A stretch of 44,878 nt of DNA from Muribaculaceae bacterium. GTDB taxonomy: Bacteria > Bacteroidota > Bacteroidia > Bacteroidales > Muribaculaceae. Where the stretch lies: assembly GCA_017451225.1 (NCBI GenBank), contig JAFSPZ010000023.1:1-44878 (forward strand). The letters are read 5' to 3'. The notes beneath the pieces were generated by a model. The model saw only the letters and a program-made list of their open reading frames with translations, made no database searches and had not been told where the DNA came from. This document shows, piece after piece, positions 1 to 44,878 of this stretch; positions within the stretch are counted from its first letter, which is position 1, and each line of letters opens with the position of its first letter. The position numbers and the translations under genes were made by a program.

Positions 1-1301
1 CCAATGGTGACACCCACCTGGGTGGTGACGACTTTGACCAGCGCATCATTACTTGGCTCGCCGATGAGTTCCAGCAGGAGAACAATATGGACCTGCGCAA
101 GGATCCTATGGCTCTGCAGCGCTTGAAAGAGGCTGCCGAGAAGGCCAAGATTGAGCTTTCCAGCTCTACTAGCACTGAAATCAACCTGCCGTACATTACT
201 CAACTTGACGGCATGCCCAAGCACTTGGTAAAGAACCTGTCGCGTGCCAAATTTGAGCAGTTGTGCGACGACCTGATTCAAAAGACCATCGAGCCCTGCC
301 GCAAGGCACTCGCCGATGCAGGTTTGAACACCAGCGATATCAACGAGGTGATCCTCGTGGGCGGTTCAACCCGTATCCCCGCCGTTCAGCAGGTAGTTGA
401 GCAGTTCTTCGGTAAGGCTCCGTCCAAGGGTGTTAACCCCGACGAGGTTGTTGCTGTGGGTGCCGCTATCCAGGGCGGTGTGCTCACCGGTGATGTGAAG
501 GACGTGCTGCTGCTTGATGTAGTGCCTCTGTCAGTAGGTATTGAGACTCTGGGCGGTGTAATGACCAAGCTCATCGACGCCAACACTACTATCCCTGCTC
601 GTCGCAGCCAGATCTTCTCGACCGCTGCCGACAATCAGCCCGAGGTGGAAATCCACGTGCTGCAGGGTGAGCGTCCCATGGCTAAGGACTGCAAGACGCT
701 GGGTCGCTTCCACTTGGATGGCATTGCTCCCGCTCCCCGTGGCATTCCTCAGATTGAGGTGACCTTTGAGGTCGATGCCAACGGTATCATGAACGTGAGC
801 GCCAAGGATAAAGCAACAGGCAAAGAGCAGAGCATCCGCATCGAGGCTTCGAGCGGCTTGAGTGACGCCGAAATCCAGCGTATGAAGGACGAGGCAAGTG
901 CTAACGCTACTGCCGACGCCAAGGAGAAAGAGCGTATAGACAAGATTAACCAGGCCGACGCTATGATCTTCCAAACCGAGAAGAGCTTGAAGGACTTGGG
1001 TGACAAACTTCCTGCCGACAAGAAGAGCCAGATTGAGACTGCACTGGGCAAACTCAAAGAAGCTCACAAGAATCAGGATATCGACGCTATCGATGTTGCA
1101 ATGAAAGAGCTTGAGGCAATCTTCCATGAGGCATCACAGCAGATGTACAACCAAGCTGGTGGTGCACAGGGTGGGCCTCAGCCAGGTGCAGGCTTCGACC
1201 CGGGAGCTGCCGGATTTGGCGGTGCAAACCCAGGAGCTGGCCCACAAGGTGGTAACCAGGGAGGCGACGGCGCCCAAGACATTCCTTACGAGGAAGTGTA
1301 A
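1..1301 (+). CDS. dnaK: Chaperone DnaK (Hsp70), 3' part
   Basis: Partial gene: the reading frame is open from base 3, so the N-terminal part of the ATPase domain lies outside the window. About 432 codons remain. The visible part starts at the HLGGDDFD segment of the nucleotide-binding domain and contains the second phosphate-binding loop ([10 protein letters not shown]), the hydrophobic interdomain linker ([16 protein letters not shown]), the beta-sandwich substrate-binding domain and the helical lid. A Gly/Gln/Pro/Ala-rich tail follows, ending in EEV, the usual DnaK-like C-terminus. DnaK is the ATP-driven cytoplasmic Hsp70 that works with DnaJ and GrpE. A hairpin and a 9-bp repeat array follow the stop. 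The identification is secure; the internal ATG at 87 is not the start. Confidence 0.98.
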
Positions 1302-1323
1302 TATAGCACAATTAATAAACTAT

Positions 1324-1360
1324 GGGTCCCATGACACCAAAATGCCATGGGGCTCATGCT
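1324..1360 (+). terminator. Possible dnaK terminator hairpin
   Basis: GGGTCCCATG (1324-1333) pairs with CATGGGGCTC (1346-1355), with two G-T wobbles and a 12-nt loop. It starts 22 bp after the dnaK stop and is followed by a short CTTTT run. The T-tract is weak, so this is moderate evidence only. Confidence 0.5.
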
Positions 1361-1375
1361 TTTGAAGAAATTCGG

Positions 1376-1465
1376 ATGATTCTATCGATTCCACTGATTC
1401 CACTGAGTCAAGTGAGTCAGGTGAGTCAAATGAGTCCACCGAGTTATGCGAATCAAAAGAGTCAT
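1376..1465 (+). repeat. 9-bp tandem repeat array, about 10 degenerate units
   Basis: Ten consecutive 9-bp units follow a loose consensus NTGAGTCAN. Clear units are CTGAGTCAA (1403), GTGAGTCAG (1412), GTGAGTCAA (1421) and ATGAGTCCA (1430). More degenerate units lie on both sides, such as CTGATTCCA (1394) and AAGAGTCAT (1457). The array sits between dnaK and the tig promoter. A 61-codon open frame runs through it because the unit length is a multiple of three; it has no visible ribosome binding site and is not called as a gene. The same unit in the other orientation recurs near 31.8-32.0 kb. Confidence 0.85.
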
Positions 1466-1500
1466 TTACCTTCTGATTATTTAAAAATATTGCTTTTCAT

Positions 1501-1531
1501 TTTGTAGTTCAACGGATTTGCAGTAATTTTG
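1501..1531 (+). promoter_or_regulatory. Promoter of tig
   Basis: TTTG (1501-1504), a 19-bp spacer, then TAATTTTG (1524-1531), which matches the Bacteroidota housekeeping promoter (-33 TTTG, -7 TAnnTTTG). It lies 58 bp before the tig ATG and gives the gene its own transcription start after dnaK. Confidence 0.8.
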
Positions 1532-1589
1532 CACGCTCAAAAACATGAAACAATAAAAAAGCAGAATATAATAGATTTTAAAAAAAGAA

Positions 1590-2945
1590 ATGAACGTAAC
1601 ATTAGACAAGAACGGTAACGTGAGCGGAGTTCTCACAATATCGCTAGTTGAAGAGGATTATCAAGCCGAAGTTAAGAAGCAATTATCACTTTTGGGCCGT
1701 CGCCGTCCCATTAAGGGTTTTCGTCCTGGACATGTGCCTGCATCGTTGCTGCAGAAACACTATGGAGGCCAGGTGACTGCCGAAGTTGTTGATGAGATTA
1801 TCACTCGTGAGCTCACTAACTATATTCGTGAGAACAATATCGACTTGCTTGGTGAACCCATGTTGTCGAAGGACACCCAGGTTGACCTCGTTAACGAAAA
1901 GAACTTTGAGTTCAAGTTTGATCTGGGCTTTGCTCCCGAATTTGACCTCAAGCTCGACAAGCGCGTGAAGGTACCATATTATAATATTGAAGTTAGCCAG
2001 GAAATGGTCGACAATCAAGATGGTGCTTTCTTGAAGCGTTTTGGAACTCAAGTTCCAGGTGAGGTCTCGAGCGAGGATGCGCTCATTCGTGGTGCCCTTG
2101 TAGAGCTTAACGAGGACGGTTCGGTAAAAGAAGGCGGTATCAGTGTTGAACGCACTATCGTTTCGCCAAAGTACCAGAAGGACGAAGAGGAGAAGAAAAA
2201 ACTCGTAGGCCTTAAGGTTAACGACGAGGTGGTTATCAATCCTTATAAGGGCGCTGGTGGCAATCTTACCGAGATGGCTTCTATGCTAGCAGTTGACAAA
2301 GATCAGGCTGATGTGAAGAGTGATTTCAACTTCAAAGTGGAAGAAATTCTCGTCAATAAGGATGCTGAGCATGGACAGGAGCTTTATGACATGGTATTTG
2401 GTAAAGATGTTGCTAAGACCGAGAAAGAGTATTATGCCAAAATCAAGGAGATGCTCGCTGGTCAACTCAAGAGCGATAGCAATTACCGTTTCACTATCGA
2501 CGCCGAGAAGGTACTCCTCAAGAAGGTTGGTGAGCTTGAGCTCCCCGACGAGTTCTTGAAACGTTACCTCGTTTCAATCAATAAGGATACCGAGCCTGCT
2601 AAGATTGAAGAGGAATATCCACGCACTCGCGAGGAAATCGTTTGGCAGCTCATCAAGGAAAAAGTTGCAAAGCAATATGATGTGAAGATTGAGAAGGAAG
2701 ACCAGATGCGTCTGGCTCGCATCTATGCTGCTCAGCAATTTGCTCAGTATGGCATTGGCAACGTTCCCGATGAGACTCTCGACCGTTATGCTGGCGAGCT
2801 CATGGAGAATAAAGATTACGCTAAGGAAATCAACCGTCGCGCATTCGAGGATAAGGTGTTCGCAACCATCCGCGACAAAGTGTCACTCACCGAGAAGACT
2901 GTGAGCGTTGACGAGTTCAACAAACTCTTTGACGAGAAGAAGTAA
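1590..2945 (+). CDS. tig: Trigger factor
   Basis: 451 aa, close to the usual length for Bacteroidota trigger factors. The N-terminal ribosome-binding domain carries the signature loop GFRPGHVP around residues 47-54. A central region in the position of the FKBP-type prolyl isomerase domain follows, then a long charged helical C-terminal domain (about residues 250-451). Trigger factor binds the ribosome exit tunnel through L23 and shields nascent chains; many Bacteroidota members have a divergent isomerase domain. It has its own promoter and a strong terminator, so it is probably a single-gene unit although clpP and clpX follow. The tig-clpP-clpX order is conserved in many bacteria. No anomaly seen. 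Confidence 0.96.
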   Translation: MNVTLDKNGNVSGVLTISLVEEDYQAEVKKQLSLLGRRRPIKGFRPGHVPASLLQKHYGGQVTAEVVDEIITRELTNYIRENNIDLLGEPMLSKDTQVDLVNEKNFEFKFDLGFAPEFDLKLDKRVKVPYYNIEVSQEMVDNQDGAFLKRFGTQVPGEVSSEDALIRGALVELNEDGSVKEGGISVERTIVSPKYQKDEEEKKKLVGLKVNDEVVINPYKGAGGNLTEMASMLAVDKDQADVKSDFNFKVEEILVNKDAEHGQELYDMVFGKDVAKTEKEYYAKIKEMLAGQLKSDSNYRFTIDAEKVLLKKVGELELPDEFLKRYLVSINKDTEPAKIEEEYPRTREEIVWQLIKEKVAKQYDVKIEKEDQMRLARIYAAQQFAQYGIGNVPDETLDRYAGELMENKDYAKEINRRAFEDKVFATIRDKVSLTEKTVSVDEFNKLFDEKK

Positions 2946-2973
2946 TTATTCATATAATTGGATATAGGGAAAG

Positions 2974-3010
2974 GCTGAATTTTCAACGAATTCAGCTTTT
3001 TCTTTTTTTG
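2974..3010 (+). terminator. Intrinsic terminator of tig
   Basis: Perfect 8-bp stem GCTGAATT (2974-2981) / AATTCAGC (2989-2996), a 7-nt loop and a long T-rich tract (2997-3009). It separates tig from the clpP promoter. Confidence 0.9.
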
Positions 3011-3064
3011 TCGAAAAAACTTTTAAAAAAACATTGAAAATTAGATTATCTGAGAAAAAATTAC

Positions 3065-3072
3065 TATCTTTG
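3065..3072 (+). promoter_or_regulatory. -7 element of the clpP promoter
   Basis: TATCTTTG matches TAnnTTTG and lies 30 bp before the ATG at 3103. The -33 region is weak. The element decides the clpP start: the in-frame ATG at 3034 is upstream of the predicted transcription start and cannot be used from this promoter. Confidence 0.75.
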
Positions 3073-3102
3073 AAAATAAAAACATCAAAATATAAAAGAA
3101 TA

Positions 3103-3777
3103 ATGAAAAACGATTTTAGAAATTTTGCGGTGAACCATTTGGGAATGAATGGTTTAACTTTTGACCAAACTGCTCAGGCAATGATTGAGAGCAGTTATAT
3201 TTCTCCCACTATTATCGAGGAACGCAAGCTTAATGTAGCACAGATGGATGTTTTTTCTCGATTGATGATGGACCGAATTATCTTCCTAGGTACTCAAATT
3301 GACGATTATACAGCCAATGTAATTCAAGCACAATTGCTATATCTTGACAGTGCCGATCCTGGAAAGGATGTTTCTATCTATATCAATTCGCCTGGCGGCT
3401 CGGTTTATGCCGGTTTGGGAATTTACGACACCATGCAATACATCCAGAGTGATGTGACAACCATCTGCACTGGCATGGCGGCTTCGATGGCTGCAATTCT
3501 GCTTGTTGCTGGCGAGAAAGGGAAACGTTATGCCCTCAAGCACAGCCGCGTGATGATACATCAACCCATGGGCGGAATCCAGGGACAGGCATCCGATATC
3601 GAGATTACTGCGCGCGAGATTCAGAAACTCAAGGAAGAGTTGTACAATATAATCTCCAATCATTCTGGTCAGCCTTATGACAAGGTCTATGCCGACAGCG
3701 ACCGTGACTACTGGATGACTTCGCAAGAAGCACTGGACTATGGCATGATTGATAAGGTACTTGAGAAAGCAAAATAA
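3103..3777 (+). CDS. clpP: ATP-dependent Clp protease proteolytic subunit ClpP
   Basis: 224 aa from the ATG at 3103 (MKNDFRNF...). An upstream in-frame ATG at 3034 would add 23 low-complexity residues but lies before the promoter -7 element, so it is rejected. The Ser-His-Asp serine protease is clear: nucleophile Ser128 in GMAASMAA and His153 in VMIHQP. The oxyanion-hole region reads SPGGSVYAG. ClpP forms the tetradecameric proteolytic chamber and receives unfolded substrates from ClpX, which is encoded 25 bp downstream. Cytoplasmic. Confidence 0.97.
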   Translation: MKNDFRNFAVNHLGMNGLTFDQTAQAMIESSYISPTIIEERKLNVAQMDVFSRLMMDRIIFLGTQIDDYTANVIQAQLLYLDSADPGKDVSIYINSPGGSVYAGLGIYDTMQYIQSDVTTICTGMAASMAAILLVAGEKGKRYALKHSRVMIHQPMGGIQGQASDIEITAREIQKLKEELYNIISNHSGQPYDKVYADSDRDYWMTSQEALDYGMIDKVLEKAK

Positions 3778-3802
3778 GATAATTGAATTATAGATATCGT
3801 TT

Positions 3803-5038
3803 ATGGCCAAAAAAGAAACGATGAGATGTGACTTCTGCGGTCGCAGCCAGCGCGAGGTGGAGCTGCTCATTCCTGGGCTCAATGGTTTCATCTGCAATGA
3901 GTGTGCCGAGAAAGCCAATGAAATATCTAAAGAGTATCTGGGCAAGATGGAAGAGAGCTTGCTCAGCGACTTGGATTTGAAATCTCTGCCCAAGCCACAG
4001 GAGATTAAAGAATATCTTGATCAGTATGTGATAGGGCAGGAGAGTGCCAAGAAATATCTCTCGGTGGCTGTTTACAACCATTATAAGCGATTGTCGCAGA
4101 ACAAAGATGATGTGGATATTGAGAAATCCAACATCATTATCGTTGGCCCTACAGGAACTGGCAAGACTTTGCTTGCCAAGACGATTGCCAAATTACTTAA
4201 GGTGCCTTTTGCCATTGTAGACGCTACCGTTCTCACCGAGGCTGGTTATGTGGGCGAAGATATTGAAAGCCTTTTGGTACGATTGCTGCAAGCATGTGAT
4301 TATAATGTGAAAGAGGCCGAACGAGGCATTGTTTTTATAGATGAAATTGACAAGATAGCGCGCAAGAGCGACAACCCATCAATCACCCGTGATGTGAGCG
4401 GTGAGGGTGTGCAGCAGGGTCTTCTCAAGCTTCTTGAGGGCTCGGTTGTTAATGTGCCGCCTCAAGGTGGCCGCAAACATCCCGAGCAGAAGATGATTCC
4501 TGTTGACACTAAGAATATTCTCTTCATATGTGGTGGGGCTTTTGAGGGTATCGAGCGCAAAATAGCATTGCGTCTCAACACTCATGTAGTAGGTTATGGA
4601 GCCGCTAACCACGTTAGCAAGGCTGATCAGGAAAAGCTTTTGCATTATGTAGCACCTCAAGACCTGCGTTCCTACGGGCTGATACCCGAAATTATTGGCC
4701 GTTTACCAGTGGTGACTAATCTTGAGCCTCTTGATAGAGATGCATTGCGACGCATTCTTGTTGAACCCAAGAATGCCATCGTCAAGCAATATGAGAAGCT
4801 CATGATGATGGATGGTATCAAGTTTACCTTTACCGACGACGCACTCGACTTCATTGTTGACAAAGCTATAGAATATAAACTGGGCGCCCGAGGTTTACGC
4901 TCCATTTTCGAGACTATCATGATGGATGTGATGTATACCTATCCTTCTCAAAAGAAGAAAAAATTCGAGCTTACTAAAGATTATGCAAGTGAACAGCTGG
5001 ATAAGTCTAATTTTGCAATAATTGCGTCAGCAATGTAA
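3803..5038 (+). CDS. clpX: ATP-dependent protease ATP-binding subunit ClpX
   Basis: 411 aa, normal length. The N-terminal C4 zinc-binding domain is visible (CDFCGRS ... CNEC, residues 9-34). It is followed by the AAA+ module with Walker A GPTGTGKT (residues 115-122), Walker [10 protein letters not shown], the pore-loop region around GYVGED, and a sensor-2/C-terminal subdomain containing LGARGLRSI. ClpX is the hexameric unfoldase that feeds ClpP and also remodels protein complexes. It begins 25 bp after clpP with no promoter or terminator between, so the two are co-transcribed. The zinc finger and IGF-type loop region support an ordinary functional ClpX. Confidence 0.97.
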
Positions 5039-5075
5039 AAAAACTAGAATTATTTCTTGAATTGATTTTTTTTAT

Positions 5076-5083
5076 TATATTTG
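5076..5083 (+). promoter_or_regulatory. -7 element of the recQ promoter
   Basis: TATATTTG matches TAnnTTTG and lies 35 bp before the recQ ATG. The upstream -33 element is not clear. No terminator was seen after clpX, so read-through into recQ is also possible. Confidence 0.65.
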
Positions 5084-5118
5084 TATCGAAAACTGTAAAC
5101 AAGTAAAACCTTAAGACA

Positions 5119-7293
5119 ATGGCTGACAAAAATCTATTAGTAGCGACTCTGAAAAAATACTTTGGTTTTGACACCTTTAAGGGACAACAAGAGCAAATCA
5201 TGTTGAGCTTGATTGACGAGCACGACACATTTGTTTTGATGCCAACAGGAGGTGGCAAATCCTTGTGCTATCAGCTTCCTTCGCTATTAATGGATGGTAC
5301 TGCAATTGTCATTTCTCCACTAATCTCGCTGATGAAAAATCAGGTCGATGCCATGCGAAACTTCAGCGATGAGGATGGAATTGCCCATTTCCTCAACTCT
5401 TCTCTCAACAAGCAGGCAATCGATCAGGTTAAAGATGACATCCTGGCAGGAAAGACCAAGCTCTTGTATGTCGCTCCCGAGTCACTTACAAAAGAGGACA
5501 ACCTTGAGTTTTTCAAGAGCGTGAAGATTTCTTTCTATGCCATAGACGAGGCTCACTGTATCTCAGAGTGGGGACATGATTTTAGACCTGAATATCGCCG
5601 CATTCGTCATTTCATCAATGAGATAGGCGTAAGACCCATTATCGCGTTGACAGCAACAGCTACGTCTAAGGTTCAGCATGATATTCAGAAGAATCTAGGT
5701 ATCATGGATGCCAATGTCTTCAAATCTTCGTTCAACCGCACCAATCTTTATTATGAGGTGCGACCAAAGACAAAAGATGTTGACAAAGATATCATCAAGT
5801 ACATAAAGACAATGCCCGGAAAATCGGGTATAATTTATTGTTTGAGCCGCAAGAAAGTGGAAGAATTGGCCACTACGTTACGTGTTAACGACATCAAGGC
5901 GCTTGCCTATCATGCTGGAATGGACAGCGCTACACGCTCGGCCAACCAAGATGCTTTCCTACTTGAAGATGTTGATGTGATTGTTGCAACCATCGCCTTC
6001 GGTATGGGAATCGACAAACCCGACGTTAGGTTTGTCATTCATTATGATATTCCCAAGAGTCTTGAAGGCTATTACCAAGAGACTGGACGCGCCGGGCGAG
6101 ATGGCGGCGAGGGGCAGTGCATTACTTTCTATGCCCAGAAAGACCTTGAGAAACTCAAGAAGTTCATGCAGGGCAAGCCTGTCGCCGAACAAGAAATCGG
6201 AAAACAGCTGCTGGCCGAGACGGCTTCCTATGCCGAGACATCGGTGTGCCGTCGCAAAACCTTGCTGCATTACTTTGGTGAAGAGTATACTCAAGACAAT
6301 TGTCACAACTGCGATAACTGTCTGCACCCACGCAAGCGCATCGAAGCATGCAACGAGCTTTGCGATGCTATTGAGATAATTATTACCTTAAAAGAGAAAT
6401 TCAAGGCCGACCATATCGTGAATGTGATGATAGGCGATGCAAACAATGAGGTAAAATCCTATTTGCATGACAAACTTGATATGTTTGGCTGTCACAAAGA
6501 CAAGACTTATAAGTTCTTGAATGCCGTAATTTCGCAAGGAATTATTGCAGGCTACATCGACCGTGATATTGAAAATTATGGATTGTTGAAAGTTACTAAA
6601 CGCGGCCGACAATTCCTTGAGAACCCCACATCGTTCTTAGTAGTAGAAGACCGTGATTTCACTGCGGTTGAGGAGAACGAGTTGAGAGGCGGAACCGGTG
6701 CTCTAGACGGTGAATTGTTCAGCATACTCAAGAGCATGCGCAAGAATACAGCGTCAAAGCTGCAGCTGCCACCTTATGTCATCTTCCAGGATCCTTCGCT
6801 TGAAGCAATGGCTACTACCTATCCCATTACCATGGAAGAATTGCAGAATATTCCTGGAGTTGGTGCTGGCAAAGCTAAAAGATATGGTGCTGAATTTCTT
6901 GAAGTTATACGCAGGCATGTTGAGGATAATGAAATCATTCGCCCCGAAGATATGAGGGTGAGAACTGTGGCTAACAAGAGTAAGCTGAAAATCTCGTTGA
7001 TTCAGAGCATTGATCGCAAGGTGCCTCTCGATGATTTGGCGATTTCCAGAGGACTGGAATTTGACAAGATGCTTGATGAAATAGAAGCGATTGTTTATTC
7101 TGGCACTCGCATCAACATCGACTATTACATTAAAGATATAATGGACGAAGATCACATGGAGGACATCTTCGAATACTTCAAGGAGAGTGATACCGACCGC
7201 ATTTCTGTTGCTCAAGAAGAACTTGGCGATGAATACACCGAGGAGGAGATTAGGCTTGTTCGCATCAAGTTCTTGAGTGAAATGGGAAATTAA
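5119..7293 (+). CDS. recQ: ATP-dependent DNA helicase RecQ
   Basis: 724 aa. A superfamily 2 helicase core is present with Walker A TGGGKS (Lys47) and a DEAH box (residues 143-146, followed by CISEWGHDFRP, the RecQ aromatic-rich loop). Motif VI reads QETGRAGRDG. The RecQ-C-terminal zinc-binding domain follows (Cys cluster in CHNCDNCLHPRKR), then a winged helix. An HRDC domain is visible around residues 530-600 (LPPYVIFQDPSLEAMA, IPGVGAGKAKRYG). A further ~110 acidic residues extend past HRDC, consistent with the longer Bacteroidota RecQ proteins. RecQ is a 3'-5' helicase used in recombination and fork repair. Confidence 0.96.
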   Translation: MADKNLLVATLKKYFGFDTFKGQQEQIMLSLIDEHDTFVLMPTGGGKSLCYQLPSLLMDGTAIVISPLISLMKNQVDAMRNFSDEDGIAHFLNSSLNKQAIDQVKDDILAGKTKLLYVAPESLTKEDNLEFFKSVKISFYAIDEAHCISEWGHDFRPEYRRIRHFINEIGVRPIIALTATATSKVQHDIQKNLGIMDANVFKSSFNRTNLYYEVRPKTKDVDKDIIKYIKTMPGKSGIIYCLSRKKVEELATTLRVNDIKALAYHAGMDSATRSANQDAFLLEDVDVIVATIAFGMGIDKPDVRFVIHYDIPKSLEGYYQETGRAGRDGGEGQCITFYAQKDLEKLKKFMQGKPVAEQEIGKQLLAETASYAETSVCRRKTLLHYFGEEYTQDNCHNCDNCLHPRKRIEACNELCDAIEIIITLKEKFKADHIVNVMIGDANNEVKSYLHDKLDMFGCHKDKTYKFLNAVISQGIIAGYIDRDIENYGLLKVTKRGRQFLENPTSFLVVEDRDFTAVEENELRGGTGALDGELFSILKSMRKNTASKLQLPPYVIFQDPSLEAMATTYPITMEELQNIPGVGAGKAKRYGAEFLEVIRRHVEDNEIIRPEDMRVRTVANKSKLKISLIQSIDRKVPLDDLAISRGLEFDKMLDEIEAIVYSGTRINIDYYIKDIMDEDHMEDIFEYFKESDTDRISVAQEELGDEYTEEEIRLVRIKFLSEMGN

Positions 7294-7343
7294 TCTCGTC
7301 CACATTATTAGATATTAACTAAATTTAATTGATAAAATATAAT

Positions 7344-7373
7344 TTTGGCGTTGCTTTCACGTTATTATATTTG
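7344..7373 (+). promoter_or_regulatory. Promoter of the parvulin gene
   Basis: TTTG (7344-7347), an 18-bp spacer and TATATTTG (7366-7373), about 72 bp before the ATG at 7446. This is a good match to the Bacteroidota -33/-7 pattern. Confidence 0.75.
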
Positions 7374-7445
7374 TTTTATTTCTCTCTCTCAATTATTTAA
7401 TAAACTTTTTGCTTAAGAAATAGACGACTATCATTTATAATAATT

Positions 7446-9401
7446 ATGAAGCTTAAGTATTTTATCTCTGCATTAATCGTTGCAGGTGTTGTAGTTGGTG
7501 CATGGGCAGCCAAGGATCCAGTGTTGATGACTATCAACAACAAGCCAGTGAAAGTTTCGGAGTTTGAGTATCTTTACAAGAAAAATCTCGAGCAGCAAGT
7601 TACTAAAGAGAGCCTTGATGAATACGTTGAAAGGTTCGTTAACTACAAGCTCAAGGTTGCCGAAGCCGAGAGACTCGGATACGACACACTACCACGCATT
7701 GTTAATGAGTTGGCGGGCTATGAAAATGAAATGCTCACCCCATTCCTAGTCGATACTGAGCTCCAGGAACAACTCGTTAGAGAGGCTTATGACCGCATGA
7801 CTAAGAATGTGAACATTAGTCATCTGATGCTTGCACGTGGAAAGGATAAAGCTGAAGATAATGCTCAAATTGCTCGCATGGATAGCATTCGCAATTGTAT
7901 TCTGTCTGGAGAGAATTTTAACGATTTGGTGATGAAATACTCAATAGACCGCTCCAAGGTAAATAACAAAGGCGAGTATAGCTTCATTAGCAGTGGAATG
8001 TTTCCTTATTCATTTGAATATGCAGCGTTTAGCACACCAGTAGGTGAACTGTCTAAACCAATAGTCACCGATTATGGCATCCATTTAATTAGGGTGAATG
8101 GCGTGAGACCCGATGAGGGAACTGTTGAGGTTGCACATATTCTTCGTCTTTTCCCACGTGAGAATCTTACTGATAGTGCAAAGCTTGCTGTAAAAGCTCA
8201 AATCGATTCGATCTATGCTTGCATTCAGGCTGGAGAGGATTTTGAGGAACTTGCCAAAAAAGTTTCTCAAGACAGGGGAACGGCACGCAATGGTGGCAAG
8301 TTACCTGCTTTTGGTCGTAGTCGCATGGTGAAACCCTTTGAGGATGTCGCATTTTCTTTGGGTGATGGCGAGATATCTCAACCCTTTGAAACGGCTTATG
8401 GTTACCACATTGTCAAGAAATTCAGTCACAATCCAGTTCCTACATTTGACGAAGCTCGTCCCGTTATTGAGCAGAAGATTAAGAGCGATGAACGTTCGAT
8501 GATGCCTATCGAGAGCAAAACAAAACAAATTCTTGCCGAGCAAAACTACAAGAAGAACGACAAGCTTCATGACTATCTTATGAAAGAGCTCAACAAGCAT
8601 GGTGGATTTGACTCTACATTTGTTACCGACGTGATTGCTAAGAGCAATTTCACAATGTTCACCTATGCTAATAATCATAAATCACCATTGTCAAACATGG
8701 TGAAACTTCTCAACCCTAAAGCTAAATACGCTAACAATGATATAGCAGCTGCCGAGATTGAAGCCAATGTTGACGTTGTCGCTAAGCAAGAAATTGTGAA
8801 ATATTATTCTGACAATCTCATCGAATTGAACCCAGACTACCGCAATCTCATGAACGAGTATCGTGATGGAACTCTTCTTTTTGAGGTTATGAACAATGAG
8901 GTTTGGAAAAAGGCAAAAAGCGACGACGATGCTTTAAAACAGCGCTTCAATGAGAATCCAGGCAAATATACATGGGATGCCCCTCATTTCAAGGGTATTA
9001 TGGTATGTGCCAAGAATGACTCGATTCTCAATGAGGTGAAAAAAGCAATGAGCCAGCTCGTTTCTATGCCCGAGGATACCATTACTACTAAACTCAACAA
9101 GAAGTTTGGACAAAACATCAAGATGGTGCGTGTCATCTCTAAGAAAGGTGAGAACGAAATGGTCGACTACATCGCTTTTGGTGGAAATAAAGCCGAGTCG
9201 GCCTACAAGGGATATCCCATCTATGAGAAGCTGCTGGGTAGAGTGATTGCTCAACCCGAGGAGATGTCAGATGTAAAGGGTTTGGTTTCTTCCGACTATC
9301 AAGATGCTCTTGAGCAACAGTGGATGGATGGGCTTCACAAGAGATATAAAGTTAATATCAACCAAAAAGTGCTCAAACAGTTGAAAGCTATATATAAATA
9401 G
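7446..9401 (+). CDS. Periplasmic peptidylprolyl isomerase (PpiC/SurA type, two parvulin domains)
   Basis: 651 aa with an N-terminal signal peptide (hydrophobic residues 5-21, ending near AWAA). Two consecutive parvulin (rotamase) domains follow. The first spans about residues 120-220 (NISHLMLAR ... GELSKPIVTDYGIHLIRV). The second spans about 225-335 (VAHILRLFPRE ... GEISQPFETAYGYHIVKK). The C-terminal ~300 residues are helical and have no obvious domain. Such proteins act as periplasmic chaperones and cis-trans prolyl isomerases for outer membrane proteins. A SurA-like gene follows, but a strong terminator lies between, so the two are separate units. The exact client set is unknown. Confidence 0.9.
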   Translation: MKLKYFISALIVAGVVVGAWAAKDPVLMTINNKPVKVSEFEYLYKKNLEQQVTKESLDEYVERFVNYKLKVAEAERLGYDTLPRIVNELAGYENEMLTPFLVDTELQEQLVREAYDRMTKNVNISHLMLARGKDKAEDNAQIARMDSIRNCILSGENFNDLVMKYSIDRSKVNNKGEYSFISSGMFPYSFEYAAFSTPVGELSKPIVTDYGIHLIRVNGVRPDEGTVEVAHILRLFPRENLTDSAKLAVKAQIDSIYACIQAGEDFEELAKKVSQDRGTARNGGKLPAFGRSRMVKPFEDVAFSLGDGEISQPFETAYGYHIVKKFSHNPVPTFDEARPVIEQKIKSDERSMMPIESKTKQILAEQNYKKNDKLHDYLMKELNKHGGFDSTFVTDVIAKSNFTMFTYANNHKSPLSNMVKLLNPKAKYANNDIAAAEIEANVDVVAKQEIVKYYSDNLIELNPDYRNLMNEYRDGTLLFEVMNNEVWKKAKSDDDALKQRFNENPGKYTWDAPHFKGIMVCAKNDSILNEVKKAMSQLVSMPEDTITTKLNKKFGQNIKMVRVISKKGENEMVDYIAFGGNKAESAYKGYPIYEKLLGRVIAQPEEMSDVKGLVSSDYQDALEQQWMDGLHKRYKVNINQKVLKQLKAIYK

Positions 9402-9435
9402 TCTTTTACTCTTCCCTCTCTCTTGATTTTATTTC

Positions 9436-9480
9436 ATGCCTTGTTGCGGGCTGTTTTTTGCCGCGACAAGGCATCTTTTT
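9436..9480 (+). terminator. Intrinsic terminator after the parvulin gene
   Basis: A 14-bp stem, ATGCCTTGTTGCGG (9436-9449) / CCGCGACAAGGCAT (9461-9474), with one G-T pair, followed by CTTTTT. Strong hairpin. Confidence 0.93.
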
Positions 9481-9523
9481 CTATATATACAATAATAATT
9501 AAAGATAATTAAATGTAAATGAT

Positions 9524-9554
9524 TTTGAGAAATCAATAAAAATCAAGAAATTTG
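9524..9554 (+). promoter_or_regulatory. Probable promoter of surA-ostA-mutL
   Basis: TTTG (9524-9527), a 19-bp spacer, then GAAATTTG (9547-9554). This differs from TAnnTTTG only in the first base. It lies 57 bp before the surA ATG and is the only good candidate in the 209-bp spacer. Confidence 0.55.
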
Positions 9555-9610
9555 CACTTTATTTGGTGTCAAAGGCGATAATGCCCATTGTTTTCTGAAT
9601 TAATGATATA

Positions 9611-10996
9611 ATGACTATAAAGAAAATGAAGATTAAAACTTTGATTTTGAGCTTAATGGCAATCCTCTCGCTGAGCATGAGCGCTCAGAACAACGTGGCC
9701 GAGGAAGTGGCCTGGGTTGTAGGAGACGAGCCCATTTTTAAATCTGATATTGAAGAACAATATCAGCAAGCTTTATATGAGCGCATAGCAATAGATGGAA
9801 ACCCCTATTGCGTGATTCCCGAGAGAATGGCTATAGAAAAATTGTTTCTGCATCAAGCTAAGGTCGATACAGTCGAAATCCCTAATTCAACAGTGATGCA
9901 GAACGTAGATGCCAGAATTAACTATTTCATCGCAAATCTCGGCTCTAAAGAAAAAGTGGAGGAATATTTCAGAAAGTCTATTCCTGAACTTAGGGAAAAT
10001 CTCATCGATGTGGTAAGAGACCAATATACTGTACAGGAAGTTCAGAGGAATCTCACCAAGAACATCAAGGCTACTCCAGCCGATGTGAGGAGGTATTTTA
10101 GCACTATACCCCAAGATTCGCTCCCCATTATACCTCAACAGGTTGAAGTGCAAATCATCACAATCAATCCTGTAATACCACAGCAGGAGATAGATGACAT
10201 TAAAGCTCGACTCAGAGATTATACTCAGCAGGTGAACAATGGTCAGACCGAGTTCTCTACTCTTGCAATTATGCACAGTGAGGATGGTTCTTCCACCTAT
10301 GGAGGCGAAGTGGGATTTAGAGGGCGCGCCGAACTGTTGCCCGAATATGCTAATGCGGCATTTAATCTCAACGACACAAAGCATGTGTCTAAAATTGTTG
10401 AAACCGAGGCTGGTTTTCACATCATTCAGCTCATTGAAAAACGTGGTGACCGAATCAACACTCGCCACATCTTGCTGCGTCCGAAGATTGCACAAAAGGA
10501 TATTGACGACGCTATGTTAAAGCTTGATTCTTTAAGAACCGAGATTGTTGATGGCAAGAAAGGTTTGACATTTGAGAGTGCAGCACTCTATATTTCTCAA
10601 GATAAGGATTCAAGAAACAATAACGGAGTGATGCTCAACGAGAAAACTCATTCAAATTTCTTTGAAATGGCCGATCTTCCATCAGAGGTTGGTAAAATAG
10701 TGGCAACTATGAAAGAAGGCGAGATTTCTAAACCTTTTGTCATGATTAATCCTAAAACCAGCAGGAAGCAGGTGGCCATAATCAAGCTCTTAAAGAAGAA
10801 TGAAACTCACCGTGCCGATTTCGCCGAGGATTATCAGGTTCTCAAAGAAATGTATGAGAACAATAAGAGAGAAGAGATATTAACCAAGTGGATAGAAGAG
10901 AAACAGAAGTCAACCTACGTTTATATCGAAGAGGGATGGCGCAACTGTGAATTCCAGTACAATTGGCTTAATGTGAATTACGGTAACAACAAGTAA
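9611..10996 (+). CDS. surA: SurA-like periplasmic chaperone / peptidylprolyl isomerase
   Basis: 461 aa. A signal peptide ends at SMSAQ. The SurA N-terminal region begins VAEEVAWVVGDEPIFKSDIEE, shown here as VAEEVAWVVGDEPI then FKSDIEE, which is typical of SurA. Two parvulin domains follow: one around residues 175-275 (EDGSSTYGGEVGF ... AGFHIIQLIEKRG) and one around 285-385 (INTRHILLRPKI ... EGEISKPFV). SurA escorts unfolded porins and other beta-barrel proteins from the Sec translocon to the BAM complex. The start at 9611 encodes MTIKKMKIK; a start at the second Met (9626) is also possible. The gene probably heads an operon with the OstA-like gene (17 bp later) and mutL. Confidence 0.9.
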   Translation: MTIKKMKIKTLILSLMAILSLSMSAQNNVAEEVAWVVGDEPIFKSDIEEQYQQALYERIAIDGNPYCVIPERMAIEKLFLHQAKVDTVEIPNSTVMQNVDARINYFIANLGSKEKVEEYFRKSIPELRENLIDVVRDQYTVQEVQRNLTKNIKATPADVRRYFSTIPQDSLPIIPQQVEVQIITINPVIPQQEIDDIKARLRDYTQQVNNGQTEFSTLAIMHSEDGSSTYGGEVGFRGRAELLPEYANAAFNLNDTKHVSKIVETEAGFHIIQLIEKRGDRINTRHILLRPKIAQKDIDDAMLKLDSLRTEIVDGKKGLTFESAALYISQDKDSRNNNGVMLNEKTHSNFFEMADLPSEVGKIVATMKEGEISKPFVMINPKTSRKQVAIIKLLKKNETHRADFAEDYQVLKEMYENNKREEILTKWIEEKQKSTYVYIEEGWRNCEFQYNWLNVNYGNNK

Positions 10997-11013
10997 TTTT
11001 CTTTCTTGGCTAA

Positions 11014-12831
11014 ATGATACTCACGAGAAATGACTTCACAAGGCATGGGGCAGAGGCAAGGCCGCTGCTCAGGATGTTTTTACTCTTTCTCATGATATTT
11101 TTAGCTGTGACTGCGCCTCTAGATTCTGTAGCTCAGCAAAGCAATCAAGCAGTTGCCGCTAAGCCAGGAGCAACCACACAGCACATAAGGCGTATAACAC
11201 CAATGATTCCCGATGCTAACAGATTTGATCCGGGAAAGGTGTTCCTTGAAAATGCCGATGTGCTTATTGCTAATGAACAGCGCAGCACTGAATACAGAAT
11301 ACTTAAGGGGCATGTGAAGTTCCGAAAAGGCAATATGACCCTTGCTTGCGATAGTGCCTATTTCTATGAGGCTTCGGGCTCTCTCGATGCTTTTGGTCAC
11401 GTAGTGATGAACCAGGCCGATACTCTCACTGCCTATTGCAACAAGATGAACTACTTTGGCGATGTTGAAGTGGCAAAACTCAGAGGTGCTGTTAAAGTAG
11501 TCAACAGGTCTATGACTGTTACTACCGAGAATTTGGATTATGACTTGATGAATAATGTGGCGCGTTATTTCAATGGCGGAACTGTAGTCGATAAGTCGGG
11601 AACAAGGATTACCTCAAGTGTCGCAAGGTATGAGCACGATACTAAGAAGGTTCAATTCACATCTAATGTGAGGCTTGTCAACAGCAAGATGAAGATGAGC
11701 ACCGATGTGCTCGATTACAACATGCGCACCCACATTGCAACCATCGAGGATGAAACCGAAATTATTTCTCTTGCCGATGGAAACGTTATTCACACGACAA
11801 GTGGATGGTATAACCTCTCAAGTGAGGAGGGTACTATGTACAATCGTTCTTCTGTTAAAACCAAGAATGGAGAGACCCTTGTTGGAGACGTTGTTTATTA
11901 CGACCGTAAGAATGAGAAAGGACAAGCGCAAGGTAATGTGGTGATGACCGACGAGAAGAATCAGCGCACCCTCAAGGGGGATGTGGTTGACTATGACAGG
12001 CGAACAGGAGCAGGCAAGGCAAGAGGCCATGTGGTGCTCGTCGATATGAAGAGCAAAGTGATTCTCGAAGGGGAAGTTGGATTCCATAACGAGAAAACCA
12101 AGGAGTCTTACGTCACCGAGAATGCTCTCGCAAAAGAATTCTCTCAAAAGGATACCGTTTATATTCATGCCGACACATTAAGAACTGTCACAACCAACGA
12201 TAACGTGAGACTACTCATTGCAAACAAGTACGTAAGATTTTATCGCAAAGACATTCAAGGGGTGTGCGACTCGGCGGCAATCAACGAGCAGGATTCTATT
12301 CTCAACCTCTATCGCCATGCTGTAATCTGGAGCGAGAATAGACAGATTAGCGGTGAGGAGATTAACGTTCATGTGCAGGACTCAACTGTTGACTGGGCTA
12401 CTTTGCCACAATGGGGGTTGATTGTTGAACATGTTGGCGAAAAATATTATAACCAATTGAGTGGTAGAAAAATGCATGCCACGTTCGAAAATAAGGAATT
12501 GAGACGACTTGATGTCTCGGGCGACGTGGAGGCGCTATTCTATCCCATGGAAAATGACTCCACCTATAACAAGCTTGTCAATGCCAGCAGTGCTTATCTC
12601 ACAATTGATCTTAAGGCCAAGCAGGAGGTTGAGAGAATAAAAATGTGGCCTGACGTGTCGGGTAAAGTGATTCCGCTTTTCCTGGCAAAAAACAGCGACT
12701 TGAGGCTTACAAGATTTACGTGGTACGATTCTATTAGACCCAAGGAACCAATGGACGTGCTCAATGTGAGCGATGAGATGAAAAGTATTTTCGGCGAAGC
12801 AGTTTCAACACGTCGAACCATTATAAAATAG
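11014..12831 (+). CDS. OstA/LptA-like periplasmic protein
   Basis: 605 aa with an N-terminal hydrophobic signal segment (residues 22-36) before SVAQQ; a start at Met21 (11074) is possible. The body consists of repeated beta-strand units typical of OstA-like jelly-roll proteins, for example LKGHVKFRKGNMTLACDSAY, VVMNQADTLTAYCNKM, and QGNVVMTDEKNQRTLKGD. This resembles the Pfam OstA-like family related to LptA and the N-terminus of LptD, which carry lipopolysaccharide across the periplasm. Its role in Bacteroidota is inferred, not shown by the sequence. Tight spacing (17 bp after surA, 15 bp before mutL) suggests one transcript and fits an envelope assembly function. Confidence 0.82.
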   Translation: MILTRNDFTRHGAEARPLLRMFLLFLMIFLAVTAPLDSVAQQSNQAVAAKPGATTQHIRRITPMIPDANRFDPGKVFLENADVLIANEQRSTEYRILKGHVKFRKGNMTLACDSAYFYEASGSLDAFGHVVMNQADTLTAYCNKMNYFGDVEVAKLRGAVKVVNRSMTVTTENLDYDLMNNVARYFNGGTVVDKSGTRITSSVARYEHDTKKVQFTSNVRLVNSKMKMSTDVLDYNMRTHIATIEDETEIISLADGNVIHTTSGWYNLSSEEGTMYNRSSVKTKNGETLVGDVVYYDRKNEKGQAQGNVVMTDEKNQRTLKGDVVDYDRRTGAGKARGHVVLVDMKSKVILEGEVGFHNEKTKESYVTENALAKEFSQKDTVYIHADTLRTVTTNDNVRLLIANKYVRFYRKDIQGVCDSAAINEQDSILNLYRHAVIWSENRQISGEEINVHVQDSTVDWATLPQWGLIVEHVGEKYYNQLSGRKMHATFENKELRRLDVSGDVEALFYPMENDSTYNKLVNASSAYLTIDLKAKQEVERIKMWPDVSGKVIPLFLAKNSDLRLTRFTWYDSIRPKEPMDVLNVSDEMKSIFGEAVSTRRTIIK

Positions 12832-12846
12832 CGCAAGTTTCCACTC

Positions 12847-14700
12847 ATGAGTGATGTAATAAAACTTTTGCCCGACTCGGTTGCCAACCAAATAGCGGCA
12901 GGCGAGGTGATTCAACGGCCAGCTTCGGTGATAAAGGAGCTTGTCGAGAATGCTATTGATGCCCAAGCGACCGATATTCACATTGTGCTCAAGGACGCCG
13001 GACGTACATTGATTCAAGTGATTGACAATGGGGTGGGGATGAGCGATACCGATGCTCGATTGGCGTTTGAGCGCCATAGCACCTCTAAGATACGTCAAGC
13101 CGATGACCTCTTTGCACTTAGCACAATGGGATTCCGTGGTGAGGCTCTAGCTTCTATTGCCGCAATATCTCACATCGAACTGCGGACTTGTGCTCGTGGA
13201 AATCAGTTGGGAACTAAGTTGATAATTAATGCATCTCATTGTGAGTCCCAAGAACCAGACGTGTGCCCAGTGGGCTGCAATTTCATGATTAAGGACTTGT
13301 TTTTCAATGTTCCAGCAAGACGCAAATTCCTCAAGAGCAATCAAGTGGAGCTGAGCAACATTATCAAGGAATTTGAGAAACTAGCTCTGGTTAACTACAA
13401 TGTGGAGTTTACTTTGTCACACAATGGAAACGTGTTGTACAAACTAAACCGTGGTTCCTTCAAACAGCGCATTGTCTCTATATTCGGACACAACCTTGAC
13501 CAGCAGCTCGTTCCTCTGAATGTGGAGACTTCGTTGGTGAAAATCAGCGGATTCATTGGTAAGCCTGAGAATGCTCGCAAGCGCAACACATTGCAGTTTT
13601 TCTTTGTCAATGGGCGTTACATGAGGCACCCCTATTTTCACAAGGCCGTGAATTCGTGCTACAACGAGCTTATTCCCGACGATGCACAGCCCAATTACTT
13701 CCTTGTTTTTGATGTAGATCCCGAAACTATCGATGTCAACATTCATCCCACAAAGACCGAGATAAAGTTTGAAAATGAGATGCCAATATGGCAGATTGTA
13801 TCGGCGGCGGTGAAGGAGACTCTAGGGCGATTCAGCGTGGTTCCTTCTATCGATTTCGACAAGGAAGATGCTCCCGAAATACCGGCTTTCACTTTGCCGC
13901 ACACAACCACTCCACCAGCCATTAGCGTTGACAAGGGATATAATCCTTTCAAGGAAAAAACAGGAAGTGGCAGTGCTACAGGAGGAGGCTCATATGTTCA
14001 TTCTTCTAATGCGATGCCCAACTGGGAAGAGTTTTATAAAAACTTTGAAAAGACAAAACAAGAGGGATTTGATGAGTTTAGCGGCACTGCTGTTGATGGC
14101 GCTATGCCCCAAGAGGCTCCTATAATCGCCGTAGACGAAGGACCAAAAAGTATTTTACAGCTTGATAATCGTTATCTGCTCTTTATATCTCAAGAAGGGG
14201 TAATTGTCATTGACCAGCATCGAGCTCATCTTGCTGTGCTTTACAACAGGCTCATTCAGCAAATCGACGGCATGAACGTCGTTTCACAGCGTGTCTTGTT
14301 CCCTGAGATAGTTCATTTCAATGCCGCTCAGAATGTGGTTTTTGAAGAAATAGAGACAGAACTCGAAAAAGCCGGTTTTGGAGTCTCTAAGCTTAGCGGT
14401 GGAGATTGGTCAATCAACTCGGTACCACCAGGGCTTGACAATGTTGATGTGATAGACTTGCTCAACGAAGTTATTAGCTCTGTTAGCTCGGGTGGAGGAA
14501 ACTTGAAGGATAAAGTATTTGAGAATATAGCTTTGACAATTGCAACAAGAGCGGCAATACCTTATGGCCGTCAACTCAACAGCGAGGAGATGAAGTCTCT
14601 TGTCACCGATTGGCAGTCTCTTCAGAACAATAAATATACTCCTAATGGCAAGCTAATTGTAAATGTGCTTACGCTTGAACAGGTAGCAAAAATGTTTTGA
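12847..14700 (+). CDS. mutL: DNA mismatch repair protein MutL
   Basis: 617 aa. The N-terminal GHKL ATPase is complete: ELVENAIDA (motif I), DNGVGM (motif II) and FRGEALASI (motif III), followed by the transducer domain with FFNVPARRKFL. After a low-complexity linker (about residues 350-440) the C-terminal dimerization domain begins. MutL couples MutS mismatch recognition to strand excision. The endonuclease motif expected as DQHA(X)2E(X)4E reads DQHRAHLAVLYN from Asp456, so both glutamates are absent. The later Cys-containing motifs are replaced by ATRAAIPYGRQL and TPNGKLIVN. It therefore may lack nicking activity. It shares a transcript with surA and the OstA-like gene and ends at a bidirectional terminator. 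Confidence 0.95.
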   Translation: MSDVIKLLPDSVANQIAAGEVIQRPASVIKELVENAIDAQATDIHIVLKDAGRTLIQVIDNGVGMSDTDARLAFERHSTSKIRQADDLFALSTMGFRGEALASIAAISHIELRTCARGNQLGTKLIINASHCESQEPDVCPVGCNFMIKDLFFNVPARRKFLKSNQVELSNIIKEFEKLALVNYNVEFTLSHNGNVLYKLNRGSFKQRIVSIFGHNLDQQLVPLNVETSLVKISGFIGKPENARKRNTLQFFFVNGRYMRHPYFHKAVNSCYNELIPDDAQPNYFLVFDVDPETIDVNIHPTKTEIKFENEMPIWQIVSAAVKETLGRFSVVPSIDFDKEDAPEIPAFTLPHTTTPPAISVDKGYNPFKEKTGSGSATGGGSYVHSSNAMPNWEEFYKNFEKTKQEGFDEFSGTAVDGAMPQEAPIIAVDEGPKSILQLDNRYLLFISQEGVIVIDQHRAHLAVLYNRLIQQIDGMNVVSQRVLFPEIVHFNAAQNVVFEEIETELEKAGFGVSKLSGGDWSINSVPPGLDNVDVIDLLNEVISSVSSGGGNLKDKVFENIALTIATRAAIPYGRQLNSEEMKSLVTDWQSLQNNKYTPNGKLIVNVLTLEQVAKMF

Positions 14701-14717
14701 TTGAAATAAAATGTATA

Positions 14718-14754
14718 AATTAAAGGTGTTCAACTAAGTTGAACACCTTTAATT
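14718..14754. terminator. Bidirectional terminator between mutL and an MFS gene
   Basis: A perfect inverted repeat: AATTAAAGGTGTTCAAC (14718-14734) pairs with GTTGAACACCTTTAATT (14738-14754) around a 3-nt centre. A-rich and T-rich flanks let it serve the converging mutL and MFS genes. Confidence 0.92.
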
Positions 14755-14767
14755 ATATTTACTAAGA

Positions 14768-16141
14768 TTAATCTTTAGTGATATTAGCTTTCTGCAATCC
14801 GTAGTTGCGGCGTTTATCTATAGCCAGCAACATGATTGATACAATGATCGCAGCAATGCCAATTCCGGTAAATATCCACATAGCCTCGGTATAGTCAACT
14901 TTGTCGCCCACAGTGTTGCGTTGCAGCACACCGCCAATGACGATGGGGATAAGCATAAGGCCTATGTTCTGAATATAATAGATGATGGAATAGGCGGTGC
15001 CAAGTTGTTTCATGGGCACAATCTTGGGGACTGCTGGCCATAGCACGCTTGGAAGCAGCGAGAATGCGATCCCAAGTATCAGCATCAGGCAAATTGCCAG
15101 CACGCTTGAATTCAAGGGTAGGGCAAATACCATCAGCACAAGCGTCAGCATCACAGTGCCTATAATCATGATGGTGGCGCCTTTTCCTATCTTGTCATAC
15201 ATGCCACCAAAAAGAGGTGTGAGCACAATCGATGTATATGGAAGAATGGCAGGAATGTTGCCGGCAATTGATGGCTCGACACCATATTTCGCAATCATCA
15301 TCTTTGTCGCAAAGTCGAGGAATGTATAAAGTGCCGAATAGTAGAGCATGCACAGCATGGTTATAAGCCAGAAACCTGGATTCTTCATTGTCGTACCCAT
15401 ATCTCTGAAATGGAATTTTTCATCCTCGTCGCTTGCAATATCGCTTGTGTCGGCTTTACGGTCCATAGAACAGTAAATCAAGTAGACTATAAGCCCAACA
15501 CCTACAGCAAAGAGCCCAACAAGGATGGGTGTGCTCAGTGTGAAGTCGGTTGCAAGCTTGGGAGCACCCGAGAGGGCCAATCCTGTACCTAGACGTGCTA
15601 ATGCAACCTGAATGCCCATTGCTAAAGCCATTTCCTTGCCTGTAAACCATTTGACTACAACTTTTGAGACCGTTATACCGCACAACTCATAACCAATGCC
15701 AAATGTGGCAAAGCCTAGTGCCGCTACAAGCACTTGCAGCTTGATTGATGGGTCGCTATAGCCCAGCCACTGCAGGTTGATGTTGACTATGTGGGATGGG
15801 TCCATGAAAGCTATAGCATAATAATCGATAGCAGTTCCACCAAGCATGAGCATGCATGAGAGTACACCGGCAAAGCGCACACCGGTCTTGTCGAGGATTA
15901 TGCCGCCCACAAAGAGCATAAGCAGGAACACATTGAAGAATCCCCGTGAGCCTGCAAGTATTCCAAACTCGCCGCTGGTCCACCCAAGTCCTCCTTCACC
16001 GGTTGGCAACTCAAGGAAGTATTGGAGCGGTGACATCTGCTTCGCAACAATATATCCCATCATCATGGTAACCGATACAAGGCCAAGTACGGCCCAGCGC
16101 AGGGCAGGGGAGTTGTTGATTTTTTGTGCTACTTTTGTCAT
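14768..16141 (-). CDS. MFS transporter (paralogue of the upstream MFS gene)
   Basis: 457 aa integral membrane protein with about 12 hydrophobic segments. MFS features include GIILDKTGVRF (the motif-A-like loop after helix 2), KEMALAMGIQVALARLG in the first half, and LILGIAFSLLPSVLWPAVP in the second half. It is clearly paralogous to the adjacent MFS gene, which has matching segments at the same places. Substrate cannot be predicted; both resemble the broad dipeptide/organic-anion MFS groups rather than sugar permeases. An intrinsic terminator hairpin lies only 8 bp upstream of the ATG, and no promoter is visible in the 72-bp spacer. Expression probably depends on read-through from the upstream gene. 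Confidence 0.9.
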   Translation of the reverse strand: MTKVAQKINNSPALRWAVLGLVSVTMMMGYIVAKQMSPLQYFLELPTGEGGLGWTSGEFGILAGSRGFFNVFLLMLFVGGIILDKTGVRFAGVLSCMLMLGGTAIDYYAIAFMDPSHIVNINLQWLGYSDPSIKLQVLVAALGFATFGIGYELCGITVSKVVVKWFTGKEMALAMGIQVALARLGTGLALSGAPKLATDFTLSTPILVGLFAVGVGLIVYLIYCSMDRKADTSDIASDEDEKFHFRDMGTTMKNPGFWLITMLCMLYYSALYTFLDFATKMMIAKYGVEPSIAGNIPAILPYTSIVLTPLFGGMYDKIGKGATIMIIGTVMLTLVLMVFALPLNSSVLAICLMLILGIAFSLLPSVLWPAVPKIVPMKQLGTAYSIIYYIQNIGLMLIPIVIGGVLQRNTVGDKVDYTEAMWIFTGIGIAAIIVSIMLLAIDKRRNYGLQKANITKD

Positions 16142-16148
16142 ATATGTT

Positions 16149-16191
16149 CAAAAAATCAGGGCGTGAAAGCCTGAGCATCACACGCCCTGAT
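16149..16191 (-). terminator. Hairpin terminator between the two MFS genes
   Basis: Perfect 11-bp stem ATCAGGGCGTG (16155-16165) / CACGCCCTGAT (16181-16191). On the minus strand it is followed by a run of six T. It ends right before the start codon of the downstream MFS gene. Confidence 0.88.
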
Positions 16192-16213
16192 ATTATTTGT
16201 TGATAGTTTGTTT

Positions 16214-17857
16214 TTAAGCCTCAGCAGGAGTCTCTTCAGGCTTGATATTTGGTTCCTCAAGACCAAGTTTGTTCTTCTTATCAACAACCTTGAGAAGCAG
16301 ACCGAGTAACAACGCTGCAATGCCAAGGCAGGCAAGCATGATAAGTGGCCAGGTGTAGTCGAGCTTAGTTGGGTCGGTAACACCCTCGTTGGTCTTATCG
16401 AGAACTTTACCAATGAGCAGTGGGAACAGCCACAGACCAATGTTCTGAATCCAGAAAATTAGAGCGTAGGCCGAACCAATAATCTTTTGGTCTACCAACT
16501 TGGGAACACTGGGCCACAACGATGCGGGAACCAGCGAGAACGATGAACCGAGCACGAGAATTGTGAGATAAGCTATAATTATTCCGCCTATGTCGCTGCC
16601 CTTGAACATTGGAAGAACAAATGCGAATGTAAGGTGGCATGCAATGAGCAACAATGAACCAAGAACGAGCATTGATGCTGCTTTACCCTTGTGGTCAACA
16701 TAGTTGCCAAGGATTGGAGTGATGAGCACTGCCAGCAGTGGGAATACAGCAAAGATTGCCTCTGCACTCTGACGCATGTAACCCATGTAGCAGTAAACAA
16801 CTAGAGCTAAAATTGATATTGCCAGCAAGCCATATTTCGCACCTTTCTGCTTCATGAAGTTGCTTGCAAAACCTGCAGCAGCAACAATAAGCATGATAAC
16901 ATATTGTACAATAGTCACTGTTGGGCTTGCCCAGAACGAATCGGCTGCAGGCTCGGTGAGTGTGAGGTTACACTGCAGCATGTTAACGGCATATTTCTGG
17001 AATGGGAAGATTGCCGAGTAGTAGAGTACGCACAAGAGAGCTACCAGCCAGAAACCTCCACTTGAAAGAATCTTACCAATATCGCTAATCTTGAATGGAT
17101 CGTCTTTCTCCTCAGCCTCGCCAGTTTGAGCATCAAGTTTCTTGTCCATAAAGAAGTATACAATGAACATGATGAGAGCAATCATCAAGAGGACAACACC
17201 AAATGCTACCGAACGAGAAACGTCGACACTACCGCCTAGTTTTGCAAACATGGGCGAGAAAATCATACAAGTGGCTACACCCAGACGGGCAAGAGCCATC
17301 TCTGAACCCATAGCAAGAGCCATCTCACGGCCTTTGAACCACTTAACAATACCACGGCTAACGGTGATACCAGCCATCTCAACACCACAACCAAAGATCA
17401 TGAAACCAACAGCAGCAACTTTTGCGCTGGCAGGCATTCCTTTGTAGAATGGCGATACTCCTAGTTCGTCAAAGCCAGGAATATAATTGAGGTTGTTGGT
17501 GAACCAAGTCTCAAGTCCGCTGCCCTTGAAAGCGTCGGCAACGGCATACCACTTGATGATAGCACCAATAAGCATCACAATACCTGAGAGTACTGCAGTG
17601 AAACGAACTCCCATCTTGTCGAGGATAATGCCCGCAAAGATAAGGAAGAAAATGAATACATTAAGGAATGTTTCTGATCCTTGCATTGTACCAAATGCTG
17701 TAGAATCCCATCCACGGGTCTCTTGCATTAAGTCTTTAATTGGGGACAGAATGTCCATGAAAATGTAGCTGCAGAACATGGCAAGAGCCAGCAGCAACAG
17801 AGCAGTCCAGCGCATAGCGGCCGAATCGCGCAATGTCTTTTTAATTGTTTGTGTCAT
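16214..17857 (-). CDS. MFS transporter
   Basis: 547 aa from the ATG at 17857 (MTQTIKKTLRD). The frame is open 20 codons further upstream, to 17917, but the promoter -7 element overlaps that ATG, so the inner start is chosen. The protein has at least 12 transmembrane segments, the MFS loop GIILDKMGVRF, and REMALAMGSEMALARLG, matching its neighbour. It is about 90 residues longer than the neighbour because of longer loops (an insert around GSGLETWFTNNLNY and extra helices in the middle, VIMLIVAAAGFASNF). It ends with a charged cytoplasmic tail. Substrate unknown. It is divergent from groESL. Confidence 0.88.
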   Translation of the reverse strand: MTQTIKKTLRDSAAMRWTALLLLALAMFCSYIFMDILSPIKDLMQETRGWDSTAFGTMQGSETFLNVFIFFLIFAGIILDKMGVRFTAVLSGIVMLIGAIIKWYAVADAFKGSGLETWFTNNLNYIPGFDELGVSPFYKGMPASAKVAAVGFMIFGCGVEMAGITVSRGIVKWFKGREMALAMGSEMALARLGVATCMIFSPMFAKLGGSVDVSRSVAFGVVLLMIALIMFIVYFFMDKKLDAQTGEAEEKDDPFKISDIGKILSSGGFWLVALLCVLYYSAIFPFQKYAVNMLQCNLTLTEPAADSFWASPTVTIVQYVIMLIVAAAGFASNFMKQKGAKYGLLAISILALVVYCYMGYMRQSAEAIFAVFPLLAVLITPILGNYVDHKGKAASMLVLGSLLLIACHLTFAFVLPMFKGSDIGGIIIAYLTILVLGSSFSLVPASLWPSVPKLVDQKIIGSAYALIFWIQNIGLWLFPLLIGKVLDKTNEGVTDPTKLDYTWPLIMLACLGIAALLLGLLLKVVDKKNKLGLEEPNIKPEETPAEA

Positions 17858-17913
17858 ACTGATTTTTATTAGTTTTATATGTTTATGTTTTGTTCCAGTA
17901 TTGAAATATGACT

Positions 17914-17921
17914 GCAAAGAT
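17914..17921 (-). promoter_or_regulatory. -7 element of the MFS promoter
   Basis: On the minus strand TATCTTTG, followed by CAG, matches TAnnTTTG. It lies 57 bp upstream of the ATG at 17857 and sets that start codon. The -33 position is poor. Confidence 0.7.
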
Positions 17922-17955
17922 ACATTATTTTATTTAATTATGGTAATAATTTTTA

Positions 17956-18017
17956 TGACAAAATGTCGTTTGCCTAAATTGGCAGTTGTTTTGGCACAAA
18001 ATGTGCATTATTAGGCA
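17956..18017. promoter_or_regulatory. Nested inverted repeats upstream of groESL
   Basis: Four inverted repeats lie within 62 bp: GACAAAATGTC (17957-17967), TGCC-N6-GGCA (17971-17984), GCACAAAATGTGC (17994-18006), and an outer pair TGCCTAA (17971-17977) / TTAGGCA (18011-18017). The first and third share the core ACAAAATGT and have centres 38 bp apart. No TAnnTTTG element is seen between here and groES. They could be operator sites or a structured leader; no regulator can be named. Confidence 0.55.
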
Positions 18018-18067
18018 GCGTAAAAACAATGATTGCAAATAATTAATTAATTTAAAAATATAACAAA

Positions 18068-18343
18068 ATGACAATTAAACCATTAAGTGACAGAGTTCTA
18101 ATCGAACCTGCAAAAGCCGAAGAAGTTACTGCTGGAGGTATCATTATCCCCGACAGCGCTAAAGAGAAACCATTGAAAGGTATTGTAAAAGCCGTTGGTC
18201 ATGGCACTAAAGATGAGGAAATGGTAGTTAAAGAGGGCGATACCGTTCTCTATGGCAAGTATGCCGGTACCGAGATTGAAGTGGATGGCGCAAAACTGTT
18301 GATGATGCGTCAGAGTGACATTTTGGCAATTGTAGAAGAATAA
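18068..18343 (+). CDS. groES: Co-chaperonin GroES (Hsp10)
   Basis: 91 aa, the standard length. The sequence opens [19 protein letters not shown] and shows the mobile loop region ([18 protein letters not shown]) that contacts GroEL. The heptameric lid closes the GroEL folding chamber. groEL starts 16 bp after its stop, so the two form the usual operon. The promoter is not of the standard Bacteroidota type; inverted repeats occupy the upstream region. No CIRCE element is present. Confidence 0.98.
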
Positions 18344-18347
18344 TTAA

Positions 18348-19994
<1,647 letters not shown>

Positions 19995-20020
19995 TGCAAT
20001 AAATATTACCAAATATTATT

Positions 20021-20056
20021 AAGGTCGAATTCTCAAGAAATTCGACCTTATTTTTT
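20021..20056. terminator. Bidirectional terminator of groESL and the methyltransferase gene
   Basis: AAGGTCGAATT (20021-20031) pairs with AATTCGACCTT (20039-20049), an 11-bp perfect stem with a 7-nt loop. ATTTTTTAT follows. It lies between converging genes. Confidence 0.92.
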
Positions 20057-20078
20057 ATCCCTTTTATTCCTTTACCCG

Positions 20079-20861
20079 TCACTCCCTCTGTCGCACAGCT
20101 TCAAATAGCAAGATAGCAGCGCTTACCGACACGTTCAGTGAGTCAAGCTCTCCCCGCATAGGGATGCGTATGTGGGCTGTGGCAGCCTCGCGCCAAGCTT
20201 GGGTTAAACCTGTTGATTCGGTGCCCATAACTATAGCAGTTGCTCCACGCATGGGAGTATGGTAATAAAGTTCGCTATCCTGAAGCTGGGCGGTGAGTAT
20301 CTTGATGTTGTTCTCTTTCAAGAATTTAATACACTCTATGCTACTGCAAGCTACGCAAGGTACAGTGAAAATCGCACCAAGCGAACTGCGTATGAGGTTG
20401 GGATTGTAAAGGTCGGTCAACGGGTCGCACACCACTACCGCTGTAGCTTGAGCGGCATCGGCACTTCGCAATACTGCACCAATGTTACCCGGTTTCTCGA
20501 CTCCTTCAAGCACTACAATTAGTGGATTGTCGCCCAATTCAAGGTCTTTAAGTGATAAGAATCTGGGCTCAACAATGGCTATGACACCTTCGGTTGAACC
20601 ACGGTAGGCAATCTTCTCATAAACCTGTGGAGTTACTTCTATTGGCTCAAAGTAACTGCCTTTTAGCTTATCGATGTCAAACAGAGTGGGGCAGTAGAAC
20701 ACGGTTTCTATCTCGAAGCCAGCGTTTTTGCAATGCTCGATTTCACGTGCTCCTTCAACCACTATGCGATGCTCATTGCGACGTTGCTGGGAACGTTGCT
20801 GCAATAACATGAGGTGCTTGATTCTGGGATTCTGAGGGCTTGAAATGAGTAATGGTGCCAT
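20079..20861 (-). CDS. TrmH/SpoU-family RNA 2'-O-methyltransferase
   Basis: 260 aa from the ATG at 20861 (MAPLLISSPQNPRIKHL); an ATG four codons upstream (20873) would leave almost no leader after the predicted transcription start. The SPOUT fold is supported by its three motifs: NIGAVLRSADA (motif 1), VMGTESTGLTQAW (motif 2) and IPMRGELDSLNVSVSAAI (motif 3). The N-terminal ~80 residues look like the L30e-like substrate-binding domain of RlmB/TsnR relatives. It uses S-adenosylmethionine to methylate a ribose in rRNA or tRNA; the exact target is not predictable. Monocistronic, convergent with groEL. Confidence 0.92.
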   Translation of the reverse strand: MAPLLISSPQNPRIKHLMLLQQRSQQRRNEHRIVVEGAREIEHCKNAGFEIETVFYCPTLFDIDKLKGSYFEPIEVTPQVYEKIAYRGSTEGVIAIVEPRFLSLKDLELGDNPLIVVLEGVEKPGNIGAVLRSADAAQATAVVVCDPLTDLYNPNLIRSSLGAIFTVPCVACSSIECIKFLKENNIKILTAQLQDSELYYHTPMRGATAIVMGTESTGLTQAWREAATAHIRIPMRGELDSLNVSVSAAILLFEAVRQRE

Positions 20862-20882
20862 TGTGGATGCCAATTTTTGTTA

Positions 20883-20890
20883 CAAAAGTA
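20883..20890 (-). promoter_or_regulatory. -7 element of the methyltransferase promoter
   Basis: On the minus strand TACTTTTG matches TAnnTTTG, 21 bp upstream of the ATG at 20861. Used to choose that start. Confidence 0.65.
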
Positions 20891-20912
20891 ATAAAAAATA
20901 TTGTATTTTTAA

Positions 20913-20941
20913 TTTGTATTACCAAAAATAGTGTAACTTTG
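20913..20941 (+). promoter_or_regulatory. Promoter of the lipoprotein gene
   Basis: TTTG (20913-20916), a 17-bp spacer and TAACTTTG (20934-20941), 31 bp before the ATG at 20973. The spacer is a little short for the class. Confidence 0.7.
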
Positions 20942-20972
20942 CCCTTGTATTAACTCTTTATTTATTTTAGAT

Positions 20973-21497
20973 ATGAAAAAGATCTTTAAACTATCGCTTG
21001 CACTCATGTGCTGCATTATCATGGGAATGTCTCTTTCTTCATGTGGAGACGATGGACCTGTTCTTACAGGAAATGTGAATAAAGCCGATCTTACTAACCC
21101 AATGTTCCTTTTTCTTTATCCCAATTCTGAAATCAGTACAATCATCAATGGCTTCACTTTCTATTCGTTCACCGAGAATCGTGTGGCTCATGGCACTTTC
21201 AATATGATGGGAATTAGACCTTTCTTGAAATGTGATGCCATTTATGATAGCTGGAACCTTGGCAATGGCACCATCACAATTGGTTCAGGCAATGCCTCTA
21301 TTCTGCAGGTAAATATCTTAGGAGTTAAGGCCTATGATATTAACGGTTTAAGATATCTGCCATCTAATAACACTGTTGCTAGCGTAAAAGCTGAGGACAT
21401 CTTTACTAAGATTCACTACGATAAGGACCGACTTTGGAGAGCTCTAGAGGCGGCTAAAAACAACGGGGTTGGTGTTTATATGGATGAGGTAGAGTGA
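20973..21497 (+). CDS. Putative surface lipoprotein, function unknown
   Basis: 174 aa. Lys-rich start, hydrophobic stretch, then lipobox LSSC with the lipidated cysteine at residue 24. The residues after it, GDDG, are acidic, as in the lipoprotein export signals that send Bacteroidota lipoproteins to the cell surface. I do not recognise the mature domain (about 150 aa). It is rich in beta-type segments such as TIINGFTFYSFTENRVAHGT and ITIGSGNASILQVNILGV, suggesting a small beta-barrel or sandwich. It has its own promoter and a strong terminator, so it is a single-gene unit. Confidence 0.8.
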   Translation: MKKIFKLSLALMCCIIMGMSLSSCGDDGPVLTGNVNKADLTNPMFLFLYPNSEISTIINGFTFYSFTENRVAHGTFNMMGIRPFLKCDAIYDSWNLGNGTITIGSGNASILQVNILGVKAYDINGLRYLPSNNTVASVKAEDIFTKIHYDKDRLWRALEAAKNNGVGVYMDEVE

Positions 21498-21538
21498 TTT
21501 TAACTATACGTAATTTATTGTAAACAATGGATCTATAC

Positions 21539-21580
21539 AATGCGCTTGGTGACCCTTATCGTTCACCAAGCGCATTTTCT
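21539..21580 (+). terminator. Intrinsic terminator of the lipoprotein gene
   Basis: AATGCGCTTGGTGA (21539-21552) pairs perfectly with TCACCAAGCGCATT (21563-21576), 10-nt loop, followed by TTCTTTG. Confidence 0.92.
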
Positions 21581-21648
21581 TTGTCTGTATTATCTTGTTA
21601 AATTTCTAAAAAAATGTAATTTTTTTCGTTTCTTGCCGTTCTTATTTA

Positions 21649-21656
21649 TATCTTTG
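21649..21656 (+). promoter_or_regulatory. -7 element of the carboxypeptidase promoter
   Basis: TATCTTTG followed by CAA matches TAnnTTTG, 36 bp before the ATG at 21693. Confidence 0.72.
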
Positions 21657-21692
21657 CAACCCCAAACGATTATTTATTAAGGTACACGAGTA

Positions 21693-22688
21693 ATGAAGTT
21701 TAAGAAAATATCTCCATCTACCATGATAAGCTGGGCACTTATTCTGTGCTCAATATTCGCTATAAATTCTTTCCAGGCTCAAGCTAAGGGTAGTCCTAAA
21801 GGAACTCCTAGCAGTACGCCTACTATTTATAGTGCCGTTCTTGACGAGCTTGGCGATTCCATTGATACACAACTCAAAAAACTAAGCGCTCAGGCATGGT
21901 TTATGATTGATGGTGAGAAAGGCAGACCTCTTAGCTGGAAGAATCCCGACAAAAAGATGTATCCTGCTAGCATGACCAAGATGATGACTTGCATTCTTGC
22001 TTGCGAGAGTGGAAAACTCAGCGAAATCGTTACTGTCAGCGCTAAATCGGCTGCTGTTCCTTATGGTGGTGTAAAGACGGGAGAACAATATGTCCTCCGT
22101 GACTTGCTCTATAGAGTTATGTTACCAAGCGACAACGGCGCTGCTGCAGCTGTTGCAGAGTTCTTGGGTAATGATATTCCATCTTTTTCTGTCATGATGA
22201 ATAAGAAAGCTAAAGCGTTGGGAATGAATAGCACAAACTTTGTTAATCCTCATGGGCTGCCCGATGACAATCATTACACCACAGCGCGTGATATGATGAA
22301 GCTTCTCAAGTATTGCATGAAAAACAAAGACTTTGCCGAGATTGTATCTAACTCAACAAAAACCATCTATACTACTACAGGTAAGCAAATAAACCTCAAG
22401 AGCACTATTGGACTATATGGCCGTTATGAGGGTTGTCTTGGAGGCAAGACTGGAACTACACGTGCGGCAGGCGGATGTCTCGCCTCGGCAGTTGAGAGAG
22501 ATGGAACTAAAATTTATCTAGTTATAATGAAGTGTGAACCTGCACGTGAACGCACTGGCGAATCAATAGTTCTCTATGATAAGGGATTTGAGATGATGAA
22601 GTTTTTCAAGCGTCACAAGCATGGATATCGCGATGCTAATGCAAGGCCTCAAGCACATCAGAATGTTTCAAGGCCAAAAAATAAATAG
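21693..22688 (+). CDS. D-alanyl-D-alanine carboxypeptidase (penicillin-binding protein, S11 family)
   Basis: 331 aa. A signal segment (about residues 12-31) ends near FQAQAK. The three penicillin-binding motifs are all present: SMTK (Ser93 to Lys96), SDN (146-148) and KTG (252-254) in GGKTGTT. This is the DacA-type D,D-carboxypeptidase that trims the terminal D-Ala of peptidoglycan pentapeptides in the periplasm. It is shorter than E. coli DacA and lacks a clear C-terminal beta domain and amphipathic anchor; the C-terminal tail is instead basic and His-rich (KRHKHGYRD). Single-gene unit with its own promoter and terminator. Confidence 0.94.
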   Translation: MKFKKISPSTMISWALILCSIFAINSFQAQAKGSPKGTPSSTPTIYSAVLDELGDSIDTQLKKLSAQAWFMIDGEKGRPLSWKNPDKKMYPASMTKMMTCILACESGKLSEIVTVSAKSAAVPYGGVKTGEQYVLRDLLYRVMLPSDNGAAAAVAEFLGNDIPSFSVMMNKKAKALGMNSTNFVNPHGLPDDNHYTTARDMMKLLKYCMKNKDFAEIVSNSTKTIYTTTGKQINLKSTIGLYGRYEGCLGGKTGTTRAAGGCLASAVERDGTKIYLVIMKCEPARERTGESIVLYDKGFEMMKFFKRHKHGYRDANARPQAHQNVSRPKNK

Positions 22689-22723
22689 AACAACTAAGAA
22701 GTATGTGACTATATAAAACATTT

Positions 22724-22770
22724 AAGTGTCACCCCCTGATGGACAGTAATCAAGGGGTGACACTTTTTTC
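22724..22770. terminator. Terminator after the carboxypeptidase gene, probably bidirectional
   Basis: AAGTGTCACCCC (22724-22735) pairs perfectly with GGGGTGACACTT (22754-22765), then a T run to 22769. The convergent minus-strand gene ends 23 bp further on. Confidence 0.92.
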
Positions 22771-22792
22771 GGCGTTCTGAGTATAGGGCAAT

Positions 22793-23167
22793 TTAAAATT
22801 GAGGAACTGGATCTATTTTACGGCTAGAATTTGATTTGCTGGATTTGGACGTTTGTTTTTTGGTGGTCTTCTTTTTCTGTCCCTTTGTTGGTTGCGATTT
22901 GCCTTTAGACTTAGCGTTATTGCTGGTGGATTTGCTGGAATCACTGTTTTTAGCCTTTTTCTTATCGTTTTTCTTGGGTGCGCTTTTCTTGGCACCGTCT
23001 ATATATTCGTTTAGCTCTTTCTCGTCGCTTGGCGACATCTTTACATCGCTAGAGCATCTGCGCTCAATCATAACTGCAGCAAGAAGTAACACAATAAGTA
23101 CAGCTATGGCCCATGCGCCGGCACGTTCTTGCTTTGACATCTTGAATAGTTCTCCGAGTTTGCCCAT
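22793..23167 (-). CDS. Small membrane protein with a Lys/Ser-rich tail
   Basis: 124 aa. One transmembrane segment (about residues 16-33, GAWAIAVLIVLLLAAVMI) follows a short N-terminus (KMSKQERAG). After a short acidic stretch, about 70 residues consist almost only of Lys, Ser, Asn, Thr and Gln. The N-terminal pattern of a basic stretch, then one helix resembles the start of Bacteroidota ComEA-type helix-hairpin-helix proteins, but no such DNA-binding domain is present, so this is either a separate small protein or a reduced relative. The tail would be strongly cationic and may bind nucleic acid or cell wall polymers; that is inference. Confidence 0.65.
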   Translation of the reverse strand: MGKLGELFKMSKQERAGAWAIAVLIVLLLAAVMIERRCSSDVKMSPSDEKELNEYIDGAKKSAPKKNDKKKAKNSDSSKSTSNNAKSKGKSQPTKGQKKKTTKKQTSKSSKSNSSRKIDPVPQF

Positions 23168-23201
23168 GTCTGTTTGTTTTTATAGTTTATGATTTATAAT
23201 G

Positions 23202-23209
23202 CAAAAATA
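23202..23209 (-). promoter_or_regulatory. -7 element of the Lys-rich protein gene
   Basis: On the minus strand TATTTTTG matches TAnnTTTG, 34 bp upstream of the ATG at 23167. Confidence 0.6.
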
Positions 23210-23394
23210 TAAATTAAATCTCAATTTTTAAAAATCTAGCATCTTTATTTATCATATCATGACACAAATTTAGTTTCTATTGTTTTGCGCTTAAATAATG
23301 TGCTATTTTGGCAAAAAAGTGGCTAAACATTGATAAATACAGGCAAAACCAAAACTTATTGAAGCTTTTATGAGTTGAATACGAAAATATTACT
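23210..23394. other. AT-rich divergent spacer
   Basis: The gap between the Lys-rich gene and the VanZ-like gene is about 265 bp in all. It holds the two divergent -7 elements at its ends and AT-rich DNA between. I see no further gene, strong hairpin or repeat here. Confidence 0.6.
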
Positions 23395-23402
23395 TAAATT
23401 TG
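23395..23402 (+). promoter_or_regulatory. -7 element of the VanZ-like gene
   Basis: TAAATTTG matches TAnnTTTG. It overlaps a TTG codon at 23400 that opens the frame, which rules out that codon as the start and favours the ATG at 23433. Confidence 0.7.
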
Positions 23403-23432
23403 CACGACTTTTTGACCATTGATAAAAATCTT

Positions 23433-23906
23433 ATGCAAAAATTTTGTAGATATATACCTGTAGGAATGTTTTCGGTTTTAGCAACAGTTCTTGTTGTATA
23501 CTTGTTGCTATCTCCGCCATCTCAATTGTCTATGGGATGGCTCTCATGGTTGCATTTCAAGAATTCAGATAAGGTGACCCATTTTCTCTTATTTTTGTTC
23601 CTGGGCTTTGCCTATCTTTTCGATTACACTAAGTTTAAGAGCCCAAGGCACACTACCGTCAACAAGGAACTTGCATTCACTTCTTTTGCTGCCATGGTTG
23701 GTCTGTTGACCGAGGTAGCGCAACTTGTTATGGGATTAGGTAGAAATTTTGATGTCTATGACATCGTTGCCGATGTAGTAGGGGCTTTCACAGCTTTCGC
23801 TTACATGCATTGGAAAGGGGCTCATCTGCTCCGCAAATATGTCTTCTATGGAAGGAAACACAGGCACCGCTCTAAGCATCATCACTCAAAGCGTCACAAT
23901 CATTAA
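23433..23906 (+). CDS. VanZ-like family membrane protein
   Basis: 157 aa from the ATG at 23433 (MQKFCRYIPVG). Four transmembrane segments are visible: about residues 7-27, 50-64, 82-100 and 108-126. Characteristic VanZ-like features are the DKVTHFLLFLFLGF segment after helix 1, the TEVAQL motif with its conserved Glu/Gln, and R-x-FDVYDIVADVVGA near helix 4. The C-terminus is a highly basic, His-rich cytoplasmic tail (RKHRHRSKHHHSKRHNH). VanZ relatives are linked to teicoplanin resistance in one enterococcal case, but the function of most members is unknown. No resistance role is implied here. Confidence 0.85.
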   Translation: MQKFCRYIPVGMFSVLATVLVVYLLLSPPSQLSMGWLSWLHFKNSDKVTHFLLFLFLGFAYLFDYTKFKSPRHTTVNKELAFTSFAAMVGLLTEVAQLVMGLGRNFDVYDIVADVVGAFTAFAYMHWKGAHLLRKYVFYGRKHRHRSKHHHSKRHNH

Positions 23907-23933
23907 TAAGTGTTTTTATAGCCATGATACCAA

Positions 23934-26372
23934 TTAGAATGGGTAGCCAATGGCTATGTGGAAGGCGAGGCCGTCTTTGAATTTAGGAATGTTGAAATAT
24001 CCTCGTTTGCCTGTGTCATAAGGTGCGTGAAGCGCAATGCCAAGGTCGGCGCGTAGCACTATCATCCCCATGTCAAATCTCACACCAAAGCCGGTGTTAA
24101 GGGCAATTTCTTTGAAGAAATTCTTTCCTGTTAGCTTGCCTCCAGGACGGAATTCATCGTCCTGTAACAACCACACATTACCTGCATCAAGAAATAGTGC
24201 CCCCTTCAAGTATCCAAAAAGCGGGAAACGATATTCCCAGTTGGTCTCAAGCTTGAATGTGCCTGTCTGGTCATAGAAAGATAAGACATTTGGACGATCT
24301 TGATGATAACTTCCTGGACCCACTGAACGGACTGCAAATCCTCTAAGGGAGTTGGAGCCACCTATGTAAAACTGTTCCATATATGGCACTTCGTCGAAAT
24401 TTCCATAAGCATGAGCGGCGCCAACAAGTATGCGCCCCACGAGTTTGTGGTCATTAAGGAATGAACGAGTCCATACAAATTGTGTCTGAACTTTTATAAA
24501 TTGCGAGAAATAGGTGTTCAAAATGTGCATTTGGCCAGGTTCCACTCCAAAGGCGCGCCACAAACAATAGGCAAGGTTGCCGGCTTCGGTAGCAGTGATG
24601 ATCCACACAAAGTTGTTTTTGCCAAAGGTGCGATCAAGCGTGTAAGTGTAGCTCATCTGGGGAATGAATACATCCTGGAAGGCCTGTTGCACAGCACGAT
24701 TGAAAAAGTATGCCGAGTCAAAGGCTTCGGTAGTGCTCAGCAGGTTGGAGTAGGTGAGCTTGAAGGGCGTGAATTTGTGTTGACTGAAGCGTCGTGCATG
24801 CCATTCCCAAGTCATTTCGGCACTCATGCGCGCAATCTTAAAGAAATTGGGGCGGTTCATGAACTCGCCACCAATGGTGAACCGGGTCCAGTTTAGGTAA
24901 CGGCGAGCACGGTCAATGAATCGCGGTGCCAGCAGTCTCGGAATAGCAAGGCTCACATCTGCGCCCAATTGGTAACTGTTGAAGTCAGAATTCTTATAAG
25001 CGCCACCTTTGCCGGTTTGCCATTCGTAGGAACCGGTAAGGTCAAAACTAAGCTGTTCGGCACCGCCAAAGATGTTCTTGTGCTTGATACCGACACCAAT
25101 TCCTGGGCCAATGAAACTGTTGGACTTGGTAGTACCTTTGGCTTCCACTTTAATCTCCATGGGCTTGTCGAGCGTACAATAGATTCTGAGGTCCATGTAG
25201 TGGTTGCCGTTAGAGTCGGTAGAGTCCTTGGGAACAGCTTCAATGTTGATGTTGCTGAAAATACCTGTGCGGGCAAGATACATCTGTATATAGTCCATGT
25301 TTCCCACGCTGAAGGGTCTACCTTTGCGTCCTCTGATGCAGGAGGAGATTAACCGGTCACTTATATGGACAGGTTGTTTCTTGACAATAAGGCAATTTCG
25401 GGTCTTCACTGTATCGGGGACGCCTATGCCATTGAAGTTCTCAACAAAGACGGTGTCATTGCCAGCAACGAAGCGGCTGAAAGCCTGGTCGGGAATCTCC
25501 GAAGCCATTACCATCTGCATGTTGATTACGCCTTTTTTGCTTATACTGTCGGCAAGATACTCTATATATTCAGGTCTGAAATAGTAGTATCCACGGTTTC
25601 GGAGCTCATTGGCAATGTTTATTCTTACAGTGTTGAGCGAGTCGGTGCAATATCGGCTGCCGGTTTTGAAATATTTGTTTATATAAGCAGTCGAGTCAAT
25701 ATAGAAGTAAATGAGTGAATCGGTGGCATAATGCTTACTGAAATTAAATTTTTTGCTTCTTATTGAACTGTCTATCTGGCATATGTGGTCATCGTCTTCA
25801 ATATAAGAGATTTTGCCCAGCTTATATGGTGCTCGCAAGTCTATCTCGTAGGAAATCTTAGCCTTCTTGGGGTTGTTCTTGCTATAATCAAGGCTGTAGC
25901 TAGACTTGGAGTCAAAATATCCATTATCATGAAGCAACTCATCTATCATGGTTACGCGTGTCTGAGGACGGACGCGGCTGATGAGAACAGGATCGGCTTT
26001 AAGTGCATTGTAAAGCCATTTTTTGAAACCTTTAATTTTATCAAGTGAATCATTTTTTATTTTCGTTATGTTTCCCTTATCATCTTTGGTTGTATACCAG
26101 TGGTTGTAGACCCACAGACCAATTGGGAAAGGGTTGCGGATGTAAGGGGAATATAGAGGGTTGTTGGGCTTGTAGTTGATGGCGCTGAAAATTTGGTCTT
26201 TCACGCTGCCATCAATCTTGACGGTGTCGAGATTGTTGTATTGCACTTTCTTCACGCCGGTATACAACACATCACCATCGCCAAGGATTCTTGTTGTTGA
26301 GCAGGAAACCAGCATCCAAGCGAAAAGAAGGAGCAATAATATCGCGATAGGCAACTTTCTCATGCGCGTCAA
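23934..26372 (-). CDS. tamL: TamL, lipoprotein-type TamA/Omp85 outer membrane protein
   Basis: 812 aa. The N-terminus is a lipoprotein signal with lipobox LVSC (Cys24), followed by STTRILGDGDVL. POTRA-like modules occupy about residues 35-440. The C-terminal ~370 residues form a 16-strand Omp85 barrel, with the conserved GGSNSLRGFAVRSVGPGS segment and a terminal aromatic strand ending in YPF. Bacteroidota carry this lipidated version of TamA, named TamL, next to TamB. Together they span the envelope and act in outer membrane protein or phospholipid delivery. tamL starts 2 bp after tamB ends, so they are translationally coupled. A start three codons later (26363) is also possible. Confidence 0.92.
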   Translation of the reverse strand: MTRMRKLPIAILLLLLFAWMLVSCSTTRILGDGDVLYTGVKKVQYNNLDTVKIDGSVKDQIFSAINYKPNNPLYSPYIRNPFPIGLWVYNHWYTTKDDKGNITKIKNDSLDKIKGFKKWLYNALKADPVLISRVRPQTRVTMIDELLHDNGYFDSKSSYSLDYSKNNPKKAKISYEIDLRAPYKLGKISYIEDDDHICQIDSSIRSKKFNFSKHYATDSLIYFYIDSTAYINKYFKTGSRYCTDSLNTVRINIANELRNRGYYYFRPEYIEYLADSISKKGVINMQMVMASEIPDQAFSRFVAGNDTVFVENFNGIGVPDTVKTRNCLIVKKQPVHISDRLISSCIRGRKGRPFSVGNMDYIQMYLARTGIFSNINIEAVPKDSTDSNGNHYMDLRIYCTLDKPMEIKVEAKGTTKSNSFIGPGIGVGIKHKNIFGGAEQLSFDLTGSYEWQTGKGGAYKNSDFNSYQLGADVSLAIPRLLAPRFIDRARRYLNWTRFTIGGEFMNRPNFFKIARMSAEMTWEWHARRFSQHKFTPFKLTYSNLLSTTEAFDSAYFFNRAVQQAFQDVFIPQMSYTYTLDRTFGKNNFVWIITATEAGNLAYCLWRAFGVEPGQMHILNTYFSQFIKVQTQFVWTRSFLNDHKLVGRILVGAAHAYGNFDEVPYMEQFYIGGSNSLRGFAVRSVGPGSYHQDRPNVLSFYDQTGTFKLETNWEYRFPLFGYLKGALFLDAGNVWLLQDDEFRPGGKLTGKNFFKEIALNTGFGVRFDMGMIVLRADLGIALHAPYDTGKRGYFNIPKFKDGLAFHIAIGYPF

Positions 26373-26374
26373 TT

Positions 26375-29300
26375 TTATGGGGTGTCGTTTACATTATTAT
26401 TAATGGTGGGCGAGTTCAACTGAGGAAGCTCTAATGGTAATGGTACTTGGGGTGATGGCTTCTTGCGCAACCAACGGAATAGGTCGCCAAGACTTGAAAT
26501 CTTGTGCTTCATCACAAAACTGATGCCTGTGATGGTGACCTCTCCCTCAAGTACGCTCTCAATGCCCTTGTGGCGGAACAGGCGCAGATAGCGGCTACCC
26601 GTTGGTGTGAGTAGATATTCAAACGAGATATCGTTAATCAAGTTTTCTGAGAAGCTTGACTCGTTTTTCGCTTCGGTTGAGTATTCACCGCCTATGGCAA
26701 TCTTGAAGCGGTCGCCAAAGAGTGATTTCGACAAGTGGTAGCTGTAGCTTGTCTCGGTGCGTCCACCAGTTTCATGTCGGCCTTCATATTGATTGATGCC
26801 AAATGAAACGTCTATGCCTTTGAGGTTGTTGGCTGCCCAACTGTTGATTTGTGACTGGAGGAATGAGAACAAAGCGCCTGTAGTAGACAAGTTGCCTGTT
26901 GTCTTCGAACCGGAGTAGGAGTTGTAAAGCAGCAGGTTGATGGCTGCTTGTGAACGCTGGGTGTCGGTGAGCGTCTGCAACTCGCTTTCTATTGCGGCGT
27001 CATTCTTGGCCTCAAGGTCAAATTTCAAGTCGATGTTACTCAGAGTGTTCTTCAGTATTGCTGTGATATCAAAATCAACAAGCCTTGAACCGCTGCCTGA
27101 CTCGTTTGCTACGCTGGTGCGCACTTTGTTAGTTCCTTGCAGATTGAGCTGTGGATTAAGCATATCGCCATTCCACGTCAGGCTGCTGCCTTCAACTAAG
27201 TTGAACACCTTCTGTGTGAGCACTGGAGGTGTGTATCTAAAGACTCCCGATTCTATGACATAAGTGCCATGGAGGTCGTCCTTGCCAGCAAAGTCAACGC
27301 TGTAGCGCAACATACCTTCACCGTTAATATTGACACGGTCTCTGCCCTCAGGCTGGAGGAATGCATTGATTTTCGCACCACTTTCTATGTCGACATCAAC
27401 AAGTATGTTCAGCGCCGAAGCCGTTGATGAACTACCTACTATGATAGTCGAATCACCACCCATTTGCGGGTCGTTTGGATTGATGAATGTCACCATGCCT
27501 TTGGTGGCGTTGCTGCTGGTTATGTTGTTGATTTCGTCTTGTAGAACATAGGTGATGTCGGAGCCTTTGAGGAGCTTAGCTTCGGCATTGATTGATGTGA
27601 GGTTGTTGCTTGAACGCAGCTTACCGTCAATGTCGATAAATCCCTTGCCGAAGAGTTCAGAGAAACGATGTTGCTCGCTGTTGAAGAATTGTATGTTCTT
27701 TCCTTTGACATCCAAGTTCATCTTTATGTTGTCTAAAGAGCTGAAGTCTACATTGCCATTGATGAGAGCAGGATTGCCGTTAAGGCCAAACAATTTGAAA
27801 TTCCTGAACTCGATGGTGCTGTCATCAATCTTAATGGAGTCATTACCTATTTTAAGTGAGCTGCCATAGCGTGGCAGTGTCACAAATGCCGAGTCGCCAA
27901 TAATCTTGCCGTTGATGATGGGAGCATCCATGGTTCCGTTCAAGAATATTTCACCGTTGGCAAATCCTCTCAGCATTACCATTCTTCCAGGAATGAACGG
28001 CGAAACCTTTTCTAGTGGGAATTGGTTCATTGTGACGCCCAAGTTTAGCGGGCTGCTCGATGTGTTGTCATTCAAGTTGCCATAGGCAATAGCCACTTCT
28101 GAGCCATCCATGGTAAGAGTAGCATCAAGTCGGGTAGATGACGTTTCGGGATCGAGAGTGAGGTCGGCAAGAACGTTCATGTCGGTTGGTCGCATTCTTC
28201 CATTATAGACGAAGTCAAAGAGATTAACATCTCCTTTACCTATCAGATTGTTTCCGTCATAATAAAGTTTCATGTCGGCATTGAGCATACCTGTTGTTCC
28301 CGACAGCGACGGTATCATGTTGGTCCACTCTTCAATAACAAGGTTCTCAATGTCAACAAGGATGTTCTGCCTGTAGCCGCCAACGACCGAAGAGTCGGTG
28401 CGCAATTTCACAAGGCTCGTATCGCTCTTCAGCTCCAAGTTGGCTTCAATCAACTTGTTGCCTAAATCGACTTTCACAAAGTTGCTGTCATTGACGCTCC
28501 AATTGCGGTAGGCAATGGTTGGATTGTCCAAGAAATTGACATTAATTACTGAATTTGAGATATCGGCATTGAGCCCAAGTTTGTAGCCTGTTTCATTCTT
28601 GATATTCTTTTGGTTGAGCATCAAGTTCACTGTTGAGCCTGTGGCCGAGCCCTCCAGGTCTACCGAAGCCATTTCATCCCATGTGCCTTTCTTGTTGAGC
28701 ATGCTTCCGGTAAACCCGATAACATCGTCTTGTTGATCAATCTTGAAACAGAGTGAGTCGATTGCTTTGTCTCCCACACTCAGCGAGCTGGCTTCGATTT
28801 GGCCTTGCAGGGTGTTAATGCCAGACATTGGGTCTCCATCGTTTGCGATGTTACCTTTTATTTCACGGAAGTCGACATCCCATCGTCCCAGGAACCTTTG
28901 GAGAAGACCATTTGGCCCCAGATTGACGTCAAGGTTAAATGCTGGCAATTCATTGACCAAGTCGTTAACATTAAGGTCATTGTTCTCACGCTGGTAGTCG
29001 ATTTTGTCAAGGAATCCGGTAACACCGCCGACGAAATCCATCACGCTATTGGGTGAGGTGAAGTTGATAGTGTTGTTGTACTCATCCTCATAATTCACCG
29101 ACATCGATTCGCCGTCGGAATCCAGTTTCAAGCAGGTTAGCTCGGTGAATATGCTCTCTCCGTTGTAGTTCCAGTCCAGATTGTCCAAACAGAGATCGGC
29201 ATTATAGGTCATTTCATCCAAGTTGAACGTGCCGTGCAAATCTATGTTGCCGTTACCGTCGCAAGGAATGTCAAGCACATTCAACGCCTGCAGGTCTAGA

Positions 29301-31558
29301 CCTCTTACATTTCCTGTCAGGTCGATGGTATAGATGTTGCCATTTACGCTGCCGCTGAAGTCGGCATAGGCGTCGCAATTTGGAATCTTCGAATCGATGC
29401 GTCCATCAAACTGGTTGCCATCGAGTTTTACATTTCCTTTAAGGTCGGTGAACACTTGGTTTTTATATTCAATAGACGTCAAGTCCACATCGGCGTCAAC
29501 CCATGTATTGCTTTTCAGGAAGTCGAAATTCTCGCCTTTTGCTTTTACCTTTGCAGTTACTCTGCCTATTCCCAAGTCGGGGACAAAGTTGTCGGAAAAC
29601 TCGTTAACGGCGAAGTTGTTGAGGTCGGCATCAATGTCATACTTGTTGCGCTTAAGGTCATAGCTGCCCTTGGCAGCGAGGGTTCCGCGGTTGTGTGCGT
29701 TGACCTTGGCGTCGAAGTTCTGGCCGTTGAGCTTGACGTCGGCATCGAGGTTGCGATAGTGCTTGCCGGCGTAGTCCAAATCGGTGAGCTGTACTTGCGC
29801 ATTGACAGCAGTGTTTTTGCCCAGGAAGTCAAATCCGTGGCCGCTTCCTTTGATGTGGGCAGTGACATTGTTGATGTCGACGGCGGGAACTATCTTCTTA
29901 ACTGGGAACGACTTGGCTGTGGCGTCGATTGTGTAGTTTTCGCTCTTGAGGTTATAGCTGCCGTTTCCCACCAGCGAGCCGCCCGACTTGAGTCGCATGT
30001 CGATGTCGCCGCCTATCTGGTCGGGTTTGTACTGTACGTTGCCCTTGAGCTTCATGGGCTGCAGGTTGAACTGCTTTTGAACGTCTTTGCTCAGAAATTC
30101 TTTCTTGGCAAATTCCACATTGTCGACGTCAGCGTCGAAGTTCACGTTGGCATTGATTTTCTTCGGGTCGGTAATATTCTTGATATTGCCGCCCATTTTT
30201 GCCTTGATGTGGCCTGGAATCTCAAGCGAGCCATCCTTTATGTCAATGTCGCGCGTGTTGCCCTCAAAGGTACCTTTCACCTTAACTGGATAACGGCTCG
30301 GGATAGCTTTGGTCACGCTTGCGAGTGACGGTAGGGCAGTGCCCAGTTCACGCAGGTCCACACTGGAGTTGGTCTTTAATTTCACACTTCCGTTGTGTCC
30401 GTCGCCTGAGAACATGCTCTGGTCGACGCGTCCGTCAATCTCGAAGCTGCTGTTCTTGGTCTTGAGCACAAAGTTCTCTGCCTGGATGTCCTGGCTGTTG
30501 ACCTTGGCAGTGCCGTGAGCCTCGGTAATCTCAAGGCCGCTGCGCTCTTTGGCTGTGAGGTACTGCAACGGAACCATCACGATGGGGCCGCGGTTATAGA
30601 AGTCGTTCACGCCGAAGTTCAGATCGCTCACTTCGATGTAATCGGTGTCCAGGCCTCGGCCGGGGCGCTTGTCACGCAGTGCATAGATAGCGTGACCTCC
30701 GTTCAACCTCAGGCTGTCGCCTTTGATGGTCCACGGAATTGTGTCCTTGTGCGGGTCGTCTTTTTCGGGTGGAACTGGGTGCTCGCGGTTAAATCGGTCG
30801 GCCCATTCCTTTGATGGATAAACATACTTGCAGTCGACGCTGTCGATGCTCAAGTAGTTGACGTCAACACTGTGAGCACCGGTGTCAACAACTCCGTTTC
30901 GTAGCTCGGCTCGGGCTAGGTGAGTGGTGAGGTTGTCGATGGTTGGTACCATCTCCATTGTGTAGTCAACATCGTTTAGCGTCAGGTGCTTGGCAGCTAT
31001 TAGCCAAGGCTTGCTCTTCTCGTCGCTCTCGGTGGAGTCAGGTTCCTCGATTTTCTTGTATGGGAACATTGCCAGATGCACTTTTCCGCCGGTGAGCTCG
31101 CCGTCGAGCACGTTGATTTTGTTGTTCTCGAGGTCAATGTCGGTGCCGGTGAATTTGCAGTGTCGTACATCGGCTCTGAGCACCATCGACGAGTCTTCGC
31201 TAACCATGCGGTATTTGCCTTCAACGAGTTCGGCGCCATCAATTTCAAAGCGTTTGTCAAACAGTGGTTTGAAAGCAACATCGGCAGTGAAATTCTTGGC
31301 AGCGACCATCGTGTCTCCTTTCTGGTCCAGTAGCACCATGTCGTCAAGACTCAAATCGAGTGGGAATTTTATCAGGATTCGACCTATGCTCAGGTCCATT
31401 CCAGTCTTTTCCTTCACATAGTGGCATGCAATATCCTTGGCTTTCTCTTGAACCCAAGGTATGTAAAGGGCAAAGGGCAGCAGAATGATAAGTAATATCA
31501 AGATGCCCAGTGTCCAAGACACTATTTTGCCAATCCTATGTGGTAAACGTTTTTTCAA
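26375..31558 (-). CDS. tamB: Translocation and assembly module protein TamB
   Basis: 1727 aa. One N-terminal signal-anchor helix (about residues 14-34, LGILILLIILLPFALYIPW) is followed by a very long beta-helical, AsmA-like region. Repeats of the DVDLTSIEYKNQVF and VNAQVQLTDLDYAGKHY kind run through the middle. The C-terminal DUF490/TamB domain is recognisable (AAINLLLYNSYSGS, LSTTGALFSFLQSQINSWA, KGIDVSFGINQYEG). TamB is anchored in the inner membrane and reaches TamA/TamL in the outer membrane. It is longer than E. coli TamB (about 1260 aa), as is normal in Bacteroidota. It is the first gene of the tamB-tamL operon. Confidence 0.94.
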   Translation of the reverse strand: MKKRLPHRIGKIVSWTLGILILLIILLPFALYIPWVQEKAKDIACHYVKEKTGMDLSIGRILIKFPLDLSLDDMVLLDQKGDTMVAAKNFTADVAFKPLFDKRFEIDGAELVEGKYRMVSEDSSMVLRADVRHCKFTGTDIDLENNKINVLDGELTGGKVHLAMFPYKKIEEPDSTESDEKSKPWLIAAKHLTLNDVDYTMEMVPTIDNLTTHLARAELRNGVVDTGAHSVDVNYLSIDSVDCKYVYPSKEWADRFNREHPVPPEKDDPHKDTIPWTIKGDSLRLNGGHAIYALRDKRPGRGLDTDYIEVSDLNFGVNDFYNRGPIVMVPLQYLTAKERSGLEITEAHGTAKVNSQDIQAENFVLKTKNSSFEIDGRVDQSMFSGDGHNGSVKLKTNSSVDLRELGTALPSLASVTKAIPSRYPVKVKGTFEGNTRDIDIKDGSLEIPGHIKAKMGGNIKNITDPKKINANVNFDADVDNVEFAKKEFLSKDVQKQFNLQPMKLKGNVQYKPDQIGGDIDMRLKSGGSLVGNGSYNLKSENYTIDATAKSFPVKKIVPAVDINNVTAHIKGSGHGFDFLGKNTAVNAQVQLTDLDYAGKHYRNLDADVKLNGQNFDAKVNAHNRGTLAAKGSYDLKRNKYDIDADLNNFAVNEFSDNFVPDLGIGRVTAKVKAKGENFDFLKSNTWVDADVDLTSIEYKNQVFTDLKGNVKLDGNQFDGRIDSKIPNCDAYADFSGSVNGNIYTIDLTGNVRGLDLQALNVLDIPCDGNGNIDLHGTFNLDEMTYNADLCLDNLDWNYNGESIFTELTCLKLDSDGESMSVNYEDEYNNTINFTSPNSVMDFVGGVTGFLDKIDYQRENNDLNVNDLVNELPAFNLDVNLGPNGLLQRFLGRWDVDFREIKGNIANDGDPMSGINTLQGQIEASSLSVGDKAIDSLCFKIDQQDDVIGFTGSMLNKKGTWDEMASVDLEGSATGSTVNLMLNQKNIKNETGYKLGLNADISNSVINVNFLDNPTIAYRNWSVNDSNFVKVDLGNKLIEANLELKSDTSLVKLRTDSSVVGGYRQNILVDIENLVIEEWTNMIPSLSGTTGMLNADMKLYYDGNNLIGKGDVNLFDFVYNGRMRPTDMNVLADLTLDPETSSTRLDATLTMDGSEVAIAYGNLNDNTSSSPLNLGVTMNQFPLEKVSPFIPGRMVMLRGFANGEIFLNGTMDAPIINGKIIGDSAFVTLPRYGSSLKIGNDSIKIDDSTIEFRNFKLFGLNGNPALINGNVDFSSLDNIKMNLDVKGKNIQFFNSEQHRFSELFGKGFIDIDGKLRSSNNLTSINAEAKLLKGSDITYVLQDEINNITSSNATKGMVTFINPNDPQMGGDSTIIVGSSSTASALNILVDVDIESGAKINAFLQPEGRDRVNINGEGMLRYSVDFAGKDDLHGTYVIESGVFRYTPPVLTQKVFNLVEGSSLTWNGDMLNPQLNLQGTNKVRTSVANESGSGSRLVDFDITAILKNTLSNIDLKFDLEAKNDAAIESELQTLTDTQRSQAAINLLLYNSYSGSKTTGNLSTTGALFSFLQSQINSWAANNLKGIDVSFGINQYEGRHETGGRTETSYSYHLSKSLFGDRFKIAIGGEYSTEAKNESSFSENLINDISFEYLLTPTGSRYLRLFRHKGIESVLEGEVTITGISFVMKHKISSLGDLFRWLRKKPSPQVPLPLELPQLNSPTINNNVNDTP

Positions 31559-31634
31559 GTCTTACTCGTTGTTAAACTGCAAGTTAGGGTGATAAATTGT
31601 GAGAGAAAAAACCACTAATCATGCAATTAAGCTA

Positions 31635-31642
31635 CAAATTTA
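31635..31642 (-). promoter_or_regulatory. -7 element of the tamB promoter
   Basis: On the minus strand TAAATTTG matches TAnnTTTG, 76 bp upstream of the tamB ATG. The 13 bases starting here (TAAATTTGTAGCT) are identical at the kinase promoter (33573). Confidence 0.6.
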
Positions 31643-31717
31643 TAAAAAAAAGATTGAAAACTGGAAATGTTTCCGTAGGAAACAACCATTTTTTCTTGAT
31701 TTTTTTGACTTGAGAAA

Positions 31718-31760
31718 TCGGGGATTGTGTTCGGGGATCGTGATGGGGGATCGTGATCGG
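31718..31760. repeat. 13-bp tandem repeat, about 3.3 units
   Basis: TCGGGGATTGTGT (31718), TCGGGGATCGTGA (31731), TGGGGGATCGTGA (31744), then a partial TCGGG. It lies in the spacer between tamB and the RNA methyltransferase gene, directly before the longer duplication. Confidence 0.85.
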
Positions 31761-31946
31761 GACTTTTGGTTATTAAGGACAATTGACTCACTTGACTCAG
31801 TTGACTCGGCTTTTTCTTAAGACAATTAAGGACAAAGTTTTTTTTCCACGAGACGTCGTCATCTAAGTCTTGCGACTTTTGGTTATTAAGGACAATTGAC
31901 TCACTTGACTCAGCTGACTCAGCTTCTTTTTAAGACAATTGCGGAC
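31761..31946. repeat. 73-bp direct duplication, offset 113 bp, carrying 9-bp triplets
   Basis: The segments 31761-31833 and 31874-31946 match at about 67 of 73 positions, and their first 40 bases are identical. Each contains three 9-bp units of the TTGACTCAN type (31783-31809 and 31896-31922) and a conserved flank (GACTTTTGGTTATTAAGGAC). A 40-bp unrelated segment separates the copies. Confidence 0.9.
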
Positions 31947-31991
31947 GGTTGACTCGGTTGACTCGGTTGACTCAAGTGACTCAGGTGACTC
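31947..31991 (-). repeat. 9-bp tandem repeat array, five units
   Basis: GGTTGACTC three times (31947, 31956, 31965), then AAGTGACTC (31974) and AGGTGACTC (31983). Read on the minus strand these are GAGTCAnn units, the same family as the array after dnaK. On that strand the array follows the RNA methyltransferase gene. The rest of the 31559-32060 spacer holds the tamB promoter and an AT-rich hairpin (32000-32018); no gene is seen. Confidence 0.9.
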
Positions 31992-32060
31992 GATTTTATT
32001 TTAAAGTAATACTTTAAATAAACGATTGTAATTTATTGTAAATAATGTGCTTTATTGTTT

Positions 32061-33449
32061 TTAGATTATTGCTGGTGGGGTTGATGGTAGGTGGGTACTC
32101 ATGATGCGCCAGGGTTTTGGGTAGAGGTTGTTGGCTCTGTTGCCGAGGTTGTTGACAAATCCGAGCGTAGCTCCATGGTGGGTGATGAGGACGTAGCCTC
32201 GCTGGCTGTCGATGTTTATGGATTCTCCACGAAGGTAGGCAATGGCAGTGGGGTAGTCGACCTCACATTTTGGGAAGGCCTCGCAGTTGATGAGTGGCGA
32301 CATGGCAAGTTGGTGTGATGGTATCAGGTTTTTGCCTTTTATTGTTCCAAGTTCTATTCCAAAGTCTTTGATTACACGAATATTATTACCAAAAGCTTCA
32401 AGTAAATCTTTAATATCCTTATTTGTTGCTTTTATTACTCCGTTTTCCTCTTTAAGCTCAAAGTTGCCGCCGAGCCACCCTTGTGCCTGGGCAGGGATGA
32501 TGCTCTGCTTTTTATTGTCACGCTTGCTGTGCTTGCTGCGAGAGGGGGCAGCTGGCATTGTTGCGGATATTCCGTTCTTGCGGAGCACGCACATGAAGAG
32601 TCCTTCACCCCTTGTGAGGTGCGGCATGAAGCGGTAGCAAGGAATGTCGCCGTGGAGCGAGCGTTTTATGTTCCATGCCTCGTTGACATCTACATCGACG
32701 AATGTCGCGCCCAGCTCGGTGGCGATGCGGCTGGCCATAGCCTCGTTCTCGTCAATATTGTAGGTGCAAGTGCTGTAGATGAGCAATCCGCCGGGCTTGA
32801 GAGCGTGCCACACATCGTTGATGATGGTCCACTGCCTCTCGGCGCACTGCTGAACGAGCGACGGACTCCACTGTGAAACAGCCTCCTCGTCCTTGCGGAA
32901 CATGCCCTCGCCGCTGCAAGGCACATCGGCAGCAATGATGTCGAACATGTTTTCCATCATGCCCAGTTTCTTGGGCGTGTCGCAAGTGACCATGCAGTTG
33001 TGGGCTCCCCACTTGATAACGTTCTCGCGCAACACTTGTGCACGCTGCGGCATGATTTCGTTGGCTACAACAAAGCTGCCTGATGGCAACGCCTGCAATG
33101 CCGCTGTGGTCTTGCCTCCAGGGGCAGCGCAGAGGTCGAGATAGCGTACAGGTTGCTTTACTAATGACTTGATAACATGAGATATAAACATCGATGAGGC
33201 ATCTTGCACATAATAGCTGCCGGCATGGAAATGCGGGTCGAAGGTGAACTGCGGCCTCTCGTTCAGGTAAGCTCCCATGTCGCACCATGGCACCTGCTCG
33301 AGCCCGGAAGGCACAGCAAAGCCTTTAGCGTCGTTAAACCTGAGGGAAACGACCGACTCGCCAGCCTCAATGGTTTGCATCAAGCGCGTTGCCTCGTCGG
33401 CAGGGAGGATTTTGTCAATCTGCTTCTTGAAATCGATGTTTAAATTCAT
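32061..33449 (-). CDS. RsmF/NOL1-NOP2-Sun family rRNA (cytosine-C5) methyltransferase
   Basis: 462 aa from the ATG at 33449 (MNLNIDFKKQ). The frame extends ten codons upstream, but the promoter lies within that stretch. The SAM-binding motif DLCAAPGGKTTAAL, the motif PCSGEGMFRKDEEAV (motif IV cysteine) and YSTCTYNIDENE (motif VI catalytic cysteine) place it in the m5C methyltransferase family close to RsmF (YebU), which modifies 16S rRNA. The C-terminal ~170 residues include a PUA-like RNA-binding region (LIPSHQLAMSPLI, AIAYLRGE, GYVLITHHGATLGFVN). The -7 element ends only 4 bp before the ATG, so the transcript may be leaderless. Confidence 0.92.
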   Translation of the reverse strand: MNLNIDFKKQIDKILPADEATRLMQTIEAGESVVSLRFNDAKGFAVPSGLEQVPWCDMGAYLNERPQFTFDPHFHAGSYYVQDASSMFISHVIKSLVKQPVRYLDLCAAPGGKTTAALQALPSGSFVVANEIMPQRAQVLRENVIKWGAHNCMVTCDTPKKLGMMENMFDIIAADVPCSGEGMFRKDEEAVSQWSPSLVQQCAERQWTIINDVWHALKPGGLLIYSTCTYNIDENEAMASRIATELGATFVDVDVNEAWNIKRSLHGDIPCYRFMPHLTRGEGLFMCVLRKNGISATMPAAPSRSKHSKRDNKKQSIIPAQAQGWLGGNFELKEENGVIKATNKDIKDLLEAFGNNIRVIKDFGIELGTIKGKNLIPSHQLAMSPLINCEAFPKCEVDYPTAIAYLRGESINIDSQRGYVLITHHGATLGFVNNLGNRANNLYPKPWRIMSTHLPSTPPAII

Positions 33450-33453
33450 AGTG

Positions 33454-33461
33454 CAAAGGTA
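33454..33461 (-). promoter_or_regulatory. -7 element of the RNA methyltransferase promoter
   Basis: On the minus strand TACCTTTG matches TAnnTTTG and is followed by CACTATG, whose ATG is the chosen start. The expected transcription start falls at or next to the start codon. Confidence 0.72.
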
Positions 33462-33549
33462 CGACAAATAAGTTAACAAGACAATTGGCGGGAGAGAATT
33501 TTCAAATTTGTAGGTTTAGATAAATAATAAATTAAATGTTATTTTATGT

Positions 33550-33580
33550 TTTGTGATTTTAAGAAATAAATGTAAATTTG
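33550..33580 (+). promoter_or_regulatory. Promoter of the kinase-SUMF1 gene
   Basis: TTTG (33550-33553), a 19-bp spacer and TAAATTTG (33573-33580), 30 bp before the ATG at 33611. A textbook match. Confidence 0.82.
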
Positions 33581-33610
33581 TAGCTAATTTATAATCTTGA
33601 ATAAATAGCA

Positions 33611-35635
33611 ATGAGCGAAGTAAATATTTTCCTGCCTGCAGGCACGTTGCTCCATGGAGGCCAGTACCGCATAGAGTCGCATGTGGCGTCGGGAGGTTTT
33701 GGCAACACCTATCTCGCCACCGATGTGAACCTCAAGGCGAAGGTCGCAATCAAGGAGTTTTTTATTAAGACGATAAACCATCGCGAGGATGACAGCTGCA
33801 CCGTGAGCGTGAGCAACAGCGCCAATGAGGAGATGTTCAATAGTCTGCGCGATAAATTTAAGAAAGAAGCGCAACGCATCTTCAAGATACAGCACAATAA
33901 TGTTGTGAGAGTATTTGCGTTATTTGAGGAATATGGCACAGTCTACTACTCCATGGATTATATTGATGGAGAGTCATTAAACAGCCGTCTAAAGCGCGAG
34001 GGGGCGTTGCCCGAATCGCTCGTGCGCTCGGTCTTCTCCCAGATGCTTGATGCCCTCGACGTGGTGCACGGCGCGGGACTCTTGCACCTAGATATCAAGC
34101 CTCACAACATCATGCTCACTCCCGACGGCGTAGCGAAACTTATCGACTTCGGAGCCAGCAAGCATGCCAATCAGGCCGAGGCGACAACAATTACAGGCTT
34201 TGCCTTCACTCCCGAGTATGCACCGCCCGAACTTACCAATCAGGAGTATGACGAGATAGGTCCATGGACCGATATATATTCTCTGGGTATCACTCTCTAT
34301 CGACTGCTTAGTGGCGCAGCCATCCCCAGCAAGCGCGAGATACGCGTCAAGGGCGCGGAGGCTTTCACCTATAGCCGTCCCGTGAGTGATGCGATGAAGC
34401 AGCTTATAGTGAGCATGACGCAAGGCGCAAGCGAGCGTCGCCCGCAGAGCATCGCACAACTGCGAGCACTTGCCGCTGGTCTTGAGAAAGAACCTGTTCC
34501 TGAACCTGTTGCTCAGCCTGAGGTGTTGCCCGATGAGAAAACGTTCAGCGTCGTTGATTCTACTAAAAAAGACAATGCCGCTGCTTCGGAAGTTAAGTCG
34601 CAAGTGAATGCCTCCATTTCGGAAAAGGAGCCTCTAGCTGCAGAAGATAAGACGGTCAACATAGCTGATTCAGCTAAAAAAGACCGTGCTGTTGCTTCGC
34701 AAGTAGTTACAACCAAGTCCGTTGACGAGCCGTCGGTTGCTGAAGAAAAGACGGTTTCTCTTTCTAAAGAGTCTCAAGAAGTGAGTTCTCCTGTTAAAGC
34801 CGAGAAAAAGCCAAGAGCCAAGTGGATAATAGCGGCATGCATAGTGGGGCTTGTTGCTATAGTGGGAGCTATTTGGCTGGCTAATAGTTCATCGTCATTA
34901 TCATCGCCACAACTTGTAGATGTTCCTGGTAGCCAATCGTTTGAGGTTAATGGTGTGAAATTCACTATGGTACCGGTCAAGGGCGGCACATTTACTATGG
35001 GCGCTACTGCCGAGCAGGGAAATGAAGCAGAGAGTGAAGAGAACCCCTCACATCAAGTGACTGTGTCATCGTTCATGATTGGCCAGACCGAGGTGACTCA
35101 GGAGTTGTGGAAGGCTGTGATGGGGTGGAATCCAAGCAAATGGAATGGTCCCAAACTTCCTGTTGAGGAAGTTTCATGGGATCGTTGTCAGGAGTTTATC
35201 AAAGAGCTTAACGAGTTGACTGGCGAGAACTTCCGCCTGCCCACTGAGGCGGAGTGGGAGTATGCCGCCCGTGGCGGCGTCAAGAGTCTGGGTTACAAGT
35301 ACAGCGGCAGCAACAACGTTGACGATGTGGCATGGTATAGCGTTAATAGCAATGTTAGTGGTATAGTCTTCGAAACTCACGATGTCGCCACTAAGCGACC
35401 AAATGAGCTTGGAATCTATGATATGAGCGGCAATGTATGGGAGTGGTGCCAGGACTGGTATGGAGAGAATTATTATAGTTCCTCACCTTCAAGCAACCCC
35501 ACTGGTCCAGAATCGGGCTCTTACCGCGTGTGCCGCGGTGGCAGCGGGGACAACGACGCCGGGGGCTGCCGTATTGCGAGTCGCGGGAGATGCTCCAGCC
35601 GCGGCGGCAACCTGGGTTTGCGCCTTGCCCTATAG
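33611..35635 (+). CDS. Membrane Ser/Thr protein kinase fused to a SUMF1 (FGE-fold) domain with a probable hypervariable tail
   Basis: 674 aa. Residues 19-290 form a Hanks-type kinase: Gly-rich loop ASGGFGNTY, ATP-binding Lys48, catalytic loop HLDIKPHN (Asp161, with Leu in place of Arg in HRD), DFG at 179-181 and the P+1 region EYAPPE. A linker (about 300-400) has three degenerate repeats, each with a KT-x-x-hydrophobic motif. A transmembrane helix (405-424) follows, so the kinase is cytoplasmic and the rest periplasmic or surface-facing. The SUMF1 domain (about 438-674) has GGTFTMGA, TEVTQELW, RLPTEAEWEYAARGG and SGNVWEWCQDWYG. Its C-terminus, RVCRGGS to LGLRLAL, matches the site where retroelement-diversified SUMF1/C-type-lectin proteins vary. 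The first active-site Cys of true formylglycine-generating enzymes is Asn here, so sulfatase-activating function is unlikely. Confidence 0.93.
   Translation: MSEVNIFLPAGTLLHGGQYRIESHVASGGFGNTYLATDVNLKAKVAIKEFFIKTINHREDDSCTVSVSNSANEEMFNSLRDKFKKEAQRIFKIQHNNVVRVFALFEEYGTVYYSMDYIDGESLNSRLKREGALPESLVRSVFSQMLDALDVVHGAGLLHLDIKPHNIMLTPDGVAKLIDFGASKHANQAEATTITGFAFTPEYAPPELTNQEYDEIGPWTDIYSLGITLYRLLSGAAIPSKREIRVKGAEAFTYSRPVSDAMKQLIVSMTQGASERRPQSIAQLRALAAGLEKEPVPEPVAQPEVLPDEKTFSVVDSTKKDNAAASEVKSQVNASISEKEPLAAEDKTVNIADSAKKDRAVASQVVTTKSVDEPSVAEEKTVSLSKESQEVSSPVKAEKKPRAKWIIAACIVGLVAIVGAIWLANSSSSLSSPQLVDVPGSQSFEVNGVKFTMVPVKGGTFTMGATAEQGNEAESEENPSHQVTVSSFMIGQTEVTQELWKAVMGWNPSKWNGPKLPVEEVSWDRCQEFIKELNELTGENFRLPTEAEWEYAARGGVKSLGYKYSGSNNVDDVAWYSVNSNVSGIVFETHDVATKRPNELGIYDMSGNVWEWCQDWYGENYYSSSPSSNPTGPESGSYRVCRGGSGDNDAGGCRIASRGRCSSRGGNLGLRLAL
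35531..35632 (+). other. Candidate diversity-generating retroelement variable region
   Basis: The last 34 codons of the kinase-SUMF1 gene are about 72% G+C by hand count, contain only 13 adenines, and 20 codons have the form NNC. Adenine-directed mutagenesis of a template rich in AAC codons would leave this pattern. The position, between RGGS and LGxRLAL at the end of a SUMF1 domain, is that of known variable regions. No template repeat or reverse transcriptase is present in this window, so the call rests on position and composition only. Confidence 0.55.
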
Positions 35636-35670
35636 CTCACCCTTTTTAGTATAATTGTATGTTTATCAAA

Positions 35671-35710
35671 AAGTCTGACTTGGTCTGACAGTGTCCGACT
35701 GAGTCCGACC
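35671..35710. repeat. 10-bp tandem repeat, four units
   Basis: AAGTCTGACT, TGGTCTGACA, GTGTCCGACT, GAGTCCGACC: four exact 10-bp steps with the core GTCYGAC. It starts 36 bp after the stop of the kinase-SUMF1 gene. The rest of the 206-bp spacer is AT-rich and includes a perfect palindrome AACTTCGTGAAGTT (35801-35814), just ahead of the next gene. Confidence 0.85.
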
Positions 35711-35841
35711 ATCTCCACTCTGTACTCAACCCTCAGCACTATTATTATAAAAAATGCAAAAAATGGGGTAGTGTTGCGATTTATATAAGAATTAATGTGT
35801 AACTTCGTGAAGTTATTAACTTTTAAAAAAGAAATCGCGCA

Positions 35842-37365
35842 ATGAAGAAGTTTTCTAAGATTATTTTAAGTGTTGCAATAGCAATATTCGCTTTTCCTAA
35901 TTTGCAAGCCGAGCACTTGATAGTGATAGGCGCCAATGACACGCATAGCCAGATAGAGCCCGACAACGACGGGCTGGGAGGCTTGTATCGCCGCCGTGCT
36001 GCGATGGACCAGGTGCGCCGCAACAACAAGAACGTGATAGCTGTGCATGCCGGCGACGCCGTGCAGGGCACTCTCTACTTCTCGATGTTCAAGGGTGACG
36101 TGGAGTATGCCCTTATCGACAGCTTGGGCTATGACATGATTGTAATGGGCAATCATGAGTTTGACAACGGCATCAACGACCTCGCTGCGCACTACAAGAA
36201 CATCAAGGCCGTGAAGCTGTCGGCAAACTATGACTTCAGCAACACTCCGCTTTGTGGCGTGATTCAACCCTATTGCATCCGCACCGTTGACGGCAAGAGA
36301 ATAGGCTTCTTTGGCATCAATGTAGACCCTAAGGGACTTATCAGCGACGACAAATATGAAGGCATGCTTTATCTTGACAACGGCACAGTTGCCGAGGCTA
36401 CCGCAAAATATCTGAAAGAGGTTCAGAAAGTGGACTTCACCATCATGGTTTCGCACATTGGTTACTATCCCGAGACCGTGGGCCAGGTGGGCGACTCTAT
36501 CATAGCCACTAAATCTCACTACATTGACATGATTGTGGGCGGACACACCCACACACTGCTGCAACCTGGTGACCCACGCACTCAGGTGAGAAACGCCGAC
36601 GGCAAGATTATCACCGTTGGCCAGAACGGAAAGAAAGGCAAATACATCTCTACCTATGATATCGACCTTGACGACTTCTCGGTAAAATATGACCTGATAA
36701 AGCTTGACGCATCGCTCGACAAGAAAGCTAACTATCCTGCCATGGAAGCATGGATGGCTCCTTACAAGTTCAAGGTGGACAGCGTTATGGACAATGTGCT
36801 GGGCACCTCGGCCAGAGCTATGGACGGTGGCGATTATGCATCGCAAAACTGGCTGTGTGACGCTGTAATGGAGATGCTGCCAAGCATAAGCAACATGAAA
36901 CTCGATGGCGTGATTATGAACAAGGGAGGCATTCGCCAAAGCATGCCCAAGGGCAACGTGACCGAAGGCCTCATGCTGTCGATGTTCCCATTTGACAACC
37001 GCTTCATGGTAGTGGAGGTGAAAGGCAGCGACCTGCTCGAAGCCCTGCGCGTGATGGCAACCCGTGGCGGCGATGCAGTGAGCAAGGGCTTCAAGGTGGA
37101 ATTTAAAGGCACTCAAGAGAATCCCGTCATCACATCGGCCAAACTCAACGGCAAGAAGATTGACCCCAATAAGACTTACCTGATAGGCACAATAGACTAT
37201 CTTGCCAACGGCGGCGACCACATGGATGCCCTGGGCAAGGGAGCAAGACCATTTGTCGACACCGTGCCCTATGGCAACCACATGATAGAATATATCAAGA
37301 TGCTCACCAAGCAAGGACGCGTGGTTGACGCTACCGACGATGTGAGAATGATTCACAAGAAATAA
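35842..37365 (+). CDS. Periplasmic 5'-nucleotidase / UshA-type metallophosphoesterase
   Basis: 507 aa. A signal peptide ends near NLQAE. The N-terminal calcineurin-like metallophosphoesterase domain has GANDTHSQIEP, HAGDAVQGT, GNHEFDNG, VSHIGYYPE and GGHTHTLL, the full set of metal-binding motifs. The C-terminal 5'-nucleotidase domain (about residues 315-500) has MNKGGIRQSMPKGNVTEG, FPFDNRFMVVEVKGSDL and YLANGGDHM, which bind the nucleotide base. It releases phosphate from nucleotides or nucleotide sugars outside the cytoplasm. No clear -33/-7 promoter was found; TAACTTCG (35800-35807) is an imperfect candidate. It heads a likely operon with the GH3 fusion gene (19 bp later). Confidence 0.93.
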   Translation: MKKFSKIILSVAIAIFAFPNLQAEHLIVIGANDTHSQIEPDNDGLGGLYRRRAAMDQVRRNNKNVIAVHAGDAVQGTLYFSMFKGDVEYALIDSLGYDMIVMGNHEFDNGINDLAAHYKNIKAVKLSANYDFSNTPLCGVIQPYCIRTVDGKRIGFFGINVDPKGLISDDKYEGMLYLDNGTVAEATAKYLKEVQKVDFTIMVSHIGYYPETVGQVGDSIIATKSHYIDMIVGGHTHTLLQPGDPRTQVRNADGKIITVGQNGKKGKYISTYDIDLDDFSVKYDLIKLDASLDKKANYPAMEAWMAPYKFKVDSVMDNVLGTSARAMDGGDYASQNWLCDAVMEMLPSISNMKLDGVIMNKGGIRQSMPKGNVTEGLMLSMFPFDNRFMVVEVKGSDLLEALRVMATRGGDAVSKGFKVEFKGTQENPVITSAKLNGKKIDPNKTYLIGTIDYLANGGDHMDALGKGARPFVDTVPYGNHMIEYIKMLTKQGRVVDATDDVRMIHKK

Positions 37366-37384
37366 AGTATTTTAAAAGCAAATA

Positions 37385-40369
37385 ATGAATACCAGACATT
37401 CACGACAATTCGTGCTGATGCTTGTTGCACTCTTGCTGGGAGTGCAACAAGCATTGGCTATTAGACCATCCATCTTGAACCGCGCCAATGCCGCGGCGAT
37501 GGAAAAATGGGTGAACGAGACATACTCGAAGTTGACTCCCGACGAGCGCATAGCGCAAATCATGATTTTGCCTGTCAATCCTTCCAAGGAAGACGCAAAA
37601 TGGACTGTGGAGTACTTTGTCAAGAACTTCAAGGTGGGCGGACTCATCTATGACGCAAGCAACATAGCCTCACAAGCCGAGCTCAACAACTACGCTCAGT
37701 CGCTAGCAGACATTCCGCTGATGATAGCGCTTGACGCCGAGTGGGGGCTCTCGATGAGGCTCGAAGACGCGCAAACCTTCCCGCGCAACCTGCTGCTGGG
37801 AGGCGTTGGCGACGAGAAGCTCATGTATGATTATGGTCGAGAGTTGGCTCGTGAATGCAGATTGCTGGGAGTGCATGTAAATTTCGCTCCTGTGCTGGAT
37901 GTGCTTGACCGTGATGGTGGTGTGCTTGGCAACCGCTCCTTCGGCTACAGCCCCGATGTTGTGGCTCGCAACGGCGTTGCCTTTGCCAAGGGTCTTGAAG
38001 ACGGCGGCGTGCTCTCGACAGCCAAGCATTTTCCCGGCCATGGCTCGACCGCTGCCGACTCGCACAAAGAGCTGCCGTTCATCGACAAGTCGATGCAGGA
38101 GATGAAGCTCTATGACCTGGTGCCGTTTGAGCAGTATGTGAATGCAGGTCTTGGCGGAATGCTCACCGCGCATATCGACGTGTCGTTCCTGGACGACGGC
38201 GTGATGCCATGCTCGCTATCGAAGCAATGTGTTGAGGGACTGTTGAAGACCGAGATGGGATTTGAGGGACTTATCTTTACCGATGCCCTCGACATGCAAG
38301 GCGCTCAGGCTGTTGAAGGCAGCCCCAGCGTGAACGCAATACTCGCCGGCAACGATGTGCTGCTCATGCCACACAATGTGGAGGCAAGCCTCGACTCGGT
38401 GAAAGCAGCCATCGACGATGGCCGCATCTCGTGGAACGACATCGAGGTGCGCTGCAAGAAGATGCTGCGCTACAAGTATGCCATGGGCATTATAAAGTAT
38501 GGCAAAACTCCCATTAATGTAAAGACAGTAGCTAAACAAATCAACACCCAGCAAGCGCAAGACCTAAACAGGCGACTTGTTGAGGCTGCCATAACAGTGA
38601 CAAGCAACGATAAGAAAATCCTGCCTCTGGCCGATGTCAAGAACAAAATGCCGGTGCTCACACTGGGACTGGGCAAGGCCGACAACTTGTTCCAGAAACG
38701 ATGCGCCAACTATATGCCGACTTCGCCGTGTGTATCGACCTCGGCCCTGAAGAACGCCGAGAATGCCGACCGTGTGATTGTCGCCCTGTCGAGCAGCAGC
38801 TACGTTGACGACGCCCTCGCAGTAGCGCGCAAGTTCAAGCACACCGTAGTTGTTATACTCGATGGACCAGAGCGCCTGCAAGGCTATGCCGACCTGATTA
38901 CAAGCTCGGATGTAGACGCGGTGGTGATTGGGTATGGCAGTGACGACGTGTGGCAGGACTATGCCGCACAGGCAATCTTTGGCGGCATTGACGTGAAAGG
39001 CCAGCTGCCCGTTAACATCAAGTTCAGAGACAACAAGGCTGTAGTGCACGCAGGACATGGGGTGAAATATAAATCCACACGACTGGGCTACACTCTGCCC
39101 GTGGAAGTGGGATTCAAGCCCAACATGCTGAGCAAGATTGACTCGGTGTGCAACTATGGCATTCAGCAGAAGGCATTCCCTGGCTGCCAAGTGCTAGTGG
39201 CAAGACACGGAAAGATTGTGTGCAATCGCTCTTATGGCGAGATAAACTTCAATTCGGGTGTTGCCGTGACCGATAACACGCTGTTTGGACTGGCATCCGT
39301 GTCAAAAGCAACTGGCACTATAAGCGGCATCATGAAGCTCGTTGACGATGGATTGATTAATCTTGACGAGCCCGCAAGCAAGTACATCGAGGGCTTGCGA
39401 GGCACCGACAAGAGCGCAGTGACTTTCAGGCAGCTCCTGTATCACGAAACAGGACTGCAGCCATCATTGAGCATGTGGAACATGATGTTTGACCCGGCTA
39501 CCTACTCGGGCAAGCTCATCGCTAACAGCCCCACGAGTACCAATACCATCAAAATCATGGATGGAGCCTATGGCCACAAAGACGCGAAGCTGCGCACCGA
39601 TATCCTCTCGGATCATCCGACCAAGGAGTTTAATATAGCAATCGCCGACGGCATATATGGCGGCAAGGTGACCTATGATTCAATTATGAACCGCATCTAT
39701 CACTCTGAATTGAGGGCTAACCGCAAGTACTGCTACAGCTGCTTGAACTTTTGCCTGCTTGCCAACGCGTTGCAGAATGTGACCCGCAAAAGCCTTGACC
39801 GATATGTTGACGACAACATTTTTGCTCCAATCGGTGCCTATCACACTGTTTATCGTCCGTTGAACCGATTTGCTCCCGATGATATCGCCTATACCGAGGT
39901 TGACACCTACTTGCGCAAGCAACACATCCATGGATATGTCCACGATGAGCTGGCGGCATTCTCGGGCGGCGTTCAAGGCAACGCAGGACTTTTCTCTAAT
40001 GCCAATGACCTGGCCAAGGTGTTCCAGATGTGGCTCAACGGCGGACAGTATGGAGGAAAACAGTATTACAAGGAATCTACAATCAAAACTTTCATGACTT
40101 CGAAAAGCCCTAACTCTCACCGTGGACTGGGCTTTGACAAGCCAAATAAGAGTAATCCTAAATCGTCAAACACTTGTGCCGAAGCGCCGGCTCAGGTGAT
40201 AGGACACACAGGATTCACGGGCACTTGCTTCTGGGTAGACCCCAAGAACGACATGATTTACATCTTCTTGAGCAACCGCGTGTGCCCAACCCGTGACAAC
40301 GCTGCCAACAGGCGCGTGTCGCCACGTGATAACATTCAGTCAATTATCTATAAGTCAATTGTGAAATAA
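37385..40369 (+). CDS. GH3 beta-N-acetylhexosaminidase fused to a beta-lactamase-fold serine hydrolase
   Basis: 994 aa with a signal peptide (to about QQALA). Residues 40-370 are a glycoside hydrolase family 3 domain with the NagZ-type loop KHFPGHGST (Lys214 onward, with the His used as acid/base partner) and the nucleophile Asp300 in TDALDMQG. A second GH3-like domain covers about 380-580. The C-terminal ~380 residues are a class C beta-lactamase/esterase fold, with SVSK at Ser638-Lys641, a YSCLN motif where YxN is expected, and HTGFTGT. GH3-serine hydrolase fusions are known in Bacteroidota and are thought to act on peptidoglycan fragments in the periplasm. Exact substrates are unknown. Middle gene of a three-gene operon. 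Confidence 0.93.
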   Translation: MNTRHSRQFVLMLVALLLGVQQALAIRPSILNRANAAAMEKWVNETYSKLTPDERIAQIMILPVNPSKEDAKWTVEYFVKNFKVGGLIYDASNIASQAELNNYAQSLADIPLMIALDAEWGLSMRLEDAQTFPRNLLLGGVGDEKLMYDYGRELARECRLLGVHVNFAPVLDVLDRDGGVLGNRSFGYSPDVVARNGVAFAKGLEDGGVLSTAKHFPGHGSTAADSHKELPFIDKSMQEMKLYDLVPFEQYVNAGLGGMLTAHIDVSFLDDGVMPCSLSKQCVEGLLKTEMGFEGLIFTDALDMQGAQAVEGSPSVNAILAGNDVLLMPHNVEASLDSVKAAIDDGRISWNDIEVRCKKMLRYKYAMGIIKYGKTPINVKTVAKQINTQQAQDLNRRLVEAAITVTSNDKKILPLADVKNKMPVLTLGLGKADNLFQKRCANYMPTSPCVSTSALKNAENADRVIVALSSSSYVDDALAVARKFKHTVVVILDGPERLQGYADLITSSDVDAVVIGYGSDDVWQDYAAQAIFGGIDVKGQLPVNIKFRDNKAVVHAGHGVKYKSTRLGYTLPVEVGFKPNMLSKIDSVCNYGIQQKAFPGCQVLVARHGKIVCNRSYGEINFNSGVAVTDNTLFGLASVSKATGTISGIMKLVDDGLINLDEPASKYIEGLRGTDKSAVTFRQLLYHETGLQPSLSMWNMMFDPATYSGKLIANSPTSTNTIKIMDGAYGHKDAKLRTDILSDHPTKEFNIAIADGIYGGKVTYDSIMNRIYHSELRANRKYCYSCLNFCLLANALQNVTRKSLDRYVDDNIFAPIGAYHTVYRPLNRFAPDDIAYTEVDTYLRKQHIHGYVHDELAAFSGGVQGNAGLFSNANDLAKVFQMWLNGGQYGGKQYYKESTIKTFMTSKSPNSHRGLGFDKPNKSNPKSSNTCAEAPAQVIGHTGFTGTCFWVDPKNDMIYIFLSNRVCPTRDNAANRRVSPRDNIQSIIYKSIVK

Positions 40370-40377
40370 CAAAATCC

Positions 40378-41457
40378 ATGAAGAAGTTTTTATTTGTTTC
40401 GGCTTTGGCCTTCAGTGTGATGATGATGTCGTGCTCCGAAGGCTATAAAATCAATGTGAACTTTGGAGACCACATCTTCGACGGCAAGATGGCCTATCTC
40501 ACCAACTATGATAGTGGCGACACAATCGACAGCATGAGGGTGAGCGAGAAGCACCTGCTGCTCAAGGGTGATGTCGACACCGCATTCTTTGCCCGGCTCA
40601 TAGTGGATGGCAACAGAGCGCCTCTCATTGTGGAGCCAGGCGAGGTGAGTGTGGAATGGAGCGAGAAAATTGTGACCCGCGGCACTCCGCTTAACGAGAA
40701 GTTGAATCGCGTGAACGATGAGATGGACAAGCTTGAAGGTGAGTGGGACAAGATAAAACAGGACCTCGACAGTCAAGCAATAACTGAAGAAGATGCCGAA
40801 AAACGCAACGAAGAGCTCGAGAAAAAGCAAATAGACATTCTTTACAAGTGCTATCAGGAGAATAAAGATAATGCCTTGGGAGTGTGGGCGTTTACCAACT
40901 ATTTGAACTATAACTCGTTCAGTACTGCCGAGATTGAGAAAGCATTGAGCCAGGCTCCTGCTGGATATCGCAACTACAAGCGCATCAAGAAGGCGATGAG
41001 CGACGCTCAGGCCAAGGAGAAGACTGCCGAGGGAAACAACTTTGTAGATTTTGAGATGAAATCGCCTGAAGGAAAGGTAGAGAAACTGTCGCAGTTTGTG
41101 GGTCAAGACGGCAACTATACGCTCGTAGACTTCTGGGCAAGCTGGTGCGGACCATGCCGAAAGGAAATTAAAGGAGCTCTCACTGAGCTTTACGGCAAAT
41201 ACAACGGCAAGGGCCTGCAAGTAATAGGTGTGGCGGTTTGGGATAATCCGCAAGACACCAAGGCAGCAATCGAGCAGCTCTCAATTCCCTGGCACGTGAT
41301 GATGGGCGACCATTATATGACTGAGCCAACCGATATGTATGGCATTTCCGGCATACCTCACATCATGCTCATTGACGACAAGGGGAAAATCGTGATGCGT
41401 GGGTTAAATGGCAAGGAGTTGATTGATGCCGTAGACAAGGCAATGGCGCAAAAATGA
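40378..41457 (+). CDS. TlpA/ResA-like thioredoxin-fold lipoprotein
   Basis: 359 aa. Lipoprotein signal with lipobox MMSC (Cys19), followed by SEGYKIN. The N-terminal half (about 25-210) resembles the DUF4369 domain that often precedes TlpA-like domains in Bacteroidota. The thioredoxin fold spans about 225-359, with the redox-active motif WCGPC at Trp256-Cys260 and the cis-proline region GISGIPHIM. It probably reduces or exchanges disulfides, or delivers electrons, in the periplasm. It starts 8 bp after the GH3 fusion gene, so it is the last gene of that operon. Confidence 0.92.
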   Translation: MKKFLFVSALAFSVMMMSCSEGYKINVNFGDHIFDGKMAYLTNYDSGDTIDSMRVSEKHLLLKGDVDTAFFARLIVDGNRAPLIVEPGEVSVEWSEKIVTRGTPLNEKLNRVNDEMDKLEGEWDKIKQDLDSQAITEEDAEKRNEELEKKQIDILYKCYQENKDNALGVWAFTNYLNYNSFSTAEIEKALSQAPAGYRNYKRIKKAMSDAQAKEKTAEGNNFVDFEMKSPEGKVEKLSQFVGQDGNYTLVDFWASWCGPCRKEIKGALTELYGKYNGKGLQVIGVAVWDNPQDTKAAIEQLSIPWHVMMGDHYMTEPTDMYGISGIPHIMLIDDKGKIVMRGLNGKELIDAVDKAMAQK

Positions 41458-41497
41458 GTTTTTTGAGTTAAAGATAGATAATAATGACCTGATATTG

Positions 41498-41528
41498 TTT
41501 GCAGTATTGGGTTAATTGTGTAATTTTG
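41498..41528 (+). promoter_or_regulatory. Promoter of the Cys-cluster lipoprotein gene
   Basis: TTTG (41498-41501), a 19-bp spacer and TAATTTTG (41521-41528), 62 bp before the ATG. Textbook match. Confidence 0.8.
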
Positions 41529-41590
41529 CGCTTGATTTTGAAAAAACGATTAAAAATCAATTTAAATACACAAGAATAAAGTAAAACGAA

Positions 41591-42403
41591 ATGAAAAAAA
41601 TCATCAACATTTTTACTGTCTTTCTGGCGTTTGTCACATCGTCATGCGCTTTGATGAACCACACTACTGCCGGAGGGATTTGTACTTGCACTTGCGAGGC
41701 ATGTTTGAGTTGCAAAGTGCATCACCATGTGCTAACTCCTGAACAGCAGGCAAAGCTAGATTCGGTGAACGCTGTGAAAACTGCAGAGGAAGCTAAGAGG
41801 AAAGCAGAGATGGATTCGCTGCTTAATATGGATTACTCACTCAAGAAGTATGACTATGACGTAGAGGTTAAGCCTTATACATGGGATGAGGTTGAAGAGT
41901 TTGATGTTGAGATTGACTCAATAACTCCATTGTTCAGAGCTTCAAACATTGATAATGGTGTGAAGTTTGTGAACAAGAATGCCAACACCAGCATCAAGAA
42001 GACCGGTGTGCATCTGTATTTCACTACTTTGGACGGCGCTCCCGACCTGATGCACCTTGTGGTAAACTTTTATGCCGATGACAGCGTAAATTTCTACAAG
42101 TTGATTCTTTATGCCGATAACTTCACCTTTGAATATACCCCAACCAACATTAATCGCACTCGCGACGGCATATTCTTTGTGGAGAACTTTGATAATGTAG
42201 TTGACGAGAATAATAAGGACTTTGTTGCTGCTCTGGCAAAATGTGAAGTAGCTAACCTTATTCTCGTGAGCGATGGAGGTGTGAGCCACCGTCTTGTGTT
42301 GAAACGCGATCAGCTCAATCAGTTTAGAGCTACCTATCAGTTCTATCGTTTGCTTGGTGGAAATTTCCAGTCAATACAACAAGCAGAACCTGTTGTTGAT
42401 TAA
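41591..42403 (+). CDS. Lipoprotein with an N-terminal Cys cluster, function unknown
   Basis: 270 aa. A signal peptide ends in TSSC, with the lipid-bearing cysteine at residue 19. Shortly after it is a compact cluster, CTCTCEACLSCKVHHH, with Cys at 31, 33, 35, 38 and 41 and three His at 44-46, which looks like a metal-binding site. A coiled Lys/Glu/Ala segment (about 50-75) follows. The rest (about 80-270) is a mixed alpha/beta domain with DSITPLFRASNIDNGVKF and GVHLYFTTLDGAPDLMHL that I do not recognise. Metal binding is inference from the cluster only. The gene has its own promoter and a shared bidirectional terminator. The cluster resembles one in the secreted protein encoded at 43959-44336. 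Confidence 0.8.
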   Translation: MKKIINIFTVFLAFVTSSCALMNHTTAGGICTCTCEACLSCKVHHHVLTPEQQAKLDSVNAVKTAEEAKRKAEMDSLLNMDYSLKKYDYDVEVKPYTWDEVEEFDVEIDSITPLFRASNIDNGVKFVNKNANTSIKKTGVHLYFTTLDGAPDLMHLVVNFYADDSVNFYKLILYADNFTFEYTPTNINRTRDGIFFVENFDNVVDENNKDFVAALAKCEVANLILVSDGGVSHRLVLKRDQLNQFRATYQFYRLLGGNFQSIQQAEPVVD

Positions 42404-42420
42404 GATTAGAATAAAAGCAC

Positions 42421-42460
42421 AAAAAAGAGGATGTGAACTTGAGTCACACCCTCTTTTTTT
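42421..42460. terminator. Bidirectional terminator
   Basis: AAAAAAGAGGATGTGA (42421-42436) pairs with TCACACCCTCTTTTTT (42444-42459), with one G-T pair and a 7-nt loop. Both sides give T-runs, serving the two converging genes. Confidence 0.92.
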
Positions 42461-42486
42461 GTTTTGATAAACCTCAAAAATCTTTT

Positions 42487-42696
42487 TTAGATCAAAGTAA
42501 CCTCAATCTGCTTGCCTTCTTCATCTGAAGCAACGTTAACTTTACCTTCGCGGGCGAGCCAACCGATAGCAGCAAAGATTTCTTTCTCTTTGAGTTTAGT
42601 TACTTTCTTCAAACCTTTCATGTCCTGGGTTCCTTCAGCATCGTTCAGTGAGTTCCAAACGGCACCAGCCCAAAGACCAATTGTTTCAACGTTCAT
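42487..42696 (-). CDS. Small winged helix-turn-helix protein (DUF2582-like)
   Basis: 69 aa. The sequence, with NVETIGLWAGAVWNSLND, VTKLKEKEIFAAIGWLARE and GKVNV, matches the small Bacteroidota winged-helix proteins of the DUF2582 family: three helices and a beta-wing. It has no other domain. It probably binds nucleic acid; targets are unknown. A 20-bp inverted repeat lies between its own promoter elements, which fits autoregulation, but that is inference. Confidence 0.88.
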   Translation of the reverse strand: MNVETIGLWAGAVWNSLNDAEGTQDMKGLKKVTKLKEKEIFAAIGWLAREGKVNVASDEEGKQIEVTLI

Positions 42697-42740
42697 AATA
42701 AATTAATTTATGTAAAACTTCGTGTTTGTTAAAAACAGTG

Positions 42741-42771
42741 CAAAATTATATGTTTTATAACATATAACCAA
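42741..42771 (-). promoter_or_regulatory. Promoter of the winged-helix gene with an overlapping palindrome
   Basis: On the minus strand TAATTTTG (42748-42741) forms the -7 element and TTG (42771-42769) the -33 element, with a 20-bp spacer. The spacer is filled by an inverted repeat, TATATGTT (42747-42754) / AACATATA (42759-42766), a typical place for a repressor operator. Confidence 0.7.
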
Positions 42772-42825
42772 CAATTTGCATCAAGTAATTAATAATTATC
42801 GTCTGCAATCGTTTTACATTACTTA

Positions 42826-42857
42826 TTTGGGTTTCTCAATATTATTCTTTAATTTTG
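42826..42857 (+). promoter_or_regulatory. Promoter of rsgA
   Basis: TTTG (42826-42829), a 20-bp spacer, TAATTTTG (42850-42857). The TTG at 42855 that opens the frame lies inside the -7 element and cannot be the start. Confidence 0.8.
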
Positions 42858-42881
42858 TGCCAAATTTTAGGATTGACCTTC

Positions 42882-43826
42882 ATGCAACAAGGATTGGTAA
42901 TAAAGAATACTGGCAGTTGGTACATTGTGCGCACAGCCGATGGTACCGAGCGTAACTGCAAAATCAAGGGAAACCTGCGACTGAAAGGTTTCCGTTGCAC
43001 TAATCCTGTGGCGGTGGGCGACAACGTGGAGATTGAGGTCAAGGAGGATGGCACAGCGTTCATCCGCTCAATATTGCCGCGCCGCAATTACATAATTCGG
43101 CGTGCGAGTAATCTCTCGCGCGAGTTCCAGATTCTTGCTGCCAACCTTGATATGGCTGTGCTGGTGGTCACGCTCGTGAATCCAGAGACAAGTACCGTTT
43201 TCATCGACCGCTTCCTTGCAACAGCCGAGGCTTATAACGTGCCAGTGACAATTGTCTTCAATAAGATAGACTTGCTCACCGAGCCCGAGGACCGCGAGCT
43301 GCTAGAGGCTGTTATTTATTTATATCGGAGTATTGGCTACACAGTAGTTCCCATGTCGGTTATGACAGGCGAGGGGCTGGACTTGCTACGCGATGAATTG
43401 CGAGGAAAGACGGCATTGTTCAGCGGAAACTCGGGAGTAGGGAAGAGCTCTATCATCAATCTGCTGGTGCCAGATGCACGGCTAAAGGTGGGCGATATCT
43501 CGGAGGTGCATCACACGGGCATGCACACCACCACCTTCAGCGAGATGCTCGACATACCTGGCGACAACGCTGGCCACATTATCGACACTCCGGGAGTGAA
43601 GGGGTTTGGTACTATCGATTTTGAAAAGAGCGAGATTGCTCACTATTTTCCTGAGATTTTCAAGGTTTCTAAAGACTGTCGTTATAACAACTGCACCCAT
43701 ACTCACGAGCCTGGCTGCGCAGTGCTTGCCGCCGTTGAGCAGAGCCTAATTAGCCAATCGCGCTACAACAGTTACCTGAGCATCATGGAAGACTCAGACC
43801 CTGATAAATATCGCAAGCCTTATTGA
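42882..43826 (+). CDS. rsgA: Ribosome small-subunit biogenesis GTPase RsgA
   Basis: 314 aa from the ATG at 42882 ([14 protein letters not shown]). The order of domains is OB-fold, then a circularly permuted GTPase: G4 NKIDLL comes before G1 GNSGVGKSS (residues 182-190) and G3 DTPGVKG. The C-terminal zinc-binding motif [14 protein letters not shown] is present. RsgA binds the 30S subunit late in assembly and hydrolyses GTP to release RbfA. It has its own promoter; a hairpin follows 64 bp after the stop. Standard member of the family. Confidence 0.97.
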
Positions 43827-43890
43827 TAATGCACAATGCACTATCTGGGATACGTCTTGAATTATTTGATAGATTGAAGTGAAATGGAAA

Positions 43891-43928
43891 AAGCGGTAGA
43901 ACGCTCCACGTGTGAGATTCTACCGCTT
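43891..43928. terminator. Hairpin, copy 1 of a repeated element (rsgA / Cys-rich gene)
   Basis: AAGCGGTAGAA (43891-43901) pairs perfectly with TTCTACCGCTT (43918-43928), with a 16-nt loop. On the minus strand it is followed by a T-run, so it ends the Cys-rich gene; it can also serve rsgA. A nearly identical hairpin lies at 44516-44551. Confidence 0.85.
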
Positions 43929-43958
43929 GTGCTTTTGTATACCACTTTGATTTGGTGT

Positions 43959-44336
43959 TTAAGGCTCCCATTTATCGTATTTGGTGCCGCACTTCTCGCA
44001 GATGTAGCCTGAGGAGTACTGGATATAGCTACCATTGCCATTGCATAGTTTACACACCTCGCCGCCATAAACCTTATTTCCCTTGCAAAGCGTGCAAGTC
44101 ACTGTGGTTGCAAATGCTTTGGCACTGTATTTAAGGCTGCCGCCGCATGTGCATTTGCCAGCCTCGCGTTCAGCAGAAGCAAGAGGAATTTCGGGCACAA
44201 CTTGAGCCATGTCGATTGAGCAGGTGCAGGCTTCAATGCAGGTGCAATCTGAGCCACATGAACATTGGGTGGTGTTGTATGCCTCACTATGGAAAGCAAA
44301 CAAAGTGCATAGTAATGCCAAGATTTTTGTTGCCAT
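43959..44336 (-). CDS. Secreted Cys-rich protein with DnaJ-like CxxC motifs
   Basis: 125 aa. An N-terminal signal peptide (about residues 1-19, ending SEA) would leave a ~106-aa mature protein with 14 cysteines. Six lie in a tight cluster near the start (CSCGSDCTCIEACTC), two in CTCGGSL, and six in three CxxC pairs: CTLCKGNK (81-84), CKLCNGNG (95-98, a CxxCxGxG as in the DnaJ zinc finger) and CEKCGTKY (113-116). Zinc or other metal binding is likely from this pattern. No function is known to me. It sits between two copies of the same hairpin and has its own promoter. Confidence 0.8.
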   Translation of the reverse strand: MATKILALLCTLFAFHSEAYNTTQCSCGSDCTCIEACTCSIDMAQVVPEIPLASAEREAGKCTCGGSLKYSAKAFATTVTCTLCKGNKVYGGEVCKLCNGNGSYIQYSSGYICEKCGTKYDKWEP

Positions 44337-44375
44337 AAGTATTTTTTTTAAGGATTAATATATATCATACAGTTG

Positions 44376-44406
44376 CAAAGATATATTGTAACTTTTTAAT
44401 TGTCAA
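44376..44406 (-). promoter_or_regulatory. Promoter of the Cys-rich protein gene
   Basis: On the minus strand, TTG (44406-44404), a 20-bp spacer and TATCTTTG (44383-44376), 39 bp upstream of the ATG. Confidence 0.75.
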
Positions 44407-44515
44407 GAAATTTGTTGCTTTTTTACTAATTGGTAGCTAAAAACTATTATAAAAAGGGGGTGGAGCTTAAACTGTTGTGCAATAACCTGTAAAACGATAA
44501 TGTGAGAGAATGAAA

Positions 44516-44551
44516 AAGCGGTAGAACGCTCATTGCGAGGTTCTACCGCTT
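44516..44551. repeat. Hairpin, copy 2 of the repeated element
   Basis: AAGCGGTAGAA (44516-44526) / TTCTACCGCTT (44541-44551), a 14-nt loop and a T-run on the minus strand. The arms and five bases of the loop (CGCTC) are the same as in copy 1; the rest of the loop differs. Confidence 0.85.
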
Positions 44552-44638
44552 GTTAATTTAATAAGGTGTAATCCTTATTTGCCTTCAACGGCTGCCTGAG
44601 CGGCTGCTAACGGATGCTGATAATCAGCTACTTACAGG
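44552..44638 (-). other. Possible 3' remnant of a gene and a palindrome
   Basis: On the minus strand a short frame (about 44580-44631) reads VADYQHPLAAAQAAVEGK then TAA, and copy 2 of the hairpin follows like a terminator. This could be the fossil end of a lost gene, since a stop lies immediately upstream. The palindrome GCTGATAATCAGC (44616-44628) overlaps it. No homologue is recognised. Confidence 0.2.
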
Positions 44639-44762
44639 TTTAGTGTAAAGTACTGGCATCTCTTTTTAGACTCATTCTGCCCATTCTGCTCATTTTGAGT
44701 GTGATTTTACAGCAGAATTATCTTGTTTATGTCATATCTTCAAATTTTAGTTTTACACTAAA
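44639..44762. repeat. 11-bp inverted repeat enclosing 9-bp repeats
   Basis: TTTAGTGTAAA (44639-44649) and TTTACACTAAA (44752-44762) are exact inverted copies 102 bp apart. Between them lie three 9-bp units: GACTCATTC, TGCCCATTC and TGCTCATTT (44669-44695). No open frame is present. Confidence 0.7.
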
Positions 44763-44790
44763 TTACACGATTTAATCATGCAATCACTTT

Positions 44791-44867
44791 TGCTCATTCT
44801 GCCCATTCGGCTCATTTTGTTTACAAATATACAAAAATCTTTGGATTCAGACTCGTTTTGCCTATTT
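44791..44867. repeat. 9-bp repeat clusters near the window end
   Basis: TGCTCATTC, TGCCCATTC, GGCTCATTT (44791-44817) repeat the cluster at 44669. A third weaker cluster, GACTCGTTT TGCCTATTT, lies at 44850-44867. No gene is seen in 44337-44878. Confidence 0.75.
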
Positions 44868-44878
44868 TTCGTGCAGAA

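Follow-up and report, generated by a model that had tools for sequence, protein, structure and literature searches.

Locus and gene architecture

The window, a stretch of 44,878 nt from contig JAFSPZ010000023.1 of a Muribaculaceae bacterium (GCA_017451225.1; genome G000, contig C58), contains a gene in which a Hanks-type Ser/Thr kinase domain, a predicted transmembrane (TM) helix and a SUMF1/FGE domain follow one another, and whose 3' end resembles the variable regions of diversity-generating retroelements (DGRs; Table 1). The FGE domain scores 164.6 bits against PF03781, for which the cut-off is 23.3, and the kinase domain carries VAIKE, HLDIKPHN and IDFG, which we take to be Hanks kinase motifs. 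The kinase side of the TM helix is rich in Lys and Arg, so that the kinase is predicted to lie inside the cell and the FGE domain outside.

Table 1. Features of the kinase-FGE gene and its 3' flank in window coordinates
Feature	Position	Strand	Details
Kinase-TM-SUMF1/FGE gene	33611..35635	+	674 aa; ORF list, Pfam
Hanks-type Ser/Thr kinase domain	33665..34447	+	aa 19-279; Pkinase PF00069, E 6.6e-42
Predicted single TM helix	34826..34882	+	aa 406-424; Kyte-Doolittle maximum 2.76, strongest hydrophobic stretch
SUMF1/FGE domain	34964..35629	+	aa 452-673; FGE-sulfatase PF03781, E 4.3e-48
Probable DGR-derived variable region, fossil or idle	35515..35635	+	two template codons absent; template alignments
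Pyrimidine-rich stretch after stop	35636..35646	+	3 mismatches from TTTCCCCT; possible homing-site remnant

The best PDB sequence match of the FGE domain is Treponema denticola variable protein 1 (TvpA, 2y3c; phmmer E 3e-37). TvpA belongs to a DGR and, like the window gene product, has an FGE-type domain with a C-terminal variable region; unlike it, the solved chain is without a kinase. In our structure model the mean pLDDT is 71, and residues 199-234, in the tail, fall below 50.

A kinase-FGE ortholog is found in the same neighbourhood in G025, where the relative is full-length (71%), and in G086 (91% over aa 1-315). G000 itself, a draft assembly of 2.28 Mb in 70 contigs and 85.5% complete, is rich in FGE, with 19 matches to the ectodomain of the window gene, some of which are pieces of one gene. 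The genomes used most below are G017 and G083, of the same genus as G000, and G240, of the same family and another genus; completeness is 97% for G025, 94% for G086 and 95% for G097.

Composition of the tail

The tail at 35531-35632 reads CRGGSGDNDAGGCRIASRGRCSSRGGNLGLRLAL. Its composition is as the sequence-only reading had described it, 71.6% G+C and poor in adenine (12.7%), with 20 of its 34 codons of the form NNC; the preceding 640 codons of the gene have 26.6% NNC and 26.3% A (tail excess, binomial p 7e-5). Given the amino acids, 10 of the 13 template-Asn columns end in C where 6.5 are expected (p 0.046), and third-base C over the whole tail reaches p 0.02. Taken alone this third-base excess is weak, because Gly, Asp, Cys and Ser codons often end in C here, and with a conditioned p of only 0.046 we rejected NNC codons as sufficient proof of a DGR for the window gene. 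The same conditioned test, run on G000 tails only, gave p values of 0.014 for the paralog tail on C18, 0.0006 for C16a and 0.027 for C16b, 0/20000 draws for C10, and p of at least 0.10 for the other seven. The nucleotide match to DGR templates is a stronger test than third-base C.

Match of the tail to DGR templates

Homology to DGR templates reaches slightly beyond the stretch above and covers about 35515-35635, a segment two codons shorter than the templates. The templates of G083 and G017 read RVNRGGSWNNNARNCRVSNRNNNS(P/A)DNRNNNLGLRLA(L/R), and the window tail reads RVCRGGSGDNDAGGCRIASRGRCSS--RGGNLGLRLAL. Because no template was found in G000, the adenine specificity of the tail was measured against templates of other species only. 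Its mismatches are concentrated at template adenines: against the foreign G083 template, 19/30 A and 17/78 non-A positions differ. When the protein of the tail was back-translated with window codon usage to serve as the null, 29.4 non-A differences were expected and 0/5000 draws were as low as the observed count (p<0.0002). The non-A counts against the templates of G017 (16/79, 30.9 expected, p<0.0002) and G240 (23/78, 31.6 expected, p 0.005) are likewise below expectation.

Ten G000 tails were put through the back-translation test, from which C26 and C60b were omitted and in which C12, C51 and the other neighbouring C60 gene were never run separately. Like the window tail, C18, C16a and C10 deviate from the null; C16b is intermediate, and the five paralogs chosen beforehand for low NNC (C2, C60, C40, C16c and C24) fit the null.

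For calibration we used the three best of six templates for each tail. Set against another species' template, the G017 and G083 variable regions and that of the G240 cis target differ at 6-14 of 74-75 non-A positions, a remote target in G017 at 13-16, and the window tail at 12-14 of 70-72; C16b has 23-26 in 74-75, and C60, C16c and C40 have 28-32 in 73-77. On these figures the DNA of the window tail, and not its protein alone, descends from a DGR template. With the low-NNC paralogs as controls, descent of the tail from a DGR variable region is supported.

DGRs and kinase targets in relatives

The DGRs of G017 and G083 adjoin FGE genes, and each comprises a target, an accessory (HRDC-like) gene next to the reverse transcriptase (RT), the RT itself and a template; both RTs carry the motif IGNLTSQ, which we presume to be DGR-typical. 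RVT_1 is found in 43 of 101 genus genomes, a count that takes in RTs of other kinds. With the G083 RT as query, 15 of the 101 genomes have a match at E<=1e-10, and identity exceeds 38% in G083 (the query) and G017 (53%) only.

An RT match at E<=1e-30 was obtained in 20 of the 397 family genomes sampled, and a variable region/template (VR/TR) pair was detected in 16 of these 20 RT loci. Fourteen of the 16 pairs were typed (L147 and L148 were left out), eight as SUMF1-type and six as another type. In the detected stretches of the eight SUMF1-type DGRs 101/101 VR/TR mismatches lie at template A, a figure to be read with the script's rule of retaining only pairs with >70% of mismatches at A. The script found no pair in L135, L140, L143 or L149, and the template of L143 (G240) was located by eye in L260. 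The pairs of L139 and L142 recur on the opposite strand, where they are the same pairs reversed (8/11 and 9/11).

The cis target of the G240 DGR is a 651-aa kinase-TM-FGE protein (TM assigned by eye) with 21/31 template A changed and 1/74 non-A, and the RT frame is short (250 codons). A membrane kinase joined to an FGE tail, which the sequence-only reading had put forward as a kind of DGR target, thus has a counterpart in the family. G240 contains at least ten kinase-FGE fusions (L260-L268), whose tails range from near-template to fully drifted. Five of the nine that do not adjoin the RT were compared with the templates: C35 comes close (22/31 A, 6/74 non-A), C50 (10/74 non-A) and C24 (11/71) are less close, and C6 (24/74) and C39 (best 31/77) match poorly.

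In G017 contig C30 carries the RT and template, and C118 (37 kb) carries a kinase-FGE fusion with no obvious TM. The tail of this fusion differs from the G017 template at 14/31 A and at 4/74 non-A, all four in the first 15 nt, and is identical to it at every non-A site from base 16 to base 105; extending the comparison to 114 nt adds two non-A differences, both in the last codon (6/83). By the criterion described for Thiohalocapsa PB-PSB1 (PMC10907252), writing in trans is the most likely origin of the stretch in between. It is supported, then, that the family's DGRs have kinase-FGE proteins among the targets they write: the one in G240 is a kinase-TM-FGE in cis, and the one in G017 sits on a different contig and shows no obvious TM.

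Some further arrangements were seen. In L085 (1-6100; G017:C30) the DGR follows two genes, one for a PP2C-like phosphatase and one for a kinase with a repeat-like C-terminus (PP2C and repeats by eye). L144-L146 and L150-L152 represent a second DGR type, which has a different target tail and an RT with about 32-36% identity to the G083 enzyme. Genus RTs about 30% identical to the G083 RT lie beside very long ORFs (L090-L092), perhaps prophages.

Search for DGR machinery in the window genome

The 85.5%-complete G000 assembly yielded 0 matches to PF00078 (RVT_1), 0 to the G017 RT protein and 0 to the G083 RT, and the RVT_1 search does recover the RTs of G017 and G083. No accessory gene was found in G000 at E<=0.01, in a search that had no control of its own. 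Nor was a template-like copy found there: DNA queries with the window tail and the G083 template returned only paralog tails and short chance-like matches. With no DGR found in the assembly, identity of at least 50% to the template or variable protein of a same-genome DGR was not found either. Given the completeness of the assembly, this absence is no proof of loss. The sequence-only reading is thus supported in part: the DGR origin of the tail holds, on the strength of the non-A match to the G083 template, and neither an RT nor a template that could act on it in trans was found in this 85.5%-complete assembly.

G025 and G086 are also without an RT of a SUMF1-type DGR, though both share the locus. 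The RT at C19 of G025 was considered as a trans source for the G025 kinase-FGE and rejected, as no DGR motif was flagged there and G025 has no match to the G083 RT. Four pattern matches were obtained when viral contigs were searched for phage carriage of the RT, and none is related (the method sees close relatives only).

Origin of the tail

We consider it probable, at about 0.68, that the window tail is a remote target written by a DGR and now fossil or idle, on a receptor kinase. This reading builds on what is directly observed: the architecture, the template homology with adenine-directed changes, the kinase-FGE DGRs of relatives and an assembly in which no machinery was found. The gene product would be a cytosolic Hanks kinase with one TM helix and an external FGE/C-type-lectin-fold sensor, a topology predicted from the charge around the helix. 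In an ancestor, a SUMF1-type DGR at another locus would have written the final ~120 bp of the sensor, its template RNA being reverse-transcribed with errors at adenines and the cDNA taking the place of the gene's 3' end. The RT and template would later have been lost from the lineage, or would be carried by other strains or lie in the unassembled part, and the tail would have drifted, its non-A changes and two-codon deletion presumably dating from this stage. The outcome would be a receptor whose single ligand surface was drawn at random and is now fixed, one of several DGR-scarred FGE sensors in G000; the variable residues would be displayed outside the cell, and contact with a ligand may be relayed through the helix to the kinase.

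An alternative in line with the sequence-only reading is that a functional SUMF1-type DGR, absent from the assembly or present in some strains only, still rewrites the tail in trans. The incompleteness of the assembly leaves room for such an element, and G017 has a kinase-FGE written on another contig, but the locus-sharing genomes G025 and G086 have no RT of the type, and an RT >38% identical to that of G083 is present in only 2 of 101 genus genomes, G083 included. The non-A changes and two-codon deletion favour a tail that was not recently written.

The G000 tails, moreover, are unhomogenised, an argument of limited reach. In G083 the co-targets beside one template are identical at 22/22 third bases outside Asn codons (23/23 identical-residue codons with the other script), and third-base sharing is 1.00 in the tail vs 0.60 in the core; for the four DGR-like G000 tails it is 0.65 vs 0.58. 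The mean tail/core values of the RT-bearing genomes G017 (0.61/0.67) and G240 (0.71/0.71) are not raised, and genomes without a SUMF1-type RT give 0.75/0.68 (G050), 0.85/0.78 (G097), 0.54/0.54 (G025) and 0.64/0.65 (G086). G097 (L277-L280), where no RT of the type was found, has tail pairs that share 20/21 and 19/21 non-Asn third bases (core 0.77 and 0.73), a partial homogenisation that speaks for a live element; G070 (9/17) and G072 (12/19) contribute one tail pair each. Homogenisation is clear in G083 only, which weakens its lack as proof of inactivity, and because G017 and G240 are unraised and a G097 pair reaches 20/21 without an RT, unhomogenised tails in G000 are not by themselves the sign of an idle system.

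Divergence from the G086 ortholog bears on timing. The tail has dS 0.33 and dN 0.59 (34 codons), and neighbouring genes have dS 1.02-1.08. A tail dS below that of the neighbours again counts in favour of a live DGR and makes a very old date less likely; it could reflect gene conversion or more recent writing. On balance, we regard continued rewriting as unlikely, and the fossil or idle target as the better account.

A tail that came by recombination or gene conversion from another DGR-diversified FGE gene, and was not written in place, is less likely again. Genomes here hold several DGR-like FGE tails each, and the window gene is a mosaic in which a kinase-linker segment was probably exchanged between species: relative to G086, dS is 0.32 in the kinase and 1.13 in the FGE core, and from aa ~101 to 450 (33911-34960), compared with G086:C14 (L088), it is 0.15-0.27 per 50 codons, the exceptions in the kinase and linker being aa 301-350 (dS 0.69, 13 codons) and aa 51-100 (saturated). 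With neighbour dS at 1.02-1.08 the FGE core matches the baseline and the anomaly lies in the kinase segment, and we therefore rejected a swap of the ectodomain relative to G086. Against an acquired tail, no close donor is seen among the FGE cores compared (lowest dS 0.92), and G086 has a similar 3' flank, as judged by eye.

Ordinary diversifying selection on a lectin-fold surface, with GC-rich codons by chance, could draw on the weak third-base excess given the amino acids and on an ectodomain that is divergent anyway, but is very improbable in view of a non-A template match that exceeds what protein and codon usage provide and is absent in five paralogs, and of a tail dN above its dS where neighbours have dS of about 1.05, the inverse pattern.

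Footprints across FGE tails

We collected 152 FGE tails from relatives; the sample is biased and takes in RT-bearing genomes as well as some near-duplicates. At least 11 of the aligned template-Asn columns (usually 13) end in C in 62 of the 152, and fewer than 8 do so in 49. Sixteen genus genomes combine the absence of an RT >38% identical to that of G083 with one or more tails in which at least 11 of the aligned template-Asn codons end in C; RT counts may therefore underestimate the receptor repertoire made by DGRs.

Part of the DGR-type FGE genes end in CTATAG followed by TTTCCCCT. This sequence occurs within 2 mismatches after 19/62 tails with at least 11 NNC, 8/41 with 8-10 and 4/49 with fewer, and at 1.5% of random sites, and may possibly be a homing-site signal. 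Remnants of the accessory gene adjoin FGE genes in L031, L193, L199 and L168, loci that contain no RT and are possibly dead DGR cassettes; L031 is G050:C47, and G050 has no match to the G083 RT. The remnants and footprints fit gain and loss of DGRs with persistence of the sensors, and suggest that DGR-written sensors outlive the retroelement.

We also offer, tentatively and as something less than an even bet, the idea that a roaming SUMF1-type DGR in rumen and gut Bacteroidales periodically rewrites receptor kinases and secreted FGE sensors across the genome and is then lost, leaving fixed random receptors of which the window gene would be one. If so, an innate-like receptor library would have been built by a hit-and-run retroelement.

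Relation to known systems

Kinase-CLec targets of DGRs, remote ones included, are described from cyanobacteria in the account of PMC7517822, where most are predicted to be cytosolic and some have a TM. The window gene has the layout of this cyanobacterial kind, an N-terminal Ser/Thr kinase, a C-terminal CLec/FGE domain and a variable region at the 3' end; the targets described there likewise join a Hanks kinase to a C-terminal lectin-fold domain and are dispersed from their DGR. The window gene differs from them in belonging to Bacteroidales, in its kinase-TM-FGE order with a sensor predicted outside, and in a genome where no RT or template was found. As far as sequence can tell, these likenesses suggest that it joins the known kinase-lectin DGR targets.

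The trans DGRs of Thiohalocapsa PB-PSB1, as presented in PMC10907252, resemble the present case in that targets lie far from the RT and are recognised by agreement with a distant template at every non-A position; one target there is without observed variation. For that system metagenomic variation is shown. The VMAP/ternary conflict systems outlined in PMC7159879 also place an FGS domain C-terminal to other modules, with a link to DGRs, and sulfatase-modifying-factor targets of DGRs are among those described in PMC6642488. By its own statement the survey of Roux 2021 (PMC8144416) would miss remote targets, and the word 'kinase' is absent from its main text. No DGR literature on Bacteroidales kinase targets was found among open-licence papers searched by title and the start of the abstract. 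The relatives examined here now provide Bacteroidales kinase-FGE receptors as DGR targets, one transmembrane and in cis, one on a contig separate from its DGR.

One tail is of interest in its own right. In L273 (G025:C15), from a genome that is 97% complete and has no RT of the type, the 5' half is scrambled and the 3' half still reads like the template, with PDNRNNN, and the tail looks like a partial retrohoming tract.
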